Source: Rhodospirillaceae bacterium | GTDB lineage: Bacteria > Pseudomonadota > Alphaproteobacteria > Dongiales > Dongiaceae | Assembly (NCBI GenBank): GCA_016794165.1 | Contig: JAEUKV010000279.1 | Location: 1 to 48,457, forward strand | DNA length: 48,457 bases | Reading direction: 5' to 3' | In this document: piece by piece, positions 1-48,457 of the stretch | Numbering within the stretch: the stretch's first letter is position 1 | Layout: every line of letters starts with the position of its first letter | The notes under the pieces: model-generated | Told to the model about the DNA's origin: nothing | Seen by the model: only the letters and a program-made list of their open reading frames with translations | The model's database searches: none | Program-made: the position numbers and the translations under genes

Positions 1-17
1 CTGGGGCTGTCGCTCTG

Positions 18-959
18 ATGCACCATCTCGATGCCGCGCGCATTCACGCGATCGCCGATTATCCGAGCCTGGTCGCGGCGTTGAAGCAGATGAATCGCGA
101 AGGCGTCGACGCAGTCGATCGGACGCTGCTCAGCGAAATCCGGGCGAACGGCACGCAGAACGACTGGCTGATGCTGCCGGCCTGGCGCTACGGCAAGAAC
201 TTCGGCATCAAGCTGGTGAGTGTGTTTCCGGAGAATCCGGCACGCGGCCTGCCGGCCGTCCAGGGTGTCTATGCGCTGTTCGACGGGAAAGACGGTGCCG
301 CCATCGCCACGCTGGACGGCGCCGCCCTCACCCTGGTGAAGACGGCTGCCAATTCCGCCATGGCCGCCGACCTGCTCGCCCGGACCGATGCTACGACCCT
401 GGTGATGGTGGGCGGCGGCGCGCTCGCACCGCATCTCATCGAAGCGCATTGCGCCATGCGGCCGATCACCCGCGTGCTGTGGTGGAATCGCCGCCCCGAG
501 GTGCTGGCCGAGCCGGCCGCGCGTTTGCGCGACGCGGGCCTCGCTGTCGACACCGTCAAGGATCTGGCCGCGGCCGTGGCGGCGGCCGACATCGTCTCGA
601 CGGCGACCCGCGCCACAACACCGCTCGTCAAGGGTGCCTGGCTGAAACCGGGATGCCACCTAGACCTTGTCGGCGGCTATCTTCCCGAGATGCGCGAGGC
701 AGATGATGACGCCTTTCGCGCTGCGACAAAGCACTATGTCGATGCCCGCCTCACCACGATCGGGGTCGCCGGCGATGTCTGTGGCCCCATTCGAGACGGC
801 CTCGCCGTGGGCGAGGATTTCACCGATATGTTCGACCTCAACCGGGGAAATCGTCCCGGTCGCGAAAATGACAGCGAAATAACGTGGTTTAAATCCGGCG
901 GCGGCGGCCACGAGGATCTGGCCGTGGCGCAGTATCTTTTCCAGCGCCACAGGAGCTGA
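18..959 (+). CDS. Ornithine cyclodeaminase / mu-crystallin family protein
   Basis: The protein has 313 residues, the usual size of the OCD/mu-crystallin family. Members are NAD(P)-dependent and either convert ornithine to proline or reduce cyclic imines such as delta1-pyrroline-2-carboxylate to proline; some make or break opines. The substrate-side segment GIKLVSVFPENPARGLP is followed by the TLVKTAANSAMAADLLA helix, where many relatives have Arg instead of the Lys. A Rossmann glycine motif, VMVGGGALAPHLIE, follows at about residue 127. The start chosen matches the usual family N-terminus, but only 17 bases lie upstream, so a longer form cannot be excluded. A dipeptide-type ABC importer follows on the same strand and putA lies beyond it, so a role in proline or ornithine catabolism is a reasonable inference. 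The exact substrate cannot be read from the sequence. Confidence 0.85.
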   Translation: MHHLDAARIHAIADYPSLVAALKQMNREGVDAVDRTLLSEIRANGTQNDWLMLPAWRYGKNFGIKLVSVFPENPARGLPAVQGVYALFDGKDGAAIATLDGAALTLVKTAANSAMAADLLARTDATTLVMVGGGALAPHLIEAHCAMRPITRVLWWNRRPEVLAEPAARLRDAGLAVDTVKDLAAAVAAADIVSTATRATTPLVKGAWLKPGCHLDLVGGYLPEMREADDDAFRAATKHYVDARLTTIGVAGDVCGPIRDGLAVGEDFTDMFDLNRGNRPGRENDSEITWFKSGGGGHEDLAVAQYLFQRHRS

Positions 960-975
960 CCGAAGCACCCGACCG

Positions 976-1018
976 GCCCCGATGGCGCTGCCGGAAGCAC
1001 TGGCGTCGCTATCGGGGC
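976..1018 (+). terminator. Hairpin after the cyclodeaminase gene, likely terminator
   Basis: Arms at 976-987 (GCCCCGATGGCG) and 1007-1018 (CGCTATCGGGGC) pair over 12 bp with a single G-U, enclosing a 19-base loop. The hairpin starts 16 bases after the upstream stop codon. The sequence after it is only weakly T-rich, so it may not be a classical Rho-independent terminator. It suggests that the ABC transporter genes have their own promoter somewhere in 1019-1172. Confidence 0.5.
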
Positions 1019-1172
1019 ATTCTTGGTGTTACTGACGGTTATGACGATATTCGATATTGGTGGCTGGCAAGCCCGCCCATTTGTGCTTTAGTGACGATCA
1101 AGAGCCCACTCACCCGGCAACGACCGGGACCGGCCAGGCCGGAAACGAGGGCTCGGGGATGGCTGAGGGGAC

Positions 1173-2114
1173 ATGCTGGCTTTTCTATTCAAGCGAATCG
1201 CTTTGCTTGCCTTCACGATGCTGGCGGTATCACTGCTGGTGTTTCTGGCATTCGAGTTCACGCCGGGGCAGGTCGCACGCAAGGTCCTGGGGCCGTTCGC
1301 GACCCAGGATCAGGTCGACCGGCTGACCGAGGAACTGGGCCTCAACCGCCCGGTGATCGAGCGCTATTTCGACTGGCTCACCAACACGCTGCAGGGCGAT
1401 CTCGGTTTCTCGACGCTCTACAAGCAGCCGGTCAACGACATCATCTGGGACCGGCTCGGCAATACGCTGCTGCTGGCTGGCGTCGCCTTCGCCGTGATCG
1501 TGCCGCTCTCGATCATCCTCGGCATCGCTGCCGGCATGAAGGAAGGCTCGATCCTCGACCGGTCGATCTCGGTTTCCAGCATCGTCACCACCTCGGTGCC
1601 GGAATTCGCCTCGGGCGTCTTCCTGGCGACTATCTTCGTTATCTGGCTCGGCATCCTGCCGGGGACGGCGCCCCTGGATGCCGGTGCCGGCTGGCCGATC
1701 TGGCAGCAGCTGATCCTGCCGGTGATGGTGATGGTGCTATACGACCTCGGCTATGTGGTGCGCATGGTACGTGCCTCGATGGTCGAGGTGATGACCAGGC
1801 CCTATATCCGCACGGCGATTCTCAAGGGCCTCAGTTTCCGCGACGTGATCCTGAAGCACGCCCTCCGCAACGCCATGATCGCGCCCTTCACCGTGATCCT
1901 GCTGCAGATCAACTATCTGATCACCGGCGTGGTGGTGGTCGAGGCGGTGTTCGCCTACCCGGGATTCGGGCGCATGTTGCTGGAGGCCGCGCTGTCCCAG
2001 GACGTCGCCACGGTCGAAGCCGCGGCATTGTTCGCCGTCTTCGTCTCGGTCTCAACGCAGATCGCGGGCGATCTCGGCTACATGATGCTCAACCCCCGCA
2101 TTCGCTTCAGCTAA
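1173..2114 (+). CDS. ABC transporter permease, DppB/OppB family
   Basis: This 313-residue inner-membrane protein is the first permease of a peptide/nickel/opine-type ABC importer (binding-protein-dependent transport family). It begins MLAFLFKRIALLAFTMLAVS, the typical first transmembrane helix. A periplasmic stretch follows with the family pattern LGLNRPVIERYFDWL and GDLGFS. Several more membrane helices come after this, with a cytoplasmic EAA-type loop around RASMVEVMTRPYIRTA. A GAGGGGACA sequence (GAGGGG at 1165-1170) lies just before the ATG. The partner permease starts 14 bases after its stop codon, so the genes form one operon with the fused ATPase. No periplasmic binding protein is present, so the substrate is open; dipeptides, oligopeptides or amino-acid conjugates are the family norm. 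Confidence 0.93.
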   Translation: MLAFLFKRIALLAFTMLAVSLLVFLAFEFTPGQVARKVLGPFATQDQVDRLTEELGLNRPVIERYFDWLTNTLQGDLGFSTLYKQPVNDIIWDRLGNTLLLAGVAFAVIVPLSIILGIAAGMKEGSILDRSISVSSIVTTSVPEFASGVFLATIFVIWLGILPGTAPLDAGAGWPIWQQLILPVMVMVLYDLGYVVRMVRASMVEVMTRPYIRTAILKGLSFRDVILKHALRNAMIAPFTVILLQINYLITGVVVVEAVFAYPGFGRMLLEAALSQDVATVEAAALFAVFVSVSTQIAGDLGYMMLNPRIRFS

Positions 2115-2128
2115 GAGAGAGCGCAGGC

Positions 2129-2980
2129 ATGTCAAACGACGGCGTCATCGCCCTCGCATGGAACCGGATCCGGTTGCTGAAGGAGTCCCCGGTCGGAATG
2201 GTCGGGGCGTTTTTGGTGCTGTTCTGGATCTTCGTCGCCATCTTCGCGCCCCTGATTGCACCTTACGATCCGAATGCCAACAACATGGATGCGCTGATTG
2301 ACCCGACGCCGAGCGCGGTCAACTGGCTGGGTGCCGACAACTCCGGCCGCGATATCCTTTCCCGTATCATCTGGGGCTCGCGGACCGTGCTCATCGTGGC
2401 GCCCATCGCCGTGATCTGCGCCTATATCATCGGTTGTCTACTGGGCCTGATGGCCGGCTATTACCGCGGCTGGGTCGACCAGGTGATCAACCGCATCGCC
2501 GATATCCTACTCTCCTTCCCCGCGATCGTGCTCTACATCATCGTCATCATGAAACTGGGCCCTTCGGCGATCAACGTCATCATGGCGGTGATCTTCGTGG
2601 CGACACCACAAATCACCCGCATCGTGCGCGGCATGACGCTGGAACTCCGGGAGCGCGATTACGTCGCCGCCGCCAAGATGCGCGGCGAAACCGCCCTCTA
2701 CATCATGCTGGTCGAGATCCTGCCCAATGCGCGCGGGCCGCTGATTGTCGATGCCTGCCTCCGGCTCGGCTACACCACGATCGCCATCGGCGTGCTCGGT
2801 TTCCTCGGGCTCGGCCTGCCGCCGCCCGATCCGGATTGGGGCGGCATGGTCAAGGAAACCTACGCCATGATGACGATCTACCCGCACATGTCGCTGTTCC
2901 CGGCGGCGGCGATTACATCGCTGGTCGTGGGTTTCAGCCTGCTCGCCGACGGCATGCGCGAGATCAGCCTGCGGGATTGA
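2129..2980 (+). CDS. ABC transporter permease, DppC/OppC family
   Basis: This is the second permease of the importer, 283 residues. The N-terminus (MSNDGVIALAWNRIRLLKES) precedes the first membrane helix, GMVGAFLVLFWIFVAIFAPL. The DppC-family signature NWLGADNSGRDILSRIIWGS follows near residue 70. The cytoplasmic coupling loop is RERDYVAAAKMRGET, and the C-terminal part carries the usual GFLGLGLPPPDPDWGGM segment. The reading frame stays open far upstream to 1091, but that extension overlaps the first permease and encodes nothing recognisable. The ATG at 2129 has a purine-rich AGAGAGAGC before it. The fused ATPase gene follows after 22 bases. Confidence 0.93.
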   Translation: MSNDGVIALAWNRIRLLKESPVGMVGAFLVLFWIFVAIFAPLIAPYDPNANNMDALIDPTPSAVNWLGADNSGRDILSRIIWGSRTVLIVAPIAVICAYIIGCLLGLMAGYYRGWVDQVINRIADILLSFPAIVLYIIVIMKLGPSAINVIMAVIFVATPQITRIVRGMTLELRERDYVAAAKMRGETALYIMLVEILPNARGPLIVDACLRLGYTTIAIGVLGFLGLGLPPPDPDWGGMVKETYAMMTIYPHMSLFPAAAITSLVVGFSLLADGMREISLRD

Positions 2981-3002
2981 TGGACGGAAAGGGACGGCCA
3001 AG

Positions 3003-5099
3003 ATGAGCACCAACGCCGCGACATTGGATCGCCCGTCCGACCAGGCACCCGGCGCCCGCAAGCCGATCCTGGAACTGCGCAACGTTTCGATTTCCTATTT
3101 CGTGCGCGCCGGCGAATTGAAGGTGGTGCCGGACATCAGCCTCACCCTCTACGAAGGCGAGGCGCTGGGCCTGGTGGGTGAATCAGGTTGCGGCAAGTCG
3201 ACGGTAGCCTTTGCCATCATGAAGTACCTGGGCGGCGCCGGGCGCCTGACTGGCGGGCAGATCCTGTTCGAAGGTCGCGACATGACCAAGATGTCGGACG
3301 AGGAACTGAGGAAGATCCGCGGCGGTCGCATGGCCATGGTCTATCAGGACCCGATGAGCAGCCTCAATCCCGTCATTCCAATCGGCAAGCAGTTGATGGA
3401 AGTGCCGATCATCCATTCCGGCGTGGGAACGGCGGAGGCCGAGAAACGCGCCGTGCAGATGTTGCGCGAGGTCAACCTGCCTGACCCGGAATCGATGATG
3501 ACGCGCTATCCGCACCAGCTCTCGGGCGGCCAGCAACAGCGCGTGGTGATCGCCATGGCGCTGATGGCGGAGCCCTCGCTTCTGGTAATGGACGAGCCCA
3601 CCACGGGTCTCGACGTGACCGTCGAGGCGGCCGTGCTCGACCTCGTGGCGCAGCTCCGCAAGAAGCACAACAGCGCCATCGTCTTCATCAGCCACAATCT
3701 CGGCACCGTGGTGCGGATCTGCGACCGCATCGGCGTGATGTATGCCGGGGAACTGGTCGAGGAAGGCCCCATTGGCGAGGTGTTCCGCGACCCGCGCCAT
3801 CCCTATACCCGCGGCCTCCTCAACTGCATACCGACCCTCAATGCCGACAAGCGCAGCCGCCCCTTGAGCGCCATTCCGGGCCAGGTGCCGCCGATCCTCA
3901 ATCGCCCCAAGGGCTGCATCTTCGCCCCGCGCTGCCCCGATGCCGCCGGCGAGCGCTGTACGGCGGCGGCGATTCCGACCACGATCTACGGCGAGAGCGG
4001 GCATCACCGCGTGAAATGCGTGCGGGTGCGCGAATTGGCGAAACACGCCCGCCCGGAAACCGGCGTGGTGGCCGATGGCGAGGCTGCGGTCACCCACGAG
4101 GATCTCCTTACCCTGGTCGGCCTGAAGAAAACCTATCGCCAGTCGATCGGCATGTTCGGCGGCGAAGGCTATGACGTGCACGCGGTCGACGATATCGATC
4201 TCGCAGCGCGGCAATCCGAGACGCTGGCCATCGTCGGCGAATCCGGATGCGGCAAGTCCACCCTCGCCAAGGTGCTGACCGGTATCGAACTGGCAACCGG
4301 CGGCCAGGTCCTGCTGGCCGGCAAGGAGATCGGCCGCACCGCCATCGAAAATCGCGACAGTGCCACCAAGCGCGCCGTGCAGATGGTGTTCCAGAACCCC
4401 GACAGCACCCTCAACCCCAGCCACAGCGTCGGCTATGTCATGGAGCGGGCGCTTGCCAAGTTGACCGGCGTCGGCGGGCGCAAGGCCAAGGACGCGGTCC
4501 TCAACCTGCTGAAGACCGTCAACCTGCCGCTCGAATTCGCAAACCGCATGCCGCGCCAGCTTTCCGGTGGACAGAAGCAGCGCGTCGCCATCGCCCGGGC
4601 GCTGGCCGGGGAGCCGGACCTGATCCTCGCCGACGAACCGGTCTCGGCCCTCGATGTCTCGGTCCAGGCCGCCATCATCAACCTACTGGTGGACATCCAG
4701 AAGAAGCGCGGCTCGACCCTGCTGTTCATCAGCCACGACCTCTCGGTCGTGCGTTACCTCGCCGATCATGTGGCGGTGATGTATCTTGGCCAGGTGATGG
4801 AATTCGGCAATGTGACCGACGTCTTCGCCCCGCCCTATCACCCGTACACGGAAGCCCTGATGTCTGCGGTGCCGATCGCGGATCCTGACGTCAAGCAGCG
4901 CCGTATCATCCTCGAGGGCAACATCCCCAGCCCGCAAAACCGGCCCGCCGGCTGCCCCTTCGCCACCCGCTGCCCGCGCAAGGTGGGGGCCATCTGCGAC
5001 GACACGCCGCCGCCGGTCCAGATCAGCGATGCCGGCCACCGCATCGCCTGTCACATCCCGATCGCCGAACTGGCCACCGCCACGCAGGTTGTGTTTTAG
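3003..5099 (+). CDS. Fused dipeptide-type ABC transporter ATP-binding protein (DppD-DppF)
   Basis: This 698-residue cytoplasmic protein joins the two ATPases that energise the adjacent permeases. Half one has Walker [10 protein letters not shown] at residues 59-67, signature LSGGQQQR, Walker [13 protein letters not shown] and a [10 protein letters not shown] oligopeptide-transporter C-terminal region. Half two begins near residue 365 and has Walker [10 protein letters not shown] near residue 414, LSGGQKQR and [12 protein letters not shown]. It ends with a second Cys-containing tail, [16 protein letters not shown]. Both halves keep all ATPase motifs, so both should be active. The fusion is common in alphaproteobacterial Opp/Dpp importers and replaces separate dppD and dppF genes. 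It is the last gene of the operon and ends against a hairpin shared with the convergent putA. Confidence 0.93.
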
Positions 5100-5104
5100 A
5101 GGTT

Positions 5105-5141
5105 CCCCTCACCCCAACCCATCTGTTCAGGGGGTAAGGGG
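5105..5141. terminator. Bidirectional hairpin between the ABC operon and putA
   Basis: CCCCTCACCCC (5105-5115) pairs with GGGGGTAAGGGG (5130-5141) with one mismatch around a short loop. It sits in the 50-base gap between two convergent stop codons, so it can act as a terminator for both. The wording CCCCTCACCCCAACCC resembles palindromic intergenic repeats that are dispersed through many proteobacterial genomes; whether this is one of many copies cannot be told from one window. Confidence 0.55.
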
Positions 5142-5149
5142 CCTTCCGC

Positions 5150-8100
5150 TTACGCGCCGCCCTCTTCCGCGAGACTGAGCAGGCTGGCATTGCCGCCAGC
5201 CGCGGTCGTGTCGACGGTGAGGGTGCGCTCGGTGGCAAAGCGGTGGAGATAGCGTGGACCGCCGGCCTTGGGGCCGGTGCCGGAGAGGCCCTCCCCGCCG
5301 AAGGGCTGCACGCCCACAACGGCGCCGATCATGTTGCGGTTGACATAGGCATTGCCGACCCGGAGCCGCTCGGCGATGTAGCCGACCTTGCCGTCGATGC
5401 GGGAATGGATGCCGAGGGTGAGGCCGTAGCCGGTGTCGTTGATCGCCCGCAGCACGTCATCCAGACGATCAGCGGCGTAGTGCACGATATGGAGAACCGG
5501 ACCGAAGACCTCTTTTTCCAGGCGATTGAGCCCGTCGATGCGATAGGCGACCGGCGCGAAGAAATGACCGTGACCGCAATCGGCGCCGAGCCTGCTCCTG
5601 TAGACCAGCTTGCCCTCGCGTTCCATGCGCTGGGCATGGCCCTCCAGCGTCGCCTTTGCGTCCGCATCGATCACCGGACCGACATCGGTGGCAAGGTCGG
5701 CCGGGTCGCCGATCTTCAGCTCCATCATGGCACCCGCCAGCATCTCTTCCAGCTTCGCGCCGATATCCTGCTGCACGAAGAGAACGCGGAGCGCCGAGCA
5801 GCGCTGCCCGGCACTCTGGAAGGACGAGATCAATACATCGCGCACGACCTGCTCCGGGAGGGCGGTTGAATCGACGATCATCGCGTTCTGCCCGCCGGTC
5901 TCGGCGATGAGCGGCACGATCGGGCCGTCCTTGGCAGCCAGCGTGCGGTTGATAAGGCGCGCGGTCTCGGTCGAGCCAGTGAAGGCAATGCCCGCCACGC
6001 GCGGATCGCGCGTCAGCGGTGCCCCCACCGTCGGGCCGTCGCCCGGCAGCAGGTGCAACACGTCGCCTGGCACGCCGGCCTGATGCAGCAGCCTGACCGC
6101 AAGTGCGGCAATGAGGGGCGTCTGCTCGGCGGGCTTCGCGATCACGCAATTGCCGGCGACCAGAGCCGCGCTCACCTGGCCCATGAAGATGGCGAGCGGG
6201 AAGTTCCAGGGCGAGATGCAGACAAAGGTACCGCGACCATGGAGATAGAGCTGGTTGCGCTCGCCGGTCGGCCCCGGCAGGTTGAGGGGTGCTGCGAAAT
6301 CGGCGCGGGCGCGCGCCGCGTAATAGCGACAGAAATCCACTGCCTCGCGCAGCTCGGCCACCGCATCGGCGATGGTCTTGCCGGCCTCTCGGATGCAAAG
6401 GGCGATGATCTCGGCGCGGCGCGCTTCCATCAAATCGGCGGTGCGGTCGAGACAGGCGGCACGGGCCTCGGCATGCGCGCCGGACCAATCGCCGAAGGCG
6501 CGGCCGGCTCGGGCCAGCGCATCCTCGACATCGGCGGGCGTCGCCGTGACCGCACGTCCCACCTCGCTGCGCGTATCGGCGGGATTGACCACGGCGGTGG
6601 CCGCGCCGGTGCGCTCGACCCCGCCGACAATCGGCCCGGCACTTGCCGGCAGTGCGGCGGCGGCGCCCAGATCGGCTGCCAGGCTCTGCATCACCTCCGG
6701 GTCCGAGAGGTCGATGCCGGCCGAATTGCGCCGCTCATTGCCGAACATGTGGCTGGGCTGCGGAATGCCCGGATGCGGCTTCGACTTGAGGGCGCGGACC
6801 TGCTGGATCGGATCGGCAACGATGGCATCCAGCGGCGCCTTCTCGTCGACGATGCGGTTGACGAAGGAGGTGTTGGCGCCATTCTCCAGCAGGCGCCGCA
6901 CCAGATAGGCGAGCAAATCCTCATGGCTGCCGACCGGCGCGTAAATGCGGCAGGGAATCCCCATGGCATCCTGCGGCGTCACCTGTTCATAGAGCGGCTC
7001 GCCCATGCCATGCAGCCGCTGGAACTCCAGCTTTTCGCGCGCCGCCGCCTCGCCGCCAGCCATCTCGATCACGGCGGCGAGAGTCTGGGCGTTGTGCGTG
7101 GCGAACATGGGGAAGAAGGCCTGGGCATCAGACAAGAGCCGCCGTGCGCAGGCGAGGTAGGAAACATCGGTCGAGGCCTTGCGGGTGAAGACAGGATAGT
7201 TGGCAAGGCCGCGTTCCTGACTCCATTTCACTTCGCTGTCCCAATAGGCGCCCTTGACCAGGCGTACCATCAGGCGGCGTCGGTGACGGCGCGCGCAATC
7301 CGCCAGCCAGTCAATGAGCGGCAGGCAGCGTTTCTGATAGGCCTGGATGGCAAGGCCGAGCCCGTCCCAATCCCTGAGAGCGGCATCGCCCGCCACCGCA
7401 TCGAGAATATCGAGAGAGAGATCGAGGCGGTCCGCCTCCTCGGCGTCGATGGTGCAACCGATCCCCGCCTGCTTCGCCGCCTGCGCCAGGGCCCGCACCC
7501 GGGGCACCAGTTCGCCCATCACCCGCTCGCTCTGGGCGAACTCATAGCGCGGATGCAGGGCCGAAAGCTTGATCGAGATGCCGGGGCCGGCAATCGGGCC
7601 CCTGCCACGCGCCGCCTTGCCGATCGCCTTGATCGCATCGACATAAGCAGCGAAATAGCGTTCGGCGTCGGCCATGGTGCGTGCGGCCTCGCCCAGCATG
7701 TCGTAGGAATAGCGATAGCCGCGCTTTTCAGCGCCCTCTGCCCGCTCCAGCGCCTCGCCGATATTGCGTCCCATGACGAACTGCCGCCCCAGAATCTTCA
7801 TCGCCTGGGTCACCGCCTGGCGGATCACCGGCTCGCCGCTGCGCGTGACCAGGCGCTTGAGCACGCCTTTCAAGTCGCTGCTGGTCTGGTCGAGTTGCAT
7901 GATGCGCCCGGTCAGCATCAACGCCCAGGTCGAGGCGTTGACGAACATGGAATCCGATTCCCCCAGATGGGCGGCGAAATCGGCGTCCCGCAACTTGTCG
8001 CGGATGAGCTGGTTGGCGGTCTCGCCGTCGGGGATGCGCAGGAGGGCCTCGGCGAGGCACATCAGCACCACGCCCTCCTTGGAGGACAGCTCATAGGCAT

Positions 8101-8335
8101 GCATGAAGGCATCGATGCCGCCCTGGCCGACCCGGTTGCGGCGAACCTCCTCTACCAGGGCGCGGGCGCGGGCGGCGATCCGGTCCTGCATCTCGGCCGG
8201 CAGTTCGGCCTGACCCAGGAGCATTTCGACGATGGCGGTTTCGTCCGCACGGTAATGCGCCCGCAGGCGCCGGCGCAGCGGTGTGGGTTCGCTGGCCGCG
8301 GGGGTGGTGGCTGAGGTGCTGAGGATCATGGTCAT
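5150..8335 (-). CDS. putA: Bifunctional proline dehydrogenase / L-glutamate gamma-semialdehyde dehydrogenase PutA
   Basis: PutA oxidises proline to glutamate in two steps and associates with the membrane when reduced. This copy has 1061 residues. The FAD-dependent PRODH half is seen at about 130-490, with [25 protein letters not shown] (359-371) and FATHNAQTL (411-419). The NAD-dependent aldehyde dehydrogenase half covers about 580-1045, with general base Glu812 ([10 protein letters not shown]) and catalytic Cys846 ([10 protein letters not shown]). There is no N-terminal ribbon-helix-helix domain, so this PutA should not repress its own gene, and there is no long C-terminal extension. The frame opens 64 codons further upstream, but homology begins after [17 protein letters not shown], so the ATG at 8335 is chosen. 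A divergent dehalogenase-like gene shares the 130-base upstream region. No regulator such as PutR is adjacent. Confidence 0.95.
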
Positions 8336-8465
8336 AGCGGATCGCAAGCCCTGTTGGTTGGCGGGGTTGACCGGGAATCGACGGGCGCAGTCTAATCTCA
8401 ACCGCGCCGGATGGCAGCATCGCCGTGGCGGCGGCGCCATTGGAGGGCGGGGGAAGAGGGACGGC

Positions 8466-9341
8466 ATGTTTGACGGCTTCAACCGCTGGCAGATCCAGCT
8501 CGGCGACATCAGCTTCAAGGTGATCAAGGGCGGCCAGGGACCGGCCGTGGTGCTGCTGCACGGTTATCCCCAGAGCCACCTGATCTGGCGGCACCTGGCC
8601 CCGGTCCTGGCCGAATCCATGGCGGTGGTCTGCCTCGATCTCAAGGGCTATGGCGACAGCGCCGCCCCCACCCCGCTGCCCGATTCCAGCAACTATGCCA
8701 AGCGCCAGCTGGCTCATGAAGTGGTCGGCATCATGCGCATGTTGGGCCACGAGACCTTCTCCGTGGTCGGTCATGACCGGGGGGCAAGGGTCGGCTACCG
8801 GCTGGCGCTCGACCATCCCGATCGGGTCCAGAAGCTGGTATCGCTCGATATCGTGCCCACCGCGACCTATTGGGATCTCGCCGACAAGGATTTTTCCCTG
8901 GGCACGTTCCATTGGGGCTTCCTCGCCCAGCCCGGTGGGCTGCCGGAGCGCATGATCGGCGCCGATCCGGATTTCTGGCTGGACTGGATCTTGCGGCACT
9001 GGGCCGGAGACATGGCCGCCTTTCCCGCTGAGATTCTCGCCGAGTACCGCCGCTGCTTCCGCCGGCCCGAGGTCATCGCTGCCAGTTGCGCCGACTATCG
9101 CGCTGGCGCCACCATCGACGACGCTCATGACAGGGACGATATGAAGCGCGGCCGCCGCATCGGCTGTCCGGCCCTGGCTCTCTATTCCGGCACATTCGTC
9201 GACGACCGGCGCAACCCGGCGAAGCTTTGGCAGCAATGGGTCAGGAAGCCGATCGTGGAACGCGTCGCCTGCGGCCATTTCATCCCCGAAGAGATGCCTG
9301 ACCAATTGGCCGCCCGGTTGTTCCAGTTTTTCGCCGAATAG
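8466..9341 (+). CDS. Alpha/beta hydrolase with a fluoroacetate dehalogenase active site
   Basis: This 291-residue cytoplasmic hydrolase belongs to the haloacetate dehalogenase / epoxide hydrolase branch. The oxyanion region is HGYPQSH (32-38) and the nucleophile motif is GHDRGAR with Asp104. Comparison with the characterised Rhodopseudomonas palustris fluoroacetate dehalogenase gives a full match of active-site residues: nucleophile Asp104, carboxylate-binding Arg105 and Arg108, acid Asp128, general base His271, and the fluoride-binding trio His149, Trp150 and Tyr211. The surrounding FHWGFLAQPGGLPERMIG is also typical. The ATG at 8466 has a strong GGAGG upstream and follows a long in-frame extension with no homology. 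It is transcribed away from putA. Substrate could still be chloroacetate or another small haloacid or ester; this is an inference from residues, not proof. Confidence 0.85.
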   Translation: MFDGFNRWQIQLGDISFKVIKGGQGPAVVLLHGYPQSHLIWRHLAPVLAESMAVVCLDLKGYGDSAAPTPLPDSSNYAKRQLAHEVVGIMRMLGHETFSVVGHDRGARVGYRLALDHPDRVQKLVSLDIVPTATYWDLADKDFSLGTFHWGFLAQPGGLPERMIGADPDFWLDWILRHWAGDMAAFPAEILAEYRRCFRRPEVIAASCADYRAGATIDDAHDRDDMKRGRRIGCPALALYSGTFVDDRRNPAKLWQQWVRKPIVERVACGHFIPEEMPDQLAARLFQFFAE

Positions 9342-9348
9342 GCTGCGC

Positions 9349-9696
9349 TTAGCAGCCCTTCTGGTCCGCGAGTTCAATCAGCCGCGCGTTGCGCGCCCGC
9401 AGCACATGCATTTCCTTGTTGGGCTGGTCGCGCAGATCCAGCGTCAGCATGGCTGGCGGCACCGTGATGCCGTCGATGGCTGTGAAATGCACATTGCGAC
9501 GATGAATCTGGTCATCGCGATCCACCAGACGCGCGATGGCAAGATCGTTCTGCCCGGTCTCGCGCAACAGGTCCATGCAGTTCATGTCCGGATCGGTCGG
9601 ACGGATCACCGACACCAGTTCGGGCTGCTCGCCACCACAGGCGCCGAGGCTCAGTGTTCCGGCCAGCAATCCTGCCAGAATTCCGGCGCGCCTCAT
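9349..9696 (-). CDS. Small predicted lipoprotein, second of a tandem pair
   Basis: I do not recognise a named family. The 115-residue product has a lipoprotein signal with lipobox SLGAC (Cys20), so it should be anchored to a membrane facing the periplasm. Two other cysteines, Cys40 in DMNC and Cys115 at the very C-terminus, may form a disulfide. The C-terminal pattern RARNARLIELADQKGC resembles the end of the preceding gene product (TRNRHLIALAKEKSPTC), which also has a matching first Cys. The two look like diverged duplicates. The ATG at 9696 is preferred over one four codons upstream because it gives the classic ATGA overlap with the upstream stop codon, implying translational coupling. Its end lies 7 bases from the convergent dehalogenase-like gene. 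Confidence 0.7.
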   Translation of the reverse strand: MRRAGILAGLLAGTLSLGACGGEQPELVSVIRPTDPDMNCMDLLRETGQNDLAIARLVDRDDQIHRRNVHFTAIDGITVPPAMLTLDLRDQPNKEMHVLRARNARLIELADQKGC

Positions 9697-10094
9697 GACC
9701 GCACCCAATGGCTGTCGCCTGGCCAGCAGGTCGGCGATTTTTCCTTCGCCAATGCAATCAGATGTCGGTTGCGCGTGGCCAGCGCAGCATGCTCGATTTC
9801 CTGTGGCGCGGTGCCATAGTCGTCACCCTCGACCGTATTGTCCACGGCAAAAAAACCAGGCGGATAGGCAAGCGAGAACACCTTGATGATGTCGTTCTCT
9901 TCCTCTGCCTGGACCTGCTCGCGCACCAGCGCCGATTGCGCGTCGTAATTCCGCGCCACTTCGGCCCTGATCTGCTCGCAGGTCATGTAGCGGTCATAGA
10001 TGGTGGCTTCCTGGGGCGGATTGGCCATGCGACCGGCACAGCCGGTTACCGCCAGCGCTCCCAGGACAACACCCACGGACAGGATCGATCGCAT
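9693..10094 (-). CDS. Small predicted lipoprotein, first of a tandem pair
   Basis: This 133-residue product has a signal peptide ending in lipobox AVTGC (Cys19). The mature part has Cys39 (YMTCEQIRAEVARN) and Cys123 (SPTCWPGD), the same spacing logic as the downstream lipoprotein. The stretch TCEQIRAEVARNYDAQ is a pattern often seen in small alphaproteobacterial envelope proteins of unknown role. Similarity to the next gene is modest but covers the region around the first Cys and the C-terminal RN..LI.LA motif. The genes overlap by four bases, so they should be co-transcribed and co-translated. Upstream is a 207-base gap after gatB that contains a hairpin close to this start. No function is claimed. 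Confidence 0.72.
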   Translation of the reverse strand: MRSILSVGVVLGALAVTGCAGRMANPPQEATIYDRYMTCEQIRAEVARNYDAQSALVREQVQAEEENDIIKVFSLAYPPGFFAVDNTVEGDDYGTAPQEIEHAALATRNRHLIALAKEKSPTCWPGDSHWVRS

Positions 10095-10110
10095 GACATA
10101 CCCCCGCTCT

Positions 10111-10128
10111 CGCGGCCCAAAGGCCGCG
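10111..10128. other. Perfect 7-bp hairpin just upstream of the lipoprotein pair
   Basis: CGCGGCC and GGCCGCG flank a four-base centre, 17 bases before the start codon of the first lipoprotein. No T-run follows in the direction of gatB transcription, so it is not an obvious gatB terminator; another candidate for that lies closer to gatB. It could shape the leader RNA of the lipoprotein genes or be an operator. Confidence 0.4.
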
Positions 10129-10263
10129 CACGGGCTATTTTACGCCATAAACTGGTTAAGACAACCTTTCCGAAGCGGCCGAGGTTGGCACAAAACCCTG
10201 TTGCCGCAAGCAATTGTCGGCGGCTTTTATGTCAACTTCACATCATCGTCCGCTAAAGCCGCC

Positions 10264-10285
10264 AAAACTGAGCCAGACAACTCAG
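10264..10285 (-). terminator. Rho-independent-like terminator after gatB
   Basis: Read on the minus strand, CTGAG and CTCAG form a short stem followed directly by TTTT. It starts 17 bases after the gatB stop codon. The stem is only 5 bp with a possible extra G-U, so the call is moderate. Confidence 0.5.
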
Positions 10286-10301
10286 CCCCGGCCAGCGGAT
10301 T

Positions 10302-11780
10302 TCAGCCGGCGAGCTTGGCCTTCAGCCGTTCGTTCAGCATGGCCGGGTTGGCCTTGCCGCCCATGGCTTTCATCACCTGGCCGACGAAGAACCCCAGCAG
10401 CTTGTCCTTGCCACCCCGGTATTCCGCGACCTTGTCGGCATTGGCGGCCATGATCTTGTCGATCTCGGCATCGATCGCCCCGGTATCGAGGACCTGGCGG
10501 AGGCCCTTCGCCTCGACGATCTCGCCCGCCGCCCTGCCCGTCTCGAACATCTCGGCGAAGACGTCCTTGGCAATGCGGCCCGAGATCGTGTTGTCGGAGA
10601 TGAGGCCGATCAGCTCGCCAATTGCCTCGGCCGAAACCGGGCTTTCAGTGACGTCCTTGCCGGCGGCATTCAGCTTGCCGAACAGTTCCGAGGTGATCCA
10701 GTTGGCAGTCAGCTTCGCATCGCGACCCTTGGCCGCCGCCTCGTAAAAGGCGGCCGATTCCCGTTCCGCCACCAGCACGCCGGCATCGTAATCCGAGAGC
10801 CCGAACTCTTTGATGAAGCGCTGGCGCTTGGCGTCGGGAAGTTCGGGCAGGCCCGCCTTCAGGCTCTCGACCCATTTCGGGTCGAGATTGAGCGGCAGCA
10901 GGTCGGGATCCGGGAAGTAGCGATAGTCGTGCGCCTCTTCCTTCGATCGCATCGAGCGGGTGACCCCCTTGCCGGGGTCCCACAGCCGCGTTTCCTGCCG
11001 GATCGAGCCGCCCTCCTCCAGGATCTCGATCTGGCGGCGCGCCTCATGCTCGATCGCGGCGGCGACATAGCGGATCGAATTGACATTCTTGATCTCGCAA
11101 CGCGTGCCCAGCGCATCGCCGGGCCTGCGCACCGAAACGTTGACGTCGCAGCGCATCGAGCCTTCATCCATGTTGCCGTCGCAGGTGCCGAGATAGCGCA
11201 GGATTGAGCGCAGTTTCTTCAGATAGGCCGCCGCCTCGTCGGAGCAGCGCATGTCCGGCTCCGAGACGATTTCCATCAGCGCCACGCCGGCGCGGTTGAG
11301 GTCGACATAGGTCTTCGAGGGATGCTGGTCGTGGAGGCTCTTGCCCGCGTCCTGCTCGAGATGAAGACGCGTGATGCCGACCGCCCGGTGCTCGCCGCCG
11401 GGCAGATCGAGGATGATCGTCCCCTTGCCAACGATGGGATCGAGATACTGGCTGATCTGGTAGCCGGCCGGGAGATCGGCATAGAAGTAGTTCTTGCGGT
11501 CGAACACCGAGCGCAGGTTGATCTGGGCATTCAGCCCGAGACCTGTCTTCACCGCCTGCTCGACACATTTCTCGTTGATCACCGGCAGCATGCCGGGAAA
11601 GGCGGCGTCGACCAGGCTGACCTGCGTGTTCGGCTCGGCGCCGAAATTGGTGGCCGCACCCGAGAACAGCTTCGAGTTGGAGATGATCTGCGCGTGGACC
11701 TCAAGGCCCAGCACCACCTCCCACATGCCGGTCTTGCCCTCGATCAGGTTCTTGTCGTTGACCATTGCGGTATCGTTCAT
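10302..11780 (-). CDS. gatB: Aspartyl/glutamyl-tRNA amidotransferase subunit B
   Basis: GatB binds misacylated Glu-tRNA(Gln) or Asp-tRNA(Asn) and activates the carboxylate with ATP, while GatA supplies ammonia. The 492-residue protein shows the family N-terminus [13 protein letters not shown], then [33 protein letters not shown] and EIVSEPDM. The C-terminal tRNA-binding (YqeY-like) part ends [20 protein letters not shown]. It is the third gene of a gatC-gatA-gatB operon and begins 4 bases after gatA. Its presence suggests that the organism makes Gln-tRNA, and perhaps Asn-tRNA, by the indirect route. The start has about 18 extra residues before the conserved core, and an internal Met at residue 6 or 19 is possible. 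Confidence 0.97.
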
Positions 11781-11784
11781 GGCA

Positions 11785-13254
11785 TCACACTCCCGCCGGC
11801 AAAGCGGTGAAATCGGCGCAGCGCTCCAGCACGCCGGCGGTCCTGAGCAGGGTTTCCTCGTCGAAGGCGCGGCCGATCAGCTGCAGCCCCAGCGGCAGGC
11901 CCTTGGCGTCTAGCCCGGCCGGCACCGAGATGCCGGGCAGGCCCGCGAGATTGACTGTCACGGTGAAGACGTCGTTCAGGTACATCTGCACCGGGTCGTC
12001 CTCGTTCTCGTGGAAGCCGAAGGCGGCCGAGGGCGTCGAGGGGGTGAGGATCACGTCCACATCCTTGAAGGCCTCGGTGAAGTCCTTGAGGATGAGGGCG
12101 CGGACACGCTGCGCCTGCAGGTAATAGGCGTCGTAATAGCCGGCCGAGAGCACATAGGTACCGATCAGGATGCGGCGCTTCACTTCCTTGCCGAAGCCAG
12201 CGGCGCGGGTCAGTTCGTACATCTCGTCCAGGGAGTTTCCCGGCACCCGCAGGCCGAAGCGCACGCCGTCATAGCGAGCGAGGTTCGACGACGCTTCCGC
12301 CGGAGCGATGATGTAATAGGTCGGCAGTGCGTATTTGGTATGCGGCAGCGAGATTTCCTTGAGTTCCGCCCCCTGCACCTTCAGCCATTCGGCGCCCTGG
12401 GCCCAAAGGGCATCGATCTCGGCCGACATGCCATTGACGCGGTATTCCCTGGGAATGCCGATGCGCAAGCCGCGGATGTCGCCAGTGAGCGCTCTGCGGA
12501 AATCCGGCACCGCCATTTCGACCGAAGTGGAATCCTTCGGATCGTGTCCAGCCATGGCACCCAGCATGATGGCACAGTCCTCGACCGAGCGCGCGATGGG
12601 TCCCGCCTGGTCGAGCGAGGATGCAAACGCGACGATGCCCCAGCGCGAGCAGCGGCCATAGGTTGGCTTGATGCCGACCGTGCCGGTCAGCGCCGCCGGC
12701 TGCCGGATCGAGCCGCCGGTATCGGTACCGGTGGCGCCCATGGCGATGCGCGCGGCCACCGCCGCCGCGGAGCCGCCCGAGGAGCCCCCGGGCACGAGGT
12801 CGGTGTTGTCGCCTGTCCGCTTCCACGGGTTGACGACGCTGCCGTAATACGAGGTCTTGTTGCTGGACCCCATGGCAAATTCGTCGAGATTGAGCTTGCC
12901 CAGCATGACGGCGCCGGCATTGAACAGGTTCCTGGTCACCGTCGATTCATAGGTCGGCTTGAAGCCGTCGAGGATGTGCGACCCTGCGGTCGTCAGCACG
13001 CCTTCGGTGCAGAAGAGATCCTTGATGCCGAGCGGAATGCCATCGAGAGCGCCCGCCTTGCCGGCCGCACGGCGCTTGTCCGATGCGTCGGCCTGCTGCA
13101 ATGCCGTTTCCGGTGTCTCGGTGATGTAGGCATTGAGCTTCTTGTGCTTCGCCATGGCGCCGAGGTGCGCCTCGCCAAGCTCGCGCGCCGAGAATTTCTT
13201 CGCGGCCAATCCGTCTAGGGCGGCGGCGATGGTGAGATGGGTGAGATCGCTCAT
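11785..13254 (-). CDS. gatA: Aspartyl/glutamyl-tRNA amidotransferase subunit A
   Basis: GatA is the glutaminase subunit of the amidotransferase and belongs to the amidase-signature family. The 489-residue protein carries the catalytic Lys in [14 protein letters not shown], and the Ser-cis-Ser pair in [16 protein letters not shown] and [12 protein letters not shown], matching the Ser-cisSer-Lys triad. [20 protein letters not shown] and the C-terminal [11 protein letters not shown] are also typical. It starts 15 bases after gatC and ends 4 bases before gatB, a tight operon. Length and motifs are normal, with no sign of damage. Confidence 0.97.
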
Positions 13255-13269
13255 GACCGGTGCGCCGCC

Positions 13270-13557
13270 TTACTCGATGACCTTGGGAACGGTGAAGAAG
13301 CCATGGGCCGGCTCCGGCGCATTGGCGAGGACCTTCTGCGGATCGCCGCCGTCATTGACGACGTCGGCGCGGCGCGGCATGTCACGCGCAAGCACGCCAG
13401 ACATCGGCTGCACGCCCCGGGTGTCGACCTCGTTCAATTGCTCGATCCAGGTCATGATCCCGGAGAGTTCCTGGGCAAGGCCAGGGAGATCCGTTTCCGG
13501 TACGCGAATGCGCGCCAGGGTGGCGATGCGGGCGACGGTCTTGCTGTCCAGCGACAT
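13270..13557 (-). CDS. gatC: Aspartyl/glutamyl-tRNA amidotransferase subunit C
   Basis: GatC is a 95-residue subunit that wraps around GatA and GatB and stabilises the complex. The N-terminal helix MSLDSKTVARIATLARIRV, the LSGIMTWIEQLNEVDT segment and the C-terminal HGFFTVPKVIE all match the family. It is the first gene of the gatCAB operon. The 107 bases upstream, toward the end of the LysE gene, should hold the operon promoter. Confidence 0.95.
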   Translation of the reverse strand: MSLDSKTVARIATLARIRVPETDLPGLAQELSGIMTWIEQLNEVDTRGVQPMSGVLARDMPRRADVVNDGGDPQKVLANAPEPAHGFFTVPKVIE

Positions 13558-13664
13558 GGCTCTCTATCAATCCGATCTGCGAGAAAAGCGATGAAATCGG
13601 GGCGGAAACTAGCACCCGGCCCCACCCCGATCAACCGCCCCGGGACCGGGCCAGAAACACGCCA

Positions 13665-14315
13665 TTACCCGCCCTGGAAATAGAGCCCGGCGAGATGCGC
13701 CAGGGTGTAGCAGCCAAAGGCGACCAGCAAGCCGCCGGCCACGCGGTTGAGCCAGACCAGGGTAGCGAGCGAGATCATGTGGCGAATGACGCCGACGCCA
13801 ATCGACAGGGTCAGCCACCACCCCGCCGACCCCAGCAGGACACCCAGGATCAGGATCGGCACAAGTCCCATTTCCACCCGCGCCAGGCCCGGCACGCCGG
13901 CGAACACCGCCATGAAGGAGAGAATGGTGGAAGGATTGGCCAGGGTCAGCAGCAGGGTCTTGAGAAAGTCGGCCAGCAGGGTCTGCGGCACTTCCTGCTC
14001 GCTGGTGGCGATGACCGGGCGCTTCATGCCGAGATGCACCCCGAAGGCCACCAGAAAGAGGCCGCCACCCAGTTCAAACCAGACCCGTTCGGCCGCGATG
14101 AGGCCGCTCACGGCGGCGATGCCATAGATGCCGATGATGGCGAAGATCGTATCCGCCACCGCCGCGCCGAGCCCGGCGCTGAACCCGGCGAGGCGCCCCT
14201 TTTCGAGGGTGAGGCGGATGCAGAGCATGCCGATCGGCCCCACGGGGGCGGCAACGGCAAAGCCGATGCCAAGCCCCTTGGCCAGCAGGATAAGGTCGCG
14301 CAACAAGGAATCCAT
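13665..14315 (-). CDS. LysE/RhtB family amino-acid exporter
   Basis: LysE-family proteins export basic or neutral amino acids and related metabolites across the inner membrane. This 216-residue protein has about six hydrophobic helices and the family N-terminal motif GFAVAAPVGPIGMLCIRLTL, followed by GRLAGFSAGLGAAVADTIFA. The mid-protein TLANPSTILSFMAVFAG is also diagnostic. A much longer open frame extends upstream, but it runs through the regulator gene in another frame, so the ATG at 14315 is used. The Lrp-type regulator ends two bases before this start. The pair is therefore an operon in which the regulator probably controls the exporter in response to an amino acid. Confidence 0.92.
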   Translation of the reverse strand: MDSLLRDLILLAKGLGIGFAVAAPVGPIGMLCIRLTLEKGRLAGFSAGLGAAVADTIFAIIGIYGIAAVSGLIAAERVWFELGGGLFLVAFGVHLGMKRPVIATSEQEVPQTLLADFLKTLLLTLANPSTILSFMAVFAGVPGLARVEMGLVPILILGVLLGSAGWWLTLSIGVGVIRHMISLATLVWLNRVAGGLLVAFGCYTLAHLAGLYFQGG

Positions 14316-14317
14316 GA

Positions 14318-14803
14318 TCAGCGGCCCGTGCCGTCGGCCGGTTCCCGCGCCGTCTTGACCGGCAGGGCCCGAGAATCCTTGGGACTGGAGAGGGCGATCA
14401 GGCTCTGGGTGCGACGGATACCCTCCAGCGGCTTGATATGCTCGCTGAGAAAGCTCTCGAAGGCCTGGGTCGAAGCGACGCGCACCTTCAGAAGATAGGA
14501 GAAGTCCCCGGCGATATGATGGCACTCCATGACCGCCGGTTCGGCGCGCATCGCGCTGCAGAAGGCCTGCTCGGCCGCGACACCGCCGATCTCCACCAGC
14601 ACGAAGACCAGCAGATCGAGGTCGAGGGCCGCCGGATCGATCTCGGCGCTGATGCGCCGGATGACCCCCTTCGCCTTCAGGCGTTTGAGGCGATCGTTGA
14701 TGGTCGAGGCCGAGAGGCCGACCCGTTCGCCCAACTCCGCATAGGGAATGTTTGCGTCCAGTTGCAGATGGCTGATTATATCGCGGTCTGTATCGTCTAT
14801 CAT
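14318..14803 (-). CDS. Lrp/AsnC family transcriptional regulator
   Basis: This 161-residue DNA-binding protein has an N-terminal winged helix-turn-helix (MIDDTDRDIISHLQLDANIP then YAELGERVGLSASTINDRLK). A RAM/AsnC ligand-binding domain follows from about residue 65 (VFVLVEIGG, CHHIAGDFSYLLKVRV). The C-terminal tail after about residue 138 is longer and more polar than in many relatives. Lrp-family proteins bind amino acids and regulate transport or catabolism. Its position two bases upstream of a LysE exporter suggests that it controls that gene and perhaps itself. The AT-rich stretch at 14822-14875, before its start, is where an operator would be expected. Confidence 0.92.
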   Translation of the reverse strand: MIDDTDRDIISHLQLDANIPYAELGERVGLSASTINDRLKRLKAKGVIRRISAEIDPAALDLDLLVFVLVEIGGVAAEQAFCSAMRAEPAVMECHHIAGDFSYLLKVRVASTQAFESFLSEHIKPLEGIRRTQSLIALSSPKDSRALPVKTAREPADGTGR

Positions 14804-14969
14804 CGGATTCTGGCCGGTGTTGTCGTTTTTTTTCGCTTCTAGTCCGGATAATAGTCGATGTCAACGTATAAAACCCGGATTTGGCGTGAGCTTGACCGGA
14901 CCGGCCGCCCCCATGCGATGATGAGATGACGCATTCATGGCCAGCGACCGCCCATCAGGAGACCAGCAG

Positions 14970-15497
14970 GTGAACAAGCCGCTCTTCCAACACCTCAAGC
15001 AGCCGGTCCTTGCCCTGTTGCTGGCCAGTTTCCTCTTACCGGCCCTCGGCGTGTCGCGGTTGCGGGCGGAAACGCCGCTTGATTCGGTGCCCAGCATCGA
15101 GACGATGCCCGATCTGGCACCCGATGCAGTCGCCGTCACCGATCCCGAGGCCATCAAGCGAGCCCTCGATGACCTGACGATCTATGGCCGCTACTACGAT
15201 GGCGAAAACTGGATCGAGTATCACCTGAAGGACGGCCGCACTGCCTACTTCACCAACGGCTGCACCTATCCCGGCACCTGGTGGATGGAAAACGGCGGGA
15301 TCTGTTATGCCTATCCCAACTATCGCGACAATGCCCCGAACTGCTTCGTCATGTTCATGCGGCCCAACGGGTCGATCCAGTTTGTCGCCTTTGCCGCCGA
15401 CGGTTCGCCCTACCTCGCCTCGTCTTCGGTGAAGACCGCCCTTGGCAACGATGCCCATCTCCCGGTGGGTGGCCTCAGCTCCTGCGTCGGAGTCTGA
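14970..15497 (+). CDS. Secreted protein of unknown function, aromatic- and Cys-rich
   Basis: I do not recognise a named family with certainty. With the GTG start at 14970, which has AGGAG eight bases upstream, the product has 175 residues and a clean signal peptide (MNKPLFQHLKQPVLALLLAS, cleaved near RLRAE). An ATG at 14937 in the same frame would add 11 polar residues and has a weaker ribosome site. The mature domain is dense in aromatic residues and has paired cysteines: YGRYYDGENWIEYHLKDGRT, FTNGCTYPGTWWMENGGICY and NAPNCFVMFMRPNG. The pattern of a Gly-Thr-Trp strand followed by Gly-x-Cys recalls small DUF995-like periplasmic proteins, a weak resemblance only. It is divergent from the Lrp gene. 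Confidence 0.65.
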   Translation: MNKPLFQHLKQPVLALLLASFLLPALGVSRLRAETPLDSVPSIETMPDLAPDAVAVTDPEAIKRALDDLTIYGRYYDGENWIEYHLKDGRTAYFTNGCTYPGTWWMENGGICYAYPNYRDNAPNCFVMFMRPNGSIQFVAFAADGSPYLASSSVKTALGNDAHLPVGGLSSCVGV

Positions 15498-15777
15498 ATC
15501 GGCGTTGCCGCCGCTGGCACCCGGGATTTAAAACTCAGACCCCCGCCCTGATCTCTCGTGTCGGGTTGCCGACACAATTCAATGAAAGTTGTGCGATTCC
15601 AGTTGAATTTGGATGGTTAACAGTTCGTTAATATGCTAAGTATAGCGTTAGCAATTAGGTTTTAAGTCGTACTGCGCGTAGGGTAGGCGGATGACGTGAC
15701 GGGGGAAAGCACGTCTTCGGCTGTGATTTTGGGGGCGCCTTTGATTTTCGGAGCGTGGCGTTGCCACGGTACATGAC
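15498..15777. other. AT-richer intergenic region upstream of the sensor kinase
   Basis: This 280-base gap has no convincing gene. Its centre (15570-15665) is much more AT-rich than the surroundings and contains small inverted repeats, TTAAC/GTTAA at 15617-15631 and GCTAA/TTAGC at 15635-15652. This is where the kinase promoter and any operator should lie. Confidence 0.4.
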
Positions 15778-18700
15778 GTGACCGCGCCCAAGGATGATGG
15801 GCCTGTTGCGACCGGGAACGGACCGGGAGCCGCCACTGCGGCGGCGGCCCAATCCCAATTCTCGCCACGGCGCGACGTCATCATTCTGGCGCTGGTCTGT
15901 GCTTTGGCCTGGGGCGTCCTCGCCTGGCAGTTTCGGCCCGAAGGGGGTGCCGCCATGGTCCTGGCGTCCGCCCTCGCCAGCGTCGGCACCATCGGCGGGG
16001 TCCTGCTGGCGCGCCGCACGTCGCGAGCGTCCTCTGCCCTCTACGGCGAGCCGAACGATCAGACCCTGGCTGAACTCGTCATCGACCATGCCGAAACGCC
16101 CATCGTCGTCACCGACGGAACCAACAAGGTCCTGCGCTTCAACCCGGCTGGCGCGGCCCTGTCCGGCTACACCATGGCGGAACTGAGCGATCCGGCCGTC
16201 TGGTCGAGCTTGCTGCCGCCGGAAGAACGTGCGCGCGTTCGCGCTGCGGTCGATGCGAAGTCCGACACGCCGTTTCCAAGGGTGATCGAGAACCACTGGA
16301 TCACACGGTCGGGCGAGCGACGCCTGCTGCGCTGGACCAACTCCGCCCTGCGTCGTGCCGATGGCAGCATTCACGCCGTGGTGTCGGTCGGGGCCGACAT
16401 CACCGATGCAAAGCAGGCCGAGACAATCGCGCGCCGCACCGAAAGCGCCCTGCGACGGGCGCATCGGATCGCGCAGCTCGGCCATTGGAACTGGACCCCC
16501 GCACCCGGGACCACAACCGCGGCTGACGACCGCGCCGGGGCCTACAGCTATTCCAGTGAGGCTGCCGACATATTCGGCATATCGGCGGAGACGCTCAACC
16601 GCGACGAGGAGAACGCCTACGCCGCCCTGATCCACCCCGATGACCGCCAGGAGGCAATGGAGGGCTATCGTGCCTTTCTTGCTGCGAGCAAGACGCATCT
16701 CACCCAGGACTATCGGCTGCGCCACGCCGACGGCTCCATACGGCACGTCCGCGTCATGTCGGAGAAGCTGTTCGACGCCGCCGGCAACATCACCGAGGTG
16801 GCCGGCATCGTCCAGGATCTGACCGAGATCCGCCGCGCCGAACTCGCCATCCGCCAGGTACAGATGATCCTGACCGCGGCCCAGAAACTGGCTGGTGTCG
16901 GCTACTGGTTCTGGGAGGGCGCGGACGGCAGCGATGTCAGCTCGGACAAGCCCATCGACGGGTTTCACTACTCAGCCGAAGCACAGGCCGTCAGCGGCCT
17001 GTCGCAGCAGCTAATGCAGACCCTGCCGACCGACGAGTTCTGCCGGCGTTTCGTTCACGAGAACGACCGTGACCGCGCCATGGACCTCTTTACCCGCTTC
17101 AGCGAGGGTCGGATCGACCAGTACACGATCGAATATGGCTACCTGCACCCAGTTCTGGGCGAACGGGTCCTGCGGTCCGTCGCCCTGCGCGAACGCGACG
17201 CCGCGGGGCACTCGCTTCATGCCACCGGCATGATCCAGGACATTACCGACCTGCGCCGCGACGAGAGCGCCCTGCGTCACCAGGAAGATCAGCTGGCAGC
17301 GGCTCATCACCTGGCGCGCCTGGGTTACTGGTCATGGCTGGGTGGCATCGATCGAACCCCGATCCGGCAAAGCACCTGGTCGAACGAGGCCGTGGCGATC
17401 ACCGGCATTGACCGAGAGACCGCGGAAGCCGCCATGCTGGCCGACGACTTCGAACTGCGTTTCACGCATCCCGACGACCTGCTGCGGGTCCTGCGCGCGA
17501 TCGGCGAACTGCGCGACCAGCGCATCGCCCGCTACGACCTCGACTACCGGCTGCGACGCCCCGATGGTGGCGAGATCTGGGTCCGTTCTCTGGCTGAGCT
17601 CCGCAAGGATTCAGAGGGGCGCGTGATCGGTGCCTATGGCATCCTGCAGGATATCAGCGATCGCAAGCGCGCCGAGGCAGAGCTGCGCCTGGCGCATCAG
17701 AGTCTCGCCAACGCCCAGCGCATCGCCCATGTCGGCAATTGGTCTCGCGATCTGGCCACCGGCAAGATCACCTGGTCGGACGAGGTTTATCGCATCCTCG
17801 GGCACGAACCGCGCAGCTTTCCACCGAGCCTGGATCTGTTGCTGCAGGCGGTGCATCCGGACGATCACCGCGCCCTCAATGCCGCGATCGACAAATGCCT
17901 GACGGAACGGGCTCCCTATCTCACCGATCATCGCGTTCTGCTCGCCGACGGCACCGTCCGGCACGTTCGGGAGCAGGGGGAGGTGGTACTGGACAGCGAC
18001 GGAAAACCGCGGCGACTGGAAGGTGTTTTGTTGGACATCACCGAGATCAAGGCTCGCGAAAAGGCGCTCAACGAAGCCCGCCTGCGTGCCGAGACCGCCG
18101 ATCGGGCCAAAACAGAGTTCCTCGGCAATATGAGCCATGAATTGCGTACGCCGCTCAATGCCGTGATCGGCTTTGCCGATGTCCTCTCCCAGCAATTGTT
18201 TGGTCCGATTCCCGATAACTATCGCGAGAGCATCGATGCGATCAGCCAAAGCGGGCGCCACCTGCTGGAGATCATCAACGACCTGCTGGAAATGTCGCGC
18301 ATCGAAAGCGGTGAGCGACACCTGGCAGAACACCCGTTCGATCCGTTTCCGGCCATCGTCGATTGCTGTCGCTTGGCGCAGGCGCAGGCGCAGCGCGAGG
18401 GTATCCAGCTCACCATCGACGAGACGGGCCAGTTGCCCGTGCTGGCGGGCGAGGAGCGGGCCTTCAAGCAGGTGCTGAACAACCTCCTGTCCAACGCACT
18501 CAAATTCACCCCGCGCGGCGGCTCGGTGGCGGTAACGGCAACCGGCAACCTCAAGGACGGGTTGCTGGTGGCCGTCAGTGATACTGGGCGCGGCATCGAT
18601 CCCACCGTGCTGCCGCAACTCGGCAAGCCATTTGCACAGGGTGAAGCCACCCTGTCGCGCCGCTATGGCGGCATTGGCCTCGGTCTCGCCATCAGCCGCC

Positions 18701-18804
18701 GCCTGATGGATCTGCATGGCGGGCGCCTGGAGATCACCAGCACCCCCGGACAGGGCAGTCGCGTGATCATGTCCTTCCCGAAGGAGCGGGTCTATTTTCC
18801 CTAG
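15778..18804 (+). CDS. Membrane-anchored histidine kinase with five PAS domains
   Basis: This 1008-residue sensor kinase starts at a GTG. Residues 33-51 and 57-77 form two membrane helices with almost no periplasmic loop, so sensing is probably cytoplasmic. Five PAS domains follow, at roughly 95-210, 230-350, 370-490, 510-630 and 648-755. Repeats two to five each begin with a similar motif: IAQLGHWNW at 231, LAGVGYWFW at 371, LARLGYWSW at 512 and IAHVGNWSR at 649, with spacing of 137-141 residues. The kinase core has phosphoacceptor His787 in MSHELRTPLNAV, N-box NNLLSNALKF (901-910) and G-boxes DTGRGID and GGIGLGLAIS. There is no receiver domain and no response regulator gene nearby, so its partner is unknown. 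Its stop codon overlaps that of the convergent ftsH. Confidence 0.93.
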   Translation: MTAPKDDGPVATGNGPGAATAAAAQSQFSPRRDVIILALVCALAWGVLAWQFRPEGGAAMVLASALASVGTIGGVLLARRTSRASSALYGEPNDQTLAELVIDHAETPIVVTDGTNKVLRFNPAGAALSGYTMAELSDPAVWSSLLPPEERARVRAAVDAKSDTPFPRVIENHWITRSGERRLLRWTNSALRRADGSIHAVVSVGADITDAKQAETIARRTESALRRAHRIAQLGHWNWTPAPGTTTAADDRAGAYSYSSEAADIFGISAETLNRDEENAYAALIHPDDRQEAMEGYRAFLAASKTHLTQDYRLRHADGSIRHVRVMSEKLFDAAGNITEVAGIVQDLTEIRRAELAIRQVQMILTAAQKLAGVGYWFWEGADGSDVSSDKPIDGFHYSAEAQAVSGLSQQLMQTLPTDEFCRRFVHENDRDRAMDLFTRFSEGRIDQYTIEYGYLHPVLGERVLRSVALRERDAAGHSLHATGMIQDITDLRRDESALRHQEDQLAAAHHLARLGYWSWLGGIDRTPIRQSTWSNEAVAITGIDRETAEAAMLADDFELRFTHPDDLLRVLRAIGELRDQRIARYDLDYRLRRPDGGEIWVRSLAELRKDSEGRVIGAYGILQDISDRKRAEAELRLAHQSLANAQRIAHVGNWSRDLATGKITWSDEVYRILGHEPRSFPPSLDLLLQAVHPDDHRALNAAIDKCLTERAPYLTDHRVLLADGTVRHVREQGEVVLDSDGKPRRLEGVLLDITEIKAREKALNEARLRAETADRAKTEFLGNMSHELRTPLNAVIGFADVLSQQLFGPIPDNYRESIDAISQSGRHLLEIINDLLEMSRIESGERHLAEHPFDPFPAIVDCCRLAQAQAQREGIQLTIDETGQLPVLAGEERAFKQVLNNLLSNALKFTPRGGSVAVTATGNLKDGLLVAVSDTGRGIDPTVLPQLGKPFAQGEATLSRRYGGIGLGLAISRRLMDLHGGRLEITSTPGQGSRVIMSFPKERVYFP

Positions 18805-20612
18805 GCGGCCAGAAGCGCCTGCAACTCGGCGCCACTCAGGGTCTCCTTCTCCAGCAGTTGCTCAGCCATTGCCTCCAGCGTGGCGCGGCGCGCGCGCAGG
18901 ATCTCCGAGGCGCGGGTAAAAGCCGCCTCGATCAGGTCACGGACCGCGTTGTCGATCTCGCGCGCCGTCTCCTCGCTGTAGCGTCGGGCAGTGCCGAAGG
19001 GCGGCGGCGGCACACCCAGGAAGCTCTGCGGCATCTCGTCGAGCGCCACCTGGCCGAGTGTGGCATCCATGCCGAACCGCGCCACCATGGAACGGGCGAT
19101 GTCGGTCGCCTTGGCGAGATCGTCGGCGGCGCCGGTCGACAGCTCGTCGAATACCAGGCGCTCGGCGGCGCGCCCGGCCAGCAGCACGGCCATGCGATTG
19201 GCAAGTTCTTCCTTGGTCATCAGATAGCGGTCCTCGGTCGGACGCTGGATGGTATAGCCGAGCGAGCCGATGCCGCGCGGGATGATCGAAACCTTGTGGA
19301 CCGTCTCGCTGCCGGGCAGTGACATCGCCACCAGGGCATGACCGCTCTCGTGATAGGCAACGACCTTGCGCTCCTTGGGGTTGAGCAGGCGGTTGCGCTT
19401 TTCGAGGCCGGCCACGATGCGTTCGATCGCGGCGGTGAAATCCTCCATGGCGACGCTGTCGGCATTGCGCCGGGTCGCCAGCAGGGTGGCTTCGTTGACC
19501 AGATTGGCAAGATCGGCACCGGTAAAACCGGGCGTGAGGGCTGCAATCTCCTCGGCCTGGACGGTCGGGTGCAGCTTCGCCTTCTTGAGGTGAACATGCA
19601 GAATCTGCACGCGCCCCACCCGGTCGGGGCGGTCGACCAGGACCTGCCGGTCGAAGCGGCCAGCCCGCAACAGGGCGGGATCGAGAATCTCCGGACGGTT
19701 GGTGGCACCCAGCAGCACCAGGCCCTGGCTGGGGTCGAAGCCGTCCAGCTCGGCCAGCAGCTGGTTGAGCGTCTGCTCCTTCTCGTCATGCCCCCCGCCG
19801 AACGGAAAAGCGCCGCGAGCACGGCCGAGCGCATCGAGCTCGTCGATGAAGATGATGGCCGGGGCACTGGCACGGGCCTGTTCGAAAAGGTCGCGCACGC
19901 GCGCGGCACCCACGCCGACGAACATCTCGACGAATTCCGAGCCGCTGATCGAGAAAAACGGTACGCTGGCCTCGCCGGCCACGGCCCGGGCGAGCAGGGT
20001 CTTGCCGGTTCCCGGCGGCCCCACCAGCAGGATACCCTTGGGCATGCGCCCACCGAGGCGCCCATAGGTGGTGGGATCCTTCAGGAAATTGACGATCTCC
20101 TGCAACTCGGCCTTGGCTTCGTCCACGCCGGCCACATCGGCGAAGGTAACCTTGGTGTCGGTCTCGACGAACACCTTGGCGCGGCTCTTGCCGATCGACA
20201 TGAAACCGCCGCCCAACCCCTGGCGCTCCATGAACTTGCGGAAAATGAGAATCCACAGACCGAAGAACACCAGCACCGGCAGCACCCAGGAAAGGATGTC
20301 GCGCAGCAGCGAGCTTTCCGTCCCACCGGTGAACTTGGCGCCGTATTGCGACAGTTCTGCGGCGATGGCGGGGTCGACCCGCGTGGTGATAAATTGCTGC
20401 GACCGCCCCGAGCCGTCGTCCTTCAGCGTACCCTGGACGTGATTCTCGGTAACCACCACCTCGGCCACCTTGCCCTCGGCCAGCAGGGTCTTGAACTCGC
20501 TGTAGGGCAGGACCTGAACGGCCATGATGGAGGACAGCAGCGACTGCAGGGCAAGGATCCCCAGCACCGCGACCACGATGTACCAGGCGTTGAACTGGGT
20601 CTTCTTGTCCAT
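18801..20612 (-). CDS. ftsH: ATP-dependent zinc metalloprotease of the FtsH family
   Basis: FtsH is a membrane-bound hexameric AAA+ protease that degrades membrane and regulatory proteins. This 603-residue copy has membrane helices at about 8-30 and 103-125, with a periplasmic domain between them. Walker A GPPGTGKT is at 198-205, Walker [12 protein letters not shown] at 254-264, and the second region of homology is [20 protein letters not shown]. Zinc-site HESGH is at 421-425, with Asp in [12 protein letters not shown]. The pore motif is [16 protein letters not shown]. The segment [18 protein letters not shown] differs from the usual GRQRGAGLGGGNDEREQ of the main cell-division FtsH, and the C-terminus is short. 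It may therefore be an accessory paralogue, and the symbol is used only as a family label. It lies downstream of glmS on the same strand. Confidence 0.9.
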
Positions 20613-20715
20613 GCGTCGATGTTCCCCCGCGGCACTGCACCTGAATGAAGACTGGGGGGCTATGGCGCCGCCGTCAAGTCAGCGGGGTGTCACATCCCGC
20701 AACATCCACCGCCCC

Positions 20716-22536
20716 TCATTCGACCGTGACGCTCTTTGCCAGGTTGCGCGGCTGGTCGACATCGGTGCCCTTGGCCACCGCCGCATGATAGGCGATGAGT
20801 TGCACCGGAATAGTGTAGAGGATCGGTGCCACGAAGGGATCGACCCGCGGCAACTCCACCACCGCCATGGCGCGACCGCCCAGTTTGCGGACCCCCTCGG
20901 CATCGGAGAGGAACACCACCTGCCCACCGCGCGCCATCACCTCCTGCAGATTCGAGAAGGTCTTGTCGAAGAGCTCGTCGGTGGGCGCCACCACGATCAC
21001 CGGCACGGTCTCGTCGATGAGCGCGATCGGGCCATGCTTCATTTCGCCCGCGGCATAGCCTTCGGCGTGGATGTAGGAGATTTCCTTTAGCTTCAGGGCG
21101 CCTTCCAGCGCGATGGGATAGGAGGTGCCACGGCCCAGGAACAGCACGTCGCGCGCCTCCGCCACCTTGAGGGCGATCTCCCTGAGATGGTCGTCGTGAT
21201 TGAGGATCTCGGCGATGCGGGCCGGTACCTCGGTGAGCGCACTCGACAGTTCCGCCTCGCGCGCGGCATCGATCACGCCGCGCGCCCGCGCCGTGGCGAT
21301 GGCGAGGCAGGCCAGCACAACCAGCTGCGTCGTGAAGGCCTTGGTCGAGGCGACACCGATCTCGGGGCCGGCCAGCGTGTGCAGCACCAAATCGCTCTCC
21401 CGCCCGATCGTGCTTTCCGGCACGTTGAGCACGGCGATCACCTTCTGGCCCAGCGACTTCGCATAGCGCAGGGCGGCCAGCGTGTCGGCCGTCTCGCCGG
21501 ATTGCGAGATGACCAGCAGCGCCCCCTCGGGATCCATCGGCGCCTGGCGATAGCGGAACTCGGAGGCGACGTCGATCTCCACCGGCAGGCGGGCAATGCT
21601 TTCCAGCCAGTATTTGGCGACGAAACCGGCCAGATTGGCGGTGCCACAGGCGACGATGGTGAGGTGCTTCAGTTTCGCCAGATCGACCGGCAGGTCCGGC
21701 AGTTGGATGCGCCGTTCGAGCGGATTCATGAAAGCCTGCAACGTGTCGCCGATCACGGTGGGCTGTTCGGCGATCTCCTTCATCATGAAATGGCGGTAGT
21801 TGCCCTTGCCGATGAGGGCGCCGGAAAGCGCCGTCTGCTTGACCTCGCGGTTGACGCGCCGGCCGTCATTGTAGATGACCGCATTGTCCAGCGAGAGCAC
21901 CGCCCAATCGTCCTCCTCGAGATAGCAGATGCGGTTGGTGAACGGCGCCAGCGCCATGGCATCGGAACCAAGAAACATCTCGCCGCCACCATAGCCGACC
22001 GCAAGCGGCGAGCCGCGCCTTGCGCCGATGATGATATCTGGCCGGTCGGCGAACAAGATCGCCAGCGAGAAGGCGCCGTGCAGGCGTCCCATCGCCCGCT
22101 CCATCGCCTGTTCCGGACTGTGACCGTGCTCGAGATAGTGGGTGAGCAGATGCGCCACCACTTCGGTGTCGGTATCGGTGCTGAATTTCTTGCCGAGGGC
22201 GCCCAGTTCGTCGCGCAGTTCCTGGAAATTCTCGATGATACCGTTGTGGACGATAGCAACCTTTTCCGTCGCATGCGGATGTGCATTGTTTTCCGTAGGC
22301 CGGCCATGGGTTGCCCAGCGCGTATGTCCGATGCCGATGGTCCCTGCCAGGGGATGAGTCTCAAGTACGGCCCCGAGATTGCCGAGCTTCCCTTCGGCGC
22401 GGCGGCGGTCGATGCGGCCATCCACCAGGGTGGCAATGCCGGCGGAATCGTAGCCGCGATACTCCAGACGCTTGAGACCATCGAACAACAGGGGCGCTAC
22501 CTGCGCCTTGCCGATGATGCCGACGATGCCGCACAT
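20716..22536 (-). CDS. glmS: Glutamine--fructose-6-phosphate aminotransferase (isomerizing)
   Basis: GlmS makes glucosamine-6-phosphate from fructose-6-phosphate and glutamine, the first step toward UDP-GlcNAc for peptidoglycan and lipopolysaccharide. The 606-residue protein starts MCGIVGIIG, with Cys2 as the N-terminal nucleophile of the glutaminase domain (to about 225; HTRWATHGRPTENNAHPH is conserved). Two SIS sugar-isomerase domains follow, with CGTANLAGFVAKYW, SQSGETADTLAAL and LGRGTSYPIALEGALKLKE. It ends with the conserved PRNLAKSVTVE. It begins 20 bases after glmU, so the two genes form an operon for sequential steps of the same pathway. No glmS ribozyme would be expected in this group, and none is seen. 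Confidence 0.97.
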   Translation of the reverse strand: MCGIVGIIGKAQVAPLLFDGLKRLEYRGYDSAGIATLVDGRIDRRRAEGKLGNLGAVLETHPLAGTIGIGHTRWATHGRPTENNAHPHATEKVAIVHNGIIENFQELRDELGALGKKFSTDTDTEVVAHLLTHYLEHGHSPEQAMERAMGRLHGAFSLAILFADRPDIIIGARRGSPLAVGYGGGEMFLGSDAMALAPFTNRICYLEEDDWAVLSLDNAVIYNDGRRVNREVKQTALSGALIGKGNYRHFMMKEIAEQPTVIGDTLQAFMNPLERRIQLPDLPVDLAKLKHLTIVACGTANLAGFVAKYWLESIARLPVEIDVASEFRYRQAPMDPEGALLVISQSGETADTLAALRYAKSLGQKVIAVLNVPESTIGRESDLVLHTLAGPEIGVASTKAFTTQLVVLACLAIATARARGVIDAAREAELSSALTEVPARIAEILNHDDHLREIALKVAEARDVLFLGRGTSYPIALEGALKLKEISYIHAEGYAAGEMKHGPIALIDETVPVIVVAPTDELFDKTFSNLQEVMARGGQVVFLSDAEGVRKLGGRAMAVVELPRVDPFVAPILYTIPVQLIAYHAAVAKGTDVDQPRNLAKSVTVE

Positions 22537-22556
22537 GCGCGCGTTCTCCTGACCGG

Positions 22557-23924
22557 TTACCTGATTTCGGGTTTCTGCTGTTTCTGCTTCTGTCGCCGGG
22601 CACGAAACTCTTTCGCGCGGCCGGCGCGGCTGACCTGTTCGCCGCGCGCCACAGCGATCGCATCCGCCTCGACATCGCGGGTGATCACGGAACCGGCGCC
22701 GACGATCGCCCCGGCGCCGATGCTGACCGGCGCCACCAGCGAGGCGTTGGAGCCGATGAAGGCCTCCGCCCCGATCTCGGTCCTGGCCTTGAGGACGCCG
22801 TCGTAATTGCAGGTGATGGTGCCGGCGCCGATGTTCGACCGCGCCCCTATATCGGCGTCGCCCAGATAGCTGAGGTGATTGGCTTTGGCACCCTCGCCGA
22901 CATTGCTGTTCTTGACTTCGACGAAATTGCCGATATGGGCGCCGGCGCCAATCCTGGCCCCCGGCCGCAGGCGCGCAAACGGCCCAATCACGGCACCCTT
23001 CTCGATGCTGGCCCCCTCGATATGGCAGAAGGCACGGATCTCGACCTCGTCGGCTACCGTGACTCCGGCGCCGAAGACCACGTTCGGCCCGACGACGACG
23101 TCGCGGCCGAGTTTGGTGTCGGCGGCGAAGAACACGGATCCGGGATCCAGCAGCGTGGCACCGCCCTCCATCGCCTCGGCGCGGCGCTGGCCCTGATAGA
23201 GCGCTTCGGCAATGGCGAGTTCGGCGCGGCTGTTGACGCCGAGCAGTTCCGCTTCCGGCGCCTCCACCACGGCGCAGTTGCGGCCGTCGGCGCGAGCGAG
23301 CGCCACGATGTCGGTGAGGTAGTATTCGCCCTTCGCATTGTCGTTGCGGATGAGGTCAAGGAGTGTCCACAGGATGGCACCGTCCACCGCCATCACGCCG
23401 GAATTGCACAGGGTGATGGCACGCTCGGTGGCGCTTGCCTCCTTGAACTCGACAATGCGTTCCAGGTCGCCCTGGCGGTCCAGCACCAGGCGGCCATAGG
23501 CGCCGGCGTCGGCAGGCCGCATGCCGAGTACCACCACCGCCGGCTCGTCCTTGGCGGCACGGCGCTCGACCAGTTTCCTGAGGGTCGCGGTCGCGACGAA
23601 GGGCGTGTCGCCGAAGAGAATGAGCACGGTCCCCGCCTGGGCGCCCATCGCCTCGCGGGCGCAGCGCACGGCATGGGCGGTGCCCAGTTGCTCGGCCTGA
23701 ATGGCGACGGGCAGCGGTGCCACTTCCTGGCGCACCGGATCCATGTCCGGCGCGATGACGGCCACGACGCGCTGGGGCTGCAAGGGTGCGAGATTGGCCA
23801 GCACATGGCCGATCATGCTGCGCCCGGCGATCTTGTGCATGACCTTGGGCAGGGCGGATTTCATGCGCGTGCCCTTGCCGGCGGCAAGGATGATGGCGGC
23901 GACCCGTTCTGGCGATGACGGCAT
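22557..23924 (-). CDS. glmU: Bifunctional UDP-N-acetylglucosamine pyrophosphorylase / glucosamine-1-phosphate acetyltransferase
   Basis: GlmU acetylates glucosamine-1-phosphate and couples it to UTP, giving UDP-GlcNAc. The 455-residue protein has the N-terminal nucleotidyltransferase motif AAIILAAGKGTRMKSALPKV, then ILFGDTPFV and EYYLTDIVALA. From about residue 250 it has a left-handed beta-helix of hexapeptide repeats (VVGPNVVFGAGV, GPFARLRPGARIGAGAHIGN) and the acetyltransferase core NHLSYLGDADIG and GAGTITCNYDG. The open frame extends 252 codons upstream, through the divergent phosphatase gene; homology begins at MPSSPERVAAI, so the ATG at 23924 is used. It is the first gene of a glmU-glmS operon. 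The 123-base gap to the divergent gph gene holds both promoters. Confidence 0.97.
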   Translation of the reverse strand: MPSSPERVAAIILAAGKGTRMKSALPKVMHKIAGRSMIGHVLANLAPLQPQRVVAVIAPDMDPVRQEVAPLPVAIQAEQLGTAHAVRCAREAMGAQAGTVLILFGDTPFVATATLRKLVERRAAKDEPAVVVLGMRPADAGAYGRLVLDRQGDLERIVEFKEASATERAITLCNSGVMAVDGAILWTLLDLIRNDNAKGEYYLTDIVALARADGRNCAVVEAPEAELLGVNSRAELAIAEALYQGQRRAEAMEGGATLLDPGSVFFAADTKLGRDVVVGPNVVFGAGVTVADEVEIRAFCHIEGASIEKGAVIGPFARLRPGARIGAGAHIGNFVEVKNSNVGEGAKANHLSYLGDADIGARSNIGAGTITCNYDGVLKARTEIGAEAFIGSNASLVAPVSIGAGAIVGAGSVITRDVEADAIAVARGEQVSRAGRAKEFRARRQKQKQQKPEIR

Positions 23925-24047
23925 GGGACTCGGTGTTCCTGGGATAGGGCTGGCTGGACTTGCGATGGGCCGGAAAATGCCATATCCACCCCCCGTTATC
24001 CAACCCCAAGAAGAACGACCCAGAATAAGCGGGAAAAGGGCGGAAAT

Positions 24048-24725
24048 ATGGCGTGGCGGCGGTATCTGGCGTTCGACCTCGACGGGACCCTGATCGATTC
24101 GGCGCCGGACATTGCGGACGCCGTCAACGCCCTGCTGGGGGAACTGGGCCGCGCGCCCCTCGATCTTCCCGCCATCAAGCGCATGATCGGCGACGGCGCC
24201 CCGGTGCTGCTGGAACGCGCCCTCGCCGTGGCCGGGATCCAGGAGGCGGCCGCCGGCTTCATGCCGCGGTTCAAGGTGCTCTATGAGGCCGCCTCGACCA
24301 ACCGCACCGAGCTCTATCCCAAGGTGCGCGAGATCCTGGAGGGATTCCGCCGCGAGGGGCGGCGCCTCGCCCTCTGCACCAACAAGCCGCAGGAGCCGAC
24401 CCGGATCGTGCTGCGGCATTTCGGCCTGGAAGCGCTGTTCGACGCGGTGATCGGCGGCGACACGCTGAAGGAACGCAAGCCCGCCAGGGAACCATTGCTG
24501 GCCGCCATCGCCTTGGCCGGCGGGAATGGCGATGTGGCAGCCAGTTCGGTGATGATCGGCGACAGCCACACCGATCTCGCCACCGCCAGGGCGGCGGCGA
24601 TCGAGGCGGTGATCATTCCCTCGGGCTACGGCCGACCGGCTGACCCGGCGACCCAGGGCGCCTTTCACCAGATCGCGCACTTTGCCGATCTGCCCGCACT
24701 GCTCGAGACACTCGACAGAGACTGA
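24048..24725 (+). CDS. gph: Phosphoglycolate phosphatase, HAD superfamily
   Basis: This 225-residue cytoplasmic enzyme removes phosphate from 2-phosphoglycolate, a product of DNA repair and of Rubisco oxygenation. HAD motif I is FDLDGTLIDSAPDIADAVN (nucleophile Asp in DLDGT), motif II is LALCTNKP, the Lys of motif III is in LKERKPAREP, and motif IV is VMIGDSHTDLATA. The cap region starts around LGRAPLDLPAIKRMIGDGAP, typical of Gph. The Gph subfamily is more likely than other HAD phosphatases because of the DSAPDI and GDGAPVLLERAL signatures, but substrate is inferred. It is divergent from glmU and convergent with the next gene, from which it is separated by only 10 bases. Confidence 0.88.
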   Translation: MAWRRYLAFDLDGTLIDSAPDIADAVNALLGELGRAPLDLPAIKRMIGDGAPVLLERALAVAGIQEAAAGFMPRFKVLYEAASTNRTELYPKVREILEGFRREGRRLALCTNKPQEPTRIVLRHFGLEALFDAVIGGDTLKERKPAREPLLAAIALAGGNGDVAASSVMIGDSHTDLATARAAAIEAVIIPSGYGRPADPATQGAFHQIAHFADLPALLETLDRD

Positions 24726-24735
24726 CCGGAACGCC

Positions 24736-25611
24736 TTAGAACTGCACCCCGGTGAGATCGAGGGTCATCATGCCCAGGGCGTTCTGCGCCTCGATCCGCA
24801 CCGGAATGGCCGGCAGACCGGTGACCGCGGGCGCGAGGAACAGCCGCGCCGCGCGCGGATAGAACTGGGATTGCGCGGCCGCGCTGGAAAATCCCTCCAG
24901 CAGCAGCGGCTCGGCCGAACATTCGGTGGCACCGCCGTCGTAATAGGACTGCACCATGGCCGGCAGCTCGACATAACCGCCCTGGCGCAGGGTGAGATCG
25001 TAGCGCCGCACGCCGTCGAACAGCTTGTAGGTGCCGGCGCATTGATGCGTGGCGGCAAATTTCGCCACCGCCGCCACCACGGCACTCGCCGGATCCATGG
25101 TGCCATGGGCAAAGCCCTGCGCCATGGCATCCTGGGCCTGGCGGGTCATCGGGATGGCCTCGATCCCGACCCGACCGCCCTGCCCGTAGGTGAGGGTGAC
25201 CGCCTCCTGCTTGCCCAGGATCTCGGCCACCGAGCGGAACTGGCGCGGCGCCGCCGTCTGGTCGCTCAACTGCCCGCTGCTCACCACCGTGGCGCGGTAG
25301 GGATAGAGCAGGCGGAAATTGCCGGCAGTGGCCGCGTCGGCGTTGAGGCTGTAGCCGCCATTCCCGGGTACCAGCGACATGGCCCCCGTGCCGGCCCCCG
25401 CCGGGAAGTCGATGGTGGCGGTGAGGGAGAAGACCGGCAGGCCCGCCATGTAGCCGGTATAGGAGAGCGTCACCGGCTGTGCCGCGCGCGCCCCGCCGCC
25501 GCTCCCCAGGCCCCCGCTCCCCAGGCAAACGCCTGCGAGGCCCGCGAGAAGGAGCACGCCGAGGCGGCGGCCGAGAATTCCCAGTTTCGCGCGTCTGCTG
25601 AAATAACGCAT
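24736..25611 (-). CDS. Exported DUF3108-like protein
   Basis: The product has 291 residues with a long N-terminal signal sequence (RRAKLGILGRRLGVLLLAGL), so it should be periplasmic or membrane-associated. After the signal, VTLSYTGYMAGLPVFSLTAT and GGYSLNADAATAGNFRLLYP fit the DUF3108 family of beta-rich envelope proteins. The mature part includes two Cys residues (HQCAGTYKLFDGVRRYDL and ATECSAEPLL), which could pair. The family has no settled function; members are often near envelope-biogenesis genes. A longer open frame exists upstream, but the ATG at 25611 has GGTGG upstream and gives a normal signal peptide. It stands alone, convergent with gph and divergent from the tRNA gene. Confidence 0.8.
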   Translation of the reverse strand: MRYFSRRAKLGILGRRLGVLLLAGLAGVCLGSGGLGSGGGARAAQPVTLSYTGYMAGLPVFSLTATIDFPAGAGTGAMSLVPGNGGYSLNADAATAGNFRLLYPYRATVVSSGQLSDQTAAPRQFRSVAEILGKQEAVTLTYGQGGRVGIEAIPMTRQAQDAMAQGFAHGTMDPASAVVAAVAKFAATHQCAGTYKLFDGVRRYDLTLRQGGYVELPAMVQSYYDGGATECSAEPLLLEGFSSAAAQSQFYPRAARLFLAPAVTGLPAIPVRIEAQNALGMMTLDLTGVQF

Positions 25612-25704
25612 TGATCCACCGTGGTGATTTGCAGTCCCCCGCGACCCAGAAGTCGGCCTTCGGGGTGGCTCTGTCAAGGCCGCGGCACGGCCGATCACGG
25701 CAGA

Positions 25705-25733
25705 TTGACAGCGAACCGGCCGGAGGCTAAACA
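25705..25733 (+). promoter_or_regulatory. Sigma70-type promoter for tRNA-Val
   Basis: A perfect -35 box TTGACA at 25705-25710 is followed, after exactly 17 bases, by TAAACA at 25728-25733 as -10. Transcription would start near 25740, about 47 bases before the mature tRNA. The gene order leaves no other plausible target on this strand. Confidence 0.75.
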
Positions 25734-25786
25734 ACGCCCCTCGATCCCGGCGGCCGCCTTTTTCTCGCTCTGGCCGCCGCTCAGGC

Positions 25787-25861
25787 GGGTGCGTAGCTCA
25801 GCGGGAGAGCACTACCTTCACACGGTAGGGGTCACAGGTTCAATCCCTGTCGCACCCACCA
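25787..25861 (+). tRNA. tRNA-Val(CAC)
   Basis: The cloverleaf can be drawn completely. The acceptor stem is GGGTGCG/CGCACCC, the D arm GCTC/GAGC and the anticodon stem CTACC/GGTAG. The loop TTCACAC gives anticodon CAC at 25819-25821, reading GUG valine codons. The T arm is ACAGG/CCTGT with loop TTCAATC. The discriminator A is followed by an encoded CCA. A strong promoter lies upstream. Confidence 0.96.
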
Positions 25862-26163
25862 TCGCCCGGCTTCCTGGTCCAGCAAACGCCCCGCGCCGCC
25901 GCTCGATCCGGCCCCGTGACCTGACGCAGCCATTGCGTCGGATCCGGCGAGCGATACGCCAAAGGCGGGTGTTTTCTCGAACATTTTTCGCCCCGGATTT
26001 GCAATTTGGGGGGAAAGGCCCCATATACCTGTCACTCAACTCGATTTCGGATCGTTTCCGACTTCCGCTCTTCGTGAGCTGACCCGGTTTCACCCGTGCT
26101 CCCGTTCAGGACCGCCGTGCGGCTTTCGCCCGGCGGCAATCTATCTTTCTAAAGGTTTTGAGA
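25862..26163 (+). other. Non-coding stretch and probable long leader of the cold-shock gene
   Basis: These 302 bases between the tRNA and cspA-like gene have no supported gene. The part from about 25970 is more AT-rich than the surroundings. It contains CCCC/GGGG pairing around 25992-26014 and a GC-rich potential stem, CCGCCG with CGGCGG, around 26112-26137, shortly before the ribosome site. Long structured leaders are usual for cold-shock genes, where they control mRNA stability and translation at low temperature. Where transcription starts cannot be seen. Confidence 0.4.
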
Positions 26164-26367
26164 ATGTCTATCGGAAAAGTTAAATGGTTCAATGCCCAGA
26201 AGGGCTTCGGTTTCATCCAGCCGGAAGATGGCAGCAAGGATGTGTTCGTTCACATCTCCGCCGTCGAGCGCGCGGGTCTCGGTTCGTTGAATGAGGGCCA
26301 GAGCCTCAGCTACGACATCGAGCAGGATCGCGGCAAGAGCTCTGCCTGCAATCTCAAGGTTGCCTAA
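26164..26367 (+). CDS. Cold-shock protein, CspA family
   Basis: This 67-residue single-domain protein binds single-stranded RNA and DNA and acts as an RNA chaperone. It begins [14 protein letters not shown], with RNP1 KGFGFI at 13-18 and RNP2 VFVHI at 27-31, and ends [20 protein letters not shown] then NLKVA, as in alphaproteobacterial CspA proteins. A TTG two codons upstream is in frame, but the ATG at 26164 is preceded by AAAGG at a good distance. A strong hairpin follows eight bases after its stop, then a small basic protein gene. Whether it is truly cold-induced cannot be judged, since many paralogues are constitutive. Confidence 0.95.
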
Positions 26368-26374
26368 GAGCGAA

Positions 26375-26402
26375 GGACGGGGCAGCGCCTGCTGCCCTGT
26401 CC
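26375..26402 (+). terminator. Strong hairpin after the cold-shock gene
   Basis: GGACGGGGCAGC (26375-26386) and GCTGCCCTGTCC (26391-26402) pair over 12 bp with one G-U and a four-base loop. There is no T-run after it, so it could be a leaky terminator or an mRNA-stabilising structure that sets the level of the downstream gene. Confidence 0.6.
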
Positions 26403-26449
26403 ACTTTGGCGGCCCATTCCAGCTTTCCGGCCGTACAGGAACACCTTTC

Positions 26450-26725
26450 ATGCTAAAGCCCATATCCAAGCAAGCCGAAGAATCCCAGCGCAAGGCCAAG
26501 GAACTGTTCGAGAAGAACCGGCAGCGCGAGCAGGATCTGCTCAAGGAACGTGCCAAGGCAACCGCCGCCGTGGCCGAAAAGACCTCCCGGCTGAAGGCCC
26601 TGCGCCTCGCCAAGGAAGCCGCCGACCGCGCCGAACTGGCGGCAGCCCCGCCGGTCAAGGAAAAGCGCGCCGCCCGCGCGAAGAAGCCGGCCGCCGCATC
26701 CGCCGATACCGGCGCGGAGAGCTGA
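26450..26725 (+). CDS. Small basic coiled-coil protein of unknown function
   Basis: This 91-residue protein has no recognised domain. It is almost entirely charged and helical, rich in Lys, Glu, Arg and Ala: SKQAEESQRKAKELFEKNRQ, then KTSRLKALRLAKEAADRAEL, then a Lys/Ala-rich tail (KEKRAARAKKPAAASA) that resembles nucleic-acid-binding tails. The ATG at 26450 follows AGGA with nine bases spacing; a longer frame overlapping the cold-shock gene has no merit. It lies 82 bases downstream of the cspA-like gene, with a hairpin between. Similar small basic proteins are found beside cold-shock genes in other alphaproteobacteria, as far as I recall. A role in RNA binding is only a guess. Confidence 0.7.
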   Translation: MLKPISKQAEESQRKAKELFEKNRQREQDLLKERAKATAAVAEKTSRLKALRLAKEAADRAELAAAPPVKEKRAARAKKPAAASADTGAES

Positions 26726-26741
26726 GCCCCTTCGAGCTCAG
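26722..26741 (+). terminator. Short hairpin overlapping the stop codon of the small basic protein
   Basis: CTGAGC and GCTCAG form a 6-bp stem around an eight-base loop that includes the end of the gene. The sequence after it is pyrimidine-rich (TTGCCTCTCCTTG). A weak terminator candidate before the convergent dps locus. Confidence 0.4.
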
Positions 26742-26780
26742 TTGCCTCTCCTTGCCGCGGTCGATCCATTCGACCGGCAG

Positions 26781-27287
26781 CTAGTCCGCGAGCAACGCGC
26801 GCAGCATCCAGACCGCCTTCTCATGGGCATCGATCCGCCGCGTGGCAAGATCCGCCGTGGCGGCGTCCTCGACACTTTCGGCTAGGCCGACCAGTTAACG
26901 CAGGCTGCGCGACACCGCCTCGTGATCGGCGATCAGCGCCCCGATCATCTTCTCTCCCGAAAGGCCGCTTTCCGCGTCGTTGAGCCGCGACAGCCTGGCG
27001 AAGGCACCGATCCCCGCCGGGGCCGGGTGGCCAAGGGCGCGGATGCGCTCCGCGATCTCGTCGATCGCCGCCGCCATCTCCTCGTATTGCGTCTCGGTGA
27101 GTTTGTGGAGGCCATAGAAGAGCGGCCCCACCACGTTCCAGTGAAAGCCCTGCGTCTTCACGTAGAGGACATAACTGTCGGCGAGGCATTGGGCGAGTGC
27201 CCTGGCCACGGCCTCGCGATCGGCATTGGGCATGCCGGTCTTGATGTTCTCGACGCCGGCCTTCGCCCGCAGAATATCTGCCGTCAT
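26781..27287 (-). pseudogene. dps: Dps family ferritin-like protein with an in-frame premature stop
   Basis: Dps oxidises and stores iron in a 12-subunit shell and protects DNA in stressed cells. The frame starts at 27287 with an AGGGAG ribosome site and encodes 130 residues, then hits TAA at 26897-26895. In the same frame, translation would continue for 37 more codons (LVGLAESVEDAATADLATRR then IDAHEKAVWMLRALLAD) to a natural TAG at 26783-26781, giving the normal length of about 168. The tail is a standard Dps C-terminal helix, so only one codon is wrong; Glu GAA to TAA needs one base change. Ferroxidase residues His49, His61, Glu65, Asp76 and Glu80 line up with the E. coli site. The truncated form would lack the last helix of the four-helix bundle. 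A sequencing error cannot be excluded. Confidence 0.88.
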
Positions 27288-27354
27288 GATCGTACTCCCT
27301 TGTATTGGCGGTGCAGTCCGGATTGATCGGCCGGCGCCCCACCTGGTGCATAGG

Positions 27355-27372
27355 TATGCGCCCACACGATCT
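27355..27372. promoter_or_regulatory. Imperfect palindrome between dps and zwf
   Basis: GGTGCATA and TATGCGCC form an inverted repeat with one mismatch around GG. It lies 68 bases before the dps start and about 185 bases before zwf, in the only region where a regulator of either gene could bind. No known operator is recognised. Confidence 0.35.
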
Positions 27373-27524
27373 TCCGCTTCCCAACGCGTCCTGGGCCGAC
27401 AGGTTCCGGAGAAACCCGCAGGTTCCCGGTGACGCCGATCAGGGGCCAGCCCCGATCGAAGGCTGGCACCTTGCGACGCGAACGGGCAAAATGGCCCGCA
27501 CCAGTCGATCTCATTTGAATCCAT

Positions 27525-27540
27525 CCCGCTCCAGAGCGGG
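27525..27540. promoter_or_regulatory. Perfect palindrome just before the zwf ribosome site
   Basis: CCCGCTC and GAGCGGG flank CA and end 16 bases before the zwf ATG, beside AAGGGG at 27546-27551. It could be an operator or a leader hairpin that affects translation of the Entner-Doudoroff operon. Confidence 0.45.
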
Positions 27541-27556
27541 TTGCCAAGGGGCCGCA

Positions 27557-29050
27557 ATGCAGAACAAGACCCTTATTTCACAGCCGTTCGACATGATCGT
27601 CTTCGGCGGCCGCGGCGACCTTGCGCGCCGCAAGCTGATCCCCGCCCTCTATCATCTCGACCGCGAACGGCGCCTGCCGGATGACGGCCGCATCATCGCC
27701 GTCTCGCGCGGCACCATGGCACCCGAAGAATTCCTGCAACTGATGCATGACGAATGCGTCATCCATTCGCCCGGCGATTCGGTCCACGGCCCGTTTGACG
27801 AGGAGTCCTGGCACCGCTTCGCCGCGCGCCTCACCTATCTCAGCGTCGATGCCACCGATCCCGCGAGCTATGGCGCGCTTGCGGCGGCACTCAAGGGCCG
27901 GAAAAACGTGGTGCGGGCGTATTATCTGGCGACGGCGCCCGACCTCTTCGGTCCTATCGCCGCCAATCTCACCGCGCTTAACCTGGTGACGCCGGAATCC
28001 CGCCTGGTGCTGGAAAAGCCGCTCGGCAAGGACCTGCCTTCCGCCCGCACCATCAATGCCGCCGTCGCCGAGGCTTTCGCCGAGCCGCAGACCTACCGGA
28101 TCGATCATTATCTCGGCAAGGAGACGGTGCAGAACCTGATGGTGCTGCGCTTTGCCAACGCGCTCTTTGAACCGCTGTGGAACCGCACCTATATCGATCA
28201 TGTGCAGATCTCGGTGGCGGAAACCGTCGGCGTCGGCGGGCGCTGGCGCTACTATAACGAATCAGGTGCGCTGCGCGACATGGTGCAGAACCACCTGCTG
28301 CAGCTGGTCTGCCTGACGGCGATGGAGCCGCCGGCCACACTCGATGCCGACATGATCCGCGACGAGAAGCTGAAGGTGCTGCGCGCCCTGCATCCGATCG
28401 GGCCCGATGACGTGGCGCAGTGCACCGTGCGCGGCCAGTACCGTGCCGGCAGCGTCGACGGCGCCGTCGTGCCCGGCTATCTCGAGGAAGCCGATTCCGC
28501 CCCTGGCAGCGATACGGAAACCTTCGTGGCCATCAAGATCGGCGTCGACAATTGGCGCTGGGCCGGGGTTCCCTTCTACGTCCGCACCGGCAAGCGCCTG
28601 CCGGCGCGTTCCTCCGAGATCGTGGTGCAGTTCAAGACGCCGCCGCACTCGCCCTATCCGGCCTCGGCCGGCACCATCCATCCCAACAAGCTGGTGATGC
28701 GCCTGCAGCCCGATGAGGGCATTCGCCTCATCATGCTCAACAAGGGTCGCGGCCCGGGCGAGTTGCGCCTGCGGCAGACGGCGCTCGACCTCTCCTTCAA
28801 CGAGACCTTCGGCGGCCGCTCGCCGGACGCCTATGAGCGCCTGCTGCTCGACGTCATTCGCGGCCGTCCGGCCCTGTTCATGCGCCTGGACGAGTTGGAG
28901 GCCGCCTGGCAATGGATCGATGGCATCCGCGACGGCTGGCACGAGGCCGGCCTCTCTCCCAAGCCCTATACGGCGGGCTCCTGGGGCCCCAATGCCGCCA
29001 TCGCCCTCATCGAACGCGATGGCCGCACCTGGCACGAGGACGAGTTCTAG
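27557..29050 (+). CDS. zwf: Glucose-6-phosphate 1-dehydrogenase
   Basis: Zwf oxidises glucose-6-phosphate to 6-phosphogluconolactone with NAD(P), the entry step of the Entner-Doudoroff and pentose-phosphate routes. The 497-residue protein has the N-terminal nucleotide site FGGRGDLARRKLIPALYHLD (16-35), where Arg19 replaces the Ser or Thr usual in many relatives. The substrate-binding signature RIDHYLGKE is near residue 181, followed by the catalytic region WNRTYIDHVQI. The start at 27557 is supported by AAGGGG five bases upstream and by where the nucleotide motif sits; the frame is open for 84 further codons upstream. Its TAG shares one base with the GTG start of pgl. It is first in zwf-pgl-edd-glk. 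Confidence 0.96.
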   Translation: MQNKTLISQPFDMIVFGGRGDLARRKLIPALYHLDRERRLPDDGRIIAVSRGTMAPEEFLQLMHDECVIHSPGDSVHGPFDEESWHRFAARLTYLSVDATDPASYGALAAALKGRKNVVRAYYLATAPDLFGPIAANLTALNLVTPESRLVLEKPLGKDLPSARTINAAVAEAFAEPQTYRIDHYLGKETVQNLMVLRFANALFEPLWNRTYIDHVQISVAETVGVGGRWRYYNESGALRDMVQNHLLQLVCLTAMEPPATLDADMIRDEKLKVLRALHPIGPDDVAQCTVRGQYRAGSVDGAVVPGYLEEADSAPGSDTETFVAIKIGVDNWRWAGVPFYVRTGKRLPARSSEIVVQFKTPPHSPYPASAGTIHPNKLVMRLQPDEGIRLIMLNKGRGPGELRLRQTALDLSFNETFGGRSPDAYERLLLDVIRGRPALFMRLDELEAAWQWIDGIRDGWHEAGLSPKPYTAGSWGPNAAIALIERDGRTWHEDEF

Positions 29051-29748
29051 TGGCGGTGACGGAGCGGAGCTTCGAGAGCCGCGCGGCGCTCGCCGCTGCG
29101 ATCGCGGAACAACTGGCCGGCATCCTGCGCACGGCGATCGCTGCCACCGGCTCGGCCAGCCTGGTGGTTCCGGGCGGAACGACGCCCCTTCCGGTCTTCG
29201 CCCTACTCGCCACCGCCGGTCTGGACTGGCGCAATGTCGATGTGCTGCCCTGCGACGAACGCTGGGTGGCGCCCGATCATCCCGACAGCAACGAAGGATC
29301 GATCCGGCGGCACCTGCTCACCGGCGAGGCAGCAGCGGCGCGCCTATGTGCGCTCTATCGCCCCTTGGCCACTCCCACTGCGGCCCTGCCCGACGTCGCT
29401 CGTGCGCTGAAGGAGATCCGCCGGCCCTTCGATGCGGTCTTTCTCGGCATGGGTGAGGACGGGCATTTCGCCTCGCTCTTTCCGGGCCGCGTGGAGACGC
29501 CGCCCGCCCTGGCACTCGATGGCGAGAGCGATCTCATGGTGCTCGCAGAACCGGCCAAGGGGCATCCCCGCATCGGCCTCACCCTGCGCGCCCTCACCGA
29601 TACCCGGCATCTCATCCTGGCCGTCACCGGCGCCGAGAAACGCGTTGTGCTGGACCGCGCGAGGGCCAATATCCATGACGATCGGCTGCCGGTCGCCGCC
29701 TTGCTGCGTCAGACCCGCGTACCGGTCGACATCATGCTCTGTCCATAG
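29050..29748 (+). CDS. pgl: 6-phosphogluconolactonase
   Basis: Pgl (DevB type) hydrolyses 6-phosphogluconolactone to 6-phosphogluconate, directly after Zwf. The 232-residue protein has [16 protein letters not shown] near residue 37, [20 protein letters not shown] and the active-site loop [16 protein letters not shown]. The GTG start at 29050 overlaps the last base of the zwf stop codon, which fits tight translational coupling. No upstream in-frame ATG gives a family-like N-terminus. edd starts 20 bases after its stop codon. Confidence 0.95.
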
Positions 29749-29768
29749 ATCCTTCCGTGAGGGCCATC

Positions 29769-31589
29769 ATGCATCCCACGATTCAAGCCGTCACCGACCG
29801 CATCCGCGCCCGTAGCCGGGAATCGCGCGGCCGCTATCTGGCGCAGATCGCCGCGGCGAAAGGCAGCGGCCCAAAGCGCGGGCATCTTTCCTGCGGCAAT
29901 CTCGCTCATGGCTTCGCCGCCTGCGGCGCCGAGGACAAGGCGGCACTGGCCGATGTGGTGCTGCCAAACCTCGCCATTGTCTCCGCCTACAACGACATGC
30001 TTTCGGCGCATCAGCCGCTGCAGGACTATCCGGCGCTGATCAAGGCCAGCGTCGCGGGCCATGCCACCGCGCAATTCGCGGGCGGCGTGCCCGCGATGTG
30101 CGACGGCGTCACCCAGGGCCAGGCCGGCATGGAGCTGTCGCTGTTCAGCCGCGACGTCATTGCCATGGCGACCGCCGTCTCTCTCTCCCACGACATGTTC
30201 GACGGCGCCCTGATGCTGGGCGTGTGCGACAAGATCGTGCCCGGTCTCCTCATCGGCGCCTTGAGTTTCGGGCATCTGCCGACCGTCTTCGTGCCGGCCG
30301 GGCCCATGCCGTCGGGCCTGCCCAATCCCGAAAAATCGCGTATCCGGCAGCTTTACGCCGAGGGCAAGGTCGGCCGCGCCGAGTTGCTGGCAGCCGAGGC
30401 CGCCTCCTATCACGCTGCCGGCACCTGCACGTTCTACGGCACCGCCAACAGCAACCAGATGCTGATGGAGGTGATGGGCCTGCATTTGCCCGGTGCTGCC
30501 TTCGTCAACCCGGGCACGCCCTTGCGCGCCGCACTCACCGCCGCCGCCGCGCGGCGTGTCGCCGCGGTGACGGCGCTTGGCAACGACTATCGCCCGATCG
30601 GCGAGATCGTCGACGAGAAGTCCCTGGTCAACGCCATCGTCGGCCTGGTCGCAACCGGCGGCTCGACCAATCACACGATCCATCTCATCGCCATCGCCGC
30701 GGCGGCCGGCATCAGGCTCACCTGGGCGGATTTCGGCGAGATCTCCGCGGTAACACCGCTGCTCTGTCGCATCTATCCCAACGGCCAGGCCGACGTGAAT
30801 CATTTCCAGGCGGCCGGCGGTTTCGGTTTCCTGCTGCGCGAATTGCTGGCGGCCGGTCTGCTGCACCGGGATGTGAAAACCCTGATGGGGGACGACCTCT
30901 CGGTCTATGCCCAGGAACCCTATCTCGAGGGCGGACAGCTGAAATGGCGCGATGCGCCGGCGCAATCCCTCGACCGCGACGTGCTGCGCCCGGCCACCGA
31001 CCCCTTCGCGCCGGAGGGCGGCATCCGCGTACTTGATGGCAATCTCGGCCAATCGATCATCAAGGTCTCCGCGGTGAAGCCCGCGCACCGCGTGATCGAG
31101 GCGCCGGCCATGGTCTTCACCAGCCAGAACGACGTGCAGCAGGCGTTCAAGGACGGCAAGCTGCACCGCGACGTGGTGGTGGTGGTGAAGGGCCAGGGGC
31201 CGCGCGCCAACGGCATGCCGGAACTGCACAAGCTCACGCCGGCCCTCGGCGTGCTGCTCGACCTTGGCTACCAGGTGGCGATGGTGACAGACGGTCGCAT
31301 GTCGGGTGCCTCCGGCAAGGTGCCGGCGGCGATCCATCTCTCGCCCGAAGCCGTGGCCGGCGGCCCGATCGCGCGCATTCGCGACGGCGACATCATCCGC
31401 CTCGACACCGAGACAAGCCAGCTCACGGTTGAGATGGACGCCGCCACCTTCGCCGCGCGCACCCCGGAGCCGCTCGACTTGAGCGAGGGCGCGCAGGGTT
31501 GCGGGCGCGAACTCTTCGCCGGGTTTCGCGCCCAGGTGGGGGCCGCCAATCTGGGTGCTGCCAGTTTCGGGTGGGACGGCATCCGATGA
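29769..31589 (+). CDS. edd: Phosphogluconate dehydratase
   Basis: Edd converts 6-phosphogluconate to 2-keto-3-deoxy-6-phosphogluconate, the defining step of the Entner-Doudoroff pathway. The 606-residue protein belongs to the IlvD/Edd dehydratases with a [4Fe-4S] cluster. Cluster cysteines are seen in [30 protein letters not shown] and [20 protein letters not shown]. The C-terminal swivel region contains [20 protein letters not shown]. The ATG at 29769 has GAGG six bases upstream; a GTG four codons earlier is the only alternative. The stop overlaps the glk start as ATGA. The aldolase gene eda, usual in such operons, is not in the window. Confidence 0.96.
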
Positions 31590-32548
31590 CGTCTGATCTG
31601 GTCCTGGTCGCCGATATCGGTGGCACCAATGCGCGCTTTGCCCTCAGCCCGCGCGGCGAGATTCGCGCCGACCGCATGAAGACCCTCTCGGCCAAGGACT
31701 ATCCCGATATCGCCACCGCGATCTCGGCCTATCTCGATTGGGCCGGCGAGCAGCCGAGCGAAGCCTGCTTCGCGGTTGCCTGTCCCGCGCGCGAGGATCA
31801 GATCGAATTCACTAATTCCACCTGGCAGTTCTCGCGCCGGGCCCTGGCCAGCCGGTTCGGCTGGCATCGGCTTCATACGGTCAACGATTTCGAAGCCCTG
31901 GCTCTGGGCGTATCGCAGGCGAAGCCGGAGGATCTGCACATCCTGCGACAGGGCACGGCCGAAGCCGGCGGAGCCCGTGCCGTCCTGGGGCCTGGCACCG
32001 GCCTTGGTGTCTCGGGCCTGGTCTGCGATCGGCACGGTGGCTGGGTCGCCTTGGCCGGTGAAGGCGGGCATGTCGGCTTCGCCCCGCAGGACAATCTCGA
32101 GATGGATCTGCTGGGCCATCTGCAGGAACGCTATGGCCGCGTTTCCTGCGAGCGCCTGCTGTCCGGCGACGGATTGGTCAATATCTACGAGTTCCTCTGC
32201 CTGCGGGCGGGGAAGGATGCCGAACGCCCGAGCCCGGCCGAAATAACGGCGCGGGGACTGGATCAGGGCGAGCGGATTGCGCGCGACGCGCTGCGACGAT
32301 TCTGCGCCATTCTGGGGTCGGTCGCCGGCGATCTTGCCCTGGTCCTCGGTTCCACCGGCGGGGTCTATATCGGCGGCGGGATCGTGCCGCGCCTGCTGCC
32401 GATCCTGCGCGACAGCCGCTTCGAGGAACGCTTTCTCGACAAGGGCCGGCTTTCCTCGCTGCTGGAGGATATGCCCATCTTCGTCATTCTCGACAACAAG
32501 CTGGCCATCCTGGGCGCCGCGGTGACGCTGACAGGGAGCGACGCTTGA
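31586..32548 (+). CDS. glk: Glucokinase
   Basis: Glk phosphorylates glucose with ATP to give glucose-6-phosphate for Zwf. The 320-residue protein is a bacterial-type glucokinase. It has ATP motif [13 protein letters not shown] near residue 7, the substrate-binding [26 protein letters not shown] and [10 protein letters not shown], and a C-terminal [17 protein letters not shown]. The ATG overlaps the edd stop by four bases, so it is translationally coupled. Presence in the operon implies that free glucose enters the cell unphosphorylated, rather than through a glucose PTS. Confidence 0.95.
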
Positions 32549-32615
32549 CTCGGGACTATCCCTTTCGGCGAACAGATGGCAGCATGGGACCGGAGCGACG
32601 GCGTGGTGAGCGGGC

Positions 32616-33092
32616 ATGAAAGGTGGATACCGGCGAATTCTAGACCGCAGTTTTCTTGACCATTGCGGCGAGCGTGTCCGGCGGGCGCTGGCCTATTGGG
32701 ACGCCAAGCGCGGCGACCGATCGATGCCCGCGCGTGCCGATATCGACCCCAACGAGATCCGCGATCTCTTGCCCGGGATCATCCTGATCGACGTCGCGCA
32801 CGATCCCCTGCGCCTGACCTATCGCTTGGTCGGCAGCGACGAGGTGGAAGCGCGCGGCTACAACCCCACCGGCATGGATGTCGCCAAGCACGTCTTCGCG
32901 GCGACGGCCGCGGAAGGCTACCGGACCTATACGCTGGCGATCGAACGGCGCCAGCCGGTCTATGACGAGGAACCGTTCCTGTGCGCCAACCCGCGCCTCA
33001 ATGAAGTAGGATCACTGGTGATGCCGCTCTCCAATGACGGCGAAACGGTCAACATGGTCATGGCGTTCATCGATTACCGGCGCAACCAGTAG
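32616..33092 (+). CDS. PAS_5-type sensory protein of unknown role
   Basis: This 158-residue protein is a single PAS-like domain of the type abundant in alphaproteobacteria (PAS_5). Family features are VRRALAYWDAKRGDRSMPAR, then ADIDPNEIRDLLPGIILIDV, LRLTYRLVGSDEVEARG and NPTGMDVAKHVF. There is no effector domain, so it may bind a ligand or act as a partner of another protein. It starts 67 bases after glk on the same strand and could be read through from the Entner-Doudoroff operon; no clear terminator lies between. The ribosome site before the ATG (GGTGAGCGGGC) is modest. Its stop is two bases from that of the convergent LolA-like gene. Confidence 0.82.
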   Translation: MKGGYRRILDRSFLDHCGERVRRALAYWDAKRGDRSMPARADIDPNEIRDLLPGIILIDVAHDPLRLTYRLVGSDEVEARGYNPTGMDVAKHVFAATAAEGYRTYTLAIERRQPVYDEEPFLCANPRLNEVGSLVMPLSNDGETVNMVMAFIDYRRNQ

Positions 33093-33094
33093 CG

Positions 33095-33766
33095 TCAGTT
33101 GCCGGTCCTCTTGCGCGGGACGCGGAACAATTCCTGGTCCAGTTCCATGCCGAACTGGGCATCGAACAGACCCACCCGCACTTCCTGGTCCTTATTGTCG
33201 ACGACGCTCCATTGCCGCAGTTCAAGCGGCCGGTCGCCCAGTTCCAGCACTACCTTGCCGCTTTCGGCATCGCTGGTCTGGCGGATGGTGATTTCAAAGG
33301 CGTTGGGGGCCCGGTTGAAAGCGGTGACGGTGACGTCGTCACCCAGATGCACGCTGTCCTTGAGCAGAAACCAGATCGGCGAAGAGGAAACCGGCACCCG
33401 GTTGATCTGGTCGAGTTGCGGGTCGTAATAGTGCAGCGACACGCTGTCGGAGACGATCAGCATCGGCGACGGCGGCTCGTATTCGATGCGGATGAAGCCG
33501 GGCCGCTTCAGATAGATGTTGCCGAAGGCGATGCCGCCCTTGGCGGAGTATTGCTGGAACTTCGCCTGCATCGTGGTGATGCCGTTGAGATAGTCCTCGA
33601 TCCGGTTGATATCGGCCTCGTCCTGGGGCGTAAGATTGGCCGGCACGGCGCGCGCCGATGCCGGTCGCGCCAGAGAGCCGAGACCCGCCAGCAGCGCCAG
33701 CCCGCCCACCGTCTGCAGAATTCGGCGCCGCGCCGGATGATGGGGCCCTTGATGTAAGTCACGCAC
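33095..33766 (-). CDS. LolA-like outer-membrane lipoprotein carrier protein
   Basis: The 223-residue protein resembles LolA, the periplasmic chaperone that carries lipoproteins from LolCDE to the outer membrane. After the signal sequence, INRIEDYLNGITTMQAKFQQ, GNIYLKRPGFIRIEYEPPSP, and LIVSDSVSLHYYDPQLDQ fit the half-barrel fold. Its signal has ARRRILQTVGGLALLAG, a twin-arginine-like pattern that is unusual for LolA, and AQFGMELDQELFRVPRK closes the protein. The GTG start at 33766 is the only one that includes the signal sequence; its ribosome site is weak. Most alphaproteobacterial genomes carry such a gene downstream of ftsK, as here, with 101 bases between them. Confidence 0.85.
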   Translation of the reverse strand: MRDLHQGPHHPARRRILQTVGGLALLAGLGSLARPASARAVPANLTPQDEADINRIEDYLNGITTMQAKFQQYSAKGGIAFGNIYLKRPGFIRIEYEPPSPMLIVSDSVSLHYYDPQLDQINRVPVSSSPIWFLLKDSVHLGDDVTVTAFNRAPNAFEITIRQTSDAESGKVVLELGDRPLELRQWSVVDNKDQEVRVGLFDAQFGMELDQELFRVPRKRTGN

Positions 33767-33867
33767 GATCGCTCGATTCCTTAATTGCTGGGACTTGTGC
33801 CCTTAATTGGGCGGCTCGTCCGATCGGTTCAAGACGCTGCCGCGGAAATGCCATATTCGCCGCCAGG

Positions 33868-36381
33868 TCAGTCGTCGAGACCGCGGGCCAGCACCTCGCG
33901 CTTGCCGACATGGTTGGCGGTGCTGACGACGCCTTCCTTTTCCATCCGCTCGACGATCCGCGCCGCCCGGTTGTAGCCGATCTGCAAGTGCCGCTGCACG
34001 AAGCTGACCGAGGCCTTCTTCTCGCGGGTGACAATGGCGATGGCGCGATCGTAGAGTTCGTCGCCCGAGCCGCCGCCCGGTTCACCGTCGAGACCGTCCA
34101 TTCCGCCGATTTCTTCATCGTCCAGTGTCACTTCCTCTACATAGGAAGGCTCGCCCTGCTCCTTCAGGAAGCGCACGATCGATTCCACCTCGCGGTCGGA
34201 AACGAACGGGCCATGAACGCGCGTAATGCGGCCGCCATTGGCCATATAGAGCATGTCGCCTTGCCCCAACAGCTGCTCGGCGCCCATTTCACCGAGAATT
34301 GTTCGGCTGTCGATCTTGGTAGTGACGTGGAAGCTGATACGGGTCGGGAAATTGGCCTTGATCGTGCCGGTGATGACGTCGACCGAAGGCCGCTGCGTCG
34401 CCATGATGATGTGGATGCCGGCGGCGCGCGCCATTTGGGCCAGACGCTGGATCGCCGCCTCGATCTCCTTCCCCGCCACCAGCATCAGATCCGCCATCTC
34501 GTCCACGACCACGACGATGAAGGGGAGTGCGGTGAGGTCGAACGGCTCTTCCTCGTAGATCGGCTGGCCGGTCTCGGGATCGAAGCCGGTCTGAACCCGC
34601 CTTGTCAGTGTTTCGCCGGCCGCCCGCGCCTGTTCCAGGCGCTGGTTGAAGCCGTCGATATTGCGCACGCCGAGACGCGACATGGCCCGGTAGCGGGTCT
34701 CCATCTCGCGCACCACCCATTTCAGCGCAACGATCGCTTTCTTGGGTTCGGTCACCACAGGCGACAGCAGATGCGGGATCCCGTCATAGACCGAGAGTTC
34801 CAGCATCTTCGGGTCGATCATGATGAATTTGCACTGGTCCGGCGTCAGGCGGTAGAGCAGCGACAGGATCATGGTATTGATGGCGACCGACTTGCCCGAG
34901 CCCGTGGTGCCGGCGATGAGCAGATGCGGCATGCGCGCAAGGTCGACCACGATCGGCGCTCCGCCGATATCCTTGCCGAGCACCAGGGCAAGGCGCGATT
35001 GCGTGTTCTGGTAGGAATCGTCCTCGATCAGTTCGCGGAACGCCACCACCTCGCGCTCGCGATTGGGCAATTCGATACCGATGACGCTGCGCCCCGGCAC
35101 CACGGCGATGCGCACCGAGACGGCGCTCATCGATCGCGCGACATCGTCGGCGAGGCCGACCACGCGGCTGGTCTTTGTTCCCGGTGCCGGTTCGAGTTCG
35201 TAAAGCGTGACCACCGGACCGGGACGCACCTTCACGATCTCGCCCTTGACGCCGAAATCGTCGAGTACCGTTTCCAGCAGGCGCGCGTTCTTTTCCAGGC
35301 TTTCCTCATTGATCCGCTGCACCGCGAGATTGGCCGTCGGTCGCGAGAGGATGTCCACGGGCGGCAGCTCGAAATTGCTCTCGTCAAGCACCAGTTTGGC
35401 CTGGCGGCTGTCTTTCGCCGGTTTCGCGGCCCTGGTTTTTTCCCGGCTCTTGGCCAGTGGCGGCTCCACCAGGCGACCGCTGCGGTCGCTGCGGTCGTAA
35501 ACTTCTGCTTCCCGGCTCGGCATTTCGATGGCGACGCGCGATCTCGCCTCGTCATCGCCTTGATGGTCGCCGAGGCGCGGCTCGCGCCGCGCCGCAGGAT
35601 CGCCGCCTCTGGAACCGAAGCGCGGCAGGCGCAGGCGGAAGCCGCGTCGGGTATCGTCGCCGGATCTATCCTTGGCGCCATCCTGGGCCAGACCCTGGCG
35701 GCCGCGATCAATCGCCTCGCCCATGTTGCGTCCCATGCGTGCGACGCCGCGCCCGAAACGGACATAGCCGCCAAGCCCGATGCCGAGTACGTAATAGAGC
35801 GCCAGCAAGCCGAGGCCGAAAAGGCCCATGGCCAGCAACCGGCTGACCAGCGCCGGGTCAACATCGGGCTTGAAACCGAGCAGCAAGCCGGTGAGACCGC
35901 CGGCACCGTCGGATCCCGCCAGCATCATATGACCGGCGAGGCCGCCGAGACCCGTGACCCACGGCCATTCGCCGGTACCCGGCAGCGCCGCGCAGGCAGC
36001 CGCCATCAGCAGCACGCTTGCCGGCAGCAGGATGAGCTTCAGCCAGATCCGGTCGAGCGTGTGATCGCGCAGCAGGCCGACGCCCCAGGCCAGCAAGGCT
36101 GCCGGGGGCACCAGCGCCGCGAGACCCAGGCCCTGCAGGGTAAAATCCGCAAAGACCGCCCCGGCGGCACCCAGCAGATTGGCGACCGGCTGGTCGGCGG
36201 CCCGATTGAAGCTGGGGTCGGCGCCATTGGCGCTGAGCAGGGCGAGGAGATAGGCGAGACTCACTAGCAGCAGCACGATCCCCAGAATCTCGAGCAGGCG
36301 CCGCTGCAAGAAGGGCACCAAATTGCCGAGGCTCAGTCCCGATTGCAGTGCCATGCCGCCGCCATTCGTCGCCATGCTCAT
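33868..36381 (-). CDS. ftsK: DNA translocase FtsK
   Basis: FtsK is a septum-located, ATP-driven DNA pump that resolves chromosome dimers with XerCD. The 837-residue protein has four membrane helices in the first 210 residues, then a fairly short charged linker (about 215-330). The motor domain follows with [20 protein letters not shown], Walker A GTTGSGKS near residue 490 and Walker [17 protein letters not shown]. The C-terminal gamma winged-helix domain, which reads the KOPS sequences, is [20 protein letters not shown]. The ATG at 36381 overlaps the stop of the aminotransferase gene as ATGA. Everything expected is present; the linker is at the short end, common in alphaproteobacteria. Confidence 0.97.
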
Positions 36382-37625
36382 CGCCTCCCTGCGGCAGCGG
36401 TTCGGCCTGCCGCGCGCCGCGCCTGAATGATTGGCCCGAGGACCCCCGCCATGCGCGCCAGCGCCCCGTCGAGGAGTGCCGGTTCATAGACCAGTGCCAC
36501 ACGGATGAAGGCGGCACCGGGATTATTGCCGGATGCGTCCGGTCGGCCCATATAACCGCCGGGCAGCACCTTGATGGCGGCCTCGCGCCACAGGGCGGAC
36601 GCCGCCGCCTCGCCATCGCCGACATCGAGCCAGAGGAAGAAACCACCGGCCGGCCGCACGGCGCCGAAGATCGGACCCAGATGCTTGTCGGCGAGATCGA
36701 AGCTCGCCTGATAACGTGCGCGGTTCACCGCCACATGCGCTTCGTCGGACCAGAGCGCGGTCGAGGCGGCGAGTACGGGCAGCGGCACCGCGACGCCGCC
36801 GTAATTGATCAGTTGCGCGATGCGCGCGACATGTCGCGCATCGCCGGCGACAAAGCCAGAGCGCATGCCGGGTGCGCTGGAGCGTTTCGAGAGCGAGTGG
36901 AAGACCAGCAGATTGTCGCAGGAGCCGCTTTCCTGTGCCGCTTCGAGCGCCCCCACCGGGGCGGCGTCGCTGTAGATCTCCGCATAGCATTCGTCGGCGG
37001 CGATGACAAAGTCGTGGGATCGCGCCAGTGCCAGCCAGCGCCGCCAGAACTCCCGGTCCGCGACCGCGCCCTGCGGATTGGCGGGCGAGCAGAGATAGAC
37101 CAGTGCGGCCTCGCGCAGAAGTTCGGCCGGGACCGCATCCGGATCGGGCAGAAAGCCGGTCTCGGGCCCTGCCGGCAGGAAAGCCGGTTCGCCGCCCGCC
37201 ACGACCGCCGCGCCGGCATAGGTATGATAGAAAGGATTTCCCATCAGCACCCGGCCCTTGCCATTGGGCAGGCCGCGCGAGACGGCGGAAAGTGCCACAT
37301 GGAACAGCGCCTCGCGTGTGCCAGAAACCGGCAGGATCATGCGATCGGCATCGATCAACTTGTCCTCCAGATGGTAGCGTCGCCCCAGCCACGCCTTGGC
37401 AGCGACGCGGAAGGCCTCGGTGCCGGCAGTCGGCGGGTATTTGCTCCACGCGTCTTTTGCGTTGGCGATTGCCTCAATGGCAAAGGCCGGTGGCTGGAAT
37501 TGCGGCTCACCCAGAGATAACAGCAAAGGCGTATTGCCGCCCCCCGGCAGCACCCCTTCCAGCAACTTGTTGAGCCGCGTGAAGGGATGGAATTGGGCCA
37601 GCGACTCGACGCGATCCTGATTCAT
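36378..37625 (-). CDS. Pyridoxal-phosphate aminotransferase, succinyldiaminopimelate transaminase type (DapC)
   Basis: This 415-residue class I/II aminotransferase resembles DapC, which makes N-succinyl-LL-2,6-diaminopimelate in lysine and peptidoglycan synthesis. Visible landmarks are [13 protein letters not shown] at 37-49, [32 protein letters not shown] with Asn183, [10 protein letters not shown] with Asp211 and Tyr214, and the PLP lysine Lys247 in [16 protein letters not shown]. Fold-type I features are complete. Assignment to DapC rather than a general aspartate aminotransferase rests on the N-terminal pattern and is moderate. It overlaps ftsK by four bases, so the two are co-translated, a known alphaproteobacterial arrangement. 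Direct repeats lie upstream. Confidence 0.82.
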
Positions 37626-37982
37626 TCTCGAAACCTTCGGCCCCAGGGGTAAAAATGCAAGCTACATCAAAGCGCGACTCGGGTGCGACTCGGAACGGTA
37701 CAAATCAGCACAAGCCGGGAACGACACTAATCTCTCAAGTGTTGGCCATCAAGTGATTGTATTGACGGAGATTCCAATCCACAAGGCGGTTCCGGTGCAA
37801 TGGTCGCGAAAGGTTCCGTCTGCGTTCGTCATACTGCTATACCGCATATAACGGCACAGAAACTATACGCACTGCCGCTTTTACAGTAATTCTGACGTCA
37901 TCGTAGCGATTGTGAGCCGTGCGACGCCAAATTGTCACCTCACTGCGACGACACCGCAACCTTCGTCGCTCACTATGCATCC
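37626..37982. promoter_or_regulatory. 357-base divergent intergenic region with direct repeats
   Basis: This is the widest lower-GC gap here and no gene is supported in it. Upstream of the aminotransferase there are two copies of GCGACTCGG at 37674-37682 and 37685-37693, set 11 bases apart, and two copies of TCAAGTG at 37735-37741 and 37749-37755, 14 bases apart. Repeats spaced by about one helical turn are typical of regulator sites, but none is recognised. Promoters for both flanking genes should be here. Confidence 0.4.
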
Positions 37983-38858
37983 ATGACGACCGCCCCAGGC
38001 CAGAACGCCCTCGCCCCGCTCTCGCTCACCTATGCCAGCGCCAGCGACGGCTGGACCGCCAGAACCGCCATCCGCGCCATCGAGATCCTGAGCGGCCAGT
38101 TGCGCCTGAAGCGCCTCTACGATCTCTACCAGGCCGAGATGATGGGTTCGGTCGATTTCTGGGAAGCAGCGCTGCGGCTGTTGCAACTGCGTGTGGCCTA
38201 TGATGCCGCCAAGCTCGCCACCCTGCCGGCGAGCGGCCCGCTGGTGATCGTCGCCAACCACCCCTTCGGCCTGGTCGACGGCATCCTTGTCGGCCATCTC
38301 GCCAACCGCGTGCGGCGCGATTTCAAGGTCTTGACCAATGCCCGGCTCTATCCACCCGATGCCGAGATCCAGCGCTTCATCCTGCCGATCGATTTCGACC
38401 CGACGCCGGAAGCCAAAGCCGTCACGCTGCGGACCCGGGCCCTGGCGCGCCAGCATCTGACGACGGGCGGCTGCCTGATCGTGTTTCCGGCGGGCGGTGT
38501 CGCCACCACGCCGACACCCTTTGCCCGGCGCGCCATTGACGACGATTGGAAACCCTTTACAGCGCGGCTGATCCATGCCGCACAGGCAGATGTCGTACCG
38601 ATGTTCTTTCATGGCCAGAACAGCCGCCTGTTCCAGATCGCCAGCCATGTCAGCATGACCACCAGGATGGCCTTCCTGCTGCACGAGGTCGCCAACAAGA
38701 TCGGCAGCGAGTTCCGCGTCTCGATCGGCGACGTGCTGCCCTATGCCACCCTCCAGCCGCTGCGCGATCCGCATCAGCTCAGCCGCTATCTGCGCACGCG
38801 CACCGACTGGTTGGGCAATCCCGCGGCACGACCGGGCTTTGCCGGAATCATCGCCTGA
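37983..38858 (+). CDS. Lysophospholipid acyltransferase-like protein (PlsC superfamily)
   Basis: The 291-residue protein looks like a 1-acyl-glycerol-phosphate or ornithine-lipid type acyltransferase acting at the inner membrane. The acyltransferase motif is VIVANHPFGLVDGILVG, with His93 and Asp99; the His-X5-Asp spacing is one longer than the usual His-X4-Asp but is seen in this branch. Motif III is GGCLIVFPAGGVATTP, and motif IV is near DVVPMFFHGQNSRLF. The N-terminal part has no clear membrane helix. The ATG at 37983 is preferred over a TTG 17 codons upstream. It is a single gene, convergent with the FAD oxidoreductase. Candidate acceptors include lyso-ornithine lipid and lysophosphatidic acid. 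Confidence 0.82.
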   Translation: MTTAPGQNALAPLSLTYASASDGWTARTAIRAIEILSGQLRLKRLYDLYQAEMMGSVDFWEAALRLLQLRVAYDAAKLATLPASGPLVIVANHPFGLVDGILVGHLANRVRRDFKVLTNARLYPPDAEIQRFILPIDFDPTPEAKAVTLRTRALARQHLTTGGCLIVFPAGGVATTPTPFARRAIDDDWKPFTARLIHAAQADVVPMFFHGQNSRLFQIASHVSMTTRMAFLLHEVANKIGSEFRVSIGDVLPYATLQPLRDPHQLSRYLRTRTDWLGNPAARPGFAGIIA

Positions 38859-38861
38859 CCA

Positions 38862-38883
38862 AGAATTCGCCCGACCGAATTTT
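38862..38883. terminator. Bidirectional terminator between convergent genes
   Basis: AGAATTCG and CGAATTTT form an 8-bp stem with one G-U around CCCGAC. A T-run ends the plus-strand side, and the minus-strand reading has a complementary A-run before the stem. It fills the 34-base gap between the acyltransferase and oxidoreductase stops. Confidence 0.65.
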
Positions 38884-38892
38884 CATCCGACC

Positions 38893-40173
38893 TCAGGCGG
38901 CGTGCCGCTTGCCTTCCTTCCAGTCATACCAGCGCATCATCCAGGGCACGAACCAGTTGTTGCCGCCATAGAGCGGCATGGTCGGGAAGGGTTGGTCGAC
39001 GAAGACCGATGCGACCGACCCCGGCTTGAGGATTCGCTGCGCCAGAAGGCGACCGAAATGCGAGCCCATCGGCAAGCCGGCGAAGCAGTAACCGGCGGCG
39101 TAGTGAATGCCGTCATGCGTGCCCATATGCGGCAGCAGGTCGAAGGTGGCGGCACAGCGACCGGTCCAGCTATGGCTGAGACCGACATCTTTGAGATCTG
39201 GGAAAACGGCCCGCAATTCTCCCAGCAGGCGCTGCCCCATCACCTGCTGGTCGCTGCGTTCCCCGGTTTTGCCGCAATAGAGAATTCGGCTGCCATCTGG
39301 CGAGCGGCGAATGGCGTCGATGTTCATGTAGGAATCGATATAGGTGCGGTCCCGGGGCAGCAACTGATCGATGAGACTGGACGGCAGCGGCTCGGTTGCC
39401 ACCTGCCACGCGTCGAAGGGAATGAGGCGCCGCTGCAGCCAGGGCAGCAACCCGTCGGTATAACCGTTGGTGGCAAGGATCACCTCACGCGCCTGGCAGC
39501 TGCCGCGCGCGGTGTCGACCTGGAAGCCGGTCTCATTGCGGGCAACACCGCTCACGCGGGTATTGGGCAGCAGCAGCACGCCGAGACCTTGCGCCGCCCT
39601 TACCAGCCCCTGGTGATAGCGCCCGGGATGGATCGAGGCGAGATCCGGCAGGATCACACCACCCAGATAGCGCGCACTGCCGATTTCAGAGGATAAAGCC
39701 TGCTTGTCAAGAATCTCGAATGGCGCGCCGAGATGCTCGTGGCGCAGTTCGTACTCGCGCTTGACGTCCTCGAACTGCGCCGGCGTTTCTGCCAGCACCA
39801 GCCGGCCATGGACCCGGAAATCGCAATCGATCGCGTATTCCGCGACCGTGTCGCCGACCGCGCGGAACGCCGCCTGCATTTCCCGATAGGTAGCGATGGC
39901 ATGCGGCAGCCCCTTGGCGCTCAGCAGATCGCCGAAGGAATATTTGAGCGTGCGGCCGACGAAGCCGGAATTGCGGCTGGAGGCGCCGGCACCGATCGCG
40001 TCGCTGTCGAACACGGCCACCGAACGACCCGCCTCGGCGAGTTTCAACGCGGCGATGAGGCCGGTATAGCCGGAACCAACCACGGCGACGTCGGTCAACT
40101 GTGGCACATCGGCCGCGGCCAGGTCCGGGCGTGGGGCAGCCTCCCACCAATAGGGATCGGTCTTGAAGGTCAT
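38893..40173 (-). CDS. FAD-dependent amine/amino-acid oxidoreductase (DadA/PuuB-like)
   Basis: The 426-residue flavoprotein is in the DAO family, near gamma-glutamylputrescine oxidase and D-amino-acid dehydrogenase. It starts MTFKTDPYWWEAAPRPDLAA, typical of the PuuB/OrdL group. The dinucleotide motif is VAVVGSGYTGLIAALKLAEA, and the C-terminal part has WTGRCAATFDLLPHMGTHDG and YAAGYCFAGLPMGSHFGRLL. The longer open frame upstream overlaps the next gene and lacks homology. The dehydrogenase gene ends eight bases before the start, so they form an operon with a shared catabolic role, perhaps oxidation of an amine or methylated amino acid. Substrate cannot be set from sequence. Confidence 0.88.
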   Translation of the reverse strand: MTFKTDPYWWEAAPRPDLAAADVPQLTDVAVVGSGYTGLIAALKLAEAGRSVAVFDSDAIGAGASSRNSGFVGRTLKYSFGDLLSAKGLPHAIATYREMQAAFRAVGDTVAEYAIDCDFRVHGRLVLAETPAQFEDVKREYELRHEHLGAPFEILDKQALSSEIGSARYLGGVILPDLASIHPGRYHQGLVRAAQGLGVLLLPNTRVSGVARNETGFQVDTARGSCQAREVILATNGYTDGLLPWLQRRLIPFDAWQVATEPLPSSLIDQLLPRDRTYIDSYMNIDAIRRSPDGSRILYCGKTGERSDQQVMGQRLLGELRAVFPDLKDVGLSHSWTGRCAATFDLLPHMGTHDGIHYAAGYCFAGLPMGSHFGRLLAQRILKPGSVASVFVDQPFPTMPLYGGNNWFVPWMMRWYDWKEGKRHAA

Positions 40174-40181
40174 CGCTTTGC

Positions 40182-41108
40182 CTATTTCCTGCCGGCGCGG
40201 TCGGCCTTCAGCCAGCGGAAGAGTTCCGCCATGCGTTGCGCACGCAGCGCGGCAGCGTCGCGCTGCGACCAATCATAGATCCCCGGCAGTTCCCCACCCG
40301 CCTTGAGGCGCATCGCTACCTGTTCCGGCGCCTGGGGTGCCGTGGAAAGATCGGGAATGAGCGAGTTGCCGAAGCTCACCATGGTGGCAAGGCCGCCGAT
40401 ATCCGCGGATTCGATCGGCCCGGTGATGCCGACGCGACGCCCGAACGAGGCCTTTACCACCGCGTCGATCGCCTCGGCGGACGCGATGCCGTCGGCCCAC
40501 AGCGCCCAGGCCTCGCGCAGCAGCGCGAATTGGAGTCGGTTGCCAATGAAGCCCTTCACTTCCTTCTCGATCACCACCGGTTCCTTGCCGGTACCGCGGA
40601 TGATGGCGACGGTGCGCGCCAGCACCTCCGGCGCGCAATGCGGCCCGCCGCAGATCTCGACCAGGGGAATGAGCTGTGGCGGATACCAGAAATGGGTGGC
40701 GATCACCCGCTCGCGGCGCCGGACATTGGCAATGAGCGCGCTGGCCGGCTGCCCGCTGGAGGAACCGAGGATCGCCTCCGGTCGGCAGATCCGATCGAGT
40801 TCACCGAAAACCTCGAGCTTCAGCGGCAGGTCCTCCGTCACCGCCTCGATCACGAGATCGGCGCCGGCGGCATCGGAAAGCTCCGTACTGAGCACTACCC
40901 GGCCAGCAGCGGCGTCCGCCTCGGCGTGCGACAGCAGCCCTTCGCCGACGAAATCTGCGAGGCTGGCGCGCATCTTCTGCATCGCCCCGTCGAGGCTTGT
41001 CCGGCTGCGGCCGATCATTGTCACCGGATGCCCGGCGCTGGCGAAGACCTGGGCCACGCCGTGGCCGATGATGCCGTTGCCGATGACGGCAATGCGTTCC
41101 TGTCCCAT
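40182..41108 (-). CDS. 3-hydroxyacyl-CoA dehydrogenase family protein
   Basis: This 308-residue NAD-dependent enzyme has a Rossmann domain with IAVIGNGIIGHGVAQVFASA, then IEAVTEDLPLKLEVFGELD, SSSGQPAS and ATHFWYPPQLIPLVEICGG. The catalytic His is in THFWYPP. The C-terminal helical domain includes EKEVKGFIGNRLQFALLREA. It resembles L-carnitine dehydrogenase and other short hydroxyacyl-CoA dehydrogenases acting on 3-hydroxy acids. There is no enoyl-CoA hydratase part. The gene is first in a pair with the FAD oxidoreductase. Its ribosome binding site, GGAGG at 41119-41115, is buried in a perfect hairpin. Confidence 0.88.
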   Translation of the reverse strand: MGQERIAVIGNGIIGHGVAQVFASAGHPVTMIGRSRTSLDGAMQKMRASLADFVGEGLLSHAEADAAAGRVVLSTELSDAAGADLVIEAVTEDLPLKLEVFGELDRICRPEAILGSSSGQPASALIANVRRRERVIATHFWYPPQLIPLVEICGGPHCAPEVLARTVAIIRGTGKEPVVIEKEVKGFIGNRLQFALLREAWALWADGIASAEAIDAVVKASFGRRVGITGPIESADIGGLATMVSFGNSLIPDLSTAPQAPEQVAMRLKAGGELPGIYDWSQRDAAALRAQRMAELFRWLKADRAGRK

Positions 41109-41114
41109 CCCCCA

Positions 41115-41144
41115 CCTCCGACGCCTTGATTGTGGCGTCGGAGG
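41115..41144 (-). promoter_or_regulatory. Perfect 11-bp hairpin that hides the ribosome binding site
   Basis: On the minus strand, CCTCCGACGCC and GGCGTCGGAGG pair without mismatch around ACAATCAA. The last five bases of the second arm, GGAGG, form the Shine-Dalgarno of the dehydrogenase, with six bases to its ATG at 41108. The structure would block translation unless melted or remodelled, so it may be a cis-regulatory element; alternatively it could be a terminator for the chemoreceptor gene, which ends 57 bases upstream. No T-run follows it. Confidence 0.7.
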
Positions 41145-41201
41145 CTAGGACAGGTACCGCATCCGGGTCGAGGGAAATCTTGCCACCGGTACCGACCGGC
41201 G

Positions 41202-43352
41202 TCAGCTCGCCCGCACCTGGGCGATGAAGGATTCCACTTCCTTGTTGAGCGAGCGAGCCTGCTCGGCCATCAGTTCAGCGGCGTTGAGAACGCCGGCCGC
41301 GGTATCGCGCGCGGAACGCACCGCGTCGTCGACGCCGTTGATGTTCTGGCGCACCGACTGCGTGCCACCGGAGGCCTGCTGGGCGTTGCTGGAAATCTCC
41401 CGCGTCGCCGCCGACTGCTCCTCGACCGCGGCGGCGATCGAGCTCGAGATCTCGTCGATGCGCTCGATCGTGCTGGTTACTGTCGCCATCGCCTTGGCGA
41501 CACTACCGGTGGATTCCTGAATCGCGTGGATTTCCACCGAGATATTCTCCGTGGCCTTGGTGGTCTGGCTGGCCAGGGCCTTCACTTCGTTGGCGACCAC
41601 GGCGAAGCCCTTGCCGGCCTCACCGGCCCGCGCCGCTTCGATGGTGGCGTTGAGGGCAAGAAGATTGGTCTGTTCGGCGATGGCCGTGATCAACTTGACC
41701 ACCTCGCCGATGCGATCGGACACTACGACCAGATTTTTCATGGTCTCGTTGGCATTGCCGATTTCGCCCACCGCCGACCTGGCGACTTCCGACGAACTCG
41801 CCACCTGGCGGCTGATCTCGCTGATCGAGGCGGAAAGCTGTTCGGCCGCCGCCGCCACCGCATCCACGCTGGCCGAGGCATTGTCCGTGGCGCCCGAGGC
41901 TTCACCGATCCGCTGCGTGGTGCCTTCCGCCACCTCGGACATCGACTGCGCGTCGTTCTGCAGCTTCTGCGCGGAGCGGGTTACGCTCTCGACCACGCCC
42001 TTGACCGAGCGCTCGAAGTCGTCGGCCAGGGCTTGCATGGTCTCGCGTTTCTCGGTTTCAGCGCGTTTGGCCGCGGCCTTCTGCTCCGCCTCGAGGCGCA
42101 GCTTTTCCTGCTGGCCCTGCTTCAGCACTTCGATCGAGCGGGCGAGCGCCCCGATCTCGTCGCCGCGCTCCACGCCCCTGACCTCAGCTGAGAAATTCCC
42201 CTGCGCCACGTCGGAGGTCACGGCGGCCAGGGCCACGATCGGCTTGGCGATGCGGTTGCCGACCCAGGCGAATACCAGCGCGCCGAGCAGCAGGACGAGG
42301 GCGATGATGGCGCCAATGGTCATGATCAGTGCATTGGCCTTGGCCAGCACGGTCGCCACCGGCACCTTGACCACCAGGGTCCAGATCTCGCTCGGCCCGA
42401 CGAACCCGATCGGCATGAAGACGTAATAGCTGCCGCTGGCGGCATCGACCTTGAGCCAGGGCGCACTCGACTTGCTCGCGAGATATTCGTCATAGAGTGC
42501 CTTGAGGGGGGATTCGACGCCGTAATCCCTGGTCTTCGTCTCCTCCGCGCCATCGGCATTCTTCTCGGTATAGGTTTCCACGGCGATGGTTTCTCCCAGG
42601 CGCGCTGCATCCGGATGCGCGGCCCAGATGCCGTTGTCGCTCAGCAGCAACACCTCGCCGGTTTCCATCGGCTTGATCTGTGCCAGATCCTCGGTGAGTT
42701 TGGTCATCTTCATGTCGACCGTGGCGATGCCGAAGGCGGTGTCGCCATCCATCATCGGCACGCTGACCGTCGACATCAGAATCGGGACCCCGTCGATCGG
42801 ATAGACATAGGGCGGCGTGAGCGTGGTCCGCTTGTTCGCCAGCGGGACCGAATACCAGCCCTCAATGCCGGCCTCGATGGTCATCACCAGCGGCTCGATC
42901 GCAACACCCTCGGCTGTGTTGTAGTAATAGGGCACGAAGCGGCCATCGGCGTCCTGCTCCGGCAGCACGCCGGCGAAGGCGGCATCGCTGTTGTCGTAGC
43001 CGTTGGTCTCGAAGGCGACGGTGGTGCCGGCGTAATCCGGCTTGCTGCCGATGATCGGCACGACCAGATCCTTGATCTGGGAGCGCGGCATCGCTGATTC
43101 CTTGGCGCCTTCCATGGCCCGGCCGATGGTCTCGGCGATGTCGATGGCTGGCTGGATGGCGCCGGTGACCTGGCGCGCCGTGCCTTCGGCAATGGCGCGC
43201 AGATTGTCGGCAGCATCCGCCTGGGCCTGTTGATAGGCGGTCCATCCGGCAATGCCGCCGGCGCTGCCGATGCCGACGATCAGGACGAAAATGCCCGATA
43301 GCAGGACCCGCGCGCGCAGCCCCAAACGGCCGGAAGTGGATGATTTTGACAT
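41202..43352 (-). CDS. Methyl-accepting chemotaxis protein with a dCache-like sensor
   Basis: This 716-residue receptor has an N-terminal membrane helix (about 13-35) and a large periplasmic domain (about 40-335) with dCache-like features, such as [40 protein letters not shown], and FGIATVDM. A second helix (about 341-366), a HAMP linker ([20 protein letters not shown]), and the signalling hairpin complete it. The tip sequence is [20 protein letters not shown] then [17 protein letters not shown] small periplasmic ligand such as an amino acid or organic acid is likely. There is no CheB/CheR pentapeptide at the end. The next genes on the strand encode a dehydrogenase and an amine oxidase, so it may sense their substrate; this is speculation. 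Confidence 0.93.
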
Positions 43353-43406
43353 GGTTGCTCCCCAGATTTGTCTGCGGGGATGCTCTGATAAGTTGCTTAA
43401 ATGAGC

Positions 43407-43436
43407 GTTAACGTCGCGACCCTTTGTGACGCTAAC
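43407..43436. promoter_or_regulatory. Inverted repeat upstream of the chemoreceptor gene
   Basis: GTTAACGTC (43407-43415) and GACGCTAAC (43428-43436) are inverted repeats with one mismatch, 12 bases apart, about 55 bases before the chemoreceptor start. The surrounding 296-base gap up to mobA holds no supported gene. An operator is possible; no known regulator is recognised. Confidence 0.4.
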
Positions 43437-43648
43437 CCTAAAATGTCATGATCTGCCGCGGCTGTATTGCGTGATTCCCTCGATACCCCACCGGCGATTG
43501 ATGGCAGTATCTGCGCTCACTGGCCGAGCGAGAGCGATTCGCCGGAATACCCGCGTTGTCCGCTGGTCGTCTCCAGTTCTCCCGGAATACTGTGTCAACG
43601 CATCGGCAGGATGGCCTGAAGCAGGGGAACAAGCCTGTCCGCTGGCAC

Positions 43649-44290
43649 TCAGGTCCGGCTCTGTGCCAGCAGCGATTCCGCCGCGGCGAAATCCGCTTCC
43701 GTGTTGAGGTTGAGGAATGGGTCGAGGGGGGTGACTGGAAAGTTCACCCGGTGGGTGCGATGGCGGTCACAGAAAAGCTCGACCTTGCGGAGGCCCTCGC
43801 TGGTGAGCGCCTGGCGCAGATCGGTCCGCAATGTCACCCGCCACAGCCCGATCACCGGATGCACCCGGCCGGCGCTGGCGGCAAGCGCGATGTCGGCATC
43901 CTCGCCGGCCAATGCAGCGGCGAGGCGCTGCGCCAGGTCGGCCGGCAGGAACGGACAGTCTGTGGAAGCACTGAGGGCGAACCGGGCGGCCGGCAGCTCA
44001 GCTGCCACCCAGTCGAGCCCGGCGAGGATCCCGGCCAGCGGCCCGGGTTGATCGGCGAGATCGTCCGCCACCACCGGCAGGCCGAAGGCGGCGAAGCGCG
44101 CCGGGTCGCCATTGGCATTGAGCAGCATCGGCCCGACTTGCGGGCGCAGGATGTCGATCACGCGCGCGAGGATCGGTCGCCCCCCCAACGGGCGCAGGCA
44201 TTTGTCGCCACCGCCGAGGCGCGTCGCGCGGCCGCCGGCCAGGAGAATGGCAGGGATCTTCGCGCCGGACGCTGCTGGCTCGAACGTCAC
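43649..44290 (-). CDS. mobA: Molybdenum cofactor guanylyltransferase
   Basis: MobA joins GMP to molybdopterin to make the bis-MGD cofactor of DMSO-reductase-family enzymes. The 213-residue protein has the diagnostic N-terminal LAGGRATRLGGGDKCLRPLG (17-36), fitting LAGGxSxRMGGxDK. QVGPMLLNANGDPARF and the metal-site Asp in ALSASTDCPFLP (Asp112, by comparison with the family) follow, and the C-terminus is NLNTEADFAAAE. It begins 7 bases after the alcohol dehydrogenase gene and is probably in its operon, though their functions have no obvious link. No molybdoenzyme is in the window. Confidence 0.93.
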   Translation of the reverse strand: MTFEPAASGAKIPAILLAGGRATRLGGGDKCLRPLGGRPILARVIDILRPQVGPMLLNANGDPARFAAFGLPVVADDLADQPGPLAGILAGLDWVAAELPAARFALSASTDCPFLPADLAQRLAAALAGEDADIALAASAGRVHPVIGLWRVTLRTDLRQALTSEGLRKVELFCDRHRTHRVNFPVTPLDPFLNLNTEADFAAAESLLAQSRT

Positions 44291-44297
44291 TACGCGC

Positions 44298-45353
44298 TCA
44301 CGTCGCCACGGTGAAGCGGTCGATCACGGTGATGCCGGCGCCACTGTAGCGGTCCAGGGCGGCAAGTGCCGTGCCGGCTTCCTCGAGCACGATCCGGCGC
44401 CGGATCAGGCTGGAGAGATCGAGGCTGCCGGCTTCCACCATGGCAAGGAGCGGCGGGAAATGCGCGGCCGGCATGCCGCGCGATCCGCAGATCGCGATCT
44501 GCCGGGAATAGACCAGCTCGAGCAGCGGCAGCGGCACCGTGACATGCGGGCCCACCGGCATCCCGACCTGCACATGGCGGCCGAATTTCCGCAGACTGCG
44601 GATCGAATTGCGGAAAGTGTCGGTGATGCCAAGCGCATCCACCGAAACATGGACGCCGCCGCCGGTGAGGTCGCGCACGGCATCGCCGGGATCGCCGACC
44701 GCGGTCGCGTCGATCACCTCATGAGCGCCCGCCGCGCGCGCGAGATCGAGCGCTTCGGCGCGGATGTCGACGGCGATCACCCGGGCGCCCATGGCGCAAG
44801 CGATGGCAATCGCGGAAATGCCGACCCCGCCGCTGCCATGGATGGCGATCCATTCGCCGGCGCGCAACCGGGCGCGATAGGCGAGCGCCTGAAAGGCGGT
44901 AGTGACACGGCAACCCATCGCCGCCGCGAGCTCGAAAGAGAGCGTCTCCGGCAGGCGCACCAGGTTGAAATCCGCCCGCGGTACCGGCAGGTATTCGGCA
45001 AAGGCGCCCCAGGCGGAAAAGCCGACGACATGCTGGTGATCGCAGATGGTGGGATGGCCGCCGCGGCAATCCGGGCAGGTGCCGCAGCCCAGGATGAACG
45101 GCGCCGTCACCCGGTCGCCCGTGCGAAAGCCCCGGCAGAGCGGTCCGGTCTCGATCACAATCCCGGCCAGCTCGTGGCCTGGTACATGGGGCAGCACCAC
45201 GTCGGGGTCGTTGCCGCTCCAGGCGTGATGATCGGAACGGCAGACGCCGCAGGCCGCGACCTTGACCAGTGCCCCGTCCGGCGGGCAGGCCGGGTCCGGC
45301 ACCTCGCGCACGGTCAGGGGTTGGTTGAATCGCTCGAAAATGGCTGCGCGCAT
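44298..45353 (-). CDS. Zinc-dependent alcohol dehydrogenase family protein
   Basis: This 351-residue medium-chain dehydrogenase oxidises an alcohol or polyol with NAD(P). The catalytic zinc ligands are Cys38 (ACGVCRSDHHAWS) and His60-Glu61 (VPGHELAG). The four structural-zinc cysteines are Cys90, Cys93, Cys96 and Cys104 (CGTCPDCRGGHPTIC). The nucleotide-binding motif is IHGSGGVGISAIAIACAMGA. Many alphaproteobacterial relatives are annotated only as alcohol dehydrogenases. The long frame upstream has no homology; MRAAIFERFNQPL is the usual start. It is the first gene before mobA. The substrate is not evident. Confidence 0.9.
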   Translation of the reverse strand: MRAAIFERFNQPLTVREVPDPACPPDGALVKVAACGVCRSDHHAWSGNDPDVVLPHVPGHELAGIVIETGPLCRGFRTGDRVTAPFILGCGTCPDCRGGHPTICDHQHVVGFSAWGAFAEYLPVPRADFNLVRLPETLSFELAAAMGCRVTTAFQALAYRARLRAGEWIAIHGSGGVGISAIAIACAMGARVIAVDIRAEALDLARAAGAHEVIDATAVGDPGDAVRDLTGGGVHVSVDALGITDTFRNSIRSLRKFGRHVQVGMPVGPHVTVPLPLLELVYSRQIAICGSRGMPAAHFPPLLAMVEAGSLDLSSLIRRRIVLEEAGTALAALDRYSGAGITVIDRFTVAT

Positions 45354-45488
45354 GCTCACAACTCTCACATCGATTGGCGCCGTACCGTGCTGGCCACGTG
45401 GGCGATCCCCACTATTCCTAGCCGCTGCCGGGAGAACGTACAATCGCCGGCAAGCAACCCTGCATTGGGCGGGGCCTAGCAATTGGTT

Positions 45489-46223
45489 TCATGATTCGGC
45501 CTGCCCGCGCCGCAGAACATCGCGAAACATCAGCATATCGCCGATCCGGCGCTCTTGCGCCGCGGTGAAGCCACAGGTTTTCTCGAACGCCGGCGGATTC
45601 TCATAGGTCCCGAACAGCATGTCCCACCAGGTGATGTCGCCGTAATTGTTGCGATGCCGGCCGCGCTGGTGATGGATGCGGTGCATTTCCGGTCGCTGGA
45701 AGACATAGCCGATCCAGCGCGGCGTGCGGATGCTGGTATGATAAAAGAATTCGCCCAACGCCGTGCACAAGGTATAGATCGCCCCCGCCTCCGGCGTCAG
45801 GCCGAGGAGAGTATAGACCAGGGCACTGCCGATGAGCGAATTCACGAACATCTCCAAGGGGTGCTTGTAGAACGAGGTGATGACCTCGATCCGCTGCGGG
45901 CTGTGGTGAATCTGGTGGAAGGTCCGCCACAGCAGCCAGGATTCGTGGCGCCAGCGATGCCACCAATAGAAAACGAAGGTCGCAGCGACATAGGCGACGA
46001 GGCCGCCGGCCACTGGGCCGAGAGCCGCACCGAGATCGAGCCACGACCAGCGCGCCAGCCAGATTTCCCAGCTAAATCCCGCCAGCACGACAATGCCGAG
46101 CTGCACGAGGTTGAGGGCGACGACGCGGACCGGCCAGCCGCGCACCTTCGGCAAGCGCCATCCGGCCCAGAGCCTTTCCGCGACAAAACAGGCGGCGAAT
46201 ACCGCGATAATGATGGCAAGCAT
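45489..46223 (-). CDS. Fatty acid hydroxylase / sterol desaturase superfamily protein
   Basis: This 244-residue integral membrane protein has the superfamily's di-iron histidine clusters: HRWRH (89-93), HQIHH (103-107) and HRIHH (181-185), with further His in KHPLE and HTSI. Hydrophobic stretches near 1-18, 32-55, 70-88 and 125-150 are membrane helices. The family hydroxylates or desaturates lipids such as fatty acids, sterols, hopanoids or carotenoids with oxygen. Bacterial members are poorly understood and often lipid-modifying. It is a single gene, with recA downstream on the same strand. There is a 214-base gap to recA that contains the recA terminator. Confidence 0.9.
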   Translation of the reverse strand: MLAIIIAVFAACFVAERLWAGWRLPKVRGWPVRVVALNLVQLGIVVLAGFSWEIWLARWSWLDLGAALGPVAGGLVAYVAATFVFYWWHRWRHESWLLWRTFHQIHHSPQRIEVITSFYKHPLEMFVNSLIGSALVYTLLGLTPEAGAIYTLCTALGEFFYHTSIRTPRWIGYVFQRPEMHRIHHQRGRHRNNYGDITWWDMLFGTYENPPAFEKTCGFTAAQERRIGDMLMFRDVLRRGQAES

Positions 46224-46356
46224 CGCGTCCCCTCCTCCGACAAGGTCATCGGCGAGAGGTTAGGCGCCGGCTTTCGGGTGAACAACGCGCGGGATGCGAG
46301 ACTCGTTCACATCGCGATGCACCACGCGACAACGAAATTCGCCGCGAAACGACGAA

Positions 46357-46393
46357 ACGCGCCGGCCCAGGGTGTGGCCCGGGACCGGCGCGT
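46357..46393 (-). terminator. Terminator of recA
   Basis: On the minus strand, ACGCGCCGG and CCGGCGCGT are perfectly complementary over 9 bp, extended by CCC/GGG after a one-base bulge, around a GC-rich loop. T-rich sequence (TTTCGTCGTTT) follows directly. It begins 45 bases after the recA stop. Confidence 0.75.
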
Positions 46394-46437
46394 CTGCCGG
46401 AGAGAACTCTGAATCTATATCGCGGCGGGCGCCCCGA

Positions 46438-47514
46438 TCAGGCGTCTTCCTCGACCTTGTCGCCACCGGCATCCATCATCGCCCCGGCGACGAGGCCGGC
46501 ATTGGCGCGGATCTTCTGCTCGATGTCGTTGGCCATGGCGGCATTGTCGCGCAGGAACTGCTTGGCGTTCTCGCGGCCCTGGCCGATGCGCTGGCCGCCA
46601 TAGGAGAACCAGGCGCCGGACTTCTCGACCACCCCGGCGGCAACGCCGAGATCGATCAACTCGCCCATCTTCGAGATGCCTTCGCCGTACATGATGTCGA
46701 ACTCGACCACCCGGAAGGGCGGCGCCAGCTTGTTCTTCACCACCTTCACCTTGGTCTGGTTGCCGACCACGGTTTCCTTGTCCTTGATGGCGCCGATGCG
46801 ACGGATGTCGAGGCGCACCGAGGCGTAGAATTTGAGCGCATTGCCGCCGGTGGTCGTTTCCGGATTGCCGAACATGACGCCGATCTTCATGCGGATCTGG
46901 TTGATGAAGATGACCATGGTGCGCGACCGGTTGATCGAACCGGTGAGCTTGCGCAAGGCCTGGCTCATCAGGCGGGCATGCAGGCCGACATGGGAATCGC
47001 CCATCTCGCCCTCGAGCTCCGCCCGTGGCACCAGGGCCGCCACGGAATCGATCACCAGGATGTCGATGGCACCCGAACGCACCAGCGTGTCGGCGATTTC
47101 GAGGGCCTGTTCGCCGGCGTCGGGCTGCGAGATCAGGAGGTCGCTGACATTGACCCCGAGCTTGGTGGCGTAGGAGGGGTCGAGTGCATGTTCCGCGTCG
47201 ATATAGGCGCAGGTACCGCCGGCCTTCTGCGCCTCGGCGCAGACCTGAAGGGCCAGCGTGGTCTTGCCCGAGCTTTCCGGGCCGTAGATTTCAACGATGC
47301 GGCCGCGCGGCAGGCCGCCGATCCCGAGCGCGATGTCGAGCCCGAGTGAGCCCGTGGAGACGACTTCGGTCTCGACCGCCTGCTCGTTGCTGCCCAATCG
47401 CATGATCGAGCCCTTGCCGAAGGCGCGCTCGATCTGCGCCAGGGCCGCGTCCAAAGCCTTGTTCTTGTCCATGCTGTCCTTGTCCGAAATCCGCACCACG
47501 TTCGCCTGCGACAT
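46438..47514 (-). CDS. recA: Recombinase RecA
   Basis: RecA forms filaments on single-stranded DNA, catalyses strand exchange and triggers LexA cleavage. The 358-residue protein has the P-loop GPESSGKTT at 78-86, then [35 protein letters not shown] and loop L2 [20 protein letters not shown]. The C-terminal tail is acidic ([10 protein letters not shown]). The ATG at 47514, after GGGAGAG, is preferred over a GTG five codons upstream. Upstream lies a near-match to the alphaproteobacterial LexA box, and downstream a strong terminator. All motifs are intact. Confidence 0.98.
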
Positions 47515-47582
47515 AAGCGTCTCTCCCACCTTAGATCACAGCACCGGAAGGGTGACAATTTCGGCGCCGAATGCTGCTAAAT

Positions 47583-47597
47583 GTACATTGTTTGTTC
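47583..47597 (-). promoter_or_regulatory. Probable LexA (SOS) box of recA
   Basis: Plus-strand GTAC-ATTGTTT-GTTC matches the alphaproteobacterial SOS box GTTC-N7-GTTC with one mismatch. It lies 69-83 bases upstream of the recA start. On the minus strand it falls within a possible promoter, TTTACA then 16 bases then TACATT, so bound LexA would block RNA polymerase. Confidence 0.65.
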
Positions 47598-47652
47598 CGG
47601 TTGTAAAGACTTTAGATCGAAAAGGGAACATATCGGGTTTTATTCTGACAAT

Positions 47653-47710
47653 TCAACAATATGTTGAGGTAACGCACCCCCTCTCACTACCATCCATTGG
47701 ACAAATGGAT
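47653..47710. promoter_or_regulatory. Two palindromes in the recA-lemA intergenic region
   Basis: TCAACA-ATA-TGTTGA at 47653-47667 is a perfect 6-bp inverted repeat. ATCCATT-GGACA-AATGGAT at 47692-47710 is a perfect 7-bp inverted repeat. Both lie in the 357-base gap between divergent recA and lemA and are further from recA than the SOS box, so they may serve lemA or a second control of recA. No regulator is recognised, and no other gene is seen in the gap. Confidence 0.45.
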
Positions 47711-47771
47711 TTGACGGTCGGCACGGCTGGATTTGCTCATTCCGGCGCGAATCGCCCCGGCGCCGCCCCGG

Positions 47772-47804
47772 ATCCGCGTTGCCGCCCAATCCGCGTTGCC
47801 GCCC
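47772..47804. repeat. Two-copy 17-base tandem repeat upstream of lemA
   Basis: ATCCGCGTTGCCGCCC occurs at 47772-47787 and again at 47789-47804, exact over 16 bases. It is 68 bases before lemA. A GGATGGC/GCCATCC hairpin (47821-47849) follows. Such a repeat can slip and change copy number. Confidence 0.6.
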
Positions 47805-47871
47805 TGCCCGGCTTCCGGCAGGATGGCGCCCCAGCGGCGCCTGCCATCCTGACCTCACCGGGGGAAGATCG

Positions 47872-48450
47872 ATGACCGTCATCTGGGTATTGCTTGGCCT
47901 TGCCGTCCTGGTCATCGGCTGGGGCATCATCATCTACAACCGGCTGGTGCGCCTGAAGACCCAGGTTGCCAATGGCTGGTCCCAGATCGACGTGCAGTTG
48001 AAGCGCCGTTACGACCTCATCCCCAATCTGGTCGAGAGCGTCAAGGATTACATGAGCTACGAGCAGGAGACGCTCCGGCAGGTGATCGAGGCGCGCAACA
48101 GCGCCGTCACGGCCAATGCGGGCGGGCTCCCCAGTCACGCGACCATCGCCGCCGAGGGCGCCCTGTCGGCCTCGCTCGGGCGTCTCTTCGCCCTCTCCGA
48201 GAACTACCCCGACCTGAAGGCCAACGACACGGTACGCCAGCTGATGGAGGAGCTTGCCAGCACCGAGAACAAGATCGGCTTTGCGCGGCAGTTCTACAAC
48301 GATTCCGCCACCACCTATAACGCCACGGTGCTGAGCTTTCCCGACAACATGATCGCCAACAAGTTCGGTTTCCGCGAGGCCGAGCTGTGGCGCGTGGCGG
48401 AAGCCGAACGCGCGGCGGTGGAAGCGGCGCCCAAGGTCAACCTGCGCTGA
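47872..48450 (+). CDS. LemA family protein
   Basis: The 192-residue protein has an N-terminal membrane helix (VIWVLLGLAVLVIGWGIIIY) followed by the LemA domain: YNRLVRLKTQVANGWSQIDV, QLKRRYDLIPNLVE, then LRQVIEARNSAV, YPDLKANDTVRQLMEELAST and NKIGFARQFYNDSATTYN. Its C-terminus is FREAELWRVAEAERAAVEAA. LemA proteins are conserved but poorly understood membrane proteins, often followed by a TPM-domain or M48-peptidase gene. The ATG at 47872 has GGGGAAG upstream; the longer frame contains no homology. The next gene is outside the window. Confidence 0.93.
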   Translation: MTVIWVLLGLAVLVIGWGIIIYNRLVRLKTQVANGWSQIDVQLKRRYDLIPNLVESVKDYMSYEQETLRQVIEARNSAVTANAGGLPSHATIAAEGALSASLGRLFALSENYPDLKANDTVRQLMEELASTENKIGFARQFYNDSATTYNATVLSFPDNMIANKFGFREAELWRVAEAERAAVEAAPKVNLR

Positions 48451-48457
48451 CGGCGCC

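Follow-up and report, generated by a model that had tools for sequence, protein, structure and literature searches.

The window considered here, a stretch of 48,457 nucleotides, carries on its minus strand a gene for a 308-aa protein resembling 3-hydroxyacyl-CoA dehydrogenases (40182-41108; Pfam 3HCDH_N, 5.6e-52, and 3HCDH, 2.2e-12), which reached no cut-off in a search of the NCBIfam equivalogs. Directly 3' of it lies a gene for an FAD-dependent oxidoreductase of the DAO family (38893-40173, minus strand), probably the second gene of the same operon, whose start was set at MTFKTDPYWWEAAP from comparison with relatives. Upstream, also on the minus strand, is a chemoreceptor gene (41202-43352) encoding PDC/Cache, HAMP and MCP signal domains, a putative source of read-through transcription. 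Orthologues of the dehydrogenase were found in six of the seven Dongia genomes compared (G000, to which the window belongs, to G006); the named ones, at 79-82% identity, come from Dongia mobilis, two Dongia MAGs and a groundwater MAG. The seventh genome, G004, has no close orthologue, its best match having 34% identity.

In G000, G002, G003 and G006, about 70-93 nt separate the end of the chemoreceptor gene from the ATG of the dehydrogenase gene, which has the same orientation. A 305-codon lipoprotein-like gene lies between the two in G001, and in G005 it is the end of a different, unrelated gene that is found upstream. In the G003 contig C11 (L004/L035), an in-frame TAG occurs in the chemoreceptor reading frame a little ahead of its normal end, and the frame is divided into shorter ones; this gene looks broken in the MAG, or else the assembly contains errors.

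The short region before the dehydrogenase gene is occupied by a hairpin at 41144-41115 of the minus strand. Its 5' arm, CCTCCGACGCC (41134-41144), is complementary to the Shine-Dalgarno (SD) region, its loop is the 8-nt ACAATCAA (41126-41133), and its 3' arm is GGCGTCGGAGG (41115-41125). Read 5' to 3', the leader runs TCGACC-CGGATGCGGTACCTGTCC-TAGCCTCCGACGCC-ACAATCAA-GGCGTCGGAGG-TGGGGG-ATG. The initial annotation had described a perfect stem of 11 bp with an eight-base loop, whose last five bases are the GGAGG of the ribosome binding site, and re-reading of the sequence matches this exactly: the SD (41115-41119) forms the end of the 3' arm and is followed, after the 6 nt TGGGGG, by the ATG at 41108. 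One G.U pair can be added at the base of the stem. The region 41180-41080 folds at -52.1 kcal/mol (z -4.4), and none of 200 shuffled sequences was equally stable. In this fold an outer helix, CCUGUCCUA/UGGGACAGG, additionally closes around the dehydrogenase AUG; an outer helix encloses the AUG in the leaders of several of the Dongia species.

The hairpin sequence occurs once in the 3.74-Mb G000 genome, and within the window it is the sole perfect stem of at least 11 bp, as well as the sole perfect stem of at least 8 bp lying over an SD, ATG and ORF. In 1.64 Mb of Dongia DNA, 2390 SD-plus-start sites belong to ORFs of 150 aa or longer, and among these the hairpin ties for the longest stem (12, with G.U allowed). 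A scan of the first 848 kb of the genus DNA located perfect stems of at least 8 bp over the SD of an ATG-initiated ORF of 100 codons or more only at the dehydrogenase gene and at its G006 orthologue.

Every one of the six Dongia genomes with the gene has a stem at the equivalent place. It is strong in five species, with arms CCTCCGACGCC/GGCGTCGGAGG in G000, CCTCCAGCCC/GGGTTGGAGG in G002, CCTCCAGCCCGA/TCGGGCTGGAGG in G003, CCTCCTGCAC/GTGCAGGAGG in G006 and CCTCCTGC/GCAGGAGG in G001, where the lower stem is kept and the upper stem broken; that of G005 is imperfect and has an internal loop. Pair counts refer to the five species other than G005, which was described by its own fold. Across these five alignable rows, 98.2% of the cells are paired, versus 35-46% when the arms are slid by 1-3 columns, and the covariation score is 0.38, versus 0-0.02 for slid arms and 0.16 for shuffled ones. 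The comparison of relatives for compensatory changes, suggested when the stem was first noticed, found three pairs changed on both sides, one of them present as A-U, U-A and G-C, although with six species known, in about three clades, the independent compensations are a handful and not dozens. Both CCTCC and GGAGG are conserved, while the distance between them varies from 20 to 24 nt. A covariance model built from the five leaders gives one strong match per genome, always at the dehydrogenase gene. Weaker matches (E 0.03-0.16) lie at G006:C1:1391418-1391466, G003:C88:8762-8813 and G006:C1:2034432-2034478. In relatives outside Dongia (47-65% identity), the leader folds show no comparable SD-covering hairpin. 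Given its conservation together with its compensation, the dehydrogenase hairpin is, judged from these alignments, beyond chance, and it is very probable that a selected RNA structure sequesters the SD of this gene.

The proposal that this structure can repress translation is upheld to the extent that a conserved and compensated sequestration of the SD makes a cis-acting RNA structure the best reading; the regulatory classes proposed with it fared less well. An RNA thermometer is rejected because the stem is too stable: in G000 the stem region folds at -27.2 kcal/mol at 37 C, -23.5 at 45 C and still -17.1 at 60 C, a temperature at which the stem is strongly folded in five of the six species. 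As for an attenuator or a known riboswitch or leader family, Rfam returned only chance microRNA matches far below gathering score. A dispersed palindrome of the REP type is rejected on the uniqueness of the hairpin in G000 and on the single strong model match per genome, at the dehydrogenase only. A five-codon frame, ATG CGG TAC CTG TCC TAG (41145-41162, minus strand), ends at the base of the stem; a frame ending at this TAG exists only in G000, G002 and G003, being absent from G001, G005 and G006, and a leader peptide was rejected on this distribution (three of six species).

Beyond what the initial annotation had noticed, the six-species alignment contains two invariant blocks in an otherwise variable upstream leader, CTCGACC and CCTAGCCT. 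The first includes a predicted -35, TCGACC (41166-41171), and the second a predicted -10, TAGCCT (41142-41147). With its final four bases, GCCT, this -10 reaches into the 5' side of the hairpin and makes up the base of that arm. The two hexamers are 17-18 nt apart in the six species (TCGACC-N18-TAGCCT in the window), and the spacer proper has no invariant column. From the position of the -10, transcription is predicted to start 6-9 nt further on, at 41136-41133, close to the upper end of the 5' arm or at the first base of the loop. This start precedes 41119 and splits the hairpin, and the compensated pairs are located 3, 4 and 6 nt after the -10.

The upstream sequences of 49 Dongia tRNA genes served as a reference for promoters of the genus. 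They mostly follow the pattern TTGACN-N17-cTANNNN, including TCGACA and cTAGCTT forms; the -35 is TCGACA at tRNA-Lys, and TTGACN or TTGCNN at most others. Examples are TTGACG-N17-acTAGCTT (Thr), TTGACA-N17-gcTAAACA (Val) and TCGACA-N17-gcTATACC (Lys). Because the score used to choose these examples favours patterns of this kind, a count of spacings is the more independent check: in 1.64 Mb, the distance from TTGAC to CTA peaks at 17 nt, with 21 sites versus about 10 at neighbouring in-phase spacings. By its sequence, the invariant pair before the dehydrogenase gene fits this tRNA-type promoter. The predicted -10, TAGCCT, is a weak match to TATAAT, and on the minus strand a generic promoter and terminator scan gave no promoter at the hairpin. 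When the leaders of protein genes were analysed by anchored base profiles and EM promoter learning, the output was too noisy, because the crude gene caller had left few true intergenic stretches.

Together, these features suggest how the hairpin might work. The dehydrogenase gene would have its own sigma-70-type promoter, TCGACC-N18-TAGCCT, of which the end of the -10 plus the next bases would form the 5' arm of a stem whose 3' arm holds the SD. An RNA made from this promoter would start at about 41136-41133 and would retain no more than the final three bases of the 5' arm; lacking most of the anti-SD, it would have a free SD and be translatable. An RNA coming from the upstream gene would carry both arms and fold into the stable stem, and ribosomes would be kept off the dehydrogenase gene. 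In G002, G003 and G006, direct reading leaves just 8 nt between the stop codon of the chemoreceptor gene and the -35, so that there is no space for an intrinsic terminator and read-through would be hard to avoid unless Rho acts.

Modelled folding is consistent with this scheme. In five species, opening the stretch from the SD through the AUG costs 20-25 kcal/mol in the modelled read-through RNA, versus 1-7.5 kcal/mol in the RNA from the predicted start. For G005 the modelled gain is small (8.8 versus about 5-6 kcal/mol). The probability that the SD is unpaired in the read-through RNA is 0.00 in the five species and 0.47 in G005. For the SD alone, the costs in G000 are 5.8 kcal/mol in the read-through RNA versus 2.3-3.6 from the predicted start, a small difference that is due to alternative pairings; the large gap appears only when the SD through the AUG is opened. 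With its predicted start, presumed read-through and modelled block of translation, the hairpin is on balance best regarded as a probable translational insulator against read-through transcription.

A second gene presents the same arrangement. In G002, a gene named from its sequence as prolyl iminopeptidase-like has an 11-bp stem covering the SD in its leader (L235, G002:C22:116353-117291). All five Dongia orthologues, of at least 87% identity and including that of G000 (L237, G000:C186:815-1750; the others are L236, L238 and L239), carry CTTGCCC-N17-CTAATCCTG in their leaders, and in the five species the stem extends from within the -10 to the SD, AGGA, which forms the end of its 3' arm. Between species, pair 6 changes from A-U to U-A and pair 7 from A-U via C.U to C-G; in G000 and G001 the stem has one C.U mismatch. 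No such hairpin was seen in the iminopeptidase leaders of other Dongiaceae (L247, L249, L250 and L251). Read from sequence, a hairpin that is embedded in a predicted promoter and covers the SD is present at two unrelated chromosomal genes, and is conserved with compensatory changes at each.

A scan of 2.44 Mb, with large parts of the G001, G002, G005 and G006 genomes outside it, looked for the composite in which the 5' arm has a promoter at its base and the 3' arm holds the SD. At scores of at least 20 it returned the leaders of four dehydrogenase orthologues and of two iminopeptidase orthologues, together with a 72-codon GTG frame, a doubtful match that looks spurious; reversed sequences used as a control gave no composite at this score. 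Below 20, other matches and controls were alike (9 versus 6). The rules of the scan were set after both cases were known, so it speaks to the rarity of the composite and is not an independent discovery. Contig C1 of G006 also contains a multi-copy intergenic palindromic repeat, CCCCTCACCCCAACCCTCTCCCCGC..GCGGGGCGAGGG, that mimics SD-covering stems (copies L252-L291, e.g. near 193825-193930, 397770, 447696, 648236-648323 and 745344).

Several other explanations have to be weighed against an insulator. The one that survives best makes the hairpin a repressive leader at the 5' end of the dehydrogenase's own mRNA, which would be transcribed from a promoter further upstream, the hairpin being opened by a protein, a small RNA or a translating ribosome. 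The conserved, compensated sequestration of the SD would suit such a leader, as would the AUG lying inside the outer helix in several species. It is nevertheless unlikely, in that the sole conserved promoter-like pair sets the start within the hairpin, that neither a conserved alternative pairing partner nor an aptamer was seen and no Rfam match reached gathering score, and that the short upstream frame ending at the TAG is limited to three genomes.

Distinctly less likely is that the stem has no function and is a quasi-palindrome whose perfection is maintained by template-switch mutation within a short intergenic stretch. Template switching is able to produce changes on both sides of a stem without selection on the RNA, and few species are available here. 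Against it, in six species the stem holds the same position with respect to promoter and SD, the arrangement recurs independently at the second gene in five species, and nothing else with a credible gene scores as high in the 2.44 Mb. Slightly less probable again is that a short hairpin at the 5' end of the primary transcript protects the mRNA, in the manner of ompA, the CCTCC/GGAGG match then arising from separate constraints on promoter and SD. A start at 41138 would indeed place a 5-bp stem, ACGCC/GGCGT, at the extreme 5' end and leave the SD free, but the compensated pairs lie mostly 5' of the expected start, and G001 keeps the lower stem while its upper stem is broken.

An element acting as DNA, with the inverted repeat serving as a repressor operator that overlaps the promoter, would also account for a palindrome over the predicted -10 and start, a typical repressor site. 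This is very unlikely: an operator would keep its sequence and spacing, whereas the half-sites vary between species yet stay self-complementary and the distance between CCTCC and GGAGG is not constant, and the strong model match occurs at one place per genome only. The least probable reading is a terminator or 3'-end stabiliser of the chemoreceptor mRNA, as the initial annotation had also considered and as the closely preceding end of that gene, with no other terminator visible between in G000, G002, G003 and G006, might suggest; the stem is followed by UGGGGGAUGGG and has no U-tract, on the minus strand the scan found no terminator at the hairpin, the dehydrogenase SD itself provides the 3' arm, and the hairpin remains in front of the dehydrogenase gene when another gene lies upstream, as in G001 and, in weaker form, in G005.

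The closest known relatives of a translational insulator of this kind come from phage T4, in which genes e (lysozyme), soc, 49 and I-TevI have their SD and/or AUG in a stable stem of longer transcripts initiated upstream (PMC3014915). The dehydrogenase SD of Dongia resembles the gene e type in that it also lies in a stable stem in the modelled read-through RNA. The two differ in that the T4 transcripts separate early from late phage expression by means of a phage late promoter, whereas the Dongia case, known here from sequence and models, concerns a metabolic gene of the chromosome whose predicted promoter is of the housekeeping type. In a limited search of the open literature, no account of a T4-like design was found for chromosomal metabolic genes with such promoters. 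For the transposases of IS10 and IS50, read-through RNA is thought to fold and hide the SD, which RNA from the internal promoter does not. This likeness is a lead and not a test, and no mobile element was recognised among the Dongia genes examined. RNA thermometers that sequester the SD likewise hold it in a helix, the Dongia stem being perfect and GC-rich.

An insulator at this locus would amount to a chromosomal use of the phage T4 trick, in which a promoter placed in a hairpin arm lets the choice of start site decide whether the message can be translated. Read-through would yield a silent dehydrogenase mRNA, making transcript abundance a misleading measure of expression, and adjacent genes on the same strand would be controlled separately without a terminator. 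Any genome could also be searched for the anatomical mark of such an arrangement, an anti-SD arm whose first bases belong to a -10. As a tentative generalization, somewhat short of an even chance, tandem genes without terminators in Dongia, and perhaps in compact genomes more widely, may be insulated at the level of translation, with a -10 and its flank (TANNCCT-like, complementary to the AGG of the SD) acting both as a promoter element and as an anti-SD, so that the position of the transcription start would decide translatability.
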